Source: Planctomycetota bacterium (lineage in GTDB: Bacteria; Planctomycetota; UBA1135; GCA-002686595). Taken from it: a stretch of DNA of 64,000 nt. Below are positions 1-64,000 of this stretch, piece by piece. The position numbers and the translations under genes were made by a program. The stretch lies in the NCBI GenBank assembly GCA_002686595.1, contig NYXZ01000108.1, forward strand, positions 1 to 64,000. The letters run 5' to 3'. Each line of letters starts with the position of its first letter. Positions within the stretch are counted from its first letter, which is position 1. Under the pieces are notes generated by a model. The model saw only the letters and a program-made list of their open reading frames with translations. It was not told the DNA's origin and did not search any database.

Positions 1-160
1 AACTCCCCCCCTTGGGGGGGCTGGGGGGGGGAACCAACCACCCTCCCCGCCGCAAACACACAAGCCAAAGCAACAAGCCAAGCAACTCCCCCCCTTGGGG
101 GGGCTGGGGGGGGGAACCAACCACCCTCCCCGCCGCAAACACACAGAGCCACAGACAAGC
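1..160. repeat. Two tandem units (period 83 bp) of a dispersed G/C-homopolymer palindromic repeat, core AACTCCCCCCCTTGGGGGGGCTGGGGGGGGGAACCA plus an A/C-rich tail
   Basis: Seen directly: identical cores at 1 and 84 followed by CCACCCTCCCCGCCGCAAACACACA; same core recurs at 45.9-46.2 kb. Left edge of the array is cut by the window. Confidence 0.95.
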
Positions 161-165
161 ACCAG

Positions 166-1296
166 ATGAGTTCCCCTTTCAAGTTCGAGGTCAACCACCA
201 AGCCGCAGCGAACGGCCCCCGAACTGCCACATTCAACACACCCCACGGCCCGGTCAGAACCCCGGCCTTCATGCCCGTGGGAACCTACGGGACACTCAAA
301 GGGCTGACGCCAGACCAGATCCGCGCCACGGGCTCGACCATGATCCTGGCCAATGCCTATCACTTGCACCTGCGGCCGGGCCACGAAACAGTCCGCGAAC
401 TCGGCGGGCTACATCGTTTGATGGCCTGGGATGGGCCGATCCTGACGGATTCCGGCGGCTATCAGGTTTTCAGCCTGGGACACCGCTGCCGCATCGATGA
501 TGACGGCGTGACGGTGAAATCAGTTCTCGACGGTACGCAGGTGCGCCTCGAACCGGCGCGGGTGATGGAGATCGAAGCTGCCCTTGGAGCGGATGTGGCC
601 ATGGCCTTTGATCATTGTCCGGCGGATCCAACGGACCGCGCCCAGGTCACCGCCGCCAGTTGTCGCACCCATCGCTGGCTTGATAGGTGCGTGGCCTGGC
701 ACCGCGCCCACGGTGGCGAGGATCGCGGACAGGCCCTCTTCGGCATCGTCCAGGGGGGCGCCTTCGAGGACCTGCGGCGCGCATCCGTCGAAGCGGTCTG
801 CGCCCATGACCTCGTTGGCTATGCCGTGGGCGGGGTCAGCGTGGGCGAGGATCGTTCCTCCATGGCCGCCGCCCTCGCGGCCTCCGTCCCATACCTGCCA
901 GCGGACCGACCGCGCTACCTGATGGGCGTGGGTACGCCCCGCGATCTCTTCGATGCCGTCGCCCTCGGGGTAGACCTTTTCGATTGTGTCACACCCACGC
1001 GCCACGGCCGCAATCACCAGGCCTTCACGCGCTCCGGCAAACTCAACCTGCGCAACCTGCGCTGGCGCGAATCCACCGCTCCCATCGACGAGGATTGCTC
1101 CTGTTACACCTGCAGCCATTACTCGCGGGGAACCCTGCGCCACCTGTGCAAGGCCCAGGAAATGCTGGCTGGGACGCTGCTCTCAATCCACAACCTGACC
1201 TTCTTCCACGACCTGATGGCCGCCATGGGGCGGGCCATCGAGAACGGCGGCCTGGGTGAGTTGCGCAGCCAATACGCCGCAGCCGTGGAGGGCTGA
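166..1296 (+). CDS. tgt: Queuine/7-aminomethyl-7-deazaguanine tRNA-ribosyltransferase
   Basis: Motifs TPAFMPVGTYGTLKGLTPDQ, LANAYHLHLRPG, ILTDSGGYQVFSL, YAVGGVSVGE, zinc-binding CSCYTCSHYSRGTLRHL. Confidence 0.97.
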   Translation: MSSPFKFEVNHQAAANGPRTATFNTPHGPVRTPAFMPVGTYGTLKGLTPDQIRATGSTMILANAYHLHLRPGHETVRELGGLHRLMAWDGPILTDSGGYQVFSLGHRCRIDDDGVTVKSVLDGTQVRLEPARVMEIEAALGADVAMAFDHCPADPTDRAQVTAASCRTHRWLDRCVAWHRAHGGEDRGQALFGIVQGGAFEDLRRASVEAVCAHDLVGYAVGGVSVGEDRSSMAAALAASVPYLPADRPRYLMGVGTPRDLFDAVALGVDLFDCVTPTRHGRNHQAFTRSGKLNLRNLRWRESTAPIDEDCSCYTCSHYSRGTLRHLCKAQEMLAGTLLSIHNLTFFHDLMAAMGRAIENGGLGELRSQYAAAVEG

Positions 1297-1309
1297 GGCC
1301 GCTGGACTG

Positions 1310-2548
1310 CTATCGATAGCGACTCGAGATGACCTCGATTCCGGTCACATCGATACGGGCCGGTGAAGAGGGCGTGGCCGGGGAAAGGGTTGCCCCCATC
1401 ACGCCCACCTCGAATCCGGCGAAGAGAGCCAGGTCATAGCGGCCGCTGGAACAGGTCACTTCCGCCACGGCGGTACCGCCCCAAATCAAACGCCAAAGAT
1501 TCTCCCCAACGGCGTTCTGGGTGCGCTCCAGCCAGCCCCGCGTTCGGAAGCGCCCCCAGAGGGGATCGCGGGCCAGGCTCTTGCGGCGCATCTCATCCCG
1601 CAGGGCTTCAGCCTCGGCCATGCGCCGCTCGTGTTCTTCCAACAGATCCAGTTTCAGACGCGCCACCTCTTTTTGGGCGTCGATCCACAAGATGCGCTCG
1701 GCTGCCAATCTACCGGCGGCGCCTTCCGCGTCCAGCGCCACCACAGCTGTGTGGGCCGCGGCAACCGCTGCCCAATCGACATCGGTTGCCCCGGTTTCCT
1801 GAGCTTGGCGCGCAGTGATCCAAAGGGCCTCGGCGGCGGACATGGTCTGGTCCAGCTGACTGACCTCGGGGGCCTGGGGCGCGGCCTTGGACAGCGCGCT
1901 TTCCTGAACCACCGTGACCGCATTCACCGCATCGGCGGCGGCCCACTCCGCGTTCCAATCCGCTGCCCGGGGTTGGCCGGCCACGGTGATCTGCTTGGCA
2001 CGCACCCAACCGCGCACGCCCGTGGGGGAAAAGATGTGGAACCAATCCTCCGCTGCTGGCAACTGCACATCGCGCCGACCGATGACACGCACCCGTTGGC
2101 CGCGCTTTAGACGCTGGCCCAGGGGGAAGTGTGCGGTGGTGGCCTCCGGACGGGGACGCATATTGACGCCATCGCCCACCACCTCCATCAAGGGGCTGAA
2201 GCCACCTTCGCCCACGGCGCCAATCGACTGCAGGTAACGGCCGTAGACCCAGACCTCCAAGCCACCGGGAACTTCGACCTCGGCAAAGGCAGCGCTGACC
2301 TGGTGCACGCGCAGCAAGGCGCCGGCCTTGAGGTGCTTGACGGCCAGGCCCTTGCCATCGGGAATGTTCAAGACCTTCACGCCTTCGGCGCCGGCGCGGG
2401 CATGGCGCACGGTCTCTGGATTCTGTGCAGGCGTTGGAGCCTGGGCCGCGGGTGTTGTCTCGGGCGTGGCCTGGGCCAGACCGGCGGGTGCGGCGAGGAG
2501 GAAAGTGCCGACAAACAAACCGGCCAGGGAGAGGTTGAGATGTGTCAT
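1310..2548 (-). CDS. Secreted protein with two bacterial SH3-like domains
   Basis: Signal peptide MTHLNLSLAGLFVGTFLLAAPAGLAQA (upstream in-frame ATG at 2566 also possible); SH3b-like segments around VKVLNIPDGKGLAVKHLKAGALLRV and VNMRPRPEATTAHFPLGQRLKRGQRVRVI...GVRGWVRAKQI. Confidence 0.7.
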   Translation of the reverse strand: MTHLNLSLAGLFVGTFLLAAPAGLAQATPETTPAAQAPTPAQNPETVRHARAGAEGVKVLNIPDGKGLAVKHLKAGALLRVHQVSAAFAEVEVPGGLEVWVYGRYLQSIGAVGEGGFSPLMEVVGDGVNMRPRPEATTAHFPLGQRLKRGQRVRVIGRRDVQLPAAEDWFHIFSPTGVRGWVRAKQITVAGQPRAADWNAEWAAADAVNAVTVVQESALSKAAPQAPEVSQLDQTMSAAEALWITARQAQETGATDVDWAAVAAAHTAVVALDAEGAAGRLAAERILWIDAQKEVARLKLDLLEEHERRMAEAEALRDEMRRKSLARDPLWGRFRTRGWLERTQNAVGENLWRLIWGGTAVAEVTCSSGRYDLALFAGFEVGVMGATLSPATPSSPARIDVTGIEVISSRYR

Positions 2549-2746
2549 CGATGAGAGTTGTGCCATGGTGTGATCCCGATTCCTAAGGACGTCCGTGTAG
2601 CGGGCCGCCGGGCCTAACCCCGGCCAGGGCGGCCCGCGCCGCGCAGCTCACCGGAGAGAGACTCATCCTAGGGATCGTGAATGGCGAGATCCAAGGCGCT
2701 CCGCCATAGAATGTGCGTGTCCCCAGACCACCCCGACGCCCCAGCC

Positions 2747-3910
2747 ATGCCGACCTCCGACAACGACCTCCGCTTCCCCTACATGAAGTGGGCCAAAACC
2801 GAGTCCTTCCTCTCCCCCTACTGCCTGGCCCAATCCGGCATGCCGGCCCCGGATCAGGCCTTCCTCGGGGATCCCTGGCTGCCGGAACTCGGGCACGTGG
2901 GACCAGAGGATTTGGAGGCGCGCCTGGGGGAGCTGTTCGCCGTGGACCCGGCCCGCGTCCTGATGTTCCCGGGAGCCTCCAGCGCCATGCTGGTGGCCGC
3001 CTTGCGCTGGTTCCGACCGGGCTCACGAGTCTGCTCCGAGACACCTTCCTACGAGCCCTTTCGCGCCCTGCCCGCCTACCTCGGGGCCACGACGGTGGAC
3101 CTCGAACGCAGGGCCGAGAATCGCTGGCAGCCCGATCCGGCCCAGGCCGCCCAAGCCCTGGCGGAGGCCCGTCAACTGGAACGGCGCGGCTCCGGCCCCG
3201 GCCACGTTTTCCTCTCCAATCTCTCGAATCCCACGGGTGTTCTAACGCCTCCGGAGACCATTGCCCTCTTGGCCGCCGTGGCCGCCGAGGCAGACGATGG
3301 AGTAGGGAGCGACGACAACAACTGCACCGGCGGTGGCCTGTTGATCTCCAATGAGATCTACATGGAATACGTGCCCCCCGCGCGCCGCGTGCACGCCCAT
3401 GCCCTGGCTCCCAACGCGGTCTCCATCGGCAGCTTGACCAAGGCCTATGGCCTGGGCGCCCTGCGCGTCGGCTGGATGATCCTGGGTGAAGGTCTGGCGG
3501 CGGAGCGGCGGCACCTTGAGGACATGGCCAACCTGGCCTATGTCAACGCGGCCCCGGTCACCATCGAAGCCGGTCTGCGGGCCCTGGACGCCCTGCCAAC
3601 CCTGACCCAACCCCTGCGCCGGGTGGAAGTGGAGGCGCGTCCCCATTGGGAACGCTGGCTGCGGGAATCCCCCCTGGTGGAGACTGTCCTACCGGAGTTC
3701 GGCATCATCGCCTTCCCCCGGATCTGCGGCGTGGATGACACACGCGCCCTGGTGCGCTTCCTCCAGGCCGAGTTTGGGGTCGATGTCACGCCCGGCGAGT
3801 TTTTCGGCGCCCCGGGGCACCTGCGCATCGGCTGCGGCGTGCCGGAGGCCACGCTGGTGGAAGGCCTGCCACGCCTCGGCGCCGGCATCGAAGCCTACCT
3901 GTCCCGCTGA
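2747..3910 (+). CDS. Class I/II PLP-dependent aminotransferase
   Basis: SIGSLTKAYGLGALRVGWMI (PLP-lysine motif), LSNLSNPTGVLTPPE, HLRIGCGVPEATLVEGL; ORF extends to 2681 but 2747 ATG preferred. Confidence 0.85.
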   Translation: MPTSDNDLRFPYMKWAKTESFLSPYCLAQSGMPAPDQAFLGDPWLPELGHVGPEDLEARLGELFAVDPARVLMFPGASSAMLVAALRWFRPGSRVCSETPSYEPFRALPAYLGATTVDLERRAENRWQPDPAQAAQALAEARQLERRGSGPGHVFLSNLSNPTGVLTPPETIALLAAVAAEADDGVGSDDNNCTGGGLLISNEIYMEYVPPARRVHAHALAPNAVSIGSLTKAYGLGALRVGWMILGEGLAAERRHLEDMANLAYVNAAPVTIEAGLRALDALPTLTQPLRRVEVEARPHWERWLRESPLVETVLPEFGIIAFPRICGVDDTRALVRFLQAEFGVDVTPGEFFGAPGHLRIGCGVPEATLVEGLPRLGAGIEAYLSR

Positions 3911-3994
3911 GTGCCGATTTCGCTGAGCGCGGTGCGCCGCACCTTGCGTGCCAAACGGCGACGCGGGGTGTGCCACTCCGTACACGCCGCCGTT

Positions 3995-4792
3995 TCATGC
4001 GCCGGCGCGGGCTAGGGCCAGCAGCTCCACGCGCTCCGCTCCGGCCCGCAACAGGCATTTGGTGCAGGCGGCGGCGGTGGTGCCGGATGTGATCACGTCG
4101 TCCACGAGCAGCACCGTGCGACCGGCCAGGGGCGGCGGCGACAGGGCGTTGCCAAGCGCTTTCCACGGGCCATGTGCCAGGGTGAAGGCATCGCGCACAT
4201 TTCGAGCCCGGGGAGGAGCCCAGGGCTCGCCTTGGGGGGGCGTGTCGCGGGTGCGCCGTAACAGCGCTTGGAAGGGAATGCCGCTGGCCAGAGACAATGC
4301 CAATGCCAGGAGCCGAGCCTGGTCATGGCCCCGCTCCAGGCGCCGCCAGGGGTGTAGGGGAACGGGCACCAGCAACGTGCGCTGCTCCCCAGGCGTTGAG
4401 TCCGGGGCAGGCAGCCGCGCCTCCGGGATTCGGTGTGCCAGGGCCCGGCCCAGGACCTCCGCCAGGTCACGGCGCCCACCGTGTTTGAGGGGCAGAATCC
4501 ACTCGCGCAGCACCGGCTGGCTGCGGTAGTCGCCGAGGACCGTGGCCCGCTCCCAGGGAGGCGGCCTGTGGCGGCAGGCCGGGCAGACCGAGCCGTCCGG
4601 TAGGAAACTGGCCACCGGAGCGGCGCAACGCGCGCAGCGAGGCCCCGCTGGAGCACTTGGCAGACGGTGGCGGCCGCAGGCCAGGTCATCCTCCGCCGCC
4701 GCCCCGCACAGGCGACACCGCCGGGGCCAGAGGGCATCCAATGCCTCCTGCCAGGCCTGGGACAGGGCAGTTCGCCAGGGGGACCAACGCAT
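3995..4792 (-). CDS. comF: ComF family amidophosphoribosyltransferase
   Basis: N-terminal zinc-ribbon cysteines CRLCG...CARCAAPV...CPACRH; PRPP motif VLLVDDVITSGTTAAAC. Confidence 0.88.
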   Translation of the reverse strand: MRWSPWRTALSQAWQEALDALWPRRCRLCGAAAEDDLACGRHRLPSAPAGPRCARCAAPVASFLPDGSVCPACRHRPPPWERATVLGDYRSQPVLREWILPLKHGGRRDLAEVLGRALAHRIPEARLPAPDSTPGEQRTLLVPVPLHPWRRLERGHDQARLLALALSLASGIPFQALLRRTRDTPPQGEPWAPPRARNVRDAFTLAHGPWKALGNALSPPPLAGRTVLLVDDVITSGTTAAACTKCLLRAGAERVELLALARAGA

Positions 4793-5057
4793 ACCATTTG
4801 AGACCGGTCCGGGACCGTCAGGGTCGCCCCCATTCCCGCTTGCTCCACTGTTTTTCCATGGCCCAAACGAGTTGCCAGCGGGACAAACCGGGGGCGATCC
4901 CAGGCTGCCCGAAAAAAACCCGGCGACGTCCATCAGCAATGGGGCCGGCAGTATCCTGGGCGGCCACATCCGCCGAGTCGGCCACCGGGGCCAGGCGGGA
5001 AAACGGATGTGCCACCTGCGCGCCGCCGCCTGCGACGAAAAACACCCACACCTCGAC

Positions 5058-8006
5058 ATGAAACGATTCCCTCTGAACTCAGCATTGTTGGCCGCGCTCC
5101 TGTTCGCCCCGCTGGCCTGCCAAGGCCCTCGCAATACACAAGAGGCGCCCGCAGCGGATGTCAGCGCCGGATTACTTGCAGGCCAGGCGCGCGCTTGGGA
5201 ACACGAGACAAGCGACCTGCCAGTTGATCCGCGCATTCATTTCGGAGAGTTCGACAACGGCCTGCGCTTCGCCTGGGCAGACAATCCAGAGCCAGATCAA
5301 CGCATCTACCTGCGCTTGCATGTGGATGTGGGTTCCCTCGCCGAAGAAGAGAGCGAGCGCGGCATGGCCCACTTCCTGGAACACATGGCCTTCAACGGCT
5401 CCGAGCACTTCGCTTCCGGCGAGTTGGTTGGTTGGTTCCAGGAAAGGGGCATGAGCTTCGGCGCGGACACCAACGCCCACACCACCTATGGTGAAACCGT
5501 GTACAAGATCGACCTGCCGGAGGCGGACGAAACGAGCATCGCCGAGGGCCTGTTGGTCCTGCGCGACTACGCCACGGGCCTCTTGCTCGCCGACGAGGAG
5601 GTCCAGGCCGAGAAGGGCGTCATCGACGGCGAGGAGCGCGAGCGGGACTCCGCCGGCTATCGTCTCGGTCGCCGCCAGATCGACCTGCTGTGCGCCGGCA
5701 CGCGCATCGCGACGCGCTCGCCCATCGGGACCAAGGAAGCCCGCGACGCCTTCACCGGGGACAGCGTGCGCGCCTTTTACGAAAAGTGGTACCGGCCGGA
5801 GAACATGACCCTGGTGGCCGTGGGCGACCTAAATGGATTGAACCCAGAGGAGCTTTTCGCCGCGGCCTTCGGCGACCTCCCGGTGCCCGCCGGCGCGCCC
5901 GCGCCCGAGCCGCCCCGCGGTCAACCAGAGGCCTTTGATTTTGCCTTCCACCTCTATGAGCCGGAGATTCCCACGGTGACCCTGGTGGCCGAGGTCATGG
6001 TGCCCTTTGAAGAGCAACCGGACACGGCGGCCACGCGCCTCGAAGACTTGCCCCTGGCCCTGGCCCGCAACATGCTCAACCTGCGCTTCAGCGAACTGGC
6101 CAAGGAAGAGGGCGCACCCTTTCTGGGCGCCCAGGCCGGTGACGGTGGAGCCTTCGAGCTATTCGATGGCGAAGGCCTGTATGTGACCGCGGCCCCGGAC
6201 AAGTGGCGCGAGGCTTTGGCCTTTTGTGAACAGGAACTCCGTCGCGCCCAGTTGTTTGGCTTCCAGCAGCCCGAGCTCGACGAACTGCGCGCCGATATTC
6301 TGCGCGGCCTAGATGAAGCCGTTGAACGGGAGCCCACGGCCCGCAGCAAGGGCCTGCTCGGCGCCATCGTCAGCGCCGCCGAAAACCGGCGCGTGCCCAT
6401 GAACGCCGTGGCCCGCCGTGCCCTCCTACGCCCGGCGGTGGAAGCCTTGACCGTGGCGACTTGTCACCAAGCCCTGGTGGATGCTTGGAAAACAGGTGAA
6501 CTCTCCCTCTATGCCCTGGGGGGTTTGGACCTCTCGGATGACGCGGGCGCCGACCTGGCTCCGGCAGAGTTGAGCGCGGTCTGGGAAGAGAGCGTACGCG
6601 TGGCGGTGTCAGCCCCCGAGGAAATCAAGACCGATGCCTTTGCCTATGCCTCGACCCCCGGCCAGGCCGGGGAAATCGTCGAGCGCCGCCAGGTAGAGGA
6701 CCTGGATCTCACCCTGGTGCGATTTGCCAACGGCGTGCGTCTCAACCTCAAGGCCACCGATTTCAAGGAACAGGAAATCCTGCTCAGCCTGCGGGTGGGC
6801 GAGGGACGCCTGACCCTGGAACCGGAACGGGCCGCCGTCGCCTGGGTGGCGAATCAGGTCTTCAGCGCCGGCGGCCTAGGGGCCCACGACAGCGAGGAGT
6901 TGCGGCGCTTGACCGCCGGTCGCCAGGTGGGCGTGGGCTTTTCCGTGGGCGCCGACGCCTTCCAGTTGTCGGGCGGCACCACCGCCGAGGATCTCTTGCT
7001 GGAGTTCGAACTGGCCTGCGCCTGGCTCACCGATCCCGGTTGGCGCCCGGATGGCTTGGTGCAGCTGCGCCGCAGCCTGCCACAGTTTTTTGAATCCCTG
7101 CTGCACACCCACGAAGGGCCCCAGCTCACCGTCTTTGAACGCGCCCTGCACGCCGATGATCCGCGCTTCGGTCTCCCGGAACGGGAGGCCATCGAGGCGG
7201 TGAAGATGGATGACCTGCGCAACTGGCTGGGCGCGCACCTACGCCACGGCGAACTGGAACTGACAGTGGTTGGTGACTTCGAGGTGGAGAAGGCCATCGC
7301 CCAGGCGGCGGCCACCTTCGGCCTTTTGGAGGCACGGCGGGACCTGGGTGAGTTCGGCGAACGGCGCAGCATTCCGCCGGCGAGCATGGGCCTCGCCCAG
7401 GAACATTCCATCGATACGGAAGTGCCGCGCTCGCGGGTGCATGTGGTCTTCCCCACCACAGATGGGTTCGATGCCAAGCGCCGCCGCAGCCTGTTCTTCC
7501 TCAGCTATTTGCTCTCAGATCGTCTGCGGGTAGAGGTGCGCGAGAAGCTGGGGGTGGCCTATTCGCCCTATGCCTCGTCGGACTCGTCACAAGTGCACCC
7601 GGGCCTAGGTGCCATCACGATCGAAGCCGGAGCTGATCCGTCCCTTTCAGCACAGGTGGTGGAAGCCTGTCTGACCGTGGCTGATGAGATGGCCACCGGT
7701 GGCATCGAGGATGCTGAAATCCAGCGCATGCGCGCCCCGATTCTGAAGCAGTTGCGGGATGCCCGGCGCTCGAACAGTTTTTGGCTGAGCCTGTTGGATG
7801 AGGCCCAATCCTCGCCCGAGGCCCTGGACAACATTCGCACGCTGGAGGACTTCTACGAAAGTGTCAGTGCCGAACAGCTAGCTCCCCTGGCCCAGGAATA
7901 CCTGCGGCGCGGGCGCGCTTCGGTGTTGGTGGTCACGCCTCGCGTGGACACGCCTCCGAACAATGTCCTAGGAACAGAGCCAGCCGAGACAGACACCAAG
8001 GACTAG
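5058..8006 (+). CDS. M16 family zinc metallopeptidase, lipoprotein
   Basis: Lipobox LLFAPLAC; HFLEHMAFNG (HxxEH) motif; two M16 halves; second half DRLRVEVREKLGVAYSPYAS. Confidence 0.93.
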   Translation: MKRFPLNSALLAALLFAPLACQGPRNTQEAPAADVSAGLLAGQARAWEHETSDLPVDPRIHFGEFDNGLRFAWADNPEPDQRIYLRLHVDVGSLAEEESERGMAHFLEHMAFNGSEHFASGELVGWFQERGMSFGADTNAHTTYGETVYKIDLPEADETSIAEGLLVLRDYATGLLLADEEVQAEKGVIDGEERERDSAGYRLGRRQIDLLCAGTRIATRSPIGTKEARDAFTGDSVRAFYEKWYRPENMTLVAVGDLNGLNPEELFAAAFGDLPVPAGAPAPEPPRGQPEAFDFAFHLYEPEIPTVTLVAEVMVPFEEQPDTAATRLEDLPLALARNMLNLRFSELAKEEGAPFLGAQAGDGGAFELFDGEGLYVTAAPDKWREALAFCEQELRRAQLFGFQQPELDELRADILRGLDEAVEREPTARSKGLLGAIVSAAENRRVPMNAVARRALLRPAVEALTVATCHQALVDAWKTGELSLYALGGLDLSDDAGADLAPAELSAVWEESVRVAVSAPEEIKTDAFAYASTPGQAGEIVERRQVEDLDLTLVRFANGVRLNLKATDFKEQEILLSLRVGEGRLTLEPERAAVAWVANQVFSAGGLGAHDSEELRRLTAGRQVGVGFSVGADAFQLSGGTTAEDLLLEFELACAWLTDPGWRPDGLVQLRRSLPQFFESLLHTHEGPQLTVFERALHADDPRFGLPEREAIEAVKMDDLRNWLGAHLRHGELELTVVGDFEVEKAIAQAAATFGLLEARRDLGEFGERRSIPPASMGLAQEHSIDTEVPRSRVHVVFPTTDGFDAKRRRSLFFLSYLLSDRLRVEVREKLGVAYSPYASSDSSQVHPGLGAITIEAGADPSLSAQVVEACLTVADEMATGGIEDAEIQRMRAPILKQLRDARRSNSFWLSLLDEAQSSPEALDNIRTLEDFYESVSAEQLAPLAQEYLRRGRASVLVVTPRVDTPPNNVLGTEPAETDTKD

Positions 8007-8899
8007 TAGCTCCGGCGCCTGGGCAGGGCCTGGGGCATTCCACGTGCTTGGCCTGCGGCCTGCTCCCCGGGGCTTCCAGCTGAGCCGCCCCGGCCTTCAT
8101 CCGGGGCTTCATCGAGGGCTTCATCCAGGGCTTCATCCAGGTGGCCGAAGATGCTGTCGGTCGAATCTGGGCCGCCTAGCTCCGGGTTGCCATACCCGGC
8201 GCTGGCCCGCTCCGGTCGCGGCAGGCGCGCCTTGCGCCGCACGCGCTCCAGGAAGGTCTGTACCGTGTCATCGCCGCGGGCTGAAACGCCGAACAGGGCT
8301 CCGATTTCCCGGGCCATGGCTAGGTCCTTCTCGAAGTCGCCGGGGTGTTCGTTTATGTACTCGCGCAGATAGCGCCGGAAGGCCATCAGGGAATACCACC
8401 AGCCCGCGGCGAGCAAGACGCCGGCGGCCACCACCACCAAGCCGACCCAGGCCAAGGTCAGGGGCTGCTCCGCCGCCTGGGGCCGAAAGCGCCCCACCAA
8501 CATGCAGCCAAAGCCCAGCAAGAGGCCGGCGAAACCCAGGGAAGTCTGCATGCGGTGGAAGACCGTTTCCCGGATGGTGCGCAGTTCGAGGGGGCGACGA
8601 CCGAAGTGGGAGCGGATCATGGAGCGCGGGTGGCGCCAGAGGATCGCGTTGGCGATCAGGAAGCCGCCCACGATGGCCAACACCAGGCCGAGCGAGATCC
8701 AGTCCGGTTCCCCCAGCAGGGGGCGGGCCTGGGCGGGCGCTCCCGTGGCCTGGAGGATGGGCGAGAACGGGAAGGGGAAGGCGGGGAACATGGCTCCGCA
8801 GGCTAGCGCGAGTCCCCCATGGGCGCAATCCGGCGCAAAGGGCAGCCGCAAACAGAGCGCGGCCCGTGTACCATCCTGGGCCATGGAGAGCGCCAACAA
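8003..8899 (-). CDS. Hypothetical membrane protein
   Basis: Long ORF with three hydrophobic segments (WISLGLVLAIVGGFLIANAILW, LGFAGLLLGFGCMLV, LTLAWVGLVVVAAGVLLAAGWW); true start may be the internal MFPAFPFPF. Confidence 0.6.
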   Translation of the reverse strand: MLALSMAQDGTRAALCLRLPFAPDCAHGGLALACGAMFPAFPFPFSPILQATGAPAQARPLLGEPDWISLGLVLAIVGGFLIANAILWRHPRSMIRSHFGRRPLELRTIRETVFHRMQTSLGFAGLLLGFGCMLVGRFRPQAAEQPLTLAWVGLVVVAAGVLLAAGWWYSLMAFRRYLREYINEHPGDFEKDLAMAREIGALFGVSARGDDTVQTFLERVRRKARLPRPERASAGYGNPELGGPDSTDSIFGHLDEALDEALDEAPDEGRGGSAGSPGEQAAGQARGMPQALPRRRSY

Positions 8900-9308
8900 T
8901 CATCAAGTGGGGCCCGCTGCGAATGCGGGCGAAGCAGGCCCTCCCGGGGACGGCCAGGGGCGGAATTTGGTCGAACTCGTCCAGCGCACCGCCGCCTTGG
9001 CGCGTTTGGAGCTCTCGGCTCCAGAACTGGAGGAGATGGCCGCGCAATTCGGCCGCATCCTGGAGCAATTCGCGGTCCTGTCCGAGCTGGATGTGGACGC
9101 CGTGGAACCGGTGCGGGGCCGGGCCCGGGAGCAGGATGTGACTCGCGGGGACACCGTGACGCCGAGCCTGGCGCCTGAGAAACTGCTGGAGCGCGCCCCC
9201 CAGGTTGAGGACGGTTTCTACGCCGTGCCGAAGACGGTGCTGCGAGCGGGGGCCGAGCATGACAAGGGGGGAAGCTCGGCGCTTACACCAGGGGAAGACC
9301 GGGCGTGA
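8883..9308 (+). CDS. gatC: Asp-tRNA(Asn)/Glu-tRNA(Gln) amidotransferase subunit C
   Basis: RTAALARLELSAPELEEMAAQFGRILEQFAVLSELDVDAVEP and immediately upstream of gatA. Confidence 0.9.
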   Translation: MESANNHQVGPAANAGEAGPPGDGQGRNLVELVQRTAALARLELSAPELEEMAAQFGRILEQFAVLSELDVDAVEPVRGRAREQDVTRGDTVTPSLAPEKLLERAPQVEDGFYAVPKTVLRAGAEHDKGGSSALTPGEDRA

Positions 9309-10789
9309 AGAAGATGGACGCTAGGACTCTTCGCGAACAGATCCTGCGCGGCGAGGCGACGGTTCTGGAAACCGTGCGCTCGGCCCTGGCGGACATCGAC
9401 CGCCGCGACGGAGAAGTGCACGCGTTTCTGACGGTGGAGAAAGACTACGCCTTGGAGCGAGCCGCGGCCCTCGACCGTGAACTGGTGGAACTCAAGGCCC
9501 AGGGAGCAGTTCCGCCGCCCCTTTTCGGCGTGCCCGTGGCTATCAAGGCCAACCTGGCCTGGCAGGGTTTTGAAACGAACTGCGCCAGCCGCACCCTGGA
9601 AAACTGGCGGGCCCCCTATACGGCCACGGCTGTCAGGCGCCTCGTGGACGCGGGAGCCGTGCCCCTTGGCACGACCAACATGGACGAGTTCGCCATGGGC
9701 TCCTCCACCGAGAACTCCTGCCACGGCCCGACGCGCAATCCCCGGGACCTGACGCGCATCCCCGGCGGCTCCTCCGGAGGTTCGGCGGCGGCCGTGGCCG
9801 CCGGCTTCGTGCCCCTGGCCCTGGGCAGCGACACCGGCGGTTCCGTGCGCCAACCCGCGGCCCTGTGTGGCGTGGCGGGCTTCAAGCCCACCTATGGACG
9901 CATCTCCCGCTACGGCCTGGTGGCCTTCGGTTCATCCCTCGATCAGGTCAGCCCGATCGCCACCAACGTCGGCGATCTGGAGTTGGCCCTGGCGATTCTG
10001 GCCGGCGTTGACGAACGCGATGCCACCTGTCTGCGGGAGCCCGCGCCGCGGCCTCAAAGCGTCGGCCTGGCCGGGCTGCGCCTGGGCGTCCTCGAAATGG
10101 CACCGAACAGTTTGGAGGCTGGCGTGGAAGCCGCCTACAACGCCGCCGCCGCCGCCCTAGAGGCCGCCGGTGCCGTACTGAAGCCCATCGCCTTGCCCCA
10201 CGGGGATCTCGCAATCCCCACTTACTACGTGCTGGCCACCGCCGAAGCGTCCAGCAACTTGGCGCGTTATGACGGCGTGCGTTACGGCTTGCGCGCGAAG
10301 CAGTACCGGGACCAGGCCCCGGCCGGCGGCAGCTTGCAGGAGATGTTCGCCGCCACGCGCCGCGCGGCTTTCGGCGCGGAGGTCAAGCGTCGCATCCTGC
10401 TCGGCACCTTCGTCCTCTCCCACGGATACCAGGACGCTTGGTACGGCCGGGCCAGCCGCGCCCGTCGCCTGCTGGCCCAAGACTACGCCGCCGCCTTCGA
10501 GCAAGTGGATGCCATCATCTCCCCCACCTCCCCGTGCGTTGCCTTCCCACTGGGGGCGCGCACCGCCGATCCCCTCTCCATGTACCTGGCGGATACCCTG
10601 ACCGTGCCCGCCAGCTTGGCCGGACTGCCCGCGGTCAGCGTGCCCTGCCACGCACTGGCCGAGGAGCGAAACGGCAGTGGACAGGACCGGCAGGCTGAGC
10701 TGCCCGTCGGTCTGCAGTTCGTCGGACCCGCCGGAGAAGACGCCCGCCTACTGGCCATGGCCCGGGCCTTCGAGGAGCTGGCCCCTTGA
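9305..10789 (+). CDS. gatA: Asp-tRNA(Asn)/Glu-tRNA(Gln) amidotransferase subunit A
   Basis: Amidase signature TRIPGGSSGGSAAAVAAGFVPLALGSDTGGSVRQPAALCGVAGFKPTYGRISRYGL. Confidence 0.97.
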   Translation: MKKMDARTLREQILRGEATVLETVRSALADIDRRDGEVHAFLTVEKDYALERAAALDRELVELKAQGAVPPPLFGVPVAIKANLAWQGFETNCASRTLENWRAPYTATAVRRLVDAGAVPLGTTNMDEFAMGSSTENSCHGPTRNPRDLTRIPGGSSGGSAAAVAAGFVPLALGSDTGGSVRQPAALCGVAGFKPTYGRISRYGLVAFGSSLDQVSPIATNVGDLELALAILAGVDERDATCLREPAPRPQSVGLAGLRLGVLEMAPNSLEAGVEAAYNAAAAALEAAGAVLKPIALPHGDLAIPTYYVLATAEASSNLARYDGVRYGLRAKQYRDQAPAGGSLQEMFAATRRAAFGAEVKRRILLGTFVLSHGYQDAWYGRASRARRLLAQDYAAAFEQVDAIISPTSPCVAFPLGARTADPLSMYLADTLTVPASLAGLPAVSVPCHALAEERNGSGQDRQAELPVGLQFVGPAGEDARLLAMARAFEELAP

Positions 10790-12252
10790 GCGCCCCCACG
10801 GAAACAACCTGGGTGCCGGTCATCGGCCTGGAAGTTCATTGCCAACTGAAGACGGCGAGCAAGATCTTCTGCGGCTGCGCCAACCGTTTTGGCGCGCCCC
10901 CCAACACCTTGACCTGCCCGGTTTGCACCGGACAACCCGGTGCCTTGCCGGTCTTGAATGACACGGCCCTGGACCTGGCCCTGCGCGCGGGCCTGGCCCT
11001 TGATTGTGAACTGGCTTCGGTCAGCCGCTTCGACCGCAAGAACTACTTTTACTGCGACTTGCCCAAGGGCTATCAAATCACGCAATACGAAGTGCCCTTT
11101 GCCAGCGGCGGCGGCATCGAACTCGCGAACGGGAAGCACATCCGCTTGACGCGTATTCACATGGAGGAAGATGCGGGCAAGGCGATTCACGACCGGGGCA
11201 CACACACCTTGGTGGACCTCAACCGCGCCGGTGTGCCCTTGATCGAAATCGTGACGGAGGCGGATATGCAGAGCGCCGCCGAGGCCTTTGAGTTCCTCGG
11301 GCTCCTAAAAGAGCGCCTGCGTTTCGCCGGAGTCAGCGATTGCGATATGGAAAAGGGCTCCCTGCGTTGCGATGTGAATGTGTCCGTGCACCTGCCTGAC
11401 GAACCCTGGCGCACCAAGGTCGAGGTCAAGAACCTGAACTCCTTCCGCCATGTGCGGACGGCCATCGAGCACGAGATCGCGCGGCAGATCAGCGCCTATG
11501 AGAGCGAAGACCCCAGCCGCCAACCGGTTCAGGAGACGCGCCTCTTCGATGTGGACTCCGGCACCACACGCCCCATGCGCGGCAAGGAGGACGAGGGCGA
11601 TTACCGTTACTTCCCTGATCCGGACCTGGTGCCCGTGAGCGCCAGCCGCGAGCGCCTTGAGGAACAACGACGCCTGCTACCAGAGCTGCCCGCCCAGCGC
11701 CGCGAGCGGTATGTTTCGGAGTGGCGCGTCGGCGCCCGGGAAGCGGCAATCCTGACCGCGGATCGCCCGCTGGCGGACTTCTTCGAAGCCACCGTTCGCG
11801 CCCTAGCTGAGAACGAGGGTGGCGCCCAAGCGGCGGCCAAGTGGCTGACCAACGACGTGCTGCGCATTGTGGGTGAGCAGGGCACGGGCTCGTTGTCCGA
11901 CATGCCCTTGACGCCGGGGCAACTGGCACGGGTCATCAGCCTGGTGGAGGGAGGCGAGCTACAACGCAAGGGTGCCCAATGCCTGTTGGCGCGGCTCATC
12001 ACCGAGGGCGGCGAGGTCGATTCCCTCGTGGTGGAACTCGGATTGGCCGCGGTCACGGACGACGGTCAACTGCGCGCCTGGTGTCTGGCGGCTCTCGCGG
12101 GCCGAGAGAGTGTGGCGGCGCAGGTGCGGGCGGGCAATGAGAAGGCCATCGGCGCCCTGATGGGCCCGGTCATGGGCAGTTCCGGGGGGCGTGCTGATCC
12201 GGCTCGTGTGCGAGCCCTGCTCCTGGAACTCATCCGGGAGGACGGTCCGTGA
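10786..12252 (+). CDS. gatB: Asp-tRNA(Asn)/Glu-tRNA(Gln) amidotransferase subunit B
   Basis: VIGLEVHCQLKTASKIFCGC, CPVCTGQPGALPVLN, KNYFYCDLPKGYQITQYE. Confidence 0.97.
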   Translation: MSAPTETTWVPVIGLEVHCQLKTASKIFCGCANRFGAPPNTLTCPVCTGQPGALPVLNDTALDLALRAGLALDCELASVSRFDRKNYFYCDLPKGYQITQYEVPFASGGGIELANGKHIRLTRIHMEEDAGKAIHDRGTHTLVDLNRAGVPLIEIVTEADMQSAAEAFEFLGLLKERLRFAGVSDCDMEKGSLRCDVNVSVHLPDEPWRTKVEVKNLNSFRHVRTAIEHEIARQISAYESEDPSRQPVQETRLFDVDSGTTRPMRGKEDEGDYRYFPDPDLVPVSASRERLEEQRRLLPELPAQRRERYVSEWRVGAREAAILTADRPLADFFEATVRALAENEGGAQAAAKWLTNDVLRIVGEQGTGSLSDMPLTPGQLARVISLVEGGELQRKGAQCLLARLITEGGEVDSLVVELGLAAVTDDGQLRAWCLAALAGRESVAAQVRAGNEKAIGALMGPVMGSSGGRADPARVRALLLELIREDGP

Positions 12253-12467
12253 AGGCGGCGGCCAAGCGCGGCATCCGGGCCAGGCCGGGGGGCTGGTTGC
12301 TCTTGGCATGTCTCGTGACCTTCGGCCTCCTCGGGAGCGCCTTCATAGCCTCCGGCATCACTCGCACTACCCGGGGGATCATGGGATTTGCCCTGGGCCT
12401 GGTTTTGATCCTCGGTGTGGGAGGCCTGGCCGCTCCGGCCATTACCCGCGCCCTGCGTCGACACTAG
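12249..12467 (+). CDS. Small two-TM membrane protein
   Basis: 72 aa, 4-nt overlap with gatB, two hydrophobic segments. Confidence 0.5.
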   Translation: MKAAAKRGIRARPGGWLLLACLVTFGLLGSAFIASGITRTTRGIMGFALGLVLILGVGGLAAPAITRALRRH

Positions 12468-12504
12468 CTGATTTGTTTTCAGCCGGGCACCGCTGGCGCT
12501 GGGG

Positions 12505-14577
12505 CTACTTGGAGAACAACTGAATTGTCCTGACCGTCGTCCCCGCCTCTTCCAATGTCACTTCAAGTTGCCCCAGAGTTTCATAGCCGTTCAATTCTGG
12601 AAAGCTCACCCGACAGTGATCTATTCCGCCCACCAGGAAGTTGGTGCTCCCAGGCAGTTCGAGGCCGGAGTCCATCCCGAAGTCGAGATCCTCTCCCTCC
12701 CGGTCCATGAGAGCCACCTCCCACCACCACTCTTGCGGCACGATCACGGGTTCTCCCCCACTTTCAAGCCGAAGGCTGAGCATCTTCATCGCCTGCATAT
12801 CGATGATCATCTCTTGAGCTGGACCTTGGGCAACTAGCGTTTCCGTCTCCCAGCCATGGGTTTCGGATTGCACGGAGATCATCAACTCACAGGGCGCCAC
12901 CCAGCCTTCAAATACACCCCGGGCCCCATCCAGCTCGCCAGGTAGCTCCACGAAGACACTGTGGGCAGCGGGAACGAGATACGAGATGCTGATGCCAGCC
13001 TCGGCCAGACTCTGGCTGCCGTGTAGCAAACGTTCACCGGTTTCCATGTCCCTGGGAATGACGGACAGTTTCGTCGGAGGAGGCAGATGCAGCAGTATGT
13101 TTTCGCTGCCGCCTTGGGAAACAGTGAAGCTCTCTTGCCAAATGCAACCCGTCCCGCTGAGAGACAGTTCGGCGGAGTAGTTACCTGGTGCTCTCCAGCC
13201 GCCGTGCCAACGCCGTCGCTCGGGATCTCCGTCGACTTTTGCCAAATGGGAAACACTGGAACCAAGGGAGACAGTTGAATGGCCTGAGGATCTATAAACC
13301 CTGTGATCGTATGGGGACGGATCCTCCGGGCGGATGGAGAACAACAGGCGGCCCAGGTTTTGCCACTGCTGTGCCACATGCAACTCGCCGCCGAGGGGCA
13401 CAGCCTCGCCCTGGGCTGGAATGACTGGAACCGCCAGTTCAACTTGAGTTGTACGACCCGCCTCAATGACCACCTCTACTTCAACCAATGTGGCGCGCCG
13501 GTTGTAGTCCATGCCGCTCTTGAGGGCCACGCTCCAACTGCCCGGTGCCAATCGTTCGGCACTCGCGTGCTTGGAGCCCGCTGGTCCCGTTGGCCACAGT
13601 TCGGGCGAACGCCCCTGCAGGCCACATTCGAAGTTCGGGGTGAGTTCGAGCTGAGTCATCCCAGGCGTCTCGCCGGTGAGTTGCACGCGCAGCTCGCCGG
13701 CACGCTCGAGTTCAACTGTGCGCTTTCCACCGCGGCCATGGTCGATGGCGACCACTTGCCAGGCATAGCCCGCCGCACCCACCAACCAGTTGCGCCGGGT
13801 CTCCAAGGCGAAGTCCTCCAGTTCAGGGGCGAAGGAGATGGGTGAGGGCTGCCCGCGCACGACCAGTTCATCTTCCAGCTGTTCTGCATTCACCGGCGGC
13901 AGATCGAATTCATCCGGGGCTAGGTCAACGGCGCTCAGTTCGGTCCCAGTCTCGGCGTCGATGACACGCAACTCGGCCACGCCCATCCAACGCAGCTCCA
14001 TTTCCGTTTCCTCGCCTAGGCGCACGGCAAATGTCTCATGCTCGGACCAAGCAGGGCGGCCAGCGAGGCGCGCCGCGAGGACTTCAAGTGTGCCTAGCTC
14101 GGCCTTGGCCGTCAGCCCATCGGATGTGACATAGGACTGATTAAAGTCATCCAGTTCGGCGCTGTGTTCCCACTGCCCAGCGCGCACTTCGAGTTCGAGC
14201 GCCTCGCCCAAGCAATCGAAATAGAGTTCGAGCGAGCCAGCGGGAGCCGGATCCGCCTGAGAGTCGCCCGCCACACTAACCCTACCCCTGAGGGTGATCA
14301 CACCGTCCTGTTCCACAGCGGCCAACGCAGCGCGCTGCTGCTCCTGTTGGACGACTTGCGCGGAAACGCCAGCGGCCCTAGCAACTGATGGCGTTTCCGC
14401 CGGCGGCTGAGCATCACCGGCTGCCAAGGCAACCGGTGTATTAGCAGTAGCGGTCGCGCCGCCGGAGACAGAAGCATCCCAGGCGGCAACCACGGCACCT
14501 TCCCCCTCACCGGCAGTTCGCCAGAGAAGCGTGGCTAAAATGGACAGAACAATGAGGAAGAGGAGTGTCTTGTGCAT
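12505..14577 (-). CDS. Large secreted/anchored protein of unknown function
   Basis: 690 aa ORF with N-terminal hydrophobic segment TLLFLIVLSILATLLW; beta-rich repeats; no family recognised with certainty. Confidence 0.7.
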   Translation of the reverse strand: MHKTLLFLIVLSILATLLWRTAGEGEGAVVAAWDASVSGGATATANTPVALAAGDAQPPAETPSVARAAGVSAQVVQQEQQRAALAAVEQDGVITLRGRVSVAGDSQADPAPAGSLELYFDCLGEALELEVRAGQWEHSAELDDFNQSYVTSDGLTAKAELGTLEVLAARLAGRPAWSEHETFAVRLGEETEMELRWMGVAELRVIDAETGTELSAVDLAPDEFDLPPVNAEQLEDELVVRGQPSPISFAPELEDFALETRRNWLVGAAGYAWQVVAIDHGRGGKRTVELERAGELRVQLTGETPGMTQLELTPNFECGLQGRSPELWPTGPAGSKHASAERLAPGSWSVALKSGMDYNRRATLVEVEVVIEAGRTTQVELAVPVIPAQGEAVPLGGELHVAQQWQNLGRLLFSIRPEDPSPYDHRVYRSSGHSTVSLGSSVSHLAKVDGDPERRRWHGGWRAPGNYSAELSLSGTGCIWQESFTVSQGGSENILLHLPPPTKLSVIPRDMETGERLLHGSQSLAEAGISISYLVPAAHSVFVELPGELDGARGVFEGWVAPCELMISVQSETHGWETETLVAQGPAQEMIIDMQAMKMLSLRLESGGEPVIVPQEWWWEVALMDREGEDLDFGMDSGLELPGSTNFLVGGIDHCRVSFPELNGYETLGQLEVTLEEAGTTVRTIQLFSK

Positions 14578-14769
14578 GAATCGGCGGTGGGTAGAAGGAG
14601 CTGGGGATCCGATCCAGAAATGACAGTATCAGCCGGACCTACCCCCTTGGTCAGGCCTTGTTTCTGTCCTGAACTCATTTCCCGCCAGCTGGCCCTGCGG
14701 AGCGCCACTCCCGCTTGCCGCAACCCCGCTTGCCATAAACGGTGCGGTTGAAGCACCTTACCCGGCGCC

Positions 14770-16251
14770 TCAGCGCGGCAGGTAGCGGTGGCGGGGAAAG
14801 GTGGCCTCGCCCGTAACCGGGGCGAGCTCCACCGCCGGCACGAAGCGGGGGTCGCGCCGATAGTTGGCCTCCAGGGCGGGCAGGTCCCAGGCCTGGTCCA
14901 GGTAGATGGCGCTCCAGCGACGGCGGGCCAAATCCGCTTCCAACTCCGCCACCAGGGGGGCAGCGGCTGATGGATCGGCGCCGCGCATGAGGTCGATCAG
15001 CCCCATGGCGTGGGCTCCGGCGGGGCTGCCGGCCAGGACCGCCAGATAGGCGTGATAGGGAACCCAGACCTCGCCGCCAGTCTCCTTGAGTTCCGCCACG
15101 AAGTCCTCTCCCGCGGCCCGGGCCTCGGCCCCCGGAATCTGGGGCCGGGGATCACGCCACAGGAAGAGAAACTGGCCGCAGATCAAAAGAGCCAAGAGGG
15201 CCCTGGCCCAAGGCCCTGCGCCGTTGGCGCCCCCTCTGCCCCACCCGGCCATCCAACGCTCCACGCCCCAGGCCAAGCCCAGGGAAAGGGCGGCGCACAG
15301 CGGCATGAGTACATTGTCCCAGCCGCCCACATGGGCGCGGCTCAGCCAGGCCACCGAGATCAAGCCGATCGACAGCATCGGTGCCAGGAGGCAGCGCCTG
15401 GTTCCCTTGATTGGCGCGGGACGAAAGAGATAGGCGCAGGTGAGCCCGAGGGCCACCGGCAGTTGAGGGATCAGATCCACGGTCCAGAAGGAGAGGGCTC
15501 GCTCAGCGCTAAAGGGATGGGCGGCGGGCATCAAAAACAGATGGCGTGTACTCCAGCCAGCGGTAACGAAATGGCTCCCCATGAAGGCCAGGGCCGCCGG
15601 AATCCAAAGTGCCGCCAGGAAGGCCTTGCCGCAGGAGCGACCGCGTTGAAATGCTGGCAGGGCAAGCAGGATGGCCAGGGGCAGAGCGGTTTGTTTGGTG
15701 CACAGTGCGAGGAAGAGCAAGGCCCCGGCCAAGGCGCCGTGGCGAGGACTGGAGCGCACCTGTGGCGCCACTCTCAATACGGCGCCAGCCCCCAGGATCA
15801 GGGCCAACCAAAGCGAATCCACCCGAGCCACATCAAACCAGGCACCGGTCAGGGGAAAACAGGCGGCGTAGAAGCCCGCGGCCACCAGGCCCGGCAGAGG
15901 TCCAGCGGAGCGTTCCGCGTCCAGGGAAGCCAAGCGCATGAGAAGCGCGAGCGTAGCCAGGGTGGCCAGCAGGGACACCAGGCGCAGGGCGGTGAAACTC
16001 GCGCCGAGAAAGGGCGTCAGCAAGACCCCCAAAAGGGGGAAGAGGGGCGGGTATGGGAAGGGCGCGTACTCCAAGGAAGGTGCGCCATAACAGGTCTCTC
16101 CCGCCATCAACCGTTCCATGTGCTGGAGCAGGCCTCCCTCCTGCCATTCAAGCTCGAAGGGGTACCCAAGACGGCCACAGGCCACGCCGAGCCAACTGAG
16201 AATGGCCAGCACCGAGAGGCCCGCCAGCAAGCCGGTCAGCAGACGTTTCAT
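14770..16251 (-). CDS. Polytopic membrane protein, GT39/ArnT-like glycosyltransferase candidate
   Basis: Multiple TM segments; ELEWQEGGLLQHMERLMAG...YAPFPYPPLFPLLG resembles PMT/ArnT family N-termini. Confidence 0.6.
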   Translation of the reverse strand: MKRLLTGLLAGLSVLAILSWLGVACGRLGYPFELEWQEGGLLQHMERLMAGETCYGAPSLEYAPFPYPPLFPLLGVLLTPFLGASFTALRLVSLLATLATLALLMRLASLDAERSAGPLPGLVAAGFYAACFPLTGAWFDVARVDSLWLALILGAGAVLRVAPQVRSSPRHGALAGALLFLALCTKQTALPLAILLALPAFQRGRSCGKAFLAALWIPAALAFMGSHFVTAGWSTRHLFLMPAAHPFSAERALSFWTVDLIPQLPVALGLTCAYLFRPAPIKGTRRCLLAPMLSIGLISVAWLSRAHVGGWDNVLMPLCAALSLGLAWGVERWMAGWGRGGANGAGPWARALLALLICGQFLFLWRDPRPQIPGAEARAAGEDFVAELKETGGEVWVPYHAYLAVLAGSPAGAHAMGLIDLMRGADPSAAAPLVAELEADLARRRWSAIYLDQAWDLPALEANYRRDPRFVPAVELAPVTGEATFPRHRYLPR

Positions 16252-16319
16252 GCGGCACGGCCCGCGCCGAACAAGGGCCCGCCGGCCCCCACTTCACAGG
16301 ACGAAAAGGGCTGCATGGT

Positions 16320-17408
16320 TCACCGGATGCGGATTACCGTGTAGAGGATCTCCTCTGGACCGGAACGGGTGAAGTCCTCCACGACCTGGCCAGACTCGCC
16401 GCCCTCTTGCCACGCGGTATCGGTGTGCATCACCGTGGTCATTTCTCCGGTCAGTTCCAAGCTGTGAGCGTGCCCAGCTTTCAAGTCCCAGATGAGTTCG
16501 CCCTTTAGCTCATGGGTTTCAGTTTCCTCCAAGGCCAAGGAAAACTCACCCTCGGAATCCGCCTCGCTGAATTCCATCGCGCTAAACACCTCCACCTCGA
16601 GCTCCAACTCGATGTATCCCATGGAGCGCCCTTCCAGTTCCTCAATCGCCGCCAACTCACAGCGAATCGTGCCCGACCACTCTGCTTCGCCGGCTTCATC
16701 ATCTCCCGCCAGGTCCTCGTCATCCCCGTAGTGATCATCCTCTTCCCCTTGTTCCTCGCTGTATTCCATTTCAATCGCGAGATCTCCCCCAGGCATCGTC
16801 AGCAACTCATAGAAGTCCGGCTCGATCTCCCACACAGCACCGATTTCCACACTGTCCTGCGGCAGGAACCACTCCAGATCCATGCTGATGTCGAGTCCAT
16901 CCAGCAAGCTGACATCACCGGAACTGCCAGCTGCGAACTCCGCAAGATAGTCCTCCTGCTCCTCGTCCCATTCGAAAACAACCGCTTCGCCTTCGAGCTC
17001 GCTGGTCCCTTCGCCTGAGTTTTGCTCTTCCCCATCCTCCCAGAAGGCCTCGAACCCCGAGGCCTCCTCGATCAACTCAAACTCGCGCGTCAACCTCGTC
17101 AGCTCGCCCTGGTCATCCACGGCGCTGTACTCATCCACCACCACCAAGGAGAGGCTGCCCTTGCTGTGCTCATCGCCAGCTGAAAACTCGTCCTCGCCCA
17201 GAACCTCTCCATCAATCTCCATCAGCGCCTCTTCCAAGGACTGCTCCCTGCTGATTTCCACTGTGCGCCGCACCCGCGCGCCTTCCTGGGGGGCGAACTC
17301 CAATTGGACTCCCTCCACCAGCCGGCTGTTTTTTCTCAACGTTGCCCGCACATCGCAAAGCTCGGGGGCGGCCAACAATGCAAGCGGGATGTAGATGGCG
17401 AGGTGCAT
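16320..17408 (-). CDS. Secreted, extremely acidic protein of unknown function
   Basis: Signal-like MHLAIYIPLALLAAPELC followed by strongly Asp/Glu-rich sequence; ORF upstream extension to 17843 considered non-coding. Confidence 0.6.
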   Translation of the reverse strand: MHLAIYIPLALLAAPELCDVRATLRKNSRLVEGVQLEFAPQEGARVRRTVEISREQSLEEALMEIDGEVLGEDEFSAGDEHSKGSLSLVVVDEYSAVDDQGELTRLTREFELIEEASGFEAFWEDGEEQNSGEGTSELEGEAVVFEWDEEQEDYLAEFAAGSSGDVSLLDGLDISMDLEWFLPQDSVEIGAVWEIEPDFYELLTMPGGDLAIEMEYSEEQGEEDDHYGDDEDLAGDDEAGEAEWSGTIRCELAAIEELEGRSMGYIELELEVEVFSAMEFSEADSEGEFSLALEETETHELKGELIWDLKAGHAHSLELTGEMTTVMHTDTAWQEGGESGQVVEDFTRSGPEEILYTVIRIR

Positions 17409-17632
17409 GGCGATTTGCTGAGTTCCGGATTGGAGATGGGGCTTATTTCGGCGATCCGCCGAGCAGGCCGAGAATAGTATTCCCGGGGCTGCAGACCAAC
17501 CCGCAAGGGCACGGCCAGCGACGCTCGCCCTGGGGCAGCGCAAGGCGGGTCGCGCTTGCATTGTAATGAGAATGAAAGGAGCGCGCCAAACCGCTCCGCT
17601 GGCGTTAGCATGCTCGCCGCCATCTATCCGCC

Positions 17633-19237
17633 ATGCAGCCCCTTCACCGTCCCCCCACTGGCATCTGCCGGCTGGCCACCATCCTCCTCGGCCTCTGCCT
17701 GCACAGCGCCTGTGCCACCCCCGGCGAGCAGGTCGCCGACGCCGACGAGGAGGTCTATGCCCTGCTGGCCGCTCGCCGCGCCGAGCTCTTCGGCGACGAC
17801 GGCCCCTTCTCCATCGTGGACCAGGCCGCCAACCTGCGCGCACACCTCGAAGCTGGAGCCGACAGCACCCCCGCTGCCCTGTCGTTGGTGAACATTCTGG
17901 AGATTGCCGCTCTGAACAGCCGTGACTACCAGAGCCAGAAGGAACAGCTCTACCTGGAAGCGCTGGACCTGACCCTCGAACGCTGGCGGTACGCCAGTCG
18001 CCCCTTCGCCACCCTTACTGCCGCTGCAGACGGAGCAAGTGGCGGAGACGATTCGGTGTCCGTCGACGGCGAGCTGGGCTTCACCCGCCTGCTGGGCAGT
18101 GGAGCGAGTATCGTAGCCAGTATCGGTACCGATCTATTCCGCATCGTCTCCAGCGGCGACGGCTGGGATGCCATAACTGACATCTCCCTCTCAATCACCC
18201 AACCCCTGCTGCGCGGCGCCGGGCGCGCCATCGCCCGCGAGCCCCTGACGCAAGCCGAACGCGACCTGATCTACCAAGTGCGCGCCTTCGAGCGCTACCG
18301 GCGCACCTTCGCGGTGGAAACGGCCCAGCGTTTCTACGATCTGCTCGAAGCCATCGACGAGTTGCACAATGAAGAGGGCAACTACGACAACCTCACGGCC
18401 CTGCGCACGCGCAACGAAGCCCTGGCCGCCGCCGGACGCTTGTCGGACATCGAGGCGGACCAGGCCCACCAGGACGAGTTGCGTTCGGAGACGCGCCTGA
18501 TCTCCCTGCGCGCCGCGCTCCAACGCCAACGGGATCAGTTCAACCTGTTCCTGGGACTGCCCGTCGGCACACAGCTCGATCTGGATCAAGAGGAGTTCAC
18601 GCGCCTGAACGAAGGCGACGGACAACTCGCCGCCCTGGATGAAAAGGCGGCCATCGCCCTGGCTCTGGATACGCGCTTGGACCTGCTGACCGTGCGGGAT
18701 GGACTCGAAGACGGGCGCCGCCAGGTGGAGCTGGCGCGCGATGCCCTGCGCGCCGGGTTGAGCCTGGACGCCAGCTTAAATGCCACGGAAGACGGCACGA
18801 GCTGGTCCGCCGGACTCGCCCTGGACGGCCCCCTCGACCGCCTGGCTGAGCGCAATGCCTATCGCGCCCAGTTGATCAGCTTGGCGGCGGCGGAACGGGA
18901 CTTGGTGGCCAGCGAGGACTCCATCGTGGCGGGAGTGCGCGATGCTCTGCGGGGCGTGGGCAACTCACGCCAGAGTCACGCCATCCAACGCGGTGCCGTG
19001 CACCTGGCTCGCCGCCGGGTGGAGAGCGCCCAACTGAACCTGGATGCGGGGCGCGCTTCGACCCGCGACTGGCTCGAAGCTCGCGAGGCCCTGCTCGAAG
19101 CGGAAAACGCCGCCTCCGCCGCCCTCATCGATTACACCCTGGCGCGCCTGGACCTGTACCTGCAACTCGAGGTGCTGGTGGTGGACAGCGCCGGCCTGCA
19201 CGCGGCGGACGAACTGCTCAAGGAACTGGATTCATGA
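17633..19237 (+). CDS. TolC family outer membrane efflux protein
   Basis: Lipobox-like LCLHSAC, coiled-coil OEP repeats; followed by HlyD and MacB-type genes with 4-nt overlaps. Confidence 0.85.
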   Translation: MQPLHRPPTGICRLATILLGLCLHSACATPGEQVADADEEVYALLAARRAELFGDDGPFSIVDQAANLRAHLEAGADSTPAALSLVNILEIAALNSRDYQSQKEQLYLEALDLTLERWRYASRPFATLTAAADGASGGDDSVSVDGELGFTRLLGSGASIVASIGTDLFRIVSSGDGWDAITDISLSITQPLLRGAGRAIAREPLTQAERDLIYQVRAFERYRRTFAVETAQRFYDLLEAIDELHNEEGNYDNLTALRTRNEALAAAGRLSDIEADQAHQDELRSETRLISLRAALQRQRDQFNLFLGLPVGTQLDLDQEEFTRLNEGDGQLAALDEKAAIALALDTRLDLLTVRDGLEDGRRQVELARDALRAGLSLDASLNATEDGTSWSAGLALDGPLDRLAERNAYRAQLISLAAAERDLVASEDSIVAGVRDALRGVGNSRQSHAIQRGAVHLARRRVESAQLNLDAGRASTRDWLEAREALLEAENAASAALIDYTLARLDLYLQLEVLVVDSAGLHAADELLKELDS

Positions 19238-20976
19238 CCACATCTTCTAAACGGCGGCGTTCTCTCTTGCTTCCCTTGGCTTGCTTGCTGGCTATCGCCA
19301 GTTGGAGCCTGGTTCAGGGAGATTGGCTGGGCACCGAACCGGCCAGCGCCTTTGAGGGCGTCCCGGTGCGGCGCGGCGACCTCCTCATCTCCGAGTCGGC
19401 CCACGGCAACCTGGAAGCCAAGGATTCCCTGCGCATGGTCTGCGAGCTGGAGGGACGCGCCTCCATCATTTTTCTGGCGGAGGAAGGCACCATCGTCCAG
19501 GAAGGTCAGTTGGTCTGCGAGCTGGATGTGTCGGACCTGCGCGACCGCCGCGTGACCCAGGAGATCTCCGTCAAGAACGGCGAGGCATCCTTCACCAAGG
19601 CCCGCGAGCAGTACGACATCCAGGAAATCCAGAACACCAGCGACATCGCCGAGTCCAAGCTGGCCCTGGAATTGGCTGGCATGGACCTGGCCAAGTACAC
19701 CCAACCGGACGGCGAGTGGGAACACGAACTGGCCCAGGCGGAAGAAGCCATAAAGCTGGCGGAGGAAGAGCTGAAGCAGGCCGAGGAAACCCTGCGCTGG
19801 ACAACCCAGTTGGCGGACAAGGGTTTTGTGCAACGCACGGAGCTGGAAAGGGACGAGCTGTCCCTAGAGCGTGCCCGCATCAAGTTGGAACAATCCCAAC
19901 GGGAGAAACGCCTCAAGGAGACTTTTGAGAGGCCGCGGCGTCTGGCGGAGCTGAACTCCGATGTGGCCACACGGGAACGCGAAGTGCTCAAGACCGAAAA
20001 ACAGGCCCGGGCGCGTTTGGCTGATTATGAAGCAGCTCGCGACTCGGCGGAGTTCATGTTGGAACGGGAGCGCGAAAAGCTAGCCAAGTACACGGACCAG
20101 ATCGGCAAGGCCAAGATCCTCGCACCCGGGACTGGCATGCTGGTCTACTCGCGCACCAGGGGCAGCAGTTGGCGCGGCGGCGGCGAGGTTCCCGAAGAGG
20201 GCAAGGATGTCTACGAACGCCAGGAAATCGCCACCATCCCGCGCGCCGGCGGCATGACCGCCATCGCCAGCCTGCACGAGACCAAGCTGGAGAATGTGCG
20301 CGTGGGCCAGAGTTGCAGCGTCACCATCGACGCCATACCCGGCCAGGTCTTCGTGGGCGAGGTGGCCTTTCTAGCCGCGGTGGCCGACTCCGGCAGTTGG
20401 ATGAGCAACCCCAACCAACGCCTCTACAAGACCGAGGTCACCATCGAGGATGGGGTGCCGGAAATGCGCCCGGGGATGTCATGCAACATCGAGGTCATTA
20501 TCGATCAGCTGAGCGCCGTGCTCTATATCCCGCGCCAGTCGGCGCACCTCGATGGCTCCGAAACGATCGCCTTCGTGGTGACCGACGGCGCTGTGGAGCA
20601 GCGGGTGATCGGCGTGGGACAGGACAACAGCAAGTGGGTGGAGATCACTTCCGGGTTGGCGGAGGGAGAACTGGTGACCCTGTCGCCGCCCGCTTCCTGG
20701 GAACCGTCGGCCACGGCCCCCGCCCCTTCCACTGGCCCGCAGGGGAAGGGTCCGCCGTCAAGGAACTCGGCCCAAGCCCCGGGTTCCGACTCGTCCAGGG
20801 GTCCGAACAAGGCCGGCAGTCGCGGGCCTGCGGGTAAGCAGGACGGGCCCCGCGCTACGACACCGGCGCCTTCCTCCACCAGGGAGGCTTCCCATGGCCA
20901 GGGGACCTCGCGCTCAGCTCCCGCCGGTGCAAAGCGCTCCCCCGGCCAAGCCCTCTCCAAGAGTCGAGCGGAGTGA
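19234..20976 (+). CDS. HlyD/MacA-type periplasmic adaptor subunit
   Basis: N-terminal TM, biotinyl-lipoyl-like halves, long coiled coil, barrel domain RVGQSCSVTIDAIPGQVFVGEVAFLAAVAD; low-complexity Pro/Ser C-tail. Confidence 0.88.
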   Translation: MTTSSKRRRSLLLPLACLLAIASWSLVQGDWLGTEPASAFEGVPVRRGDLLISESAHGNLEAKDSLRMVCELEGRASIIFLAEEGTIVQEGQLVCELDVSDLRDRRVTQEISVKNGEASFTKAREQYDIQEIQNTSDIAESKLALELAGMDLAKYTQPDGEWEHELAQAEEAIKLAEEELKQAEETLRWTTQLADKGFVQRTELERDELSLERARIKLEQSQREKRLKETFERPRRLAELNSDVATREREVLKTEKQARARLADYEAARDSAEFMLEREREKLAKYTDQIGKAKILAPGTGMLVYSRTRGSSWRGGGEVPEEGKDVYERQEIATIPRAGGMTAIASLHETKLENVRVGQSCSVTIDAIPGQVFVGEVAFLAAVADSGSWMSNPNQRLYKTEVTIEDGVPEMRPGMSCNIEVIIDQLSAVLYIPRQSAHLDGSETIAFVVTDGAVEQRVIGVGQDNSKWVEITSGLAEGELVTLSPPASWEPSATAPAPSTGPQGKGPPSRNSAQAPGSDSSRGPNKAGSRGPAGKQDGPRATTPAPSSTREASHGQGTSRSAPAGAKRSPGQALSKSRAE

Positions 20977-21734
20977 GGAACGCCAGCGGAGAGTCCAGCG
21001 CCTCGGCTCTGAGCCCCGTGGTCGGCGGGCCCGCGCCCCTCACCGAGACCTCCGTGGCCAGCCTGCGCGGAGTGGGCCGCACCTACACCATGGGCACCAA
21101 CCAGGTGCATGCCCTGGCCGATTTCAGCTTCGACTTCAAGGCCGGTGAATACTGGTCGATCATGGGCAGCTCCGGCTCGGGCAAATCGACGCTACTCAAC
21201 ATCCTGGGTTGCATCGACCGCCCCACGGCCGGGGACTACTACCTGGCCGGGCAGCATGTGAACTCCCTGGACGACGACGAGCTTTCCTCCCTGCGCGGTC
21301 AAGCCCTGGGCTTCATCTTCCAGTCCTACAACCTGATCCCCCAGTTGAATGTCCTTGAGAACATCCTGGTACCCGTCCTCTATCGAGACGGCGTCTCCTC
21401 CACCAGCACCGCCCGCGGCATGGCCCTGGCTGAACGCGTCGGCCTGGCAGAGCGCCTGGACCACCGTCCGAGCGAGCTCTCCGGCGGCCAACAACAACGC
21501 GTGGCCATCGCCCGCGCCTTGGTCAATGACCCTGCTCTGATTCTGGCGGACGAGGCTACGGGCAACTTGGATTCGCAAACCGCCGCGGAGATCCTCGACC
21601 TCTTCGACGAACTGCACGCCGAGGGCAAGACGATCCTGCTAGTCACCCATGAGCCCCATATCGGCGAACGCACCGAAGGCCGGCTCCAACTCAAGGACGG
21701 GCAGATCGCCGACGCCCGCCACGGGAGAGCCTAG
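20973..21734 (+). CDS. ABC transporter ATP-binding protein (MacB/LolD type)
   Basis: Walker A GSSGSGKSTLLN, signature LSGGQQQRVAIARAL, Walker B ALILADEATGNLD. Confidence 0.95.
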   Translation: MRNASGESSASALSPVVGGPAPLTETSVASLRGVGRTYTMGTNQVHALADFSFDFKAGEYWSIMGSSGSGKSTLLNILGCIDRPTAGDYYLAGQHVNSLDDDELSSLRGQALGFIFQSYNLIPQLNVLENILVPVLYRDGVSSTSTARGMALAERVGLAERLDHRPSELSGGQQQRVAIARALVNDPALILADEATGNLDSQTAAEILDLFDELHAEGKTILLVTHEPHIGERTEGRLQLKDGQIADARHGRA

Positions 21735-21736
21735 CC

Positions 21737-23008
21737 ATGCAACTGGCTTCACTCACGCGCGCCGTACGCCTCGGTGTCAGCAGCTTGGCTCTGCACAAGC
21801 TGCGCGCCTTTCTGACCACCCTGGGCGTGCTCTTCGGCGTTTCCAGCGTAATCGCCATGCTGGCCGTGGCCGAAGGTGCCAGCGTCGAGGCCCAGGAACA
21901 AATCCGCCAGCTGGGCAGCGAGAATGTGATCCTGCGCAGCGTGGCCCCGCCCACGGACAAGGTCTCGAACCAAGAATCTCGCATCCTGGCCTACGGCCTG
22001 ACCCATGAGGACCTGGCCCGCATCCGCGACACCTTCCCCGGTGTCAAGCGCACCATTGGCATCCTCCAGGTACCCGAGGAAGTGCGCCAGGGCTCAGCCG
22101 TTTGCAGCCCCCGCGTCCTCTGCGTCCCGCCCAGCTATCTCGCCGCAACTGGCCGCGAGATGTTCCAGGGCCGCTTCTTCGTCCCCGCCGATGGCGCGCA
22201 GTACGATCCTGTTTGCGTCCTGGGCTACGAGATCGCCCGTTATCTTTTCCCCTTTGAATCGCCCCTGGGAAAACGCGTCAAGGTCGGCGCCGACTACTTC
22301 GAAGTCGTGGGCGTGGTCTACCCCCGCGTCCCCATCTCCAGCCTGGCCACCGATCCGAGCACGGAGGTCGGCGGCGAAGTGTTCATTCCCATTGGCACGG
22401 GTCTCAAGGTCTTCGGCGATCGCCAGGTGACGATTCGCAGCGGCACCGTCGACATCCAGGAAGTCGAACTCCACGAGATCATCATCCAAGTGGACGGCGG
22501 CGCCAATGTCCCCTTCGTGGCCGATGCCTGCCGCAGCATGCTGACCCGCAATCACCAGGAGAAGGACTTCGAGGTCATCGTGCCCCTGGAACTCCTGCTG
22601 CGGGCCGAAGAGACCAAGCGCATCTTCTCCATTGTGCTCGGCAGCATCGCCGGCATCTCCCTGCTGGTGGGCGGCATCGGCATCATGAACGTGATGTTGG
22701 CCACGGTCACCGAACGCACACGGGAAATCGGTATCCGCCGTGCCCTGGGCGCCAAGCGCGCCCACATCGTGACCCAGTTCCTGGTGGAGACCGTGGTCCT
22801 TTCCGGCTGTGGCGGCCTGGCCGGCGTGGCCCTGGGCCTGGCCATCCCCATGGGCATCGAACGCTTCAGCGATATGCGCACCATCGTGACCCCCGGAGCG
22901 CCCCTGCTGGCCTTCGGTATCTCCGTGGCCACGGGCATCATCTTTGGCCTCTACCCGGCCTGGCGTGCGGCACACATGGATCCCGTGGAAGCCCTGCGCC
23001 ACGAGTAA
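21737..23008 (+). CDS. ABC transporter permease (MacB type, FtsX domain)
   Basis: MacB_PCD N-terminus LRAFLTTLGVLFGVSSVIAMLAVAEG; FtsX C-terminus GGIGIMNVMLATVTERTREIGIRRALGAKR. Confidence 0.95.
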   Translation: MQLASLTRAVRLGVSSLALHKLRAFLTTLGVLFGVSSVIAMLAVAEGASVEAQEQIRQLGSENVILRSVAPPTDKVSNQESRILAYGLTHEDLARIRDTFPGVKRTIGILQVPEEVRQGSAVCSPRVLCVPPSYLAATGREMFQGRFFVPADGAQYDPVCVLGYEIARYLFPFESPLGKRVKVGADYFEVVGVVYPRVPISSLATDPSTEVGGEVFIPIGTGLKVFGDRQVTIRSGTVDIQEVELHEIIIQVDGGANVPFVADACRSMLTRNHQEKDFEVIVPLELLLRAEETKRIFSIVLGSIAGISLLVGGIGIMNVMLATVTERTREIGIRRALGAKRAHIVTQFLVETVVLSGCGGLAGVALGLAIPMGIERFSDMRTIVTPGAPLLAFGISVATGIIFGLYPAWRAAHMDPVEALRHE

Positions 23009-23102
23009 TCAGCGCCCGCGGCCCTGACAGTCTCCGCCAAGCACAAGGCCCTCATGCGCTGTGGCCTTGGCGGGGCATGAAGGGCGCCGCCTCCCTAGGC
23101 AC

Positions 23103-26284
<3,182 letters not shown>

Positions 26285-26296
26285 TCAGCCCCTGTT

Positions 26297-26360
26297 CAAA
26301 AAAAGGGCCCGACACCAGCCGAAGCGAAGTGCCGAGCCCCAAGAAGGAGGAGATGCCCAT
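26297..26360 (-). terminator. Minus-strand hairpin + T7 preceded by anti-SD-like CTCCTCCTTCTT (element E1)
   Basis: Plus strand AAAAAAA-GGGCCCGACAC-loop-GTGCCGAGCCC; on the minus strand a GC-rich stem followed by TTTTTTT. Confidence 0.6.
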
Positions 26361-26507
26361 TTGTCGGCCCCGAGGCCAATGCCCATTAGCCCCCAACCGC
26401 TATTCGTCCCCGCATGATGGAGAAATCAGTCCTAAGAGGGTGATTGACAACACCTTGCGAACGGGGCTCCATATGCTCTGGCGAGCCATCCACTCCCGAA
26501 ACCAAGC

Positions 26508-27647
26508 GTGTCCTCGACCTTCCTCCACATCTTCCCCTCCTTCGTCCCCGGCGGCGCCCAACAGCGCGTGGCCCGCCTGGTGCCGTGCCTGGGAGAGGCC
26601 CTGGGCCACAATCCACAACACGCCGTCATGGCCCTCGATGGCTGCACGGAGGCTCAAGCGATCTGGCCCCCGGAAGTGCCCCTGGAGCTCATCCCGCCCC
26701 CGCCCCCCGGCGGCAGCTTTTCGCGCACGGTGGCCCTGCGCACCATGCTGGCAGCCCGCGCCCCGGACCTCCTGCTGACCTACAACTGGGGTTCCATGGA
26801 TGGCGTCTTCGCCGCCCGCAGCCTGGGCCTCTCCGCCCATGTCCACCACGAGGACGGCTTCAACGCGGACGAGGCCGCCGGCCTCAAGACGCGGCGCAAC
26901 TGGGCCCGACGCCTGGCCCTGGCCGGCGCCCATCGGGTGGTGGTGCCCTCAACGACGCTGCTGACCATCGCCCGCCGCCGCTGGCATCTGCCGGAGCGCC
27001 GCCTGGAGTTGATCCCAAACGGTATCGACACCGCCGACTTCGCCCCGGAAACGGACCACCAACAGGCCACTGACCTGCGCCAACGCCTGGGCATCGACGC
27101 CGGCGCCGCCGTCATCGGAACCGTGGGACACCTGCGACCGGTGAAGAACCAAACGCGCCTGATCGACGCCTTTGCCCGTTTGGACGACGATCTCGGCGCC
27201 CATCTGGTGATCGTGGGCGACGGACCAGAACGGGCCGTCCTAGAAGAGCGCCGCGCCACCCTGCCCAACCCCGCACGGCTCCACCTAGTGGGCCACCAGG
27301 ATCCCTGCGGGCCCTGGTACAAACTCTTCGATATCTTCGCCCTCTCCTCCGACAGCGAACAGATGCCCGTATCCCTGCTGGAAGCCATGGCCAGCGGGCT
27401 GCCCGCCGTCGCCACCGCCGTGGGGGATGTGCGCGAGATGCTGCCGCCGATCCAACAACCCTATCTCGTTGACCTCGGCGGGCAAACAAGCGAACAACTG
27501 GCCAGCGCCCTCGTTGCCTTGCTCCGCGGCGAGCAACTGCGCCTTGAGTTGGGACAGGCCAACCTGGAAACCGTGCGAGCCGATTTCGATTTCCGCGCCA
27601 TGGCCAGCGCCTACGCCCGTGTCTACGGCCAGGCCCTGGCAAACTAG
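26508..27647 (+). CDS. Glycosyltransferase family 4 (GT-B)
   Basis: Starts GTG; HIFPSFVPGGAQQRV, VIGTVGHLRPVKNQTRLIDAFARL, ALSSDSEQMPVSLLEAMASGLPAVATAVGDVRE. Confidence 0.92.
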   Translation: MSSTFLHIFPSFVPGGAQQRVARLVPCLGEALGHNPQHAVMALDGCTEAQAIWPPEVPLELIPPPPPGGSFSRTVALRTMLAARAPDLLLTYNWGSMDGVFAARSLGLSAHVHHEDGFNADEAAGLKTRRNWARRLALAGAHRVVVPSTTLLTIARRRWHLPERRLELIPNGIDTADFAPETDHQQATDLRQRLGIDAGAAVIGTVGHLRPVKNQTRLIDAFARLDDDLGAHLVIVGDGPERAVLEERRATLPNPARLHLVGHQDPCGPWYKLFDIFALSSDSEQMPVSLLEAMASGLPAVATAVGDVREMLPPIQQPYLVDLGGQTSEQLASALVALLRGEQLRLELGQANLETVRADFDFRAMASAYARVYGQALAN

Positions 27648-27656
27648 TTCCCCTGC

Positions 27657-27723
27657 AAAAAAAGGCGGAGACGCGCCACAAGGGTGCGCCCCCGCCTACA
27701 CATGAGAGAAAGGAGATGCCCAG
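27657..27723 (-). terminator. Minus-strand hairpin + T7 preceded by CTCCTTTCTCTC (element E2, similar to E1)
   Basis: Plus strand AAAAAAA-GGCGGAGACGCGCC-ACAAG-GGTGCGCCCCCGCC then GAGAAAGGAGATGCCCA; same flanks as E1 with a different stem sequence. Confidence 0.6.
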
Positions 27724-27746
27724 TTCTCGGCTCCCCCGCCCGGGCC

Positions 27747-27773
27747 TTAACCGTGCGTCGGTTTTTTTCGCTG
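27747..27773 (+). terminator. Candidate plus-strand intrinsic terminator downstream of the GT4 gene
   Basis: AACCG-TGCGT-CGGTT followed by T run (CGGTTTTTTTCGC); short stem so weak. Confidence 0.4.
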
Positions 27774-27959
27774 GTTCTCAGCCAGGCCAAACAGTTCATG
27801 GCGAGGCAAGGAAGGCGGGACGGCGGAAGCGACCCTGTGGGGCAGCTCCGCACGGCTCGACGAGCCTGACGCCGCCGTCGTCGCCGACGACCGCATCGAT
27901 GGCATTGCTGTAGCAGGGAGTTTGTCAACGGGCTCCTTGCTCCTGCCGATAAGGAGCCC

Positions 27960-28583
27960 ATGGCAAGCGTGCCCCACGACGACAACTACTGCGCTGGCGG
28001 CGCTGGCCAGCTTGGCCAGCCCATTCCGCCTGAACCCGCGCCGTTCCCTCCGTTCCCCGTGCTGAACAGCGAGCGCATCTACGACTCGCCCTGGGTTGGC
28101 CTGCGGCGCGACACCCTGGCCCTGCCCGGGGGCGCCGTCCAGGAACACCATGTGGTGGAGATCTCCCCCGCCGTGGTGATCGTGCCCGTGCTGGAGGGCG
28201 GCACCATCGCCTTCGTTGGCCAGTTCCGCCACGCCCTCCAAACAACTCGTTGGGAGCTGCCCGCCGGACGCCTGGCCACTGGTGAAGATCCAGGGGACGG
28301 CGCCCGACGAGAACTATTGGAGGAAACCGGCCTGGCCGTCGGCGAACTCCAGCCCCTGCCGGGCTTCCACCCCACCGGCGGCATCAGCCCCCACTACGCC
28401 CATGCCTTCCTGGCCTTGGGCTGCCGCCGCGTCTGTGCTCCAAACCCCGATCCGTCTGAACTGCTCCTGCAACGGGAGTTCACGCGCGCCGAGGCTGAGG
28501 CTCTGCTCGACGCCGGCCAGTTGACGGACGGCTTCACGGCCTTGGCCCTGATGTACGCCCTGCGCGGCGGGTTGTCGGACTAG
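27960..28583 (+). CDS. NUDIX hydrolase (ADP-ribose pyrophosphatase-like)
   Basis: Nudix box GEDPGDGARRELLEETGLAVGE; ELPAGRL. Confidence 0.9.
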   Translation: MASVPHDDNYCAGGAGQLGQPIPPEPAPFPPFPVLNSERIYDSPWVGLRRDTLALPGGAVQEHHVVEISPAVVIVPVLEGGTIAFVGQFRHALQTTRWELPAGRLATGEDPGDGARRELLEETGLAVGELQPLPGFHPTGGISPHYAHAFLALGCRRVCAPNPDPSELLLQREFTRAEAEALLDAGQLTDGFTALALMYALRGGLSD

Positions 28584-28627
28584 GAGTCCGGCGGCCGAGG
28601 AACGCGGCCGTCGGCGGCGGTTGACGT

Positions 28628-28696
28628 CCGTCGGCGCAAGTCGGCGCAAGTCAGCGCAAGTCGACGCCCGTCAGCCCCCGTCAACCCCCGTCAACC
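28628..28696. repeat. Degenerate 10-bp minisatellite (GTCGGCGCAA/GTCAACCCCC type, ~7 copies)
   Basis: GTCGGCGCAA GTCGGCGCAA GTCAGCGCAA GTCGACGCCC GTCAGCCCCC GTCAACCCCC GTCAACC read directly; overlaps the 3' end of the next gene. Confidence 0.9.
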
Positions 28697-30531
28697 AATA
28701 GGGGCAGGACCTCGAGCAAGGGCCCCGGACGCTTGACGGTCCACAGACCCGTCAGGGGGAAGTCCATCTCCGTGGGCAAGAAGGCCTCCGCCCGCTCTGC
28801 CCCCCGGGCCTTGCCGCTGACGAAGGGATCCACCGCACCGATGGGTGGTCCGAGATTCAGCGCCTGACTCAGAAATGACGGCTGGGACAAGCGGCGCCGC
28901 ACGCGGCAGAAGTGGGTGATCTCCAACTCCGCCAGGACTTCCGCCGGCGTGTTTCCGTATCCCTCCAAGCCCCGGCGCACGCCGACGGTTTCCGCGCGGG
29001 TGTCCACATCGAACAGGTCCTCGACCATGACCGCCGTCAGTCCCCACTCGGAAACATCCAGCCGATCTTCCGACAGGGCCCGCAGGCGATGGCGCTCGCG
29101 GGTTGTGAGCCCGCCACCACCGGCCTGGCGCAACTCCCGGGTCAGCTCCAAACTGCGCCAGTCCAAGGGCACCAGGGGCCCGTAGCGATCCACCGCCACG
29201 CGCGATCCCAGGGGCAGTTGGTAGAGCAGTTCCTCCATCTCCGCTCTGGTGTCCGGGCGCGAAAGGACCACGGTGAAGCGCAGGGCTTGAACCAACGGCA
29301 GGGCCAGGATCAGGGCCAGGCCCGCCAGGCGCACGGGGCCCGGCGCAGCGGCGCGCCGTCCGCTGGACACGCTGGACCCGCTGGACACGCTGGACCCGCT
29401 GGACATCAGGCGCTCCAAAAGCACGCCACCGCACAGGGCCAGGGGCGGCACCAGGGGCAGGAGATAGCGCAGGTGGTCGCTGGAGTTGGTCAGGAAGAAG
29501 GCGCCCCATAAGAGGGCGAAGAGGATGGTCGGTCGCAGGCTGCGGCGGCCCCAGGCCAGGGGCAGGCCCGCCAAGCCGAGGATGAGCAGAACCGGGTCAT
29601 AGCCAAAAAAGGCCCGGCTCAGTCGCGTGAAGGTCTCGGGCCGCAGGTCGAAGAGCAGGCTCATGCCGCCGACGCTGATCCCTCCAGCGGCCTCCACGGC
29701 GCCGCCGCCCACCACGCTCTCCGCGGGGGTGGAACCGTGCACCAGCAGGTAGGGGTGTCCGAGGAGGATGCCCACCAGGGCAAAGGCCGCCCCCGCCGCC
29801 AGGCCTAGGGCAACGCGCCTCGGGGAAAAGATCCCAGCCCACGAGGCAGAGCTCGCCCCGGGCCCCAGCAGGTAAGCGAAGCCCGCCAAGGCCAGTATGC
29901 CCAGGCCCGCCTGGTGGCAGGCAAAGGCCAGCCCGGCCGCCACCCCGGCCATTATCAGGGAGCGCCCGCGACCTCCTTCCAGGTAACTGATGGTCCCCCA
30001 ACAAGCCAGGGCCGTGGCCAGGACCAGCGCTCCCCAGGGCCGCTCCTGGGTGGAGAACTGAATTGCCAAAAGGGCCGTGGCTCCGAGAAAAGCAGCTCCA
30101 TAGGCACCGCCACCAAGGCCCGCCCGGCGGGCGGCGCGGTACAGCACCCAGGGCACGGCGGCTCCCATTAGGGCCAATAGAAGGCGCGCTAGCAGATGCA
30201 CTTCCCCGGGGTTGGCCAGCAGGACCTCGCCATACTCGGCAGCATCTGACCAGCGCTCCGTTGCCAATCCGAGCCCGTAGTGGGCCGCGTAAACCGGCAG
30301 CAAGATGTAGGGCAGGAGATTCGGATAGGTGGAATACTCCCCGACCTCGGGCACCGGATCGCGATCCCTGGCCATGCCCAGGGAGTTCTTTACGAGGTGC
30401 GTATCCGGGATGTAGTTGCGCGGCAGCCCATGGCCAATGGGCGCCAGGCGCAGACTGAGGGGCAGGACAATGACCAGGGCCAGAAAGGCCAGTCCGCGCC
30501 TGTTGTTTCCGCCGCTTGCCGTTTCAGACAT
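28681..30531 (-). CDS. Polytopic membrane protein, GT39/PMT-like glycosyltransferase candidate
   Basis: Many TM segments, N-terminal TM with HGLPRNYIPDTHLVKNS, long soluble C-terminus. Confidence 0.6.
   Translation of the reverse strand: MSETASGGNNRRGLAFLALVIVLPLSLRLAPIGHGLPRNYIPDTHLVKNSLGMARDRDPVPEVGEYSTYPNLLPYILLPVYAAHYGLGLATERWSDAAEYGEVLLANPGEVHLLARLLLALMGAAVPWVLYRAARRAGLGGGAYGAAFLGATALLAIQFSTQERPWGALVLATALACWGTISYLEGGRGRSLIMAGVAAGLAFACHQAGLGILALAGFAYLLGPGASSASWAGIFSPRRVALGLAAGAAFALVGILLGHPYLLVHGSTPAESVVGGGAVEAAGGISVGGMSLLFDLRPETFTRLSRAFFGYDPVLLILGLAGLPLAWGRRSLRPTILFALLWGAFFLTNSSDHLRYLLPLVPPLALCGGVLLERLMSSGSSVSSGSSVSSGRRAAAPGPVRLAGLALILALPLVQALRFTVVLSRPDTRAEMEELLYQLPLGSRVAVDRYGPLVPLDWRSLELTRELRQAGGGGLTTRERHRLRALSEDRLDVSEWGLTAVMVEDLFDVDTRAETVGVRRGLEGYGNTPAEVLAELEITHFCRVRRRLSQPSFLSQALNLGPPIGAVDPFVSGKARGAERAEAFLPTEMDFPLTGLWTVKRPGPLLEVLPLLVDGG
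29361..29405. repeat. 9-bp tandem repeat CGCTGGAC(A/C) x5 inside the membrane-protein gene
   Basis: CGCTGGACA CGCTGGACC CGCTGGACA CGCTGGACC CGCTGGACA; encodes SSGSSVSSGSSVSSG. Confidence 0.95.
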
Positions 30532-30546
30532 TTGATAACGCCTGAC

Positions 30547-32328
30547 TCAGGCTTCCGGGTCGACCTCGAACCGCTTCAGGAAATCGTCCGTTTGTTCCAC
30601 ATCGTCCAAGCGTGTAATCAAGAGTTCGATGGCCTCGATAAAATTCATGCGCAGTAACACACGGCGCAGAGTACTGATCCAGCGATGCCGTTGATTCGTG
30701 AAGAGCTTTTCCTCTTTGCGCGTGCCAGAGCGTTCAATATCGATGGCTGGAAAAATGCGGCGATCCGCCAGCTTGCGGTTGAGCACGATCTCGCTGTTGC
30801 CGGTGCCCTTGAACTCCTCGAAGATCATGGAGTCCATGCGGCTGCCCGTATCCACCAGGCAACTGCCTAGGATCGTCAGGCTCCCAGCAGTTTCTGTGTT
30901 GCGCGCCGCGCCGAATATTTGCCGTGGCCGTTCCATGGCGCGGGAGTCGAGCCCGCCGGACATGGTGCGCCCTGAGTTGCCTGCCATGTTGTTGTAGGCC
31001 CGGGCCAGGCGAGTGATGGAATCCAACAACAGGACCACATCCTCCCCCATCTCCACCAATCGTTGGCAACGGCGCCAGACGGCCTCGGCCAACTGGATGT
31101 GGTTCTTCGCGGTTTGGTCGCTGGTGGAGACAAACACCTGCCCCTTGGTACTGCGCACCCATTCCGTGGCCTCCTCCGGACGCTCGTCCACGAGCAAGAC
31201 CATCAGGTGTACCTCGGGATAGGCCAGTTCGATGCCCTTGGCGAAATCGCGCATGAGAATCGTCTTGCCACTGCGCGGCGGCGCGACGATCAACGTGCGC
31301 TGGCCGCGCCCCACCGGGGCCACTAGATCCAAGACACGCATGGAAACATTGTCAGTGGCATCCCCCACCGCATAGTGGAAGTCCGGGTCAATCGTCACCA
31401 AGCTGCGGAAGCCGCGGACGGCTGCCCATTCCTTTGGCTCCTTGCCATCCACTTCGGTCACATCCAAGAGTTGCCATTTGTGTTTTTGCCCGCGCCCGAT
31501 CGGGCCGCTGACAATGGCCCCCTCCCGTAAATTGTGGCGTTGGATGAGGTTCTTGGACACATAGATGTCCTGCTTGCTCGGCGTGAACTGGGCTTCCTCT
31601 TGGCGCAGCACGCCGATGACACCGTTGTCGAGACAGAACATGCCACTGCCCACGCCCTTGGCCTCGACCTTGCGACCTTGCTGGCCCTGGCCGCGCTGGC
31701 CCCTTTGGCCCTTCTTCCCTTTTTGACCCTGCTGGCCTTTTTGACCTTGTTGACGCTGCTGGCCTTGTTGACCCTTGTTCTTTTGTCTCCGCCCCTGGCC
31801 CTGGCCGCCCTGCTTCTTCTTGCGCTGCCCCCGTTCCTGGCCGCCGGACTTGTTCTGCTTGCCTCCGGAGGAGCCCTGGCCCCGCTTGCCCGAACGGCGC
31901 TGCCTCTGCCCACCCTCCTTGCGGGTTTCGCTTCCTCCGTCACTGCCATCTGCGGCACGATCCGCGTCACGATCAGCGGCACGGGCGGATGAAGCTTTTT
32001 CCTTCTTCCGAGAGCCCTGGGACTTGCCCGCGCCCTTGGAGTTCTTGTCACGCGGCTTGGGCTCCGGTTGCATGGCTCCGAAGGGGGCTTGGTCGCTGGC
32101 GGTGGTTTCTTTTTGGGTCACTGTGCTTCCGCGGCTGGCCCGCGTGGGGTCTCGCCCGGAGAGTACCGCCGGGCGGGTCTCGGGCCTGGATCTGTGGCCG
32201 TCGGACAGACCGACAACCAGTTTCCGTTTCGTCCGACGCTCCCGCCGGGTGGACCGGCGCGGAACAGGATGGGGAGCACCTCGGGGCCTTTCCCCATGAA
32301 TCACGGGGCGGCTCCAGGGCCTGCTCAT
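30547..32328 (-). CDS. rho: Transcription termination factor Rho with long basic/Gln-Gly-Lys-rich N-terminal extension
   Basis: Walker A APPRSGKTILM, LLVDERPEEATEW, LLDSITRLARAYN, SGGLDSRAMERPRQIFGAARN; start uncertain (ATG 32328, or GTG 32121). Confidence 0.96.
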   Translation of the reverse strand: MSRPWSRPVIHGERPRGAPHPVPRRSTRRERRTKRKLVVGLSDGHRSRPETRPAVLSGRDPTRASRGSTVTQKETTASDQAPFGAMQPEPKPRDKNSKGAGKSQGSRKKEKASSARAADRDADRAADGSDGGSETRKEGGQRQRRSGKRGQGSSGGKQNKSGGQERGQRKKKQGGQGQGRRQKNKGQQGQQRQQGQKGQQGQKGKKGQRGQRGQGQQGRKVEAKGVGSGMFCLDNGVIGVLRQEEAQFTPSKQDIYVSKNLIQRHNLREGAIVSGPIGRGQKHKWQLLDVTEVDGKEPKEWAAVRGFRSLVTIDPDFHYAVGDATDNVSMRVLDLVAPVGRGQRTLIVAPPRSGKTILMRDFAKGIELAYPEVHLMVLLVDERPEEATEWVRSTKGQVFVSTSDQTAKNHIQLAEAVWRRCQRLVEMGEDVVLLLDSITRLARAYNNMAGNSGRTMSGGLDSRAMERPRQIFGAARNTETAGSLTILGSCLVDTGSRMDSMIFEEFKGTGNSEIVLNRKLADRRIFPAIDIERSGTRKEEKLFTNQRHRWISTLRRVLLRMNFIEAIELLITRLDDVEQTDDFLKRFEVDPEA

Positions 32329-32521
32329 CCCGTTGGACTTGGGATTAGAAGAGGAACTGAAGGGAACTGGGGAGACCGGAGAGAACCGGCCACCAGGTCT
32401 GCCTCGCCATCCCGGGAAGACCCGGAAAACTGGGCGAGGCGCGTGCAATAATGATGGTCTCCACTTAGGCGACCGGGGTCGTCACCGGCTAGGGGCGGCA
32501 CCGAACGGCAGTCTAGGCGAT

Positions 32522-32569
32522 CCCCGGAGAAGCTCCCCGGGGCAAGCGTCCATCCTTGGTTAAAGGATG
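32522..32569 (-). promoter_or_regulatory. Two adjacent stem-loops between tRNA-Pro and rho (possible tRNA 3' processing/terminator or rho leader structures)
   Basis: CCCCGGAGAAGCTCCCCGGGG and CATCCTTGGTTAAAGGATG palindromes. Confidence 0.4.
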
Positions 32570-32707
32570 CCCGATGCCGTGGCCAATGGCCATGGGAATC
32601 AGGAAAAACAGCCCCTTCCGCGTACTGATAGGCCCGAAAGGCAGGTTTTTCACTGGGGAAGGCCACCGGGGCCTCAATCGGCCTTCCACCACCTCCGAAG
32701 CTGCAAA

Positions 32708-32784
32708 TGGTCGGGGTGAGAGGATTTGAACCTCCGACCTCTGCGTCCCGAACGCAGCGCTCTACCAAGCTGAGCCACACCCCG
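32708..32784 (-). tRNA. tRNA-Pro(CGG), CCA encoded
   Basis: Minus strand CGGGGTG.GGCTCAGCTTGGTAGAGC.GCTGCGTTCGGGACGCAGAGGTCGGAGGTTCAAATCCTCTCACCCCGACCA; 7-bp acceptor stem pairs perfectly, anticodon CGG, T-loop TTCAAAT. Confidence 0.97.
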
Positions 32785-32888
32785 ACAAGGGCGAAGACGA
32801 TAGTCGCCTAGGCTCTCCCCGTCAAGCGCCCTGCCCCAAGGGTTCGACCTCGCCCAGCTCAAAAGGGCTGGGGACCCGCCTGAGCGAC

Positions 32889-34505
32889 CTAGCGCCCCAG
32901 ATCCACGAAAGAACCGCCGTTGGCCTTGGCCAGGTCCTTCATGAACTGCTTCCTGAACTCGCCGATGGCGATGGTGTGCAGGACCACCTTGCAGGTGGCG
33001 TTGGCCGCGGTGAACTCCCGCAGGATGTCCGCTGAATCGATGTACTGGCCGGTGGACGGACGGCCATCGGAGAGGAAGAAGATCGTGTCGAGCTCGATCT
33101 GGTAGTCGCCGGTGCGCGGGCTCTTGGGGTCGGGGTCGATTCCCAGGGCCGCCATCAGCGCCCCATAGGTGTTTGTCTTGCCACCCTCCAGGTTGGCGGC
33201 TCCCGCCAGCCCCACGGCGGAATAGGTCTCCTTCGAGTTGCCCCCGATCGCCTCCAGGTTGCGTACCCAGTCAGCTGCACTGGAGCGCCCCAGGGCATTG
33301 GCCTTCTGTTGGCGTTTCTTCCAGTGCTCGATCTTCGTGGCAAAGGCAATCACATTGAACTTCACATAGGGCTCAAGGCGTTCGATCGTGCGCGCCAGCT
33401 CGGTCTTCACAATGTCGAGGCGTTGCATGGATGGGTAGCCACCCTCGGCAAACTTCTCGCGCTCGACGACCATGTTCTCCATGGAGCCCGAGACATCGAT
33501 CACAAACAGGATCGAGCGGCTGGGTGTGGAGATGCCGTGATAGCTGACGGCACCGGGTGGCGAGTACTCCTCGGCCCGCGCTTTCTTGGCCGCCAGCAGC
33601 TTGGCCAGTTCCTCATCAGTGGGGATCTCATAGCGTTCCTTGTAGGTCTCCCAGAAACGCTCCCACAGTTCCCGGCGCTGGCCGAAGGCGCGCCCGGTAA
33701 GAGATTCGAGGGCAGCGGCCACATCCGCTGCTAGACGCCCTTCCTCCCGGGCCATTTGGGCAATGAGGAGAGGCACGGAGTTAGTGCGCCGCACGCGGGC
33801 CAGGGCGCTGATGGCGCTGGCGCGCACCTGCCAGACGGCGTCATCAAGGCCCGCCGCCGCCGGCTCTAGTACCAAACCCGAGCCCCGCTCGGCCAAACTG
33901 TCGAGTACCGCACAACGCACGGCGGGCTCCCGATCACCGGCCAGTTTGACGATCAGCTCCGCCGCGCCTTCCGACGGACCGGCTGCCAAGGCCAACACGC
34001 CTGCCCGACGCACGCGCCAGGACCGCCGATCCTTCAAGCACTTCTCCAGGGATTTGTCCGCGCCGCCGTAACGGCCAGCCGCCAGGGCACGCAGGAGGCC
34101 CAGGCGCGTGGGTTCCTTCTTCTCTTCCTCCAAGGCCACCAGGAAGGCCTCGATCGGCTCGGAGGTCTTGAAGCCTGACAGGACGCGGACAGCAGCCTGC
34201 ACCACATCCTTGTCCTCCAGTTTGAGCACCGGCACCAGGACCCGGACCACGCCGGCATCTTCCACATCTTCCAGAGCCAGGATGGCCTCCACCCGAGTGG
34301 CGCTGTCCTCGTACTTCTTGAAGTACTTGATGAACTCCCCCACCAGGTTGTCGGGGTCTTCGCCGGATGGCGGCGCGGTCCTATTGATGCTCGCGGCGCC
34401 CGCCAGCCCGCTCATGGCAAGCGGAGCAGTAGCGGGGGCGGCGGTGGCTCCCATGGGGAGCAACAGCAGTCCCGCCAAAACCAAGTGTCGCACGTTTCTC
34501 TTCAT
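32889..34505 (-). CDS. Secreted HEAT-repeat + von Willebrand factor A domain protein
   Basis: Signal peptide; HEAT-like repeats; MIDAS ILFVIDVSGSMENM; FLSDGRPSTGQY. Confidence 0.85.
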   Translation of the reverse strand: MKRNVRHLVLAGLLLLPMGATAAPATAPLAMSGLAGAASINRTAPPSGEDPDNLVGEFIKYFKKYEDSATRVEAILALEDVEDAGVVRVLVPVLKLEDKDVVQAAVRVLSGFKTSEPIEAFLVALEEEKKEPTRLGLLRALAAGRYGGADKSLEKCLKDRRSWRVRRAGVLALAAGPSEGAAELIVKLAGDREPAVRCAVLDSLAERGSGLVLEPAAAGLDDAVWQVRASAISALARVRRTNSVPLLIAQMAREEGRLAADVAAALESLTGRAFGQRRELWERFWETYKERYEIPTDEELAKLLAAKKARAEEYSPPGAVSYHGISTPSRSILFVIDVSGSMENMVVEREKFAEGGYPSMQRLDIVKTELARTIERLEPYVKFNVIAFATKIEHWKKRQQKANALGRSSAADWVRNLEAIGGNSKETYSAVGLAGAANLEGGKTNTYGALMAALGIDPDPKSPRTGDYQIELDTIFFLSDGRPSTGQYIDSADILREFTAANATCKVVLHTIAIGEFRKQFMKDLAKANGGSFVDLGR

Positions 34506-34543
34506 GGTGTCTTGTCTAGTCCCTACCCGGATAGGGCAATCAG

Positions 34544-36550
34544 CTACCGACGTTTTAATACGCGATGGCCGCCCTGGCGCAGGGTAACGCCAGCGGTGTC
34601 GAGGTACTCCAGGATGGGAATCAGGAACTTGCGCGTCGTCCCGAGAGCATCGCGCAACTCGGGAATGACCAGGCTGCCGTTGCGCTCGCAGTTTGCCACC
34701 ACCGCCCCCCGGGCCCGCTCCAGGGCTCCGGCGGCCATGACCATCTCCGGCGACAAGCGCACGGCCTGGGCGCGGTCCACCAACAATTGAACGAGAGCCT
34801 CCAGCTCCGGTTTCCCACAGCCCAAGGCCTCAGCCAAATCACAGAAGGCCGGCGGCGCCAGGCCGGCTTCTTCCAGCTTGGTCACCAGCGCAGTCAACAG
34901 GGAGGCGCTCTCCCCATCCAACTGCGCCTCGCGTCCGGGCAAGCCCAACCGCCCGCCACTTTGGCGCGTGAGGCGTTTCTCGGTCTCGGCCACCGCCAGG
35001 GCGGAGTCCAACAGCTCGGTCTCCATGCCGGAGGAACTGCGCAGCTGGCGTACATCCATCACGGTCCGCAGGGGATTGGCGGCAAACCACTCGGTGACTG
35101 TGTCCACCGCAGCGTCGACCGCCTGGGAAAGAACGCGCCGGTGGAGCCAACGCTCGCCGCCCAGGGGCGCGGCAACTTCCCCGGCTGCTTCCAGCTCCGC
35201 CAGCATCTCCCGCACCTCGCCACGGGAGCGCTTGATCGCCACTGTCAACTCAGCCACATCGACCAGGCCCTGGTGCCGTGCCAGGGTCGACTCGAGGAGA
35301 GCCTTGGGGGAGTCCAGACTCTGGGCCTGGTGGGACAACTCAGCGATGACAAATTTCTTGAAGCGCTTCAGGCGGTGGCGACTCTCTTCCAAAATGATGC
35401 CGCCCCCAAGGGTCACTAGGGGCGAAGCCAACCGCAGGACGAAGCGATCGCCAGGGGCGCAAACGAGGTCCTGCTCCAGGCGCAGTTGGGCCAGGCATGT
35501 CTCCCCCGGGGCCAGCTCCTCCGCGTCCAAAAGCACCACTTCGCCCACGGTTTCGGCGGTCCCCGTGTGAACGCGCACGGCGGAGCGGTCGCGGATGGGC
35601 TGCGAACACGAAGCCAGGGCAGTGAGGCGTGCTCCAGCCATGCGCACCGGGCGGTAATAGCCCGGCGTGGCCACCACATGGCCGCGGTCCACGGCATGAA
35701 AGTCCACATCGGTCAGATTGATGGCCGTGGAATGACCGGCCCGCGCCTCATCCGTGCGGCTGTGATAGGCCTCAAGGCCGCGCACCTTGCCACGGTGTCC
35801 ACCGGGCAAGACCTCAAGCACATCCCCGGTGTGCACACTACCGCTGGTGGGCACACCGGTCAGGATCGTGCCAAAGCCCTTGGCCGTGAAGACCCGTTGG
35901 ACCGGCATGCGGAAGACGCCGCTGGCCGGGCGCGGTGTGACCAAGCGCGCCTGGCTGGCCAGCAGCTGCCGTAGGTCCTCGATGCCCTCGCCGCTGATGG
36001 CCGAGACGCGCTGCACGGGTGCGCCCTCCAGGAAGGTGCCGGCCACGGTTTCGCGCACATCCTCCTCCGCCAACTCCACCAGTTCCTCATCCACCAGGTC
36101 GATCTTGGTCAGGGCTACGACACCGCGCGAAACACCGAGCAACTGCATGATGGCCAGGTGTTCACGGGTCTGGGGCATGACGCCGTCGTCGGCGGCCACC
36201 ACCAACATGACCAGGTCGATGCCAGAGGCCCCGGCCACCATGTTGCGCACGAACTTTTCATGGCCAGGGACATCGATCAGGCCCACGCTTCGGCCGTCTT
36301 CCAGTTCGAAGCGGGCGAAGCCCAAGTCGATGGTCACGCCGCGTTCCTTCTCCTCCTGCCAGCGATCAGGATCGGTGCCGGTCAGGGCCAGCACCAGGCT
36401 CGACTTGCCGTGGTCGATGTGCCCGGCAGTGCCGATCACGATGGGGAATATCTCCCCCGAGCCCGTGGCCCCGGCCGGATCGTTCCGTGCTGTTTTGGTT
36501 TGCTCTTCCAAGGGAACCTCGCCGCAGAGGATACCGTAGAATGCCCCCAT
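34544..36550 (-). CDS. selB: Selenocysteine-specific translation elongation factor SelB
   Basis: IVIGTAGHIDHGKSSLVLALTGTDPDRWQEEKERGVTIDLGFA, DVPGHEKFVRNMVAGASGID, C-terminal winged helices ending TTRKFLIPILEYLDTAGVTLRQGGHRVL; start may be internal. Confidence 0.95.
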   Translation of the reverse strand: MGAFYGILCGEVPLEEQTKTARNDPAGATGSGEIFPIVIGTAGHIDHGKSSLVLALTGTDPDRWQEEKERGVTIDLGFARFELEDGRSVGLIDVPGHEKFVRNMVAGASGIDLVMLVVAADDGVMPQTREHLAIMQLLGVSRGVVALTKIDLVDEELVELAEEDVRETVAGTFLEGAPVQRVSAISGEGIEDLRQLLASQARLVTPRPASGVFRMPVQRVFTAKGFGTILTGVPTSGSVHTGDVLEVLPGGHRGKVRGLEAYHSRTDEARAGHSTAINLTDVDFHAVDRGHVVATPGYYRPVRMAGARLTALASCSQPIRDRSAVRVHTGTAETVGEVVLLDAEELAPGETCLAQLRLEQDLVCAPGDRFVLRLASPLVTLGGGIILEESRHRLKRFKKFVIAELSHQAQSLDSPKALLESTLARHQGLVDVAELTVAIKRSRGEVREMLAELEAAGEVAAPLGGERWLHRRVLSQAVDAAVDTVTEWFAANPLRTVMDVRQLRSSSGMETELLDSALAVAETEKRLTRQSGGRLGLPGREAQLDGESASLLTALVTKLEEAGLAPPAFCDLAEALGCGKPELEALVQLLVDRAQAVRLSPEMVMAAGALERARGAVVANCERNGSLVIPELRDALGTTRKFLIPILEYLDTAGVTLRQGGHRVLKRR

Positions 36551-37484
36551 GACCGTCTCCGCCCTGCCATTCCGCACCCTGGCCCCCTGGCTGCGGGAGT
36601 CCTTTGGGCGCCCGGTGCGCCGCATCGCCCTGGACGCTGGCTCCAGTTGCCCCAACCGCGATGGCCGGCGGGCCCTGGGAGGCTGCACCTACTGCGATGT
36701 GGAGGGCTCCGGCACCGGTGCCCTGCGCAGCGGCGAGGAGCTGGCCGCCCAGTTGACCGCTGGCATCCGCCGCGTGCGGCGCACGGGCCCCAAGACCGGC
36801 GCCATCGCCTACTTCCAGTCCTACTCCAACACCTATGTGGGCCTGGAACGCCTGGCGGAGATGCTGGAGGTGGTCGCCCCTTGCATTGGCGACCCCGTGG
36901 TAGCTATTAGCATCGCCACGCGCCCGGACACCCTGCCGCCGGAGGCCTTGGAGCTGCTGGGGCGCTACAACCGCCGCGTTCCGATCTGGATCGAACTCGG
37001 CCTCGAAAGTGCCGATGATCGCGTCCTGGAGACGATCCGCCGCTTTCATACCCGAGCAGAGTTCGAGAGAGCGGTGGCCCGTTGCCGGGCGGCGGGCCTC
37101 TTGACCGTGGGGCACGCGATCCTCGGCCTGCCCGGTGATGGCCGAAACGGAGCCCGGGGCACCGCCCGCTGCCTGGCCGCCGCCCAGGTAGACGGAGTCA
37201 AGGTTCACCACCTGATGATTCTCGAACGCACTCAAATGGCCAGCGAATGGAGAGCTGGGGACTTGAGCACCCTAGACCATGAGACCTACATCGACTTCCT
37301 GGCTGACTTCGTTGAACGCCTAGACGCAGAGCAGGTCCTGCACCGCCTGACAGGCGACTCTCCCCCGGAAAAACTGCTCGCGCCCCATTGGCCCGTTCAC
37401 AAAAACGCTATCCGCGAGGGCTTGGCAGCTGAGTTGCGCCGCCGGGGAACGCGCCAGGGTTCACACCTGGCCTGCTCTAGCTGA
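36549..37484 (+). CDS. Radical SAM protein, TIGR01212/YhcC-like
   Basis: CPNRDGRRALGGCTYCDVEG, YFQSYSNTY, IELGLESADDRVLETIRRFHT. Confidence 0.92.
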   Translation: MTVSALPFRTLAPWLRESFGRPVRRIALDAGSSCPNRDGRRALGGCTYCDVEGSGTGALRSGEELAAQLTAGIRRVRRTGPKTGAIAYFQSYSNTYVGLERLAEMLEVVAPCIGDPVVAISIATRPDTLPPEALELLGRYNRRVPIWIELGLESADDRVLETIRRFHTRAEFERAVARCRAAGLLTVGHAILGLPGDGRNGARGTARCLAAAQVDGVKVHHLMILERTQMASEWRAGDLSTLDHETYIDFLADFVERLDAEQVLHRLTGDSPPEKLLAPHWPVHKNAIREGLAAELRRRGTRQGSHLACSS

Positions 37485-37526
37485 TCGCGAGCGCTGGCCC
37501 AACACCGGGCGCGCCCCTAACGCGGG

Positions 37527-38237
37527 CTATGAACGGGGAACGACGATGCGGTCGCAGTTTGGGCACTGCACAAGATCGCGGCCTTGGGCCAGTAGCACCA
37601 ACTGGTTCGGACGCAGCTCCATGAAGCAACTCTGGCAGACGCGCCCGTCTAGTTCCGCCAGGGCATCTCCTTCGCGCGCCTCCAACAAGCGCTCATAGAG
37701 ACGCAGGCTGGCGGCGTCCACATCGGTGGCGCAACATCCCTGGCGCCTCTCCAACAGAGCCGCCTCGCGCACCTTGGCATCCTTCAGCTCCACGGTGATG
37801 TTCTTGTGCAACTCCGCAAAGGTGGTCTTCTCCCCCGTCAGGCGTTCCTCCAACGCCACGACCACTTCCTCCTGCTCTTCCGCCTGCCCCACCAACAATA
37901 TGCCCTCGTCTTCCTCCTCGGCGATTTCCCTCTTCAGGGACTGGGCCTGGTGTTGGAAGGCGGCGATCATGGCCACGTCCCCCCGGGACTTCATGGCCTC
38001 CGCTTCCACCTTGCGTTGGCGTTGACGCTGAAGCGTCGTGTGGTCCTCGATTTCCCGGATGCGCTTCTGCAGCTCATGCAGCACGGCCCGACGAGAATCG
38101 ATCTCGCCCTGCTGGGCCCGCAGGGAGCCCTCGCGGGCCTGGAGTTCGGCGGGCAGCCGCTTCAGCTCGCGCTGGACGGCGTAGAGATCTCGATCAATCG
38201 CCTGGAGCCCTTTGAGGGCTTTGACCGTGTCATGCAT
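37527..38237 (-). CDS. Coiled-coil + C4 zinc ribbon protein (DUF164/zf-RING_7 type)
   Basis: Coiled coil then VCQSCFMELRPNQ...QCPNCDRIVV; start MHDTVKALKGLQ. Confidence 0.85.
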   Translation of the reverse strand: MHDTVKALKGLQAIDRDLYAVQRELKRLPAELQAREGSLRAQQGEIDSRRAVLHELQKRIREIEDHTTLQRQRQRKVEAEAMKSRGDVAMIAAFQHQAQSLKREIAEEEDEGILLVGQAEEQEEVVVALEERLTGEKTTFAELHKNITVELKDAKVREAALLERRQGCCATDVDAASLRLYERLLEAREGDALAELDGRVCQSCFMELRPNQLVLLAQGRDLVQCPNCDRIVVPRS

Positions 38238-38313
38238 AGGGGTTGTGGTGGGCAAGTGGCCGAGCACTATATCCCCCGACGGCCACCGGAGATACCCCGG
38301 GCATGGAAAGCAC

Positions 38314-38348
38314 AAAAAAGTCCATCCTGGCGCGCCAGGATGGTTTTT
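38314..38348 (-). terminator. Bidirectional intrinsic terminator downstream of rpoD
   Basis: A6-GT-CCATCCTGGCGCGCCAGGATGG (perfect 22-bp palindrome, 38322-38343)-T5; adjacent second perfect hairpin CCGGGGCC-CGTTTTT-GGCCCCGG at 38351-38373. Confidence 0.85.
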
Positions 38349-38388
38349 GACCGGGGCCCGTTTTTGGCCCCGGCCTATTCCCAGCCCG

Positions 38389-40131
38389 CTACATGCTCCA
38401 GCCGCCGGATGAACTGGTCTCCTCTTCCTCCACCTGGGCTCCATCCAGGAAGCTGGCCAGCTGGCGCGCGCGCACCGGGTGACGCAGTTTGCGCACGGCC
38501 TTGGCCTCGATCTGGCGCACCCTTTCGCGGGTCACACGGAAAATGCGTCCGACCTCTTCCAGGGTGTAGGTGTAGCCGTCGCCGATGCCATAGCGCAGCT
38601 TGATGATCTCGCGCTCGCGGAAGGTCAACGAGGAGAGTACATCGTCGATGCGATCCTTCAGCATCTCGTGGCCGGCGGCCTGCATCGGGCTTTCGGCCGA
38701 TTCGTCCTCGATGAAATCACCGAAGTAGGAATCGTCCGACTCGCCGATGGGTCGATCGAGGCTGATCGGATGCTTGCTGATCTTCATCACGCGCTTGGCC
38801 TCATCCATGGTGATGCCAGTGGCCTCGGCCACTTCTTCCACGGAGGGTTCCCGCCCCTTCTGCTGCACCAGGTGCTTGGTGACATTGCGTAGCTTGCTCA
38901 TGGTTTCAATCATGTGCACGGGAATGCGAATGGTACGCGCCTGATCAGCGATGGAGCGCGTGATCGCCTGGCGAATCCACCAGGTGGCGTAGGTCGAGAA
39001 CTTGTAGCCGCGCCGATACTCGTATTTCTCCACGGCCTTCATCAGGCCTGTGTTGCCTTCCTGAATCAGATCCAGGAATGAGAGGCCACGGTTGCGGTAC
39101 TTCTTGGCGATCGAAACAACCAGACGCAGGTTGCCACTGGAGAGCAGGCGCTTGGCCTCCTCGTACTCCTCGTGGTGCAGGCGGATCTGGTCGATGCGCC
39201 GCTTGAGCCGCGGGGCGGGCTCCAGGGCAACAGTTTCCAATTCCTTGATTTGCTCATTCAGCTCGCGCTTCTGGGTCGCGCTGTTCTTGGGGTTGACCAA
39301 CTTGCGTTCCAAGGAACGCATCTCGCGGTAGTGGTCTTCCAAGATGTCCAAATAGGGCCGCACCTTCTTGATCTGCAGGTGGCATTCCTCGATCAGGATC
39401 ACCAGTTTGCGGCGCAGGTTCTGCACCTTGACCAGGGTTTCCGCTCGCTCGGCCTTGGTGATGCGTTGGCTTTGAAGCGTCTGGTAGACCTCCCGCAGGC
39501 GCACGACGAGGGCCTGAATGGTGATCAAGTTCACCGGCAGACGCTTGGCCAAAAAGGGCTTGCCGAGGGTCTCGACGATCAGGGGATCGTCGTCGGGCTT
39601 GGGGTTGGGATTGACTTTCAAGGTGCGGTCAAAGGCCAGCCGTCCGGCGGCCACCAGTTCCAACGTGTCCAATGAAGCGTCCATGCAGACGCCGGAGCCC
39701 ATGCACTTCTTGCGGAAGCGCTTGCGGGTCACCTCGATCGTCTTGGCCAGCGAGATTTCCTCCGGCCGCGTCAGCAGGGGAATCTCACCCATTTGGGTCA
39801 GATACATGCGCACGGGATCGTCGATCTTCTCCGGCAAGGCGGCCTTGACGGGGGTCGCCTTGGCGGCCTTGCCCTTGGCCGGCGCGGCCGCTTCCTTCGG
39901 CGCGCTCTCCGTGGCCAGCTCCATGTCAGAGTTCAGGCCTTCGGCTTGGGCATCCTCATCCGAGACCAGGCGAATCTCCAAATCGTCCATGGCCACGAAG
40001 AGCTGGTCGAGCTCGTCCGGCGGAATAAACTGCTCCTCCATCAAGCGGTCCAACTCGCCCCGGGAGACAAAACCACGGGTGCGTCCGTTTTCGAGGAGAG
40101 TTTTGAGGGCGTCGTCCTGTTTCTGTTTCAT
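38389..40131 (-). CDS. rpoD: RNA polymerase primary sigma factor
   Basis: [81 protein letters not shown], region 4 [38 protein letters not shown]. Confidence 0.98.
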
Positions 40132-40132
40132 G

Positions 40133-42070
40133 TTAATGCGCGTCCGCTCTGAGGACTTGGGTGCTTGGTGAGGTCTGGTTTGATTCCGTTTGCTGGTTGC
40201 CCAGTTGAGTTAGTTCGCGGGCCTGTGCCCGCCAATGTTCTTCCGCTTGCTCATCACCGGCTGCCATCCGGCGTTGCGCTTCCCCCATGGCATCCGTCAA
40301 CGCAGCGCGCCGCGTTTGGATGCGGTTTTCTTCGAGAAACCTCAGTTCTCCATTCACGAGTTCGCGAGGTGTCTCGGCCGTGGAGGCCAACTCCACGGCC
40401 TTTATGACGAGCGGGCGCGCAGGATGTTCCAAGAGAGAGCTCAGCAAGAGGCCCTCTGATATGACGCCGTCCTCCGAATCGTAGAGTTCGAAGAAGGTCA
40501 CCAGGGCGTGGCTCACGCGCGGCTCGGGACACCCTTCCAACCAAGGACGCACCAGGGCCGCCAAGCTGTTGTCCAGCAAGATAGCTCCCAGCAAGCGAGC
40601 GTAGGCTCCCACCAGGCGGCGTTCCTCTGGAGTAGGCTGGCGCCTTTCCGGCACATTCGTCGAGCCGGCCTCGTCCGCCGCTTGGGCCAACGGCGCCGTC
40701 TTGCCCCGTACGGAGCGCGCCTCGGAGGTGCGTCCGCCGGTATGTCCCCCGCTATGTCCAACAGCGCCTCGCCCGGTGAGGGGATGGCTGGCAAACTGCT
40801 CCCGCAGCACTCCCTGGGCGAGGCCCGTGCGCTCCGCCAACTGGGCCAGGAGCGCCTCCCTGTGCACCGGTCGCCGCAAGCAGGCCAGGAACTCCACGCA
40901 GCCGTCCACGGCCCGGGACAAATCTCCGCCCCCCAAGTGTTCGATGCCCGCCGTGACAAAATCAAACCAGCCCTGGGCTCCGGCCAAGAGGGCGTCAAAG
41001 GCCTCCGCTCCCTCGCGGATCAAAAGGTCGCAGGGATCCGTACCCTGCTCCAGGGCGGCCACCTCCAACTCGATATCCAGGGCCAAGAGCCCCTTGAGGG
41101 CCCGTTCCGCCGCTTGGCGTCCGGCGGCGTCCCCGTCGAAGACCAACGTCACGCGCTTGGCCCCCACGCGCCTGACAAGGCCCGCATGATCGGCGGTGGT
41201 CGAGGTGCCCAAGACCGCCGCCACATTCTTGCGCCCGACCTGGTGGGCGGCCATGACATCCGTGTAGCCCTCCACAAGTACCAAATGGCCGCCCTTGCGC
41301 ACGGCCTCGCGGGCGCGATCCAAGCCGTAGATCAGCCGCCCCTTGTGGAAGAGCTCAGTCTCCGGCGTGTTGACGTACTTGGGCCCGCTGCCCTCGTCAT
41401 CCAGCAGACGCCGCGCCCCAAAACCCAGGGGACGCCCGGCAAGATCGCGAATGGGAAAGGTCAGCCGTCCGCGAAAGAAATCATAGCTGCGGCCTGAATC
41501 GTTGCGGCGCACCAGGCCGGCCTTGAGGTAGGCATCTATGTCCAGCTGCTCCTCGCTCACCACGCCCACCAGGGCCTGGCCATCCGGCGGCGCAAAGCCG
41601 ACGGAAAAGGCCTTGAGGGTGCCCTCTTCCAAACCGCGCGCCCTGAGGTAATCGAGGCCCGCCTTACCCGCCGGGGAATGGAGCTTGCGCTCGTACCAGT
41701 TACAGGTGCGTTCCACCGCCTCTAGCAGAGGATCGAGAGGTTCCCGGGGGCCGCGGGTCCGGGCGGCCTTGGGCAACTCCACGGCGGTCTGGGCCGCGAG
41801 CAGCTCCAGGGCCTCCATGAACTGCACGCCCAAAAACTCCATCAGGAAGTCGAGCTGGTCACCGCCGTTGCTGCAAGATCCGTAGCAATGCCAGGTGCCC
41901 TTGCGCGGATCCACTTTGAAGGAAGGCGTCTTCTCCTCGTGAAACGGACAGACCGCCTCCCACAGGGCGCCGGCCCGTTTCAAGCCCGGGACCCGCTCGC
42001 GCACCACCTCTTCAATGGGGGCGCGGAGCTTGATCTCCCGGATGGCGTCTCGGAGGTCGTCTGAAGGCAA
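40133..42070 (-). CDS. dnaG: DNA primase
   Basis: Zinc finger [66 protein letters not shown]; upstream of rpoD. Confidence 0.97.
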
Positions 42071-42488
42071 GGAGGTGGAGCCGGAGCACGATTACTCCGA
42101 CGCGGGGTGTACGGGGTTTGGGAAGTGGGTGTGGGCTAGGGACGCGTCATTTGGCCGCCGGCGGCCGGTCGCCCTCGGGACAAAAGTGATCGAAGACGAA
42201 AACCGGAGGGCGCTCGGGGGGCAGCGTGCTGGACTTGGAAAAACAGGTGGTGGACTTGGTGCGACGACCGCTTGGCCGCGCAAAGGGGATGGACTAAAGT
42301 AGGGGCCGTCCGTCGGGAGTTGGACGACACCGGAAATGGACAATAGGCACACTTCTTCCCGGGGCAGGAATGGCACCCGGGAATCCGCCTGGGCCGCTCC
42401 TGATAAGGTGGGATGAGGCAATCAAGAACCCCCGTAGGTCCAGGATCAGCCGTGTGGAGGAAAGCGGCCCGCTTCCCAAGTCCATAGC

Positions 42489-42494
42489 ATTATA
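42489..42494 (-). promoter_or_regulatory. Extended -10 promoter (TGCTATAAT) upstream of dnaG-rpoD
   Basis: Minus strand ...CCACAAGTGCTATAATGCTATGG; perfect TATAAT with TGn extension, no clear -35; ~415 nt upstream of dnaG. Confidence 0.6.
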
Positions 42495-42605
42495 GCACTT
42501 GTGGGCGGGAAAAGACGAGTGCGAAGCTGCAAAACACGCTCATGCCCCCAAATTGGCCTTCCCGCCCCTCGACCATCCGAAGCCGGGATGGGGCCTCGGC
42601 GCCAC

Positions 42606-43793
42606 CTAGGAGGGAGGCCCCAGGGCCCTGGATAGGGCCAGGAGCTCCGCCACGGACAACTCCCCAGGCCTGGCGCTCCCGTCCAGGCCGAGGCTCCCCA
42701 GCACCTCCCCGGCCCGTTCCCGATCGCCGAGTTGACGGCCCAGGAGTCCCAAGAGGGCCTTCCTGCGCTGGCCCAGGAGGATCCCGGTCCAGTCCCCAAG
42801 ACAGGTCATCTCCTGCGCTCCGGGCCGCTGCGGGAGCAGTTCCAACTGGAGCACGGCGCTCTCCACCCGGGGCCGGGGCCAGAACAACTCGGGTCCCACG
42901 GTGCGCACCATGCGGGCCCCGTAGAGGGCCTGGACTTGGACCGAGAGCGGCCCCCAGTCGCGCGTCCCGGGCACCGCCACCAGCCGGTCCACCATCTCCC
43001 GCTGGAGCAGCAGGGTCATGGTCAGCGGCGGGTTGGGCAGACGCGCCAGCAGCGCCGTCACTGGCCCCCCCACGCTGTAGGGCAGGTTGCTGACCACGCG
43101 CCAGCTGCCCTCGTCCGGCAGGGCCTCCAGCACTTCCTGGGCCAGGTGATGTTTGCCATCGAGTACATCGCAGTGGATCCACTTCACTGACGGAGCTTTC
43201 CCAGTCGCGGCGGCCAACCGTTCCCGGGCCACCTCCAGCAGGCGTCCGTCGATCTCCACCGCGCTCACCCGCGCCCCGGCGGCCACCAGGGGCACGGTCA
43301 AGGAGGCACAGCCGGAGCCGATCTCCAAGACGAAGTCCCCGGCCTCAACTCCGCCATCCCGCACAATGGCCCGGGCCAGATTGGCGTCCACCATCATGTT
43401 CTGGCCCAGGCGCCGGGAGGGCCGGTAGTCCCGGGCGGCCAACTCCGCGCGCACCGCCTGCCAAGTGCCGGCTTCCCCGTTGCCTTGCTCTTCACTGCCT
43501 TGCTCCCCGCGGCCTTGCTCCCCGCGGCCAGGTTTCCCGGCGCCAGATTCTCCAGTGCCAGATTCTCCGGCGCTGCTCTCCTTCGCGTCGTTTTCCATCG
43601 TGCAGTTTCCCTCTGCGCCGATTTCTCCAGCGCAGTTTCCCGCGGCGTGGCTCTCTTCCGTGCCGCTTCCCTCCGCGCAGTTTCCCTCTGTGCCGATTCC
43701 TCCAGCGCTGTTTCCCGCGGCGTTGCTCTCTTCCGTGCCGTTTCCCTCCGTGCCGTTTTCCCCCGTGCCGTTTCCTTCCGGCGGCGAGTTCAT
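42606..43793 (-). CDS. rsmA: 16S rRNA (adenine1518/1519-N6,N6)-dimethyltransferase with repeat-rich N-terminal extension
   Basis: YRPSRRLGQNMMVDANLARAIV, VLEIGSGCASLTVPLVAAGARVSAVEID, VVSNLPYSVGGPV; N-terminal ~110 aa are period-5 repeats. Confidence 0.93.
   Translation of the reverse strand: MNSPPEGNGTGENGTEGNGTEESNAAGNSAGGIGTEGNCAEGSGTEESHAAGNCAGEIGAEGNCTMENDAKESSAGESGTGESGAGKPGRGEQGRGEQGSEEQGNGEAGTWQAVRAELAARDYRPSRRLGQNMMVDANLARAIVRDGGVEAGDFVLEIGSGCASLTVPLVAAGARVSAVEIDGRLLEVARERLAAATGKAPSVKWIHCDVLDGKHHLAQEVLEALPDEGSWRVVSNLPYSVGGPVTALLARLPNPPLTMTLLLQREMVDRLVAVPGTRDWGPLSVQVQALYGARMVRTVGPELFWPRPRVESAVLQLELLPQRPGAQEMTCLGDWTGILLGQRRKALLGLLGRQLGDRERAGEVLGSLGLDGSARPGELSVAELLALSRALGPPS
43602..43751. 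repeat. 75-bp imperfect direct repeat x2 built of 15-bp (pentapeptide) subunits, 5' part of rsmA
   Basis: 43602-43676 vs 43677-43751 aligned by eye: about six mismatches. Confidence 0.9.
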
Positions 43794-44809
43794 CTGCGAG
43801 CTCCCTCCAGCAACGCCCTCAGCCCCGGCGCCGCCCCTTCTTCCGCCGCCAGCCGTTCCAAGAGTGGCAGTGCGGCGCCACCCCAACTCTGGCCCACTGA
43901 GCGTAGTCGGCCCAGGAGGGCGGCGTCCCGGCTCCAACCCGAAGCCTGTGAGCGCAGGTACTCCTCGGCCCCCGCCACACAGCGAAAGCCCAGATCCGCC
44001 GCCCGGTGCCGCCGGTCGAAGCCCTGTTCGTTGTAGGCCAGCCCGCCCTCCGAAGTGGGCCCGGACAGGGGACGGCCCCGCGTGCGGTACGAGCCCCCCA
44101 GGGCTCCGTCCCGGTGCCCGCGGGCGGCCAGCGATTCCGTGACGCGGCCCCTGGTCCATTCCGCCGCGTTCCCCAGGAGATCGTGAACTCCCTCTGGACT
44201 GCGCCCGCGCTCGAACGTGCCACAGGCCAGAAGGCGCCCCAGGCCCAGTTCCAGGGTGTTCGCCACGGCCCGCGCCCGACCCGCTCCCCAGGGCCAGGGC
44301 CGCCCCCGCTGGCCCCCGGCGATGCGCAGCCACTCGCAGGCCGTGGGCAGGCGCAGGCCCCGGGCCACGGCGTAATCCTCGGCCTCCTCCAGCGTCATCC
44401 AGGTGGCCGGCCAGGTATCGCCGTCGACGCCCCAGGCCTCGGCTTCCGCCAGGGGAAAGGTCTCGGCGCTGCCCTCTGCCAGCCAGCGCCGCCACTGTCC
44501 GCGGGAGACTTCAAAACGCTCCACGAGCAAGTCCGCCACCGCTGGACAGGTCGCGCCCGGGCCCAGCTCCAGAGAACAACCCGGGACAAAGACCATGCCT
44601 TCGACGGCCAGGGGCTCCCCGTATGCCGCGCGCCCCAGCGCAGCGCTAGCCTTGGCGGAACTGGCAGTGCTGGAACTCGCCGCGGCGGAACTAGCCCGCG
44701 TTGCAAGAGACGAGCCCGCCCCCCCTTCATCGCAACCCTGCAATCCAAGGCTGACACAGAGGACCAGACAGGCGCCCAGGAGAACTCGCGGCGCCCGGCG
44801 AATCTTCAA
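43790..44809 (-). CDS. Formylglycine-generating-enzyme/sulfatase-modifying-factor-like lipoprotein
   Basis: Lipobox SLGLQGC; GMVFVPGCSLELG, LPTACEWLRIAGG..RPWPWG, GVHDLLGNAAEWTRGR, DLGFRCV. Confidence 0.85.
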   Translation of the reverse strand: MKIRRAPRVLLGACLVLCVSLGLQGCDEGGAGSSLATRASSAAASSSTASSAKASAALGRAAYGEPLAVEGMVFVPGCSLELGPGATCPAVADLLVERFEVSRGQWRRWLAEGSAETFPLAEAEAWGVDGDTWPATWMTLEEAEDYAVARGLRLPTACEWLRIAGGQRGRPWPWGAGRARAVANTLELGLGRLLACGTFERGRSPEGVHDLLGNAAEWTRGRVTESLAARGHRDGALGGSYRTRGRPLSGPTSEGGLAYNEQGFDRRHRAADLGFRCVAGAEEYLRSQASGWSRDAALLGRLRSVGQSWGGAALPLLERLAAEEGAAPGLRALLEGARR

Positions 44810-44878
44810 CAGGTTCTCCGTGCCGGGGCAGGCGGCCCGGTCAGCCCCGCGGGCCGTCCGGGCCAGTGCCCGATAACA

Positions 44879-45649
44879 CTACTCGCCGCCGATTTGGGCG
44901 TCCTGGACGAAGATCTCCACACGACGGTTCAGGCGCTTGTTGTCGGCGCTGTCATTGGCCACAACCGGTTCATGGGGGCCGAAGCCAGCCACCACCATGT
45001 CCGCCGCTGGAATCTGCTTCGAGGCCACCAACAACGAGGCGACCCCCACCGCCCGCGCCGCCGAGAGCTCCAAGTTGCCACCGGGAAAACGCTCCAGGGT
45101 CTTGGGTCGAACGATGGGATCACTATCCGTGTGTCCGCGTACCCAAACACGGCCGTGGGGCAGGGCTGCAATCTCACTAGCCACTTGCGCCAGGGCCTTT
45201 TGCCCCTCCGCGCCGACCTCCGCCGAACCGGAGGCAAAGAGCACCTTGTCCTGCACCATGTAGACATAGCCTCCCTCCACATCAAAGCGCTCCACATCTC
45301 CCGGCGGCCGGCCGAGGGTGTTCAGCATTTCCTGCAGTTCACCCATGCGGTGTTCGATGCGCGTGTCGAAGCCCGCCTCCAACACCTCCACTTGGCTCAG
45401 GGCCAGCTCGCCCTTGAGTTGTTCGGAGCGCGCCTCCAGCTGGGCCACATATTGGCTGAGGTCGTGGACCTGGGTTTGGTAGCGTTTGGCGGACTCGAGA
45501 GTCTCGTCGTACTTGCCCTGGGAAACGCAGGAAGCCAAAAGGGCCAGGCCCAGCAAGGCCGGGGCCAGGCTAGGTGTCAGTTTGGCGGTTGCGGCGTCTT
45601 GGCCGTGGTGTCGAATTGTGTTCATCGCGTTGTTGATTGCTCGTGCCAT
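44879..45649 (-). CDS. OmpA-family peptidoglycan-binding lipoprotein
   Basis: Lipobox LALLASC; OmpA core VRGHTDSDPIV...ELSAARAVGVASLLVASKQIPAADMVVAGFGPHEPVVANDSADNKRLNRRVEIFV; start 45625 or 45649. Confidence 0.9.
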   Translation of the reverse strand: MARAINNAMNTIRHHGQDAATAKLTPSLAPALLGLALLASCVSQGKYDETLESAKRYQTQVHDLSQYVAQLEARSEQLKGELALSQVEVLEAGFDTRIEHRMGELQEMLNTLGRPPGDVERFDVEGGYVYMVQDKVLFASGSAEVGAEGQKALAQVASEIAALPHGRVWVRGHTDSDPIVRPKTLERFPGGNLELSAARAVGVASLLVASKQIPAADMVVAGFGPHEPVVANDSADNKRLNRRVEIFVQDAQIGGE

Positions 45650-45767
45650 GGGTGGAACGCGCCCCACCGCTCTGGTGAGCATCCGCGTCCCCACGGCCGA
45701 GTCTAGCCCTCCGACGAGCCCGAATCCAAAGCGTTCCCCGGGAGATACCGTCCAAAAAACAACACCG

Positions 45768-46260
45768 GAAAACTCCCCCCCCCTTGGGGGGCCGGGGAGA
45801 GAACCACACACCCCCTTGCCACCGCGCACACCAAAGCAAAAAGCGCATACCCAAACCCAGCGCACACGCAAGCCCAGCTGTCCCACTCCCCAAAACCAGA
45901 AAACTCCCCCCCTTGGGGGGGCTGGGGGGGGGGACCACACAACCCCTTGCCACCGCACATACCCAAGCCCAAGCACATACCCAAGCCCCGCTGTTCCACT
46001 CCCCAAAACCAGAAAACTCCCCCCTTTGGGGGGGCTGGGGGGGGGAACCACACAACCCCTTGCCACCGCGCACACCCAAGCCCAGCGCATACCCAAGCCC
46101 AGCTGTCCCACTCCCCCAAACCGGAAAACTCCCCCCCTTGGGGGGGCTGGGGGGGGGAACCACACAACCCCTTGCCACCGCGCACACCCAAGCCCAGCGC
46201 ATACCCAAGCCCAAGCACATACCCAAGCCCCACTCCCCCACTCCCCCAAACCGGAAAACC
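45768..46260. repeat. Four tandem units (131, 113, 112, 130 bp) of the C7-TT-G7-CT-G9 palindromic repeat family
   Basis: GAAAACTCCCC starts at 45768, 45899, 46012, 46124; each has a C-run/TT/G-run palindrome, second G-run, then ACCACACA(A)CCCCTTGCCACCGC and CCCAAGCCC-type tail; first unit core degenerate. Confidence 0.96.
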
Positions 46261-46348
46261 GGAAAACCCGAGAGATCACCGGCCGCGCTGGATTCAGCAA
46301 AGCGCCGCCGGACCGGGGGCCGGCGGCGCAGCGAGTGTGCCCTAGCTC

Positions 46349-46891
46349 CTAGAACTTGGCGCCGAAGATCCCAGCCACGCTCTCGGCCACGCTATTCAGC
46401 TGACCGCGAGAGAGGGCCAGGGCGATCGGCAGACCGAGGACCAGGACCAGGGTGGTGGCAATGGCCGCCAGGCGCACGCCCATGCCCTCGCTCTCTTCCG
46501 CCGGCGCGGCGACGACGGCAGCGGCGGAGCTACGGCGCACGGGGGCGGCTTCGGCGATGTCCTCTTCCTCGGCGAGGTCGATTTCACCCACATCCTCCAC
46601 ATCCTCGATGAGCGTATCCACATCGGTGATTTCCTGGGTGGCCATGCCGGCCTCGTCGTCCAAGTCCACGGCATCCTCGAAGACGACCTCTTCGCCGGCA
46701 TCGGCCACCGAGACCACTTCGCCGGATAGATCGCTGCGCAGGCTGTCCACATCGCTGCGGCGTAGTTTCATGGTATCGCCTTCACGGAAGGCGCGAATTT
46801 CGCCCTCCGAGACGAGGCGTTTCAGCTCCTCGTCCTTGAGGCGCAGTTTGTCGAGGGCTTCCTCGAAGCTGAAGAATTCGTTTTCTGCCAC
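46349..46891 (-). CDS. HTH (MerR/excisionase-like) protein with acidic linker and C-terminal TM helix
   Basis: FSFEEALDKLRLKDEELKRLVSEGEIRAFREGDTMKLRRSDVDSLR; TM MGVRLAAIATTLVLVLGLPIALAL. Confidence 0.75.
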   Translation of the reverse strand: MAENEFFSFEEALDKLRLKDEELKRLVSEGEIRAFREGDTMKLRRSDVDSLRSDLSGEVVSVADAGEEVVFEDAVDLDDEAGMATQEITDVDTLIEDVEDVGEIDLAEEEDIAEAAPVRRSSAAAVVAAPAEESEGMGVRLAAIATTLVLVLGLPIALALSRGQLNSVAESVAGIFGAKF

Positions 46892-46945
46892 TGGGTGTCT
46901 CCTGTGTTGCCGAATCGGCGTTTGAAATGAAGGGGAGGTGGTTGG

Positions 46946-47380
46946 TTAGCGGGGAGAGGGTGCGCCCTGAGAGGCGAACTCCTTTTCGAGTTCCTTGTAG
47001 GTGTACTCGGATTGATCGTTGAAGCCGTCGAGTTGCAGATCGAGGTCGATGCGCCGGGCACCGACGAGCTTGATGCCCTGCATGCTGCGGGAGCCGCCGG
47101 TGGCCTGGTAGACGGCGAGCTGCTTTGATTCGGTGTCGACGAGGTACAAGAGGCTGGCCCCGGTCACATCGAGGCCCGTGACCGCGATCATGCTCCCGTT
47201 GGAGTCCGCCGTGGCGAAGGCCCCGGACATGGTGGGGGCGGGCCCGGAATCGGTTCCCGTGCCGCCATCGCCCCCGTCCTGGGGAGGCTGACCCGGCAGG
47301 TAGGCGAGGGCCAGGGCACTCAGGCACAGGATGGCGGCTACCACAGGTGTACTCTGGCGGAGCAGGGGGTTGGGTGACAT
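46946..47380 (-). CDS. Small secreted/anchored protein of unknown function
   Basis: N-terminal TM VVAAILCLSALALAYLPG; start ATG 47380. Confidence 0.6.
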   Translation of the reverse strand: MSPNPLLRQSTPVVAAILCLSALALAYLPGQPPQDGGDGGTGTDSGPAPTMSGAFATADSNGSMIAVTGLDVTGASLLYLVDTESKQLAVYQATGGSRSMQGIKLVGARRIDLDLQLDGFNDQSEYTYKELEKEFASQGAPSPR

Positions 47381-47513
47381 GGCGTTAGGGGTGTTGCTGG
47401 CTGCTGAAAAACGGCGGCGCCTCGGGCTGGGGCCCGGAAGGGGCTGCATATCCTACTGCCTGGTATCTGTTGCGCCAGAACTTGCCAATCCCCTGGGTCG
47501 GGAACCCGGCGCC

Positions 47514-48542
47514 TTACAGGCCCGCCAGATCGCCGGAAATCTCCTCCAAGAGGTCCTTCAGGGTGATCAGGCCCAGGGGCGCCTCGGCGCTGCCCACGCA
47601 GGCCAGGCGTTGGCCGCGCAGGCGCAGGCGGGCCAGGGCCGCATCCACACACAAATCCGGCTCCAGGAAAAGCAAGGGCCGCAGGCGGCCGGGGACAGCG
47701 GTCGGCGCTGCCTGGCTGCCATCCCCGTCCCCGCCGTCGGATCCGCCAGCACCGGCGGCCTGTTCTCGCTGGGCGATCAGGGCCTCTAGTTGGTGCACAT
47801 AACCGCTCACGCGGCCATCCCCATCCAGAACGGGGATGCGGCTGTAGGGACACTCGGCCAGGACCTCCCCCAGTTCACGGGTTCCCTGCCGCAGGAGCTG
47901 GATCTGCTCCCAGGGCACCATGATCGAGTCTATCGAGGTCCCCCGCAGGCGCAGGGCGTTGCGGGCCAGCCGTCCGGCGCCCTCCCCCAGGGCTCCGGTG
48001 CGTTCGCCCTCCGCCAGCATGTCGAGAACTGCTTGGCGGGCACCGAAGGTGGCGAAGTCCGGATTCCTCACACCCGAGAGGCGTTGAGCAAGGCCCGCCA
48101 AGAGGTGCAAAGGACGGGCCAGGGGCCAGTAGAACAGGCGTGAGAATGCCAGAAAAGGTGCCGCAGCTCCGCACAGGATGTGAGGACGACGACGAAACAG
48201 TTCCTTTGGCAGGGCTTCCGCCAGCAGGAACATCACCGGGCTGAGAAAGAGGGTGAGGATGATCTCATGGGCGGCCCGCGGTATGGCCAACACACCGAGC
48301 AAACTGCCGCTGGAGAGGGTCGCCGCCTCCACCGCCAGGTTGTTGCCAATCAAGACGGTGATCAGGAGGCCAGTTTCGTCGCGTAGCAGCCAACGCACAA
48401 GGCGCCAGCGGCGGTGGCCGGCGCGCGCTTCCATGTCCACGCGAATGCGACTCAGGGAGTAGAAGCCCGTCTCCACACCTGAGTAGAGGGCCGCAGCCAC
48501 CACAGACAGCCCCAGAAGCACGAGGGTCCCGGCGAAGCTCAT
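47514..48542 (-). CDS. CNNM/DUF21 + CBS domain transporter-like protein (CorC/HlyC family)
   Basis: AALYSGVETGFYSLSRIRVD, LPKELFRRRPH, CBS region PYSRIPVLDGDGRVSGYV. Confidence 0.85.
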   Translation of the reverse strand: MSFAGTLVLLGLSVVAAALYSGVETGFYSLSRIRVDMEARAGHRRWRLVRWLLRDETGLLITVLIGNNLAVEAATLSSGSLLGVLAIPRAAHEIILTLFLSPVMFLLAEALPKELFRRRPHILCGAAAPFLAFSRLFYWPLARPLHLLAGLAQRLSGVRNPDFATFGARQAVLDMLAEGERTGALGEGAGRLARNALRLRGTSIDSIMVPWEQIQLLRQGTRELGEVLAECPYSRIPVLDGDGRVSGYVHQLEALIAQREQAAGAGGSDGGDGDGSQAAPTAVPGRLRPLLFLEPDLCVDAALARLRLRGQRLACVGSAEAPLGLITLKDLLEEISGDLAGL

Positions 48543-49753
48543 CGCTCCTCCTCGCGCAGGACACGCAGATCAACCTCGTGTACCCGGCGCCCGCGCATTT
48601 CATTCACCACCAGTTCCAAGCCGCCCGCACTGACCCGATCTCCCGCCCGGGGCATGCGGCCGAGCAGGGCCAGCACCAATCCCGCCACGGTCTCGAACTC
48701 ACGGGGCACCAGTTTGCGTCCGAAGAGCTCGTTCCAGTCGCGGATGGAGAGTTGGCCCGAAACCCTAAAACGCCCCTCGCCCAGGGGTACCACCGCCGGT
48801 CGGCGACCCTCCTCTTCCGTGCGCAGGTCCCCCACCAGCTCCTCAAAAACGTCCTCCACGGTGACGATGCCCGCCGTCCCGCCCCACTCGTCCACCACCA
48901 CCGCTTCCGAAGTCCGGTCCTCGCGGAAGGTGTCCAACAGGTCCAGGGCCGAGGCCACTTCAGGTACGAATTTGACGGGCATCACCAACTGGTCAACTGG
49001 CCGCTCGGGCCAGCGCAGAAGATCCCTGACCTTGACGCAGCCAAGTACGCGATCGATGCCTCCGTCCACCACCGGAAGCCATGAGCGGCGTTCTTCAATG
49101 GCCTGGGAAATAGCGGGCGAGGCATCCTCCGCCGCCAGGTCCAGGGCGGTGATATCGACCCGCGGCGTCATGATTTCCCGCACGCGGATACTGTCGAGCT
49201 CGACAATTTCCGCCAGGAGGTCAGCCTCATCGGCCAGCAGGTCCTCGCCGGCGCTGCGCTCGAGAACCTCAGCCAAGGCTTCTGTGGTGATCCCCTGCTC
49301 CGGTTTGCCGGCCTCTCCGAGGGCGCGCAGGATGACCTCTATGACGGCGTTGGCGGCGCGGCGCGCAGGGGCCAGGATCTGGACCACTGCCGCCAGCGGC
49401 AGCGCCGTGAAGCGCGCCACGGCGCGGGGCGCCCGCAGGCCCAGGGTCTTGGGCAGGATCTCGCCGCACAGGACAATGGCCAGCAGAGCAACTGCCGCGG
49501 CGGCCAGGGGACTCCAGCCTGCGCCGGCGGCCAAACGTGGCACGAGGGCGAAGAAGACCAAGTTGACCACCAAGTTGCCCAGCAGTACAGAAACCAGCAA
49601 GTCCCGCGGATGCTCTAGCAGCTGCTTGGCCCGGGGCCCGGCGTTTTCCTGATCCTCTGGCCCCAGAGAAAAGAGGGCGGCCTCGGAGGCCGCGAAAAAG
49701 GCCGAAACCGTCAACAGCGAGAGGGCCACTCCGACGGGCAGAAAAGCCTCCAT
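48539..49753 (-). CDS. CNNM/DUF21 + CBS + CorC_HlyC domain protein
   Basis: FFAASEAALFSLG, GEILPKTLGLRAP, VREIMTPRVDITALD, VVDEWGGTAGIVTVEDVFEELVGDLRTE. Confidence 0.93.
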   Translation of the reverse strand: MEAFLPVGVALSLLTVSAFFAASEAALFSLGPEDQENAGPRAKQLLEHPRDLLVSVLLGNLVVNLVFFALVPRLAAGAGWSPLAAAAVALLAIVLCGEILPKTLGLRAPRAVARFTALPLAAVVQILAPARRAANAVIEVILRALGEAGKPEQGITTEALAEVLERSAGEDLLADEADLLAEIVELDSIRVREIMTPRVDITALDLAAEDASPAISQAIEERRSWLPVVDGGIDRVLGCVKVRDLLRWPERPVDQLVMPVKFVPEVASALDLLDTFREDRTSEAVVVDEWGGTAGIVTVEDVFEELVGDLRTEEEGRRPAVVPLGEGRFRVSGQLSIRDWNELFGRKLVPREFETVAGLVLALLGRMPRAGDRVSAGGLELVVNEMRGRRVHEVDLRVLREEER

Positions 49754-51408
49754 CAGACCGTGCCTCCCGTCTGGCCCGCGTCACGGGCCGTGCCATCAGT
49801 CACAATCCGCGTGGGTTGCTCTCCATCAGCGGCCCCCGCCAAGGGCAGGCGCACCTCGACCCGAAAGCCAGCACCGGGGCTGCTGGCCAGGCGCACCTCG
49901 CCGCCGTGATCAGCCGCCACCTGGTGCACGATGGCCAGGCCGAGACCGCTGCCGCGTCCGCTGTCATCGGTGGTGAAGAAGAGGTCCGGGGCCCGGGCCA
50001 GGAGTTCTTCCGCCAACCCCGGTCCGTTGTCCGCCACCACCAGATGGAGTTGCTGGCCGCGGCGCTCGACTGAAATGTCCACGCGCGGCGCTGGGGCAGC
50101 CGCCTTCGCCTCAGCCGCTGGCACGCTCTCAAACGCGTCCAGGGCATTGGCCAGCAGGTTGAGCACCGCCTGGCCAAGTTCGTTGGCCTCGCCCAGGATG
50201 GGTGGCATGGCGCGCAGGGCTCCCAGCGCCGCCTCCCCTCGTTCCGCGCCCACCGTGAGCACCAGCTCCACGCCCAGGGCCCGAGCCCGGTGGGCCACCA
50301 GGGCCAGCGAGTCTTCCACCGGTCCGGCCAGGGAGATGGGCTCCGGCTGGGTGCGGCGCGGCGTGAAACGCAGCAGCTTGCCCACGGTCTGCCCGATGCG
50401 TTCCAGGCCGGAACGCAAGAGGGCGTGGTAGCGGCGCCGACCCTCGCCCTCTACCTGGCCCGTGTCCAGGGCTTCCACGGCATTCAGCAAGCCCCCCAGG
50501 GGGTTGTTGATCTCGTGGGCGATGCCCGCGGCCAACTCGCCTGTGGCCGCCAGGCGGCGCTGGGTCATGGCCGCCGCTTCCGCTGCCCGGGCTTGGGCCG
50601 TGGCCCGACGCACTTCCGCCTGCAGCGCCGCATCGTGGCCTTCGATGCGCTCCGCCATGGAGTTGAAGGTGCCCATCAGGCTGGCGATTTCACCGTGTAG
50701 GCGCGGCGGCTTGACGCGGGCGGAAAAGTCGCCGTCGCTGACCCGGCGTGCGGTGCCGGCCAGGGCTTGGACGGGGCTCAGCACGAAACGCCGCAGACCC
50801 GTGAATGTGACCCAGGTCATGAGCAGGGTCGAAAACAGAAAGGCCGGCAGCAAACTGGTGAACAGCTCGCCGCGGTCCACGGTACTCGGATAGGGAAACC
50901 AGCAACCGCCCCAGGCACCCAGGTTGTCGTCGCCGTCCCGCTCTCCATGGCTGAGCAGGTCGCGGGCGGGTGTTCCCGGGGGAAAGATCGGCAGGGCCAA
51001 TCCGCCGGCGGCAGCCCTGGAGAGCCCCGAGTCGGCGGCCGCGGCGATGGCCCGCAGGACCTCCTGGCGGGGAAAGTCCCCCTCGCGTTGGCCGCTGCCC
51101 AGGGGGTTGAGCCAAACGCCCTGGGGTTGGATGTCACCGGCCTCGTCGCTGGTCCAGGCGCGGCCCAGGATGACCGCATCCGGAAAGTGGCGCCAATAGG
51201 GCCAACGCAGGATCTCGGCCACATTGAGTTCGCCCCCGGGTTCGATGGAGGCGCGCATGGTGTACTCGACAAAACCGGCCAGTTCCCGGGCCAGCTCCAG
51301 CCGATCGGCGGCCATCTTGCGCGTCAAGAGGCCCAGGCCGGCGCCGAAGACCGAGAGGTTCACTCCCGCCACCAGCAGCAACACGCCCAACCGCAGGGGC
51401 ACCCTCAC
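49753..51408 (-). CDS. Membrane sensor histidine kinase (HAMP, HisKA, HATPase_c)
   Basis: HAMP region; RRLAATGELAAGIAHEINNPLGGLLNAVEAL; ADNGPGLAEEL...GRGSGLGLAIVHQVAADHGG. Confidence 0.93.
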   Translation of the reverse strand: MRVPLRLGVLLLVAGVNLSVFGAGLGLLTRKMAADRLELARELAGFVEYTMRASIEPGGELNVAEILRWPYWRHFPDAVILGRAWTSDEAGDIQPQGVWLNPLGSGQREGDFPRQEVLRAIAAAADSGLSRAAAGGLALPIFPPGTPARDLLSHGERDGDDNLGAWGGCWFPYPSTVDRGELFTSLLPAFLFSTLLMTWVTFTGLRRFVLSPVQALAGTARRVSDGDFSARVKPPRLHGEIASLMGTFNSMAERIEGHDAALQAEVRRATAQARAAEAAAMTQRRLAATGELAAGIAHEINNPLGGLLNAVEALDTGQVEGEGRRRYHALLRSGLERIGQTVGKLLRFTPRRTQPEPISLAGPVEDSLALVAHRARALGVELVLTVGAERGEAALGALRAMPPILGEANELGQAVLNLLANALDAFESVPAAEAKAAAPAPRVDISVERRGQQLHLVVADNGPGLAEELLARAPDLFFTTDDSGRGSGLGLAIVHQVAADHGGEVRLASSPGAGFRVEVRLPLAGAADGEQPTRIVTDGTARDAGQTGGTV

Positions 51409-51445
51409 GACCTCTGTCCTGGTTCCGGTACAGGTGGCGCGTGCA

Positions 51446-52600
51446 TCAGACGGAACCCAGCTGTCCCATGATTTCCATCAGGGGCATGAAAAGGGCCACG
51501 ACGATAAAGCCCACGAAGCCGGCCATGACGAGCAAGAGGGCCGGTTCCAGCAGCTTGAACATGGCGTCAATGCGCCGTTCCAGTTGCACCTCATAGGCGT
51601 CGGCCACCTTGAGCAACATGCGGTCGAGCTCGCCGGTTTCCTCGCCCACATCAACCATGTTGACGACCAGGTCATCAAAGAGCCCGGTGTCCCCCATGGG
51701 ACGGGCGATGCCCTCGCCTTCGCGCACGGTACGGCGAATGTCCTCGACGCCGGCCATCAGGACTTCGTTCTGCGTTGCGTCGCGCACGATGCCCAGGGCG
51801 TCGAGGTGCGGCACACCGGCTTCGATCAGGGTGCCGAAGGTGCGGGCGAAGGTCGCCACCAAGGAACGCGAGACCACGGCCCCGAGCCCCGGCAGCTTGA
51901 GCAGCAGGGAGTGCATGCGGTAGCGGTAGTCGCCGCCCCGGCGCATCAGGACACCATGGAGGAAGAGCAAGAGCAGCGGCGTGCCGAAGACCAGATACCA
52001 CCACTTGATCATGAAGGCCGAGAGGTCCAACAGCAACTGCGTGACACCGGGCAGGGTGATGCCGAAGGAGGTGAAGATTTCCTCGAACTTGGGGATCACG
52101 AAGACTATCACGGCGCTGACCACGGAGAGGGCCACGACGACGATCACGCTCGGGTAGATCATGGCGCCCTTGACCCGCGAGCGGATCTCCGCCGCCCGTT
52201 CCCGGAAGGTGGCCAGACGATTCAGAATGCGATCGAGTACACCACCGGCTTCACCGGCGCGCACCATGCTCGAATAGAACTGGTCGAAGATGGTATCGAA
52301 CTTGCCCATGGCCTCGGACAGGGGCGTGCCGCCGGAGACATCCTCCACCAGACTGCGCAGCACATCCTTGAAGGGGCCGGGTTTGGTCTGGCCTTCGAGA
52401 ATGGTGAGGGCCTTGACCACGGGGATGCCGGCTTCCGAGAGGGTGGCCAGTTGAATGGTGAAGTCCGATACCAGTTGGGCTTTGACGCGCCCCGTACGAA
52501 TGGGGCGCGTGGGGCGTCCGGAGCCGCCTGCTCCAGTAGCGGGGGCAGCGGGTGCCCCCGACTCGGCGCGCGGTGTGTTCCTGCGTATTTTCTTGGCCAT
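51446..52600 (-). CDS. Type II secretion/type IV pilus inner-membrane platform protein (PilC/GspF)
   Basis: FTIQLATLSEAGIPVVKALTILEGQ, MVRAGEAGGVLDRIL, FARTFGTLIEAGVPHLDAL, VGEETGELDRMLLKVADAYE. Confidence 0.95.
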   Translation of the reverse strand: MAKKIRRNTPRAESGAPAAPATGAGGSGRPTRPIRTGRVKAQLVSDFTIQLATLSEAGIPVVKALTILEGQTKPGPFKDVLRSLVEDVSGGTPLSEAMGKFDTIFDQFYSSMVRAGEAGGVLDRILNRLATFRERAAEIRSRVKGAMIYPSVIVVVALSVVSAVIVFVIPKFEEIFTSFGITLPGVTQLLLDLSAFMIKWWYLVFGTPLLLLFLHGVLMRRGGDYRYRMHSLLLKLPGLGAVVSRSLVATFARTFGTLIEAGVPHLDALGIVRDATQNEVLMAGVEDIRRTVREGEGIARPMGDTGLFDDLVVNMVDVGEETGELDRMLLKVADAYEVQLERRIDAMFKLLEPALLLVMAGFVGFIVVALFMPLMEIMGQLGSV

Positions 52601-52676
52601 GGTTTCTGGGCGGGACTCTACCCCCCGACGGGGATGGGGAACAGTAACAGGGCAGACAAGATCCTGCCTAACAACC

Positions 52677-54359
52677 TCAGACTCCGGTTTCCCGCAACAC
52701 TTCCTCGATGGTGCTGCGCCCCTCGGTCACCATGCGCAAGCCACTTTCGCGCAGGGTACGCATGCCACCGGCGATGGCCTTGCGGCGCAACACCTCGGAT
52801 GAGTCCCCGTCGAGGATGGCCGTGCGCAGTTGTTGATCAACGCGCATGACCTCAAAAATGCCCACGCGCCCGCGGTAGCCCGTGTGGTGGCACTCCTCGC
52901 AGCCCTTGCCGTAGTAGAAGGATGTGCCGCGCAGGGCTTCCCCATGGGGACCGAGCTGCATCAGCACTTCCTCGTCCGGCTCATAGGCCGTGGAACAGTT
53001 GGCGCAGATAGTACGCAGCAACCTCTGGGCCACCACCGCCTCCAGGGTGGCAGTAATAAGGAAGGGCGCCACGCCCATGTCCACCAGGCGTGTAACCGTA
53101 CTCGGAGCATCGTTGGTGTGTACGGTCGAAAAAACCAGGTGGCCGGTCAGGCTGGCCTCAACGGCCACGGCGGCGGTCTCCGGATCGCGCACCTCTCCGA
53201 TCAGGATCATGTCCGGGTCCTGGCGCAGGACCGTGCGCAGGACCGCCGCATAGGTCACGCCGATATCCTCGTTGACCGGCACCTGCACGATGCCCTCGAT
53301 GTCGTACTCCACCGGATCCTCGGTGGTGATGATCTTGATCTCCGGCCGACTGGCCTCGGTCAGCATGGCGTAGAGGGTGGTGGTCTTGCCGGAACCGGTG
53401 GGGCCCGTGACCAGGATGATGCCGTGGGGCAAACTCGTCAGGGCGCGCAGCTCTTCCTCTTCCGTGGGCCCCAGGCCGAGGGCCGGCAGGCTGAGGTTCA
53501 CTGCGCTGCGGTCCAAGACGCGCATGACGCAACCCTCGCCTGAAACGCTCGGGAGCGTGGCCACGCGCAGGTCCACCGGGCGGCCATCGATGGATAGCTC
53601 GATGCGCCCATCCTGGGGCAGTCGCGTTTCGGTGATATCCAAGTCGCTCATGACCTTGATGCGGCTGACCAGAGGCAGGGCCAGGTGCGCCGGCGGGGCT
53701 TCCACCTCGAAGAGCGAGCCATCCACGCGATAACGGATCCGGAAACTGTCCTCGAAGACTTCGAAGTGCACATCGCTGGCGCGGTCCCGCACGGCGCGGT
53801 GCAGGAGCGAGTTCAACAGACGCACCACCGGTAGACTGGCGGCGGCGGACTCCGGATCCGCATCACTGGTGGCGCTGGCGGCGGCGGCGATGGCATCGGC
53901 CAGGGAAGCTTCCTCGCCGTAGTGCTCGCTGACCTTGGCCCGCAGCGCCTGTTCCTCCGCCACGGCCCCGCGCACTTCCATGCCGGTGGTGAACGAAAGG
54001 TCCTGCAACACGGCCGTGTTGAGCGGATCCGCCAGGGCCACGGTCAGGATGCTGCCCTCCAGGCGCAGGGGCAACACGCAGTAGGTGTGAGCCGTGGAGC
54101 TATCGACCAACTCCAGGGCCTCGTCCATGGGCGTGCCCGAGGTCAAGTCCACGGTTTCCATGCCCGCTTGCACGGCCAGGGCACCGCTCACATCACCGGC
54201 GGAGCAGTGGCCCAGTTCAACGAGGCACTGGCCGATCAAGCCACCGTGCTTGCGCTGCTCTTCCAGGCCCTCCTGGACCTGCCCCTCCCGCACAGCGCCA
54301 CGCTCCTTGAGGATCTGGCCCAGCAGGCGTCGGCCCCCGGCCGTGTCGGTTGCGCTCAC
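52677..54359 (-). CDS. PilB/GspE-family assembly ATPase
   Basis: VTGPTGSGKTTTLYAML, TTEDPVEYDIEGIVQV, LRQDPDMILIGEVRDPETA, C-x2-C zinc region CANC..CEEC. Confidence 0.95.
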   Translation of the reverse strand: MSATDTAGGRRLLGQILKERGAVREGQVQEGLEEQRKHGGLIGQCLVELGHCSAGDVSGALAVQAGMETVDLTSGTPMDEALELVDSSTAHTYCVLPLRLEGSILTVALADPLNTAVLQDLSFTTGMEVRGAVAEEQALRAKVSEHYGEEASLADAIAAAASATSDADPESAAASLPVVRLLNSLLHRAVRDRASDVHFEVFEDSFRIRYRVDGSLFEVEAPPAHLALPLVSRIKVMSDLDITETRLPQDGRIELSIDGRPVDLRVATLPSVSGEGCVMRVLDRSAVNLSLPALGLGPTEEEELRALTSLPHGIILVTGPTGSGKTTTLYAMLTEASRPEIKIITTEDPVEYDIEGIVQVPVNEDIGVTYAAVLRTVLRQDPDMILIGEVRDPETAAVAVEASLTGHLVFSTVHTNDAPSTVTRLVDMGVAPFLITATLEAVVAQRLLRTICANCSTAYEPDEEVLMQLGPHGEALRGTSFYYGKGCEECHHTGYRGRVGIFEVMRVDQQLRTAILDGDSSEVLRRKAIAGGMRTLRESGLRMVTEGRSTIEEVLRETGV

Positions 54360-55408
54360 AGGCGCGCCTCCAGGTCCCGCGGATCTTGACTGCCCTCCAG
54401 GGCGCTCTCACGGCTGATACGCCCGGCCTGTACCAGGTCGTAGAGGAAGTCGTCCATGGTGACCATGCCCGTCCGGCGCGAGGTCTGGATGGTCGACTGG
54501 ATTTTGTTCGTCTCGTTCTTGCGGATCAAGTTGCCGATGGCGTTGTTGTTGATCATCACCTCAAAGGCCGCCGCGCGCCCCTTGCCATCCGCGGTGGGCA
54601 GTAGGATCTGGGAGATGACCGCCACCAAGGAGACGCTCAACTGGGCGCGGATCTGTTCCTGCTGGTTGGCCGGGAAGGCGTCGACGATGCGGTTGACGGT
54701 GCGCGCGCTGCCGGTGGTGTGCAGCGTGCCAAAGACCAGGTGTCCGGTTTCGGCGGCGGTGATAGCAGCGGAGATTGTCTCCAAGTCGCGCATCTCACCC
54801 AACAAGATCACATCTGGGTCCTGGCGCAGGACGCGCCGCATGGCCTCGGGGAAGCCATCCACATCGGCGCCGATCTCGCGCTGGGTGACCACGCCCTGAC
54901 CATGGCTGTGGTAGTACTCGATGGGATCCTCAATGGTGACGATGTGCCGCTCCTGGTTCTGGTTGATCCAATCCACCATGGAAGCCAGGGTGGTCGTCTT
55001 GCCTGAGCCCGTGGGACCGGTGACCAGGATCAAGCCGCGCGGACGCTTGAGGAGCTCTATACAGGTCTCCGGGAGTCCGATTTGATCGAAGGTGAGCAGG
55101 CGCGAGGGAATCAGACGCAGGATCGCCGTGTAGCGGCCACGTTGGCGCAGAACGCTGATGCGAAAGCGGTTGCCGTCGGTGTGGGCCAAGCCGAAGTCGG
55201 TGGTGCCGCCTTCCTCCGCCTCGCGCCAGTGGCGCTCGTCACAGAGTTCGCGACAGAGGCTCTCCACATCCTCATCCGTGAGCACCTCGCTCCCCATGGA
55301 GACCAAGCCACCATGGATGCGCGCCACCGGTGCCCGCCCCGGGTTAAGGTGCAGGTCGGAGGCACCGACTTCGATGGCCATGGTCATCAGTTGCTGGGAG
55401 CGGGTCAT
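54356..55408 (-). CDS. pilT: PilT-family retraction ATPase
   Basis: MAIEVGASDLHLNPGRAPVARIHG, VTGPTGSGKTTTLASMVDWIN, LRQDPDVILLGEMRDLETI, FGTLHTTGSARTVNRIVDAFP. Confidence 0.95.
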   Translation of the reverse strand: MTRSQQLMTMAIEVGASDLHLNPGRAPVARIHGGLVSMGSEVLTDEDVESLCRELCDERHWREAEEGGTTDFGLAHTDGNRFRISVLRQRGRYTAILRLIPSRLLTFDQIGLPETCIELLKRPRGLILVTGPTGSGKTTTLASMVDWINQNQERHIVTIEDPIEYYHSHGQGVVTQREIGADVDGFPEAMRRVLRQDPDVILLGEMRDLETISAAITAAETGHLVFGTLHTTGSARTVNRIVDAFPANQQEQIRAQLSVSLVAVISQILLPTADGKGRAAAFEVMINNNAIGNLIRKNETNKIQSTIQTSRRTGMVTMDDFLYDLVQAGRISRESALEGSQDPRDLEARL

Positions 55409-55461
55409 GACATATCCTCAACGTGGGGGCCTGGGATTAGTGTATTCGACATGGGTCAGAT

Positions 55462-57117
55462 CTAGCCATCGCTGCGCGTTACGCGCAGCACTTCCTCCAG
55501 ACTGGTGACACCTTCGAGCACCTTGCGTGCACCATCACTGAGCAGGGGTTCGAGGGCACCCGTGGCCTGGGCCGTGCCTCGGATTGCCTCCAGGCTGTCG
55601 CCGCGGAATGTGGCTTCACGCATTTCATTGTCCATGGAAAGCAGCTCGAAGAGGCCCGCTCGGCCTCGGTAGCCCGTGCCCTCGCACAACCGACAACCGG
55701 TGGGCCGGTGAAACGGATGTCCGGCAATGCTGGCCACATCCAAGCCCAGGGCACGCACTTGTTCCGGCGCCGGCTGATAGGCCTCGCGGCAGTCCTGGCA
55801 CAGGCTGCGCACCAGTCGCTGGGCGACAATGGCCTGGACGGAGGCGGAAACCAGGAACGGCTTGATGCCCAGATCCGAAAGGCGCGTCAAGGCGCCGGCG
55901 GCATCGTTGGTGTGCAGGGTTGAAAAAACCAGGTGTCCCGTGAGGGCCGCCTGAATGGCGATCTCCGCCGTCTCCAGGTCTCGGATCTCACCCACCAGAA
56001 TCACATCCGGCGCACAACGCAACATGGACTTCAAAATGCGCGCGAAGCTGAGGCCGATGCGCGGCGCCACCTGTACCTGGTTAATGCCGGGGATGTGGTA
56101 TTCCACGGGATCCTCGGCGGTGATGATCTTTATATCTGGACGGTTCAGTTCCGCCAGGGCCGCGTAGAGCGTGGTGGTCTTGCCAGAGCCAGTGGGACCG
56201 GTCACCAGGCAGATGCCGTGGGGATGGCGGATGACATCGTCAAACCAGCGCAGGGCCGGGCCGGAGAAGCCCAGGTCCTTGAGGGACAGGAGGCCCGCGG
56301 ACCTGTCGAGCAGTCGCATGACCATGGATTCCCCGTGGCTGGCGGGCAGGATCGAGGCGCGCACATCGATGGGACGCCCGTCAATGGTCAACCCGATGCG
56401 CCCGTCCTGGGGCTTGCGCTTCTCGGCGATGTCCATGCTGGCCATGATTTTCAGACGGCTCATCAAGGGCGCCGCCAAATGTTCCGGGTGCTCCGCCACA
56501 TCGCGCAGGATGCCGTCCACGCGATAGCGCACGCGCAGCCGTCCGTGGCCCGGCTCCACATGGATATCGCTGGCCCGCGTCTCCAGGGCATCGCGGAACA
56601 TGCGCGTCACCAAGCGGATGATCGGGGCGTCATCCCCCTCTTCGTCGGTGCCCATGCTGGCCGCCACGCCGGCCTCGTCACCGCCCCCCTCGCCGCTGCC
56701 GTAGTAGCGCGCCAGGGCTTGCTTCAGCGCCTCGGGCGTGGCCAGGGCACAGGTCACCTCGCCGCCGATCAGGAACGAGAGTTGATCCGCGACGATGCGC
56801 TTGAAGGGATCGTCCACCGCCACCACCAAGCGCCCCTGTTTCTCAGTCAGGGGCACGATGCCCTGCTCCAGGGCCACCTCGGCTGGAATGCGCTCCACGA
56901 TTTCCGCGGCCACGCGCCCCTTGGAGAGATCGACGAAGGGCATGCCCTGTTGCTTGGCCAGGGCGCGCATCACGGTGATCTCGTCCGCATGGCCCAAACG
57001 CACCAGGGCCTCGCCCAAACGCATCCCACCTCCCTGCTGCAGACCGATGGCCTCGCGCACTTGCGATTCGTCTACCGCGCCAGAGGCGATCAGGAGTTCA
57101 CCGAGGGGTTTGGTCAA
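55462..57117 (-). CDS. Second PilB/GspE-family assembly ATPase
   Basis: VTGPTGSGKTTTLYAALAEL, TAEDPVEYHIPGINQV, LRCAPDVILVGEIRDLETAE, GCRLCEGTGYRGRAG. Confidence 0.94.
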   Translation of the reverse strand: MTKPLGELLIASGAVDESQVREAIGLQQGGGMRLGEALVRLGHADEITVMRALAKQQGMPFVDLSKGRVAAEIVERIPAEVALEQGIVPLTEKQGRLVVAVDDPFKRIVADQLSFLIGGEVTCALATPEALKQALARYYGSGEGGGDEAGVAASMGTDEEGDDAPIIRLVTRMFRDALETRASDIHVEPGHGRLRVRYRVDGILRDVAEHPEHLAAPLMSRLKIMASMDIAEKRKPQDGRIGLTIDGRPIDVRASILPASHGESMVMRLLDRSAGLLSLKDLGFSGPALRWFDDVIRHPHGICLVTGPTGSGKTTTLYAALAELNRPDIKIITAEDPVEYHIPGINQVQVAPRIGLSFARILKSMLRCAPDVILVGEIRDLETAEIAIQAALTGHLVFSTLHTNDAAGALTRLSDLGIKPFLVSASVQAIVAQRLVRSLCQDCREAYQPAPEQVRALGLDVASIAGHPFHRPTGCRLCEGTGYRGRAGLFELLSMDNEMREATFRGDSLEAIRGTAQATGALEPLLSDGARKVLEGVTSLEEVLRVTRSDG

Positions 57118-57270
57118 GGCAGGACCCGGGGGAGGGGCGTCCTCGCCCTACCGCCTAGGCGGGGGAAGTTGCCCGGGAAAAGCCAGCCTACGCGTCCCGG
57201 AGCGTCCGATCCAGGCCGCCGCCCAGAGCGCTTGACAGATTGCCGCCAGCGGCACTGCCGGCGCGCCCAG

Positions 57271-57330
57271 CGCCGGCGCCCACCATCGCCACCAGCGGCG
57301 GCGCCCATCATCGCCCCCACCGGCGGCGCC
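57271..57330. repeat. 25-bp tandem repeat x2.4 in the gap between the second ATPase and the DUF1573 gene
   Basis: CGCCGGCGCCCACCATCGCCACCAG / CGGCGGCGCCCATCATCGCCCCCAC / CGGCGGCGCC. Confidence 0.85.
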
Positions 57331-57381
57331 TCAGGGGGGCCAGAGCTCCTCGCCCTGACTGACTGGACCGCGCCCCGCTTC

Positions 57382-58953
57382 CTACTTGGGCTTGACCGGG
57401 GTTTCCTTGTCAGCGGCGTTCTTGACGCCCTTGACGCCTTGAACCCCCTTGACGCCCGTGACACCTGGGGCCGGTGCCGTGCGTGCTCCGCTGGTCATGC
57501 CGGCGCGGCACACGCCGGAGACGATGACCTCCACGGACTCCTTGGAAGGATGGTTGACCGCCACCTTCAGCATGGCCTTGAAGTTGCCATCCGAGCCCTC
57601 CGGCAGTCCGTCCAAGCGCAGTTCCACATCGATGGCATTCTGCCCCGGCACCGGGCGCGAGGAAAAGCTGAAGTACTCGCCATAAGTGAACTCGCGGTTT
57701 TGGAAGGGCCCGAGGCTCACTTCCGGCGAACCGAGTTCGAAATCCGGATCGTGGCTCGTGATGCGGACTGTGCGCGAGAGCACCAGTCCCGGGCGCACGA
57801 TGCCCAGGGAAACAAAGGCCGGGCTATAGGTGATCACGCCGCGCACGCGAGCACTGATATTGGCGGTGGCCGTCTGCACGCCGGGTGCGGCGCCGTGGGC
57901 ACCGGGCTTGTCATGGCCGTGGCCATCGTCCACTTCCGCAACGGCCACATCGCTCAGGACCTTGAGCGGATAGCTGACCGTGCCTTCCTTGAGCCCCGGC
58001 CCGAGATTGACCGTGGCCCGCCAGTGGGTCGCCTTGCCATGCTCGTCTGGATCAACCGCTTCCAGACCGATGCTCAGCCCCTGGGGCATGACCCGCACAC
58101 GGGAGTTATCCAGGGTCAGCAAAACGCTCTGGCCCTTGGCTGTACGGAAGTCGACGGTCTTCTCCAACTCCACATCGTCGGAAACCTCGCCGAAGTTAAC
58201 GAAGGTCGGAGTGATGTTGAAGTAGGGCTCGACGAAAGCCGAGAGGGACAGCTGGATCGTCTTGCGCGGCTCGTTGGCGGCGATGTTGATGCGGCTCGAG
58301 GCGTTGTTGCGCTTGTTCTTGGTGGCCAGGGTGGCGGCCAACTCAATCTTGCGCCCCGGAGGAATCGGGTCGCCGAAGTTGTAGATCACCATCTCGCCGG
58401 CATCGTTTTCCACCAGCATCTGGGCCACCGTGCAGCCGCAAGTGGGCTTGGCCTGGCGAATGATGAGGTCGCTGGTGCCGGCGCTTTTCAAGCTGAATGT
58501 GTGGTCGAGGACCGCGCCCTGGGTCACCTTGCCGAAGTCGTGTTTCTCGGAGCCGAAGGCGTACTCGAGCTTGGCTCCGGGATCGATGTCTTCATTGCCA
58601 GTGACGGCCATGCCCAGGCCCTTGGCGTCGGCTCGGGCCTTTTCCTTGGCGGCTAGAGCGGCTTCAACTTCCTTGGTCTTGAGCTCCTGCTCGCCGGGGC
58701 GCAACTGGTCCAGCGAGGGTTTCTCGACCGGGGCCAGATCCTCCGGACGCGGGGGAGCCACTACCTCCGTCTGGGCGGTTTGCTCGGCCGGCTCAGCCGG
58801 GGCCTGCGCTGTGGCAGTCCCTTGGTCGGTGGATGCCGGGGGCTTTTGCGCCTCGGCGCCGCAGGCGGTCAGCAGGAGCAGGCAGGGGATGAGGCGGGCG
58901 AAGGATTGAATCGAGGGCAAGGTCATGACACGCGGGTGGGGCGAGGCGCTCAA
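57382..58953 (-). CDS. DUF1573 domain lipoprotein
   Basis: Lipobox LLLLTAC; HDFGKVTQGAVLDHTFSLKSAGTSDLIIRQAKPTCGCTVAQ; C-terminal VTGVKGVQGVKGVKN tripeptide repeats. Confidence 0.88.
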   Translation of the reverse strand: MSASPHPRVMTLPSIQSFARLIPCLLLLTACGAEAQKPPASTDQGTATAQAPAEPAEQTAQTEVVAPPRPEDLAPVEKPSLDQLRPGEQELKTKEVEAALAAKEKARADAKGLGMAVTGNEDIDPGAKLEYAFGSEKHDFGKVTQGAVLDHTFSLKSAGTSDLIIRQAKPTCGCTVAQMLVENDAGEMVIYNFGDPIPPGRKIELAATLATKNKRNNASSRINIAANEPRKTIQLSLSAFVEPYFNITPTFVNFGEVSDDVELEKTVDFRTAKGQSVLLTLDNSRVRVMPQGLSIGLEAVDPDEHGKATHWRATVNLGPGLKEGTVSYPLKVLSDVAVAEVDDGHGHDKPGAHGAAPGVQTATANISARVRGVITYSPAFVSLGIVRPGLVLSRTVRITSHDPDFELGSPEVSLGPFQNREFTYGEYFSFSSRPVPGQNAIDVELRLDGLPEGSDGNFKAMLKVAVNHPSKESVEVIVSGVCRAGMTSGARTAPAPGVTGVKGVQGVKGVKNAADKETPVKPK

Positions 58954-59320
58954 TGTGAGAGCGGAGTGAGGCTGGCGAGGGACTGATGTGGGTGGGAAAG
59001 TAAGCTGAATATCCTACCCCAATCGGCAGGGGGATGCCCCGGACAGGACCGGGAGCCCAGAATACTGACCAAAAACTGGTGAGCCGGGCAGGGGAATACG
59101 GTCTCCGCCTGGCATTCGACGGGCACCAATGTGGAAAAATCTGCCCACCATCCGGTGGAGCTGTCCGCCCTTGCGCCCCCCGCGCCCGCCCGCTGAACGC
59201 CCGTGGGCTCCGCGTCTGGGCCTGGACAGGCAGCGGAATGCCCGCGTCCTTCGCTCGGGGCCAGCCCAGGGGCGTCCCTCCAACGTGGGATGGGGCGGGC
59301 AGCGTCCCTATAATCCGGCC

Positions 59321-59905
59321 ATGGCGCAGCCAAACAGCACCCCGATGCGGGCCCTCGTACTCCTCTTACTGTGGACCGGACTCTGCGCCTGCCCCTCGCT
59401 GCCCAAGGCCGAGGACTGGCTGGATGTGGGGTTCAGGAGCCCTCGCCAGACCTTTCACACGTTCCGCACGGCCCTGGCCGACGGCCAGCAGGCGGGCCTC
59501 GAATACCGTTGTTTTTCCGGGGCTTTCAAGGCTCGGGAGGGCCTCAGCGCCCTCACCTACCACGAGTTCCGGGAACAGCTCCTGGAGGATCAGCCCCTGC
59601 TGCGGACCTTTTTCTCCCGGGCCGCCGTGACCCAGGTCACTGTCAAGGGCAAGAAAGCCGTGCTGGAGGCAAAAGTGGCTGGCCGGGCCCTGCTCCTGGA
59701 ATTGGTGCGGGAGGACTACTGGGAGATGTGGGATGGCGAGGAGTTGCTCGACGATGCCCTGGTGCCGGACCTGGGCCAACTGCTCAGCCAGGAACCCGGC
59801 AAGCCGGACCTCGAGATCCGTTTACCGGCCGCCCACATCACCCCTACTGAAGTGCGCCTCGGGGGCGAGTGGAAGATCAACCGCATTGATCTTCCCAACC
59901 CCTGA
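59321..59905 (+). CDS. Small lipoprotein of unknown function
   Basis: Signal/lipobox [11 protein letters not shown]; 194 aa ORF from ATG 59321. Confidence 0.65.
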
Positions 59906-60048
59906 AGTCCTGGCGCTGGATTGTCGATTCTGTAACAGACGAACCGGGCCCCCCACGCTGGATGGGGCGTCCGGCTCTTCATTACCATGGGTGCCTCCCC
60001 ACCCCAATCCCCAACAGCGTCTCCACCCCGATTCCCTTCAGGACAACC

Positions 60049-62805
60049 ATGGCAGTTAAATCCAAACGCTCGGCGGGCAAGGCCCGTGGCACCCGCACCG
60101 TTTACTACTTCGGCGATGGCAAGGCCGACGGCGATCGCAGCCAACGCAACTTGCTCGGCGGCAAGGGCGCGAACCTGGCGGAGATGTGTCGCCTGGGGTT
60201 ACCGGTGCCAGCTGGCTTCACGATTACGACGGAAGTCTGCACGGCCTATGATCGGACCGGAGGGCGCTATCCCACGGGCCTCAAGAAGGCCGTGGCCGCA
60301 GCCCTCGTACGGGTGGAGAAGTCCATGGGCAAGCGGTTTGGCGATGCGGGTAATCCTCTCTTGCTCTCGGTGCGTTCCGGCGCGCGGGTCTCCATGCCCG
60401 GCATGATGGACACGGTGCTCAACCTCGGTCTAAACGACACAACGGTTGTTGGCCTGGCGGCCCGCTCCGGCAGCGAGCGCTTCGCCTGGGACGCCTATCG
60501 ACGCTTCGTTCAGATGTACGCGGATGTGGTGCTGGGGGTGAAAGCCGAAGAGGGCAAGGAGGTGGCCCCCTTCAGCGAGGCCCTGGAGGCCATGAAGAAG
60601 AAGCGCCGGGTAGAAGAGGACACCGAACTCTGCGCAGCCGACCTGCGGGAACTGGTGACCACCTTTAAGGAAATCGTCCGCAAGGCCACCGGCCAGGCCT
60701 TCCCGGAAAAGCCACAGGATCAACTTTGGGGGGCGATTGGCGCGGTCTTCGGTTCCTGGAACACGGAGCGCGCCAACGCCTACCGCGAGATGAACAACAT
60801 CCCCGGGGACTGGGGTACGGCCGTCAATGTGATGGCCATGGTCTTCGGCAACATGGGCGAGGATTCTGGCACTGGGGTGGCCTTCACCCGCGACCCGGCC
60901 AATGGCGAGCGCGTCTTTTACGGCGAGTTCCTGATGAATGCCCAGGGCGAGGATGTGGTGGCGGGCATTCGCACTCCCATGCCTATCGATCAACTAGCCG
61001 CCGTGGCACCGGCCTCTTGGAAGGAGCTGCTGCGCATTCAGAAACTGCTAGAGGATCACTATCGGGACATGCAGGATATCGAGTTCACCATCGAATCCGG
61101 GCGCTTGTTCATGCTCCAGTGCCGGGCCGGCAAGCGCACGGGTTTTGCCGCCGTGCGCATCGCCACCGACATGGTGCGCGAGAAACGCATCACCAAGGAA
61201 GAGGCTCTACTGCGCGTGGAACCAGCGGCTCTTGACCAACTGCTGCAGCCGGTTTTCGACGCCGACGAACAGGCCACAGCACGCCGCGCCGGGCGCGTCA
61301 TGACCACGGGCCTCAACGCCGGGCCCGGCGCCGCCACGGGGCGCATCGTCTTCACGCCCGACCGCGCCGTGGAGCTGGCCGCCCAGGGCGAACCGGTCAT
61401 CCTGGTACGCATCGAGACTTCACCGGAGGACATCAAGGGCATGCAGGCCGCCGAGGGCATTCTGACGGCCCGCGGCGGCATGACCAGCCATGCGGCCCTG
61501 GTGGCGCGCCAGATGGGCAAGGTCTGCGTGGCCGGCGCCGGCGAGTTGATGGTCAACTACCACGACTGGGTGATGGGCGTGGATGACACGATCCTGGAGG
61601 AGGGCGATTGGCTGAGCCTCGACGGCACCACCGGCGAAGTCATCAACGGCCGCCTCTCCACCCAACCCTCGGAAGTGGACACGGCCCTGTTCGGCACCAA
61701 GGCGCGTGCCGCCAAGGCCCGCGCGGGGCAGACCTGGAAGTGCTTCAACCGCATCATGGGTTGGGCTGACGGTGCTCGACGCCTCAAGGTGCGCACCAAT
61801 GCGGACCAACCGGATCAGTGCCGCACGGCCATCGCCTTTGGCGCAGAGGGCATCGGCCTGTGCCGAACGGAGCACATGTTCTTCGGCGAAGGCAAGATCG
61901 ACGCCGTGCGCGAGATGATCCTGGCGGACACTTTGGAGGAGCGCAAGGCGGCCCTCAAACGCCTCCTGCCCCTGCAACGCCGAGACTTCGAGGGCATCTT
62001 CAAGGAGATGGGCACGCGCCCGGTCACCATCCGCACCCTCGATCCGCCCTTGCACGAGTTCCTGCCCCACGATGACGACGCCATCCGCGAACTGGCGCGC
62101 ACCATGGGAGTGCCCGCGGAGCAACTGCGCAACAAGGTCGACTCCCTGGCGGAATCCAACCCCATGCTCGGCCATCGCGGCTGCCGCTTGGGCATCACCT
62201 ACCCGGAGATCACGCAGGTCCAAGCCCGGGCCATCTTCGAAGCAGCCTGTAATGTGGCCAAGCGCACGGGCAAGAATCCGCGCCCTGAAATCATGATCCC
62301 GCTGGTGGGAGACGCCGCCGAGCTGGCCTCCCAGGCAGCCATCACGCGAGCTGCCGCCGAGGAGGTCTTCGCGCGCAAGAAAATGCGCCTGCCGTACCTG
62401 GTGGGCACCATGATCGAACTGCCGCGGGCCGCCCTGACCGCCGACGCCATCGCCGGCGAGGCGGAGTTCTTCTCCTTCGGCACCAACGACCTGACCCAGA
62501 CCACCTGGGGCATCAGCCGTGACGACGCGGGCAAGTTCATTCCCATCTATGTGGAAGCTGACATCATGCCCGGCGACCCCTTCGCCAGCCTGGATGTGAC
62601 CGGCGTCGGACGCCTGATGGAAATCGCCGTGGCCGACGGCCGCGCCACGCACAAGGGCCTCAAGATCGGCATCTGCGGCGAGCACGGCGGCGACCCCGCC
62701 TCCATCGACTTCTGCCACCACCTGGGCTTGGACTATGTTTCGTGCTCACCCTACCGCCTGCCCATCGCCCGCCTGGCCGCCGCCCAATCGGCCCTGCGAG
62801 AATGA
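60049..62805 (+). CDS. ppdK: Pyruvate, phosphate dikinase
   Basis: [91 protein letters not shown]. Confidence 0.98.
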
Positions 62806-64000
62806 GCGTCGGCCTCAAGACGCGAGCAACCAAACTCCTCTGCTGCCCTGGAGCACTGGCCCTGGCGGCCAGCATGAGCCTGGCGGCGTCCCTGCCCGCC
62901 CAGGAGATTCCCCGCGAACCGGTCACCCGCAGCTTCGTGGTGGCCTTCGAGCGTGCGGACCATTGGGCCCTGCGCTGCATCGCCCTCAGTTCCCTGGGCG
63001 AGCTTTGGCATCCAGTGGGCACTCCAATTGTGTTGGAAGCCCTGGAGTCCAAGGATGATGAGCTGCGAGCCTTCGGCTTGGAGGTACTGCGTGGCTCCCT
63101 GCCAGAGCTACTGCCCCATGTGGCCAGCCATGACTTGGTTGAGCGGTTGATAAAAAAGGAGCTCGGGGAAAAGAACGAGCTCTACGCCGGGCGCGTCCTC
63201 GACCTCCTGGCCCGCATCTTCCCCCAGGCGGGCGAACTGGATGCCAAGGGCTGGAAGCGCTTTTGGTCCAAGGAGCGCAAGAGTTACGCGCCTCTCCCCT
63301 GGCCGCCCGCGGGCTGGACGCTGGCGGATGAGGCACACGAAACCCTGGCTGGCACCATGGTGGAGCGCGCCTTTGATCTCTCCCAGGACGGCCTGGAAGT
63401 GATGATCTGCATCGACTCCACCGGCAGTATGCAGGAGACGATCGACGCCGCCCGGGACGGCTTGGCGGACATCATCGCGCTCTTGGCCGGCATCGCGCCG
63501 GATCTCAAACTGGGCCTCGTGCACTACAAGGATCTGGGCGAGCCCGTCCCCGCCGCCGAGGTCATCCGCAAACTCTCGGAGAAGGTGGAATCCGTGGAGA
63601 AAGCCCTGGGAAGGTTGGTGGCGGAGGGCGGCGGCGACATCCCCGAGCGCGTGGAAATGGGCCTGGCCCTGGCCCTCGACCCGGATCGCGGCTGGACCCC
63701 AAAGGCCAACAAGATCGTGCTGCTGATCGGCGATGCGCCAGCCCACGCGGAAGCCCTGCCGGAAGCCATCGACCTGGTCCGCGCCGCCTTCGAGAAGCCC
63801 TTCGGCCAGAGTCCCCGGGAGGCCCCCGAGAAAGGCTCGCGCCGCACGTCCACGGGCGCCAACCGCCCCTTCGTCACCTCCGCCATCGCCGTGGGCCGGG
63901 GCGGCATCCCAGCGGAGGTGGCGGACACCATGACGCGCATCGCAACCGCCGGAGGCGGAGCCTATGGCACCCTGGCCCTGGGCGGTGATGCCCGCGCCAG
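62802..64000 (+). CDS. Secreted von Willebrand factor A domain protein (truncated by window edge)
   Basis: Open frame not in the ORF track because it has no stop before 64000: [34 protein letters not shown]..., HEAT-like region, [34 protein letters not shown] overlap with ppdK. Confidence 0.85.

Follow-up and report, generated by a model that had tools for sequence, protein, structure and literature searches.

The window analyzed here is a stretch of 64,000 nucleotides whose position 1 is base 1 of a contig (C52) in a Planctomycetota MAG of 150 contigs that is 86% complete. Close to this contig edge lies tgt, and the DNA upstream of its ATG is occupied by a tandem array. In particular, two copies of a sequence of the form AACT-C7-TT-G7-CT-G9-AACCAACCACCC... 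constitute an exact direct repeat over 62 nt with a spacing of 83, and their cores (C7-TT-G7-CT-G9) are found at 5-31 and 88-114. Since the contig begins at position 1, the assembly truncates the array on this side, and any further units upstream would lie outside the contig. The features at this end of the window are listed below.

1 to 83, plus strand: repeat unit 1, its left side cut by the contig end; C7 (5-11), TT, G7 (14-20), CT and G9 (23-31), followed by a C/A-rich, nearly T-free spacer
84 to 145, plus strand: repeat unit 2, 62 nt the same as in unit 1; core C7 (88-94), TT, G7 (97-103), CT and G9 (106-114)
146 to 165, plus strand: leftover T-free tail reaching the tgt ATG, read directly from the sequence
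166 to 1296, plus strand: tgt, encoding a tRNA guanosine(34) transglycosylase (TIGR00430, E=2e-134, 448 bits), with its ATG at 166

No Shine-Dalgarno-like AGGAGG was seen in the tail (146-165). Stop codons are almost absent from the nearly T-free strand, and the reading frame of tgt is accordingly open back through the repeat (1-165) to the contig end. (Note that the same genome has another tgt-like gene outside the window, at G000:C126:4038-5132, with 47% identity to the TGT of the window.)

When up to two mismatches were allowed, the core motif had 12 matches in the 64-kb window compared to 0.4 expected from dinucleotide shuffles. Thus, the C7-TT-G7-CT-G9 repeat and the 83-bp spacing described in an earlier, sequence-only reading of this DNA are both present, and far above chance. 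Other parts of that description needed to be amended. The two 83-bp units that were said to abut the ATG do have a spacing of 83, but unit 2 matches unit 1 over 62 nt and is followed by 20 nt of divergent sequence up to the ATG; the core itself, which had been placed directly against the start codon, has its last G tract ending 51 nt short of it. Nor does the core contain a perfect 16-bp palindrome, since the reverse complement of C7TTG7 is C7AAG7; what is present is a 7+7 inverted repeat with an unpaired 2-nt TT at its center.

The same reading had proposed a genome-wide search for copies, and this search revealed 25 copies in 12 arrays on 10 contigs of the MAG, in many contexts. The exact sequence CCCCCCTTGGGGGG had 23 matches in this genome (G000) compared to 0 for a reversed-pattern control. 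Copies lie mostly head-to-tail, and the spacers between them are locus-specific, many being rich in CAAGCC-like units. Tandem tracts of CAAGCC occur mostly at element loci (control 0); one such tract, at G000:C74:40576-40610, has no hairpin core nearby. Over all copies the consensus is AACT-C6-9-T2-3-G6-9-CT-G8-10-A, with 7/7/9 as one common form, so that the identity of tract lengths for which selection or very recent copying had been suggested holds for both units at tgt but not across the genome. Since tract lengths vary across copies, the 7/7/9 identity at tgt results from a recent duplication of the block in its entirety, which bears out the suggestion of very recent copying. The second array in the window (45775-46157) has four units, and its surroundings are as follows.

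44879 to 45622, minus strand: OmpA-family gene (ompA) flanking array 2
45760 to 46270, plus strand: C/A-skewed zone of array 2 with a tandem unit of ~112 bp, flanked by the HTH gene and the OmpA-family gene
45775 to 45800, plus strand: copy 1 of array 2, diverged, C9-TT-G6-CC-GGGG...
45906 to 45933, plus strand: copy 2 of array 2, C7-TT-G7-CT-G10
46019 to 46045, plus strand: copy 3 of array 2, C6-TTT-G7-CT-G9
46131 to 46157, plus strand: copy 4 of array 2, C7-TT-G7-CT-G9
46349 to 46891, minus strand: HTH gene flanking array 2

Repeats of other kinds are also found in the window: degenerate 15-bp tandem repeats with a higher period of 75 bp (43474-43780) inside a minus-strand ORF (42606-44495), and short tandem repeats with periods of 27 bp (31704-31779) and 25 bp (57267-57330).

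Six of the 12 arrays are no more than 600 bp away from a contig end (p=1.6e-5), and position 1 of the window is itself a contig edge, as might be the case if the arrays were assembly artefacts resulting from the collapse of homopolymers or repeats at the contig ends of a short-read MAG. However, a real repeat would itself cause a coincidence with contig ends. Moreover, several arrays have unique flanks on both sides (C14, C28, C31, C52 at 45.8 kb, and C111), and a genome that was assembled independently has an orthologous copy. We therefore consider an artefact exceedingly improbable and treat the element as a genuine repeat whose tract lengths and unit numbers are uncertain in their exact values at the contig edge.

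Copies of the element are located upstream of, and in the same sense as, tgt, a class-III aminotransferase gene, a gene for an M28-type peptidase (so assigned by us from the translated sequence), a MarR-like gene, and an ORF on C43. Others lie antisense in the gap between two genes of like direction (selA/selD and HTH/ompA) or convergent at gene ends (ppx and the gene for a HEAT-repeat protein), and yet others lie in frame inside genes, namely a fused iorA and the gene for a YfhO-like membrane protein (two copies 99 bp apart). The unrelated genes that carry or adjoin the element also include prkA. No single pathway unites these genes, and the orientation of the element relative to them varies. 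In at least two proteins the core is translated in frame as linkers of the form S/P-P-P-L-G-G-A/L-G-G-G. We entertained the idea of a selected peptide and rejected it: the core is read as PPLGGAGGG, as PPLGGLGGG, and, upstream of tgt, as PPWGGWGG, and these three different readings indicate that no single reading frame is fixed.

The sequence-only reading had cast the element as a switch between a hairpin and a G-quadruplex (G4), or as a roadblock, acting in cis on the transcription or translation of tgt. That the last core is so close to the ATG is consistent with such a role, as is the folding of the core alone, for which RNAfold predicts a G4 (-31.8 kcal/mol) to be better than the hairpin (-23.6). 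When the whole 83-nt unit is folded, however, two hairpins are the predicted minimum (-33.3) whether or not a G4 is allowed, with the G9 tract pairing with the 3' CCCTCCCC. The predicted preference is thus for a G4 in the isolated core and for hairpins in the complete unit, and a two-state element would be physically possible, if unproven. The G-rich repeats of Xanthomonas and Nostoc too favor the non-coding strand at positions ≤50 bp upstream of ORFs, but the authors of that study likewise could not identify a regulatory role (PMC4692102). Neither a sigma-70-like promoter nor a terminator was found in the element (positions 1-400 were checked); an intrinsic terminator, with a GC hairpin and then a T run, was rejected because the sequence past the hairpin is T-free. 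A known structured RNA was also rejected, as a search of 11 loci against Rfam 15 gave 0 matches above the gathering score. Also arguing against a switch at tgt are the occurrence of the element at unrelated genes, in both orientations and within coding sequence, and its absence upstream of tgt in all 200 relatives searched. With no conservation and no consistent position, a regulatory switch is hard to credit and is without support; tgt is an incidental neighbor of the element.

Eight other genomes among the 200 relatives match CCCCCCTTGGGGGG, and inspection of the loci leaves one true element, in a genome of a different genus (G059; sequence identical to PBIX01000108.1, Planctomycetota bacterium isolate SP2985). 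This copy is in frame at the same iorA linker as the copy in G000. The linker is empty in six relatives (G001, G044, G094, G100, G102, and G103), empty sites being called from a short gap between the two aligned halves of IorA, with four of the six also aligned residue by residue. Thus, the shared copy is either older than the split of the two genera or the result of the same spot having been struck twice. Following insertion at iorA, the element presumably multiplied in the genome studied here. (Note that the in-frame copies of the YfhO-like gene were read in G000, and that the evidence from empty sites concerns iorA alone.) The IorA-like protein (L113:4570-8235, L056:346-3012) is fused to dihydropyrimidine-dehydrogenase-like Fe-S and pyridine-nucleotide oxidoreductase domains, and its linker in G000 also holds tandem repeats (SPDAQAEPRAAI) and an AQ repeat.

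At most loci the element is surrounded by a halo of strand-biased composition. In the nearest 100 bp on either side, the CG skew of the C-strand is approximately +0.4 to +0.8 and the AT skew is of similar size, compared to background means of 0.03 (CG; sd 0.14) and 0.02 (AT; sd 0.22). The halo decays over 100-400 bp from the element, and there is no other 100-bp interval with such skew elsewhere in the 64 kb. Because the halo reaches into conserved coding sequence, we tested synonymous sites. In sense genes, the 4-fold sites within 200 nt have CG skews of +0.60 to +0.66 and AT skews of +0.73 to +0.82, whereas the 4-fold sites of 75 control genes have skews of +0.18 and -0.14, respectively. At the synonymous sites of sense genes, A/(A+G) is 0.61 (118/192) within 250 bp and 0.25 (234/940) beyond 600 bp (p=9e-22), and C/(C+T) is 0.92 near the element and 0.82 far from it (p=1e-6). 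In the control genes A/(A+G) is 0.25 at gene starts and 0.26 at gene ends, which rules out that the halo stems from a codon bias at gene starts. In antisense genes the effect is weaker (A/(A+G) of 0.37 versus 0.23, p=0.003) and strongest at ppx and the HEAT-repeat gene; there is no effect on C/(C+T) in these genes, and at ompA the synonymous halo is absent. Near values exceed far values in 14 of 15 flanking genes; as sites within one gene are not independent, the p-value of this sign test (p=0.001) is the one to be taken as conservative. The orthologues of iorA with an empty site lack the skew. At tgt, the halo in the coding sequence falls within the spread of orthologues, the sole outlier being the upstream AT skew (+0.60 compared to -0.01, sd 0.12).

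One way in which the halo might arise is through selection, if flanks poor in G and T were favored because they leave the mRNA near the hairpin free of structure or of stop codons. It is indeed in genes whose transcription runs in the sense of the C-strand that the halo is most pronounced, and the near-absence of stop codons would favor retention of the element inside ORFs. However, the antisense ppx (9/9) and HEAT-repeat (10/19) genes carry the same C-strand bias, the bias extends both upstream and downstream of the element, and it is present at synonymous sites too, reversing the genome's preference for G-ending codons. Selection is thus, in our judgment, an unlikely source of the halo. The changes run from G to A and from T to C on the C-strand, that is, from C to T and from A to G on the G-rich strand, a pattern that resembles what deamination of an exposed G-rich strand would be expected to leave.

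Dispersed cores of similar design were found in other phyla. In Microcoleus/Oscillatoriales, counts with an order-controlled pattern were 332 versus 4, 105 versus 2, and 52 versus 0, these counts being inflated by overlapping registers. Among Bacteroidota, one genome had 35 versus 0, and 11 of 60 genomes among its relatives match, some of them with plain C/G runs. (Note that this cross-phylum scan was selected on the TT/CT core and that its control covers tract order only.) The cores vary in their loops (TT, TTT, TTCG, and TTGA) and in the dinucleotide between the G tracts (CT, CA, and TA), and those of Microcoleus lie within CTTCTTC-like heptamers. Their likeness to the planctomycete core may reflect either homology or convergence, which such low-complexity sequence does not tell apart. 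A C/A halo in these other phyla was rejected, as the flanks are T-rich on the C-strand in Microcoleus and unskewed in Bacteroidota; so far the C/A halo is particular to this planctomycete and the iorA copy of G059. For the cyanobacterial copies, a directional terminator role was rejected because the orientations of the flanking genes are mixed. In the Bacteroidota genome G216 (L242), opposed C/G hairpins ~120 bp apart occur at many sites (e.g., G216:C46:32-57(+) and 154-179(-)) and look like the ends of a MITE or REPIN-like unit.

In place of a gene-specific switch, we favor a genome-wide repeat. The element is probably a lineage-specific, non-autonomous dispersed hairpin repeat that has been amplified locally in tandem and whose flanks have been mutated by way of an exposed G-rich strand, a reading that draws on the copy number, contexts, empty sites, and halo observed here. 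Its core of ~30 nt (AACT-C6-9-TT-G6-9-CT-G8-10-A) would comprise a short C/G hairpin and then a second G tract, set in C/A-rich tandem spacer repeats made of CAAGCC-like units. Such an element may have spread within one planctomycete genome to ~12 sites and then undergone local tandem amplification. Insertion into genes is tolerated because the almost T-free strand and its almost A-free complement contain hardly any stop codons in any frame. A hairpin, G4, or R-loop at the element could keep the G-rich strand often single-stranded, the exposed strand could gather C to T and A to G changes, and these would yield the excess of C/A over G/T in up to ~250 bp of flanking DNA, coding sequence included. 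We infer that the element is mobile, that an enzyme moves it, and that deamination underlies the halo. Neither a Y1_Tnp transposase (the kind that mobilizes REPs) nor a reverse transcriptase (RVT_1 domain) was found in this 86%-complete genome, and therefore we could name no mover; with no RVT_1 domain found there, we do not favor spread driven by a retroelement. No target-site duplication could be defined for the element, and spread could have occurred by recombination or slippage between C/A-rich tracts and not by transposition.

A broader and distinctly more tentative proposal is that the hairpin acts as a strand-specific mutator (through an R-loop, G4, or slipped hairpin), generating C to T and A to G changes over ~250 bp and so making stop-free flanks that allow expansion into coding sequence, and that Planctomycetota, Cyanobacteria, and Bacteroidota came to carry dispersed repeats of one core design (C-run, TT, G-run, C[T/A], G-run), through either separate origin or spread. 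With its oriented copies at many kinds of site, and with empty sites for comparison, the element offers a clean natural experiment on a general question, namely whether repeats of the hairpin/G4 type imprint a directional bias of mutation on the bacterial genes beside them. If they do, such elements would shape nearby protein linkers and codon usage, and this may explain the presence of similar C/G hairpins as dispersed repeats in unrelated phyla.

The element works like the SDRs of cyanobacteria and the Rickettsia palindromic elements (RPEs), to which it is likened by its features and not by its sequence, membership in either not being established. SDRs are reportedly very small dispersed repeats of 21-27 nt, some of which are said to share a hairpin fold, often set in tandem heptamer repeats, and to be self-nested; they have been proposed to be mobile, and no enzyme is known to move them. 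Like SDRs, the element is small, hairpin-forming, and dispersed, and it lies among short tandem repeats, here the CAAGCC tracts of G000, as the cores of Microcoleus lie among heptamers. Compared by description, it differs in belonging to another phylum, in being slightly longer, in its hairpin, which is made of C and G homopolymers and accompanied by a second G tract, and in its CAAGCC-like spacers. RPEs, reportedly a family of palindromic elements in Rickettsia, resemble it in that a palindromic repeat occupies intergenic sites and also lies in frame within protein genes that are unrelated to one another, as at iorA, where the element is in frame in G000 and G059 and absent from six orthologues. 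RPEs are about 100-150 bp and specific to Rickettsia, whereas the element has a core of ~30 nt, lies in tandem arrays, and carries a composition halo; no Rickettsia was among the matches when a contig database was scanned with the core pattern.

Other small hairpins to be considered are the REPs tagged with GTAG or CGTC and associated with RAYT transposases, which are hairpins of 20-40 nt in many copies, sometimes inside genes (PMC3733652). The element, also a multi-copy small hairpin sometimes found inside genes, could be a REP/REPIN-type element moved by a RAYT (Y1 tyrosine) transposase, as its tens of copies, with tandem and inverted neighbors, and the occurrence of REPs in Planctomycetes (PMC3733652) would allow. 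However, there is no GTAG or CGTC tag at the feet of the hairpin, which are AACT (5') and CCAG (other strand), and no match to Y1_Tnp (PF01797) in the 86%-complete G000, compared to matches in six of 14 control genomes. The arrays also differ in being mostly head-to-tail and tandem. With neither the tag nor the Y1 transposase found, we reject REP/REPIN membership as very unlikely.

The dispersed repeat described here also bears comparison with the GGGNATC repeats of Xanthomonas and Nostoc, G-rich, G4-forming heptamer SSRs that are under-represented in coding regions (PMC4692102). In both cases G-rich tandem repeats are plentiful next to ORFs, and upstream of a gene it is often the non-coding strand that is G-rich. 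The element differs in having a hairpin core of defined form, copies that lie in frame within coding sequence, and a halo with strand bias. Finally, McDonald et al. 2011 (PLoS Biol, PMC3114760) describe substitutions that are in excess near short repeats, in eukaryotes as well as bacteria; these are clusters of substitutions, whereas the bias around the element is compositional, strand-specific, and oriented by the element. The element is thus best placed among small dispersed palindromic repeats, and its strand-biased halo is the part worth following.

What the first reader, a model, noticed from the sequence alone, without database searches (positions are those of the whole stretch)
45768..46260. 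Second locus of the same repeat family: four tandem units with variable A/C-rich tail
The 36-bp core seen at position 1 recurs 45 kb away in four tandem units. Units 2-4 keep 6-7 C, TT(T), 7 G, CT, 9-10 G; the first unit is decayed (C9-TT-G6-CC-G4). The tail (ACCACACAACCCCTTGCCACCGC plus CCCAAGCCC modules) is G-poor on this strand and varies by module number (112-131 bp). Core conservation across loci with tail divergence is what a dispersed extragenic palindromic family (REP/BIME-like) or a non-autonomous mobile repeat would show. It lies in the gap between two minus-strand genes (HTH-TM and OmpA lipoprotein). I do not recognise it as a described family.
Basis: partly seen in the sequence, partly recalled or inferred. 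Interest (0 to 1): 0.72.

Follow-up and report, generated by a model that had tools for sequence, protein, structure and literature searches.

The report
Poly-C/poly-G triplex-type DNA repeat
A short DNA motif (seven C, seven G, nine G), of a sequence type already known from E. coli to fold into a three-stranded structure, is repeated at least 25 times in this uncultured bacterium, embedded in long repeated stretches rich in A and C, and looks like a local hotspot of DNA instability rather than a gene or a classical mobile element.

Summary
In detail: four head-to-tail units at 45,768-46,260 (spacing 131, 113, 112 bp), the first decayed, with the same core as at position 1. Genome-wide there are at least 25 copies in 13 clusters on 10 contigs. 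The number is a lower bound, because four contigs end in or within 13 bp of a core. The core AACT-C7-TT-G7-CT-G9 meets the published sequence definition of a class II (Y-R-R) purine-motif intrastrand triplex motif, the kind that includes E. coli BoxC/PIT/TM_ECO. It is not a REP/BIME by the tests run: no GTAG/CGTC tag, no Y1/RAYT transposase found in this 86%-complete MAG, head-to-tail instead of inverted. What sets it apart is its setting: in 12 of 13 clusters the flanks are strongly A/C-rich on the core's own strand, which none of 61 comparable motifs in other genomes shows. One copy lies inside an in-frame expansion of about 110 residues in an IorA-like gene that two relatives lack. Best explanation: a triplex/hairpin-prone element that stalls replication and drives local tandem gain and loss. 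How it spread is unresolved. New variant of a known kind; triplex formation and instability here are inferred, not shown.

The parts
45768..46267 (+). A/C-rich tandem-repeat island carrying four cores, between the stop of the gene at 46349-46891 (-) and the start of the OmpA-family gene at 44879-45625 (-)
   Evidence: A+C = 0.77 outside the cores against a window mean of 0.517, sd 0.041
45775..45797 (+). core unit 1, decayed: C9-TT-G6-CC-G4
   Evidence: model match 45.2 bits
45906..45933 (+). core unit 2: C7-TT-G7-CT-G10, class II (Y-R-R) triplex-type motif
46019..46045 (+). core unit 3: C6-TTT-G7-CT-G9
46131..46157 (+). core unit 4: C7-TT-G7-CT-G9
5..31 (+). core at the contig start (contig C52 begins 4 bases upstream of it)
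88..114 (+). second core of that locus, 83 bp downstream; the island ends just before the ORF at 166-1296, read here as tgt from its sequence

Best explanation
The repeat is a family of class II purine-motif intrastrand-triplex-type elements (5' pyrimidine stem C7, loop TT, purine stem G7, loop CT, third purine strand G9), same in kind as E. coli BoxC/PIT/TM_ECO, drawn out here to pure C/G runs. When the C..G..G strand is single-stranded during replication or repair it can fold into a hairpin or G*G.C triplex (a G-quadruplex is also possible) and stall the polymerase. Slippage and template switching between the short direct repeats around it (CTCCCC before the core, usually CTCCCC or similar after it) then duplicate or delete the core together with the neighbouring A/C-rich sequence, giving the head-to-tail arrays of unequal unit length. 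Shown here: anatomy, copy number, strand-coupled A/C islands, units with and without cores in the same arrays, and an in-frame expansion in one gene. Inferred: triplex folding, stalling, slippage. Unresolved: how the core reached unrelated loci.
For: The core satisfies the ITxF rule (stems 6-15 nt, loops 1-6 nt, order Y-R-RH) with stems of 7 and loops of 2 and 2. The related E. [quoted passage not shown] Consistent with obstruction and repetition, 7 of 13 clusters lie within 400 bp of a contig end, and contigs C37, C43, C52 and C70 end in or within 13 bp of a core. Array units with and without a core coexist in C28, C31, C41, C70 and C111, joined at the same xCTCCC(CC) sequence. The C111 copy sits in an in-frame expansion of about 110 residues absent from the orthologue of a same-family genome (67% identical over the TPP domain) and from a shorter homologue. 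A+C on the core strand is 0.69-0.84 in 12 of 13 clusters.
Against: No structure was measured. In E. coli, in vivo footprinting did not show stable triplex. DNA folding energy of the core is no better than that of shuffles (z 0.12 to -0.95), though that model cannot score triplexes. Slippage explains arrays but not the spread of one near-identical core to many unrelated loci. Homopolymer lengths in a MAG are uncertain. Contig ends could reflect repetition alone. Polymerase-stall evidence comes from a different sequence in another organism.
Confidence: 0.55

Rival explanations
1. A REP/REPIN-like non-autonomous element: the hairpin is recognised and moved by a Y1 (TnpA_REP/RAYT or IS200-like) transposase, perhaps one lost or missing from this assembly.
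For: Short hairpin-bearing core at many unrelated loci in both orientations relative to genes; absent from 100 relatives, as expected of recent spread; the genome is only 86% complete and breaks at the cores; 10 of 12 other genomes that hold a similar motif do have Y1 proteins.
Against: No PF01797 match in this genome; no comparable motif in the fetched flanks of 30 Y1 genes from the other genomes; no GTAG/CGTC tag, the mark of the two described REP superfamilies; nearly all neighbouring units are head-to-tail, an arrangement described as absent or under-represented in GTAG REPs.
Confidence: 0.15
2. An intrinsic transcription terminator or attenuator on the opposite strand (C7-AA-G7-AGTTTTC).
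For: Five terminator-like matches over two cores on the minus strand, the strand of both flanking genes.
Against: The T-run exists only where the core is preceded by AAAACT; most other loci read ACAACT, TAACT, GCGCAACT, ATCT or CCT. Clusters also lie upstream of gene starts, between divergent genes and inside ORFs, in both orientations. E. coli PIT elements had no promoter or terminator activity.
Confidence: 0.08
3. A G-quadruplex element: the two G tracts (G7 and G9) fold into a quadruplex and the C tract is incidental.
For: G7 plus G9 contain at least four runs of three G; competing quadruplex formation was considered for the E. coli motif too.
Against: The C tract is as invariant as the G tracts in all copies; for the E. 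coli motif NMR favoured triplex over quadruplex.
Confidence: 0.15
4. Assembly or sequencing artefact (poly-G errors).
For: Fragmented MAG; contigs break at the cores.
Against: The same C-TT-G-CT-G order occurs in at least 22 full units with different unique flanks, many of them internal to contigs that carry normal genes.
Confidence: 0.03

Closest known systems
Class II purine-motif intrastrand triplex motifs (PIT elements; ITxF database), PMC4666352
   Same: Y stem - short loop - R stem - short loop - third R strand; stems and loops within the published limits; dispersed, mostly intergenic, no strand bias to genes
   Different: Pure C/G stems, 2-nt loops, head-to-tail arrays, A/C-rich strand-coupled islands, and two clusters inside ORFs
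E. coli BoxC / TM_ECO (CCCTCNCCC N3-6 GGGNGAGGG N3 GGGNGAGGG)
   Same: Same class and order of stems; widespread in E. coli (4488 of 5426 genomes matched)
   Different: Stem sequence, 3-nt second loop; reported always intergenic and, when paired, inverted
C6-N1-4-G6-CT-G6 motifs of Bacteroidota, Anaerolineae, Solirubrobacterales and others found
   Same: Same core order, C and G runs and CT second loop (the query fixed these)
   Different: Flanks of neutral composition (A+C 0.51, sd 0.06, none of 61 at 0.69 or above) and close pairs mostly inverted, 17 against 2
REP/BIME (GTAG- or CGTC-tagged palindromes), PMC2817692, PMC3733652
   Same: Short palindrome-bearing dispersed repeat, often clustered
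   Different: No tag, no RAYT found, direct rather than inverted neighbours

Membership tests
Class II intrastrand triplex motif | Order 5' pyrimidine stem, complementary purine stem, third purine strand | tested here: met
   C7-TT-G7-CT-G9 in the aligned copies; definition
Class II intrastrand triplex motif | Stems 6-15 nt, loops 1-6 nt | tested here: met
   Perfect 7-nt stems, loops 2 and 2; unit 46019 has a 6-nt C stem
Class II intrastrand triplex motif | More frequent than chance | tested here: met
   4 in the window against 0 in 100 simulations; reversed pattern 0 genome-wide
Class II intrastrand triplex motif | Folds into a triplex as a single strand | not testable with these tools
   Needs CD/NMR
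BoxC / TM_ECO | Consensus CCCTCNCCCN3-6GGGNGAGGGN3GGGNGAGGG | tested here: not met
   Stems are pure C/G and the second loop is CT, 2 nt
BoxC / TM_ECO | Always intergenic in E. coli MG1655 | tested here: not met
   Two clusters lie inside ORFs
REP/BIME | GTAG/GTRG or CGTC tag beside the palindrome | tested here: not met
   Flanks of the palindrome are AACT and CT-G9 on one strand, CCAG and AGTT on the other (definition)
REP/BIME | Cognate RAYT (Y1_Tnp, PF01797) in the genome, flanked by the repeat | tested here: not met
   0 matches in G000 while 10 of 21 genomes in the same search had one; the genome is 86% complete, so absence is not proven
REP/BIME | Neighbouring copies in alternating (inverted) orientation | tested here: not met
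   Arrays are head-to-tail; opposite orientations seen only at C37 and at the C70 contig start
CRISPR array | Unique spacers of near-constant length between repeats | tested here: not met
   Intervening sequence is itself tandemly repeated and of variable length
Rfam families | Match at the curated threshold | tested here: not met
   Only a tRNA in the window

The most novel reading that the evidence does not exclude
A transposase-free genomic repeat: the C/G triplex core itself seeds new copies by structure-induced template switching into CTCCC sites and expands the surrounding DNA into strand-polar A/C-rich arrays, reaching even into coding genes in frame.
Probability: 0.15. Interest if true: 0.7.

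Novelty: new variant of a known kind. Interest (0 to 1): 0.4.

Why it matters
[quoted passage not shown] This genome offers an extreme, apparently lineage-limited burst: near-identical homopolymer cores in arrays that keep units with and without the core side by side, and one copy inside a conserved enzyme gene whose relatives lack the expansion. That makes gain, loss and protein-level tolerance of such motifs testable.

Tried and rejected
Coding repeat: unit spacings of 83, 112, 113 and 131 bp do not keep frame; only the copies in C31 (minus strand) and C111 lie in frame inside ORFs. Rfam: nothing. Plasmid and phage collections: no match. REP/RAYT: no Y1 gene in the genome, and no comparable motif beside 30 Y1 genes of genomes that carry similar motifs. 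Hairpin energy: not different from shuffles. A/C islands independent of cores: of the CAAGCC-repeat sites outside core loci, C104, C134 and C137 are ordinary sequence of near-neutral composition, and C74 lies about 100 bp from a contig end. Three protein searches of relatives with long queries failed on the server; a shorter query worked. The phylum was not established; gene content suggested Planctomycetota to me from memory, untested.

Full report
What is in the window. The core is 5'-AACT-C7-TT-G7-CT-G9-AACCA. At 45,768-46,260 it occurs four times on the + strand, at 45775, 45906, 46019 and 46131, spaced 131, 113 and 112 bp; the first copy is decayed (C9-TT-G6-CC-G4). Two more copies lie at 5 and 88. 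The array sits between an OmpA-family gene (44879-45625, -) and a gene with a weak HTH_17 match (46349-46891, -).

Genome-wide. A 60-position sequence model built from 22 copies finds 25 matches with E below 1e-4 on 10 contigs of the 3.38-Mb, 150-contig genome; the next best has E 0.19. A simple pattern finds the core at the same places, and the reversed pattern finds nothing. I group the copies into 13 clusters. Seven of the 13 lie within 400 bp of a contig end, where by simple arithmetic about 4% of the genome lies. Contigs C37 and C70 begin inside a core, C52 begins 4 bases before one, and C43 ends 13 bases from one. The true copy number is therefore probably higher. None of 100 relatives (same family or order) has this core; the five that matched the loose pattern carry other C/G runs, nearly all merged runs, plus one single CTCCCCCATCAGGGGGTCGGGGG. 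No relative of the array was found in 20 close genomes, nor in plasmid or phage records.

Anatomy. In the alignment the C, G and G runs are the invariant part. The A/C-rich 'tail' differs between loci but is similar within a locus. Outside the cores, A+C on the core's own strand is 0.69-0.84 in 12 of 13 clusters (the exception is 0.54), against a mean of 0.517 and sd 0.041 for 300-bp windows. In C28, C31, C41, C70 and C111 the array also contains units that carry the xCTCCC(CC) start without the core; in several loci a CTCCCC-like stretch also follows the core. This is what gain or loss between short direct repeats would leave, but the direction is not decided. Two degenerate cores were seen, in C28 and C37.

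Position relative to genes. From the gene calls and my reading of their sequences, the clusters lie between selA and selD, upstream of tgt, between divergent genes, downstream of a Ppx/GppA-like gene, upstream of a MarR-like gene, and so on, in both orientations. Two lie inside long ORFs. In the C111 ORF (TPP-enzyme and pyridine-nucleotide-reductase domains) the core reads ISPPLGGAGGG inside a run of 13-residue repeats. A same-family orthologue, 67% identical over the TPP domain, and a shorter homologue both lack about 110 residues exactly there. So the island, core included, looks like an in-frame expansion within this lineage.

What kind of thing it is. Holder et al. 2015 (PMC4666352) define class II intrastrand triplex motifs as pyrimidine stem, purine stem and third purine strand, stems 6-15 nt and loops 1-6 nt. 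The core fits, with 7-nt stems and 2-nt loops. Perfect motifs of this size occur four times in the window, all here, and never in 100 simulations. The best-known member, BoxC/PIT/TM_ECO, is present in most E. coli genomes; it folds as a stable triplex in vitro, causes a polymerase stop, has no promoter or terminator activity, and marks genomically unstable sites. The sequence consensus of BoxC is not met here, so this belongs to the class by sequence rule, not to BoxC.

What is different. A scan of 84,980 species representatives for C6-N1-4-G6-CT-G6 gave 35 stretches, mainly Bacteroidota. Around them, 61 comparable motifs have neutral flanks (A+C 0.51, maximum 0.62), and close pairs are mostly inverted, 17 against 2. 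In this genome the flanks are A/C-rich and the arrays head-to-tail. I found no description of that combination, with a limited literature search.

Not a REP. REPs carry a GTAG or CGTC tag and, for GTAG types, a RAYT. Here there is no tag, and no PF01797 match in the genome, although 10 of 21 genomes in the same search had one. The assembly is 86% complete, so a missing enzyme cannot be excluded. In other genomes with similar motifs, no motif was found in the fetched flanks of Y1 genes.

Mechanism. I favour a structure-driven instability element: transient folding of the C-G-G strand stalls synthesis, and slippage between nearby direct repeats amplifies or removes units. Shown: anatomy, arrays with and without cores, the in-frame expansion, and contig breaks at cores. 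Inferred: triplex, stalling and slippage. Unknown: dispersal. A terminator role is unlikely because the T-run is present at only some loci and the positions are mixed. Quadruplex folding remains a structural rival.

Limits. This is a fragmented MAG, so homopolymer lengths are uncertain. The model was trained on most of the copies it finds. The closest compared relatives are of other genera. Folding was not measured.

Noticed in passing
L046, L052, L059, L077 (Solirubrobacterales): C6-N4-G6-CT-G6 lies in the same sequence context in four different genomes (similar coding-looking sequence before it, GGTTCTGG.. and CGCGCGCGTTGGGC-like sequence after it), which suggests vertical conservation at one site.
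   Followed up: no
L050, L062, L065, L067, L068, L072, L079 (Bacteroidales MAG S28M_St_metabat_126): One MAG holds many copies of CTCCCCCC-N4-GGGGGGCTGGGGGG, some as inverted pairs about 45 bp apart, next to what look like coding sequences.
   Followed up: partly
L038:3579-3722 (-): Two cores 99 bp apart lie in frame inside a 989-aa YfhO-like ORF, both read as NSPPLGGLGGG within Asn-rich repeats; whether relatives lack this stretch was not tested.
   Followed up: partly
L044:160-560 (-): 38-bp tandem repeats (AGCCTTGGAAAGCTCAAGCCAAGCACAGATCCTCCCC), two of whose units carry the core.
   Followed up: partly
window 43474-43780: 15-bp and 75-bp imperfect tandem repeats inside the minus-strand gene 42606-43793, encoding Asn/Gly/Thr/Glu-rich repeats.
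   Followed up: no
G000:C74:40575-40605 (L180): Array of CAAGCC repeats without a core about 100 bp from a contig end; a core may lie just beyond the end.
   Followed up: partly
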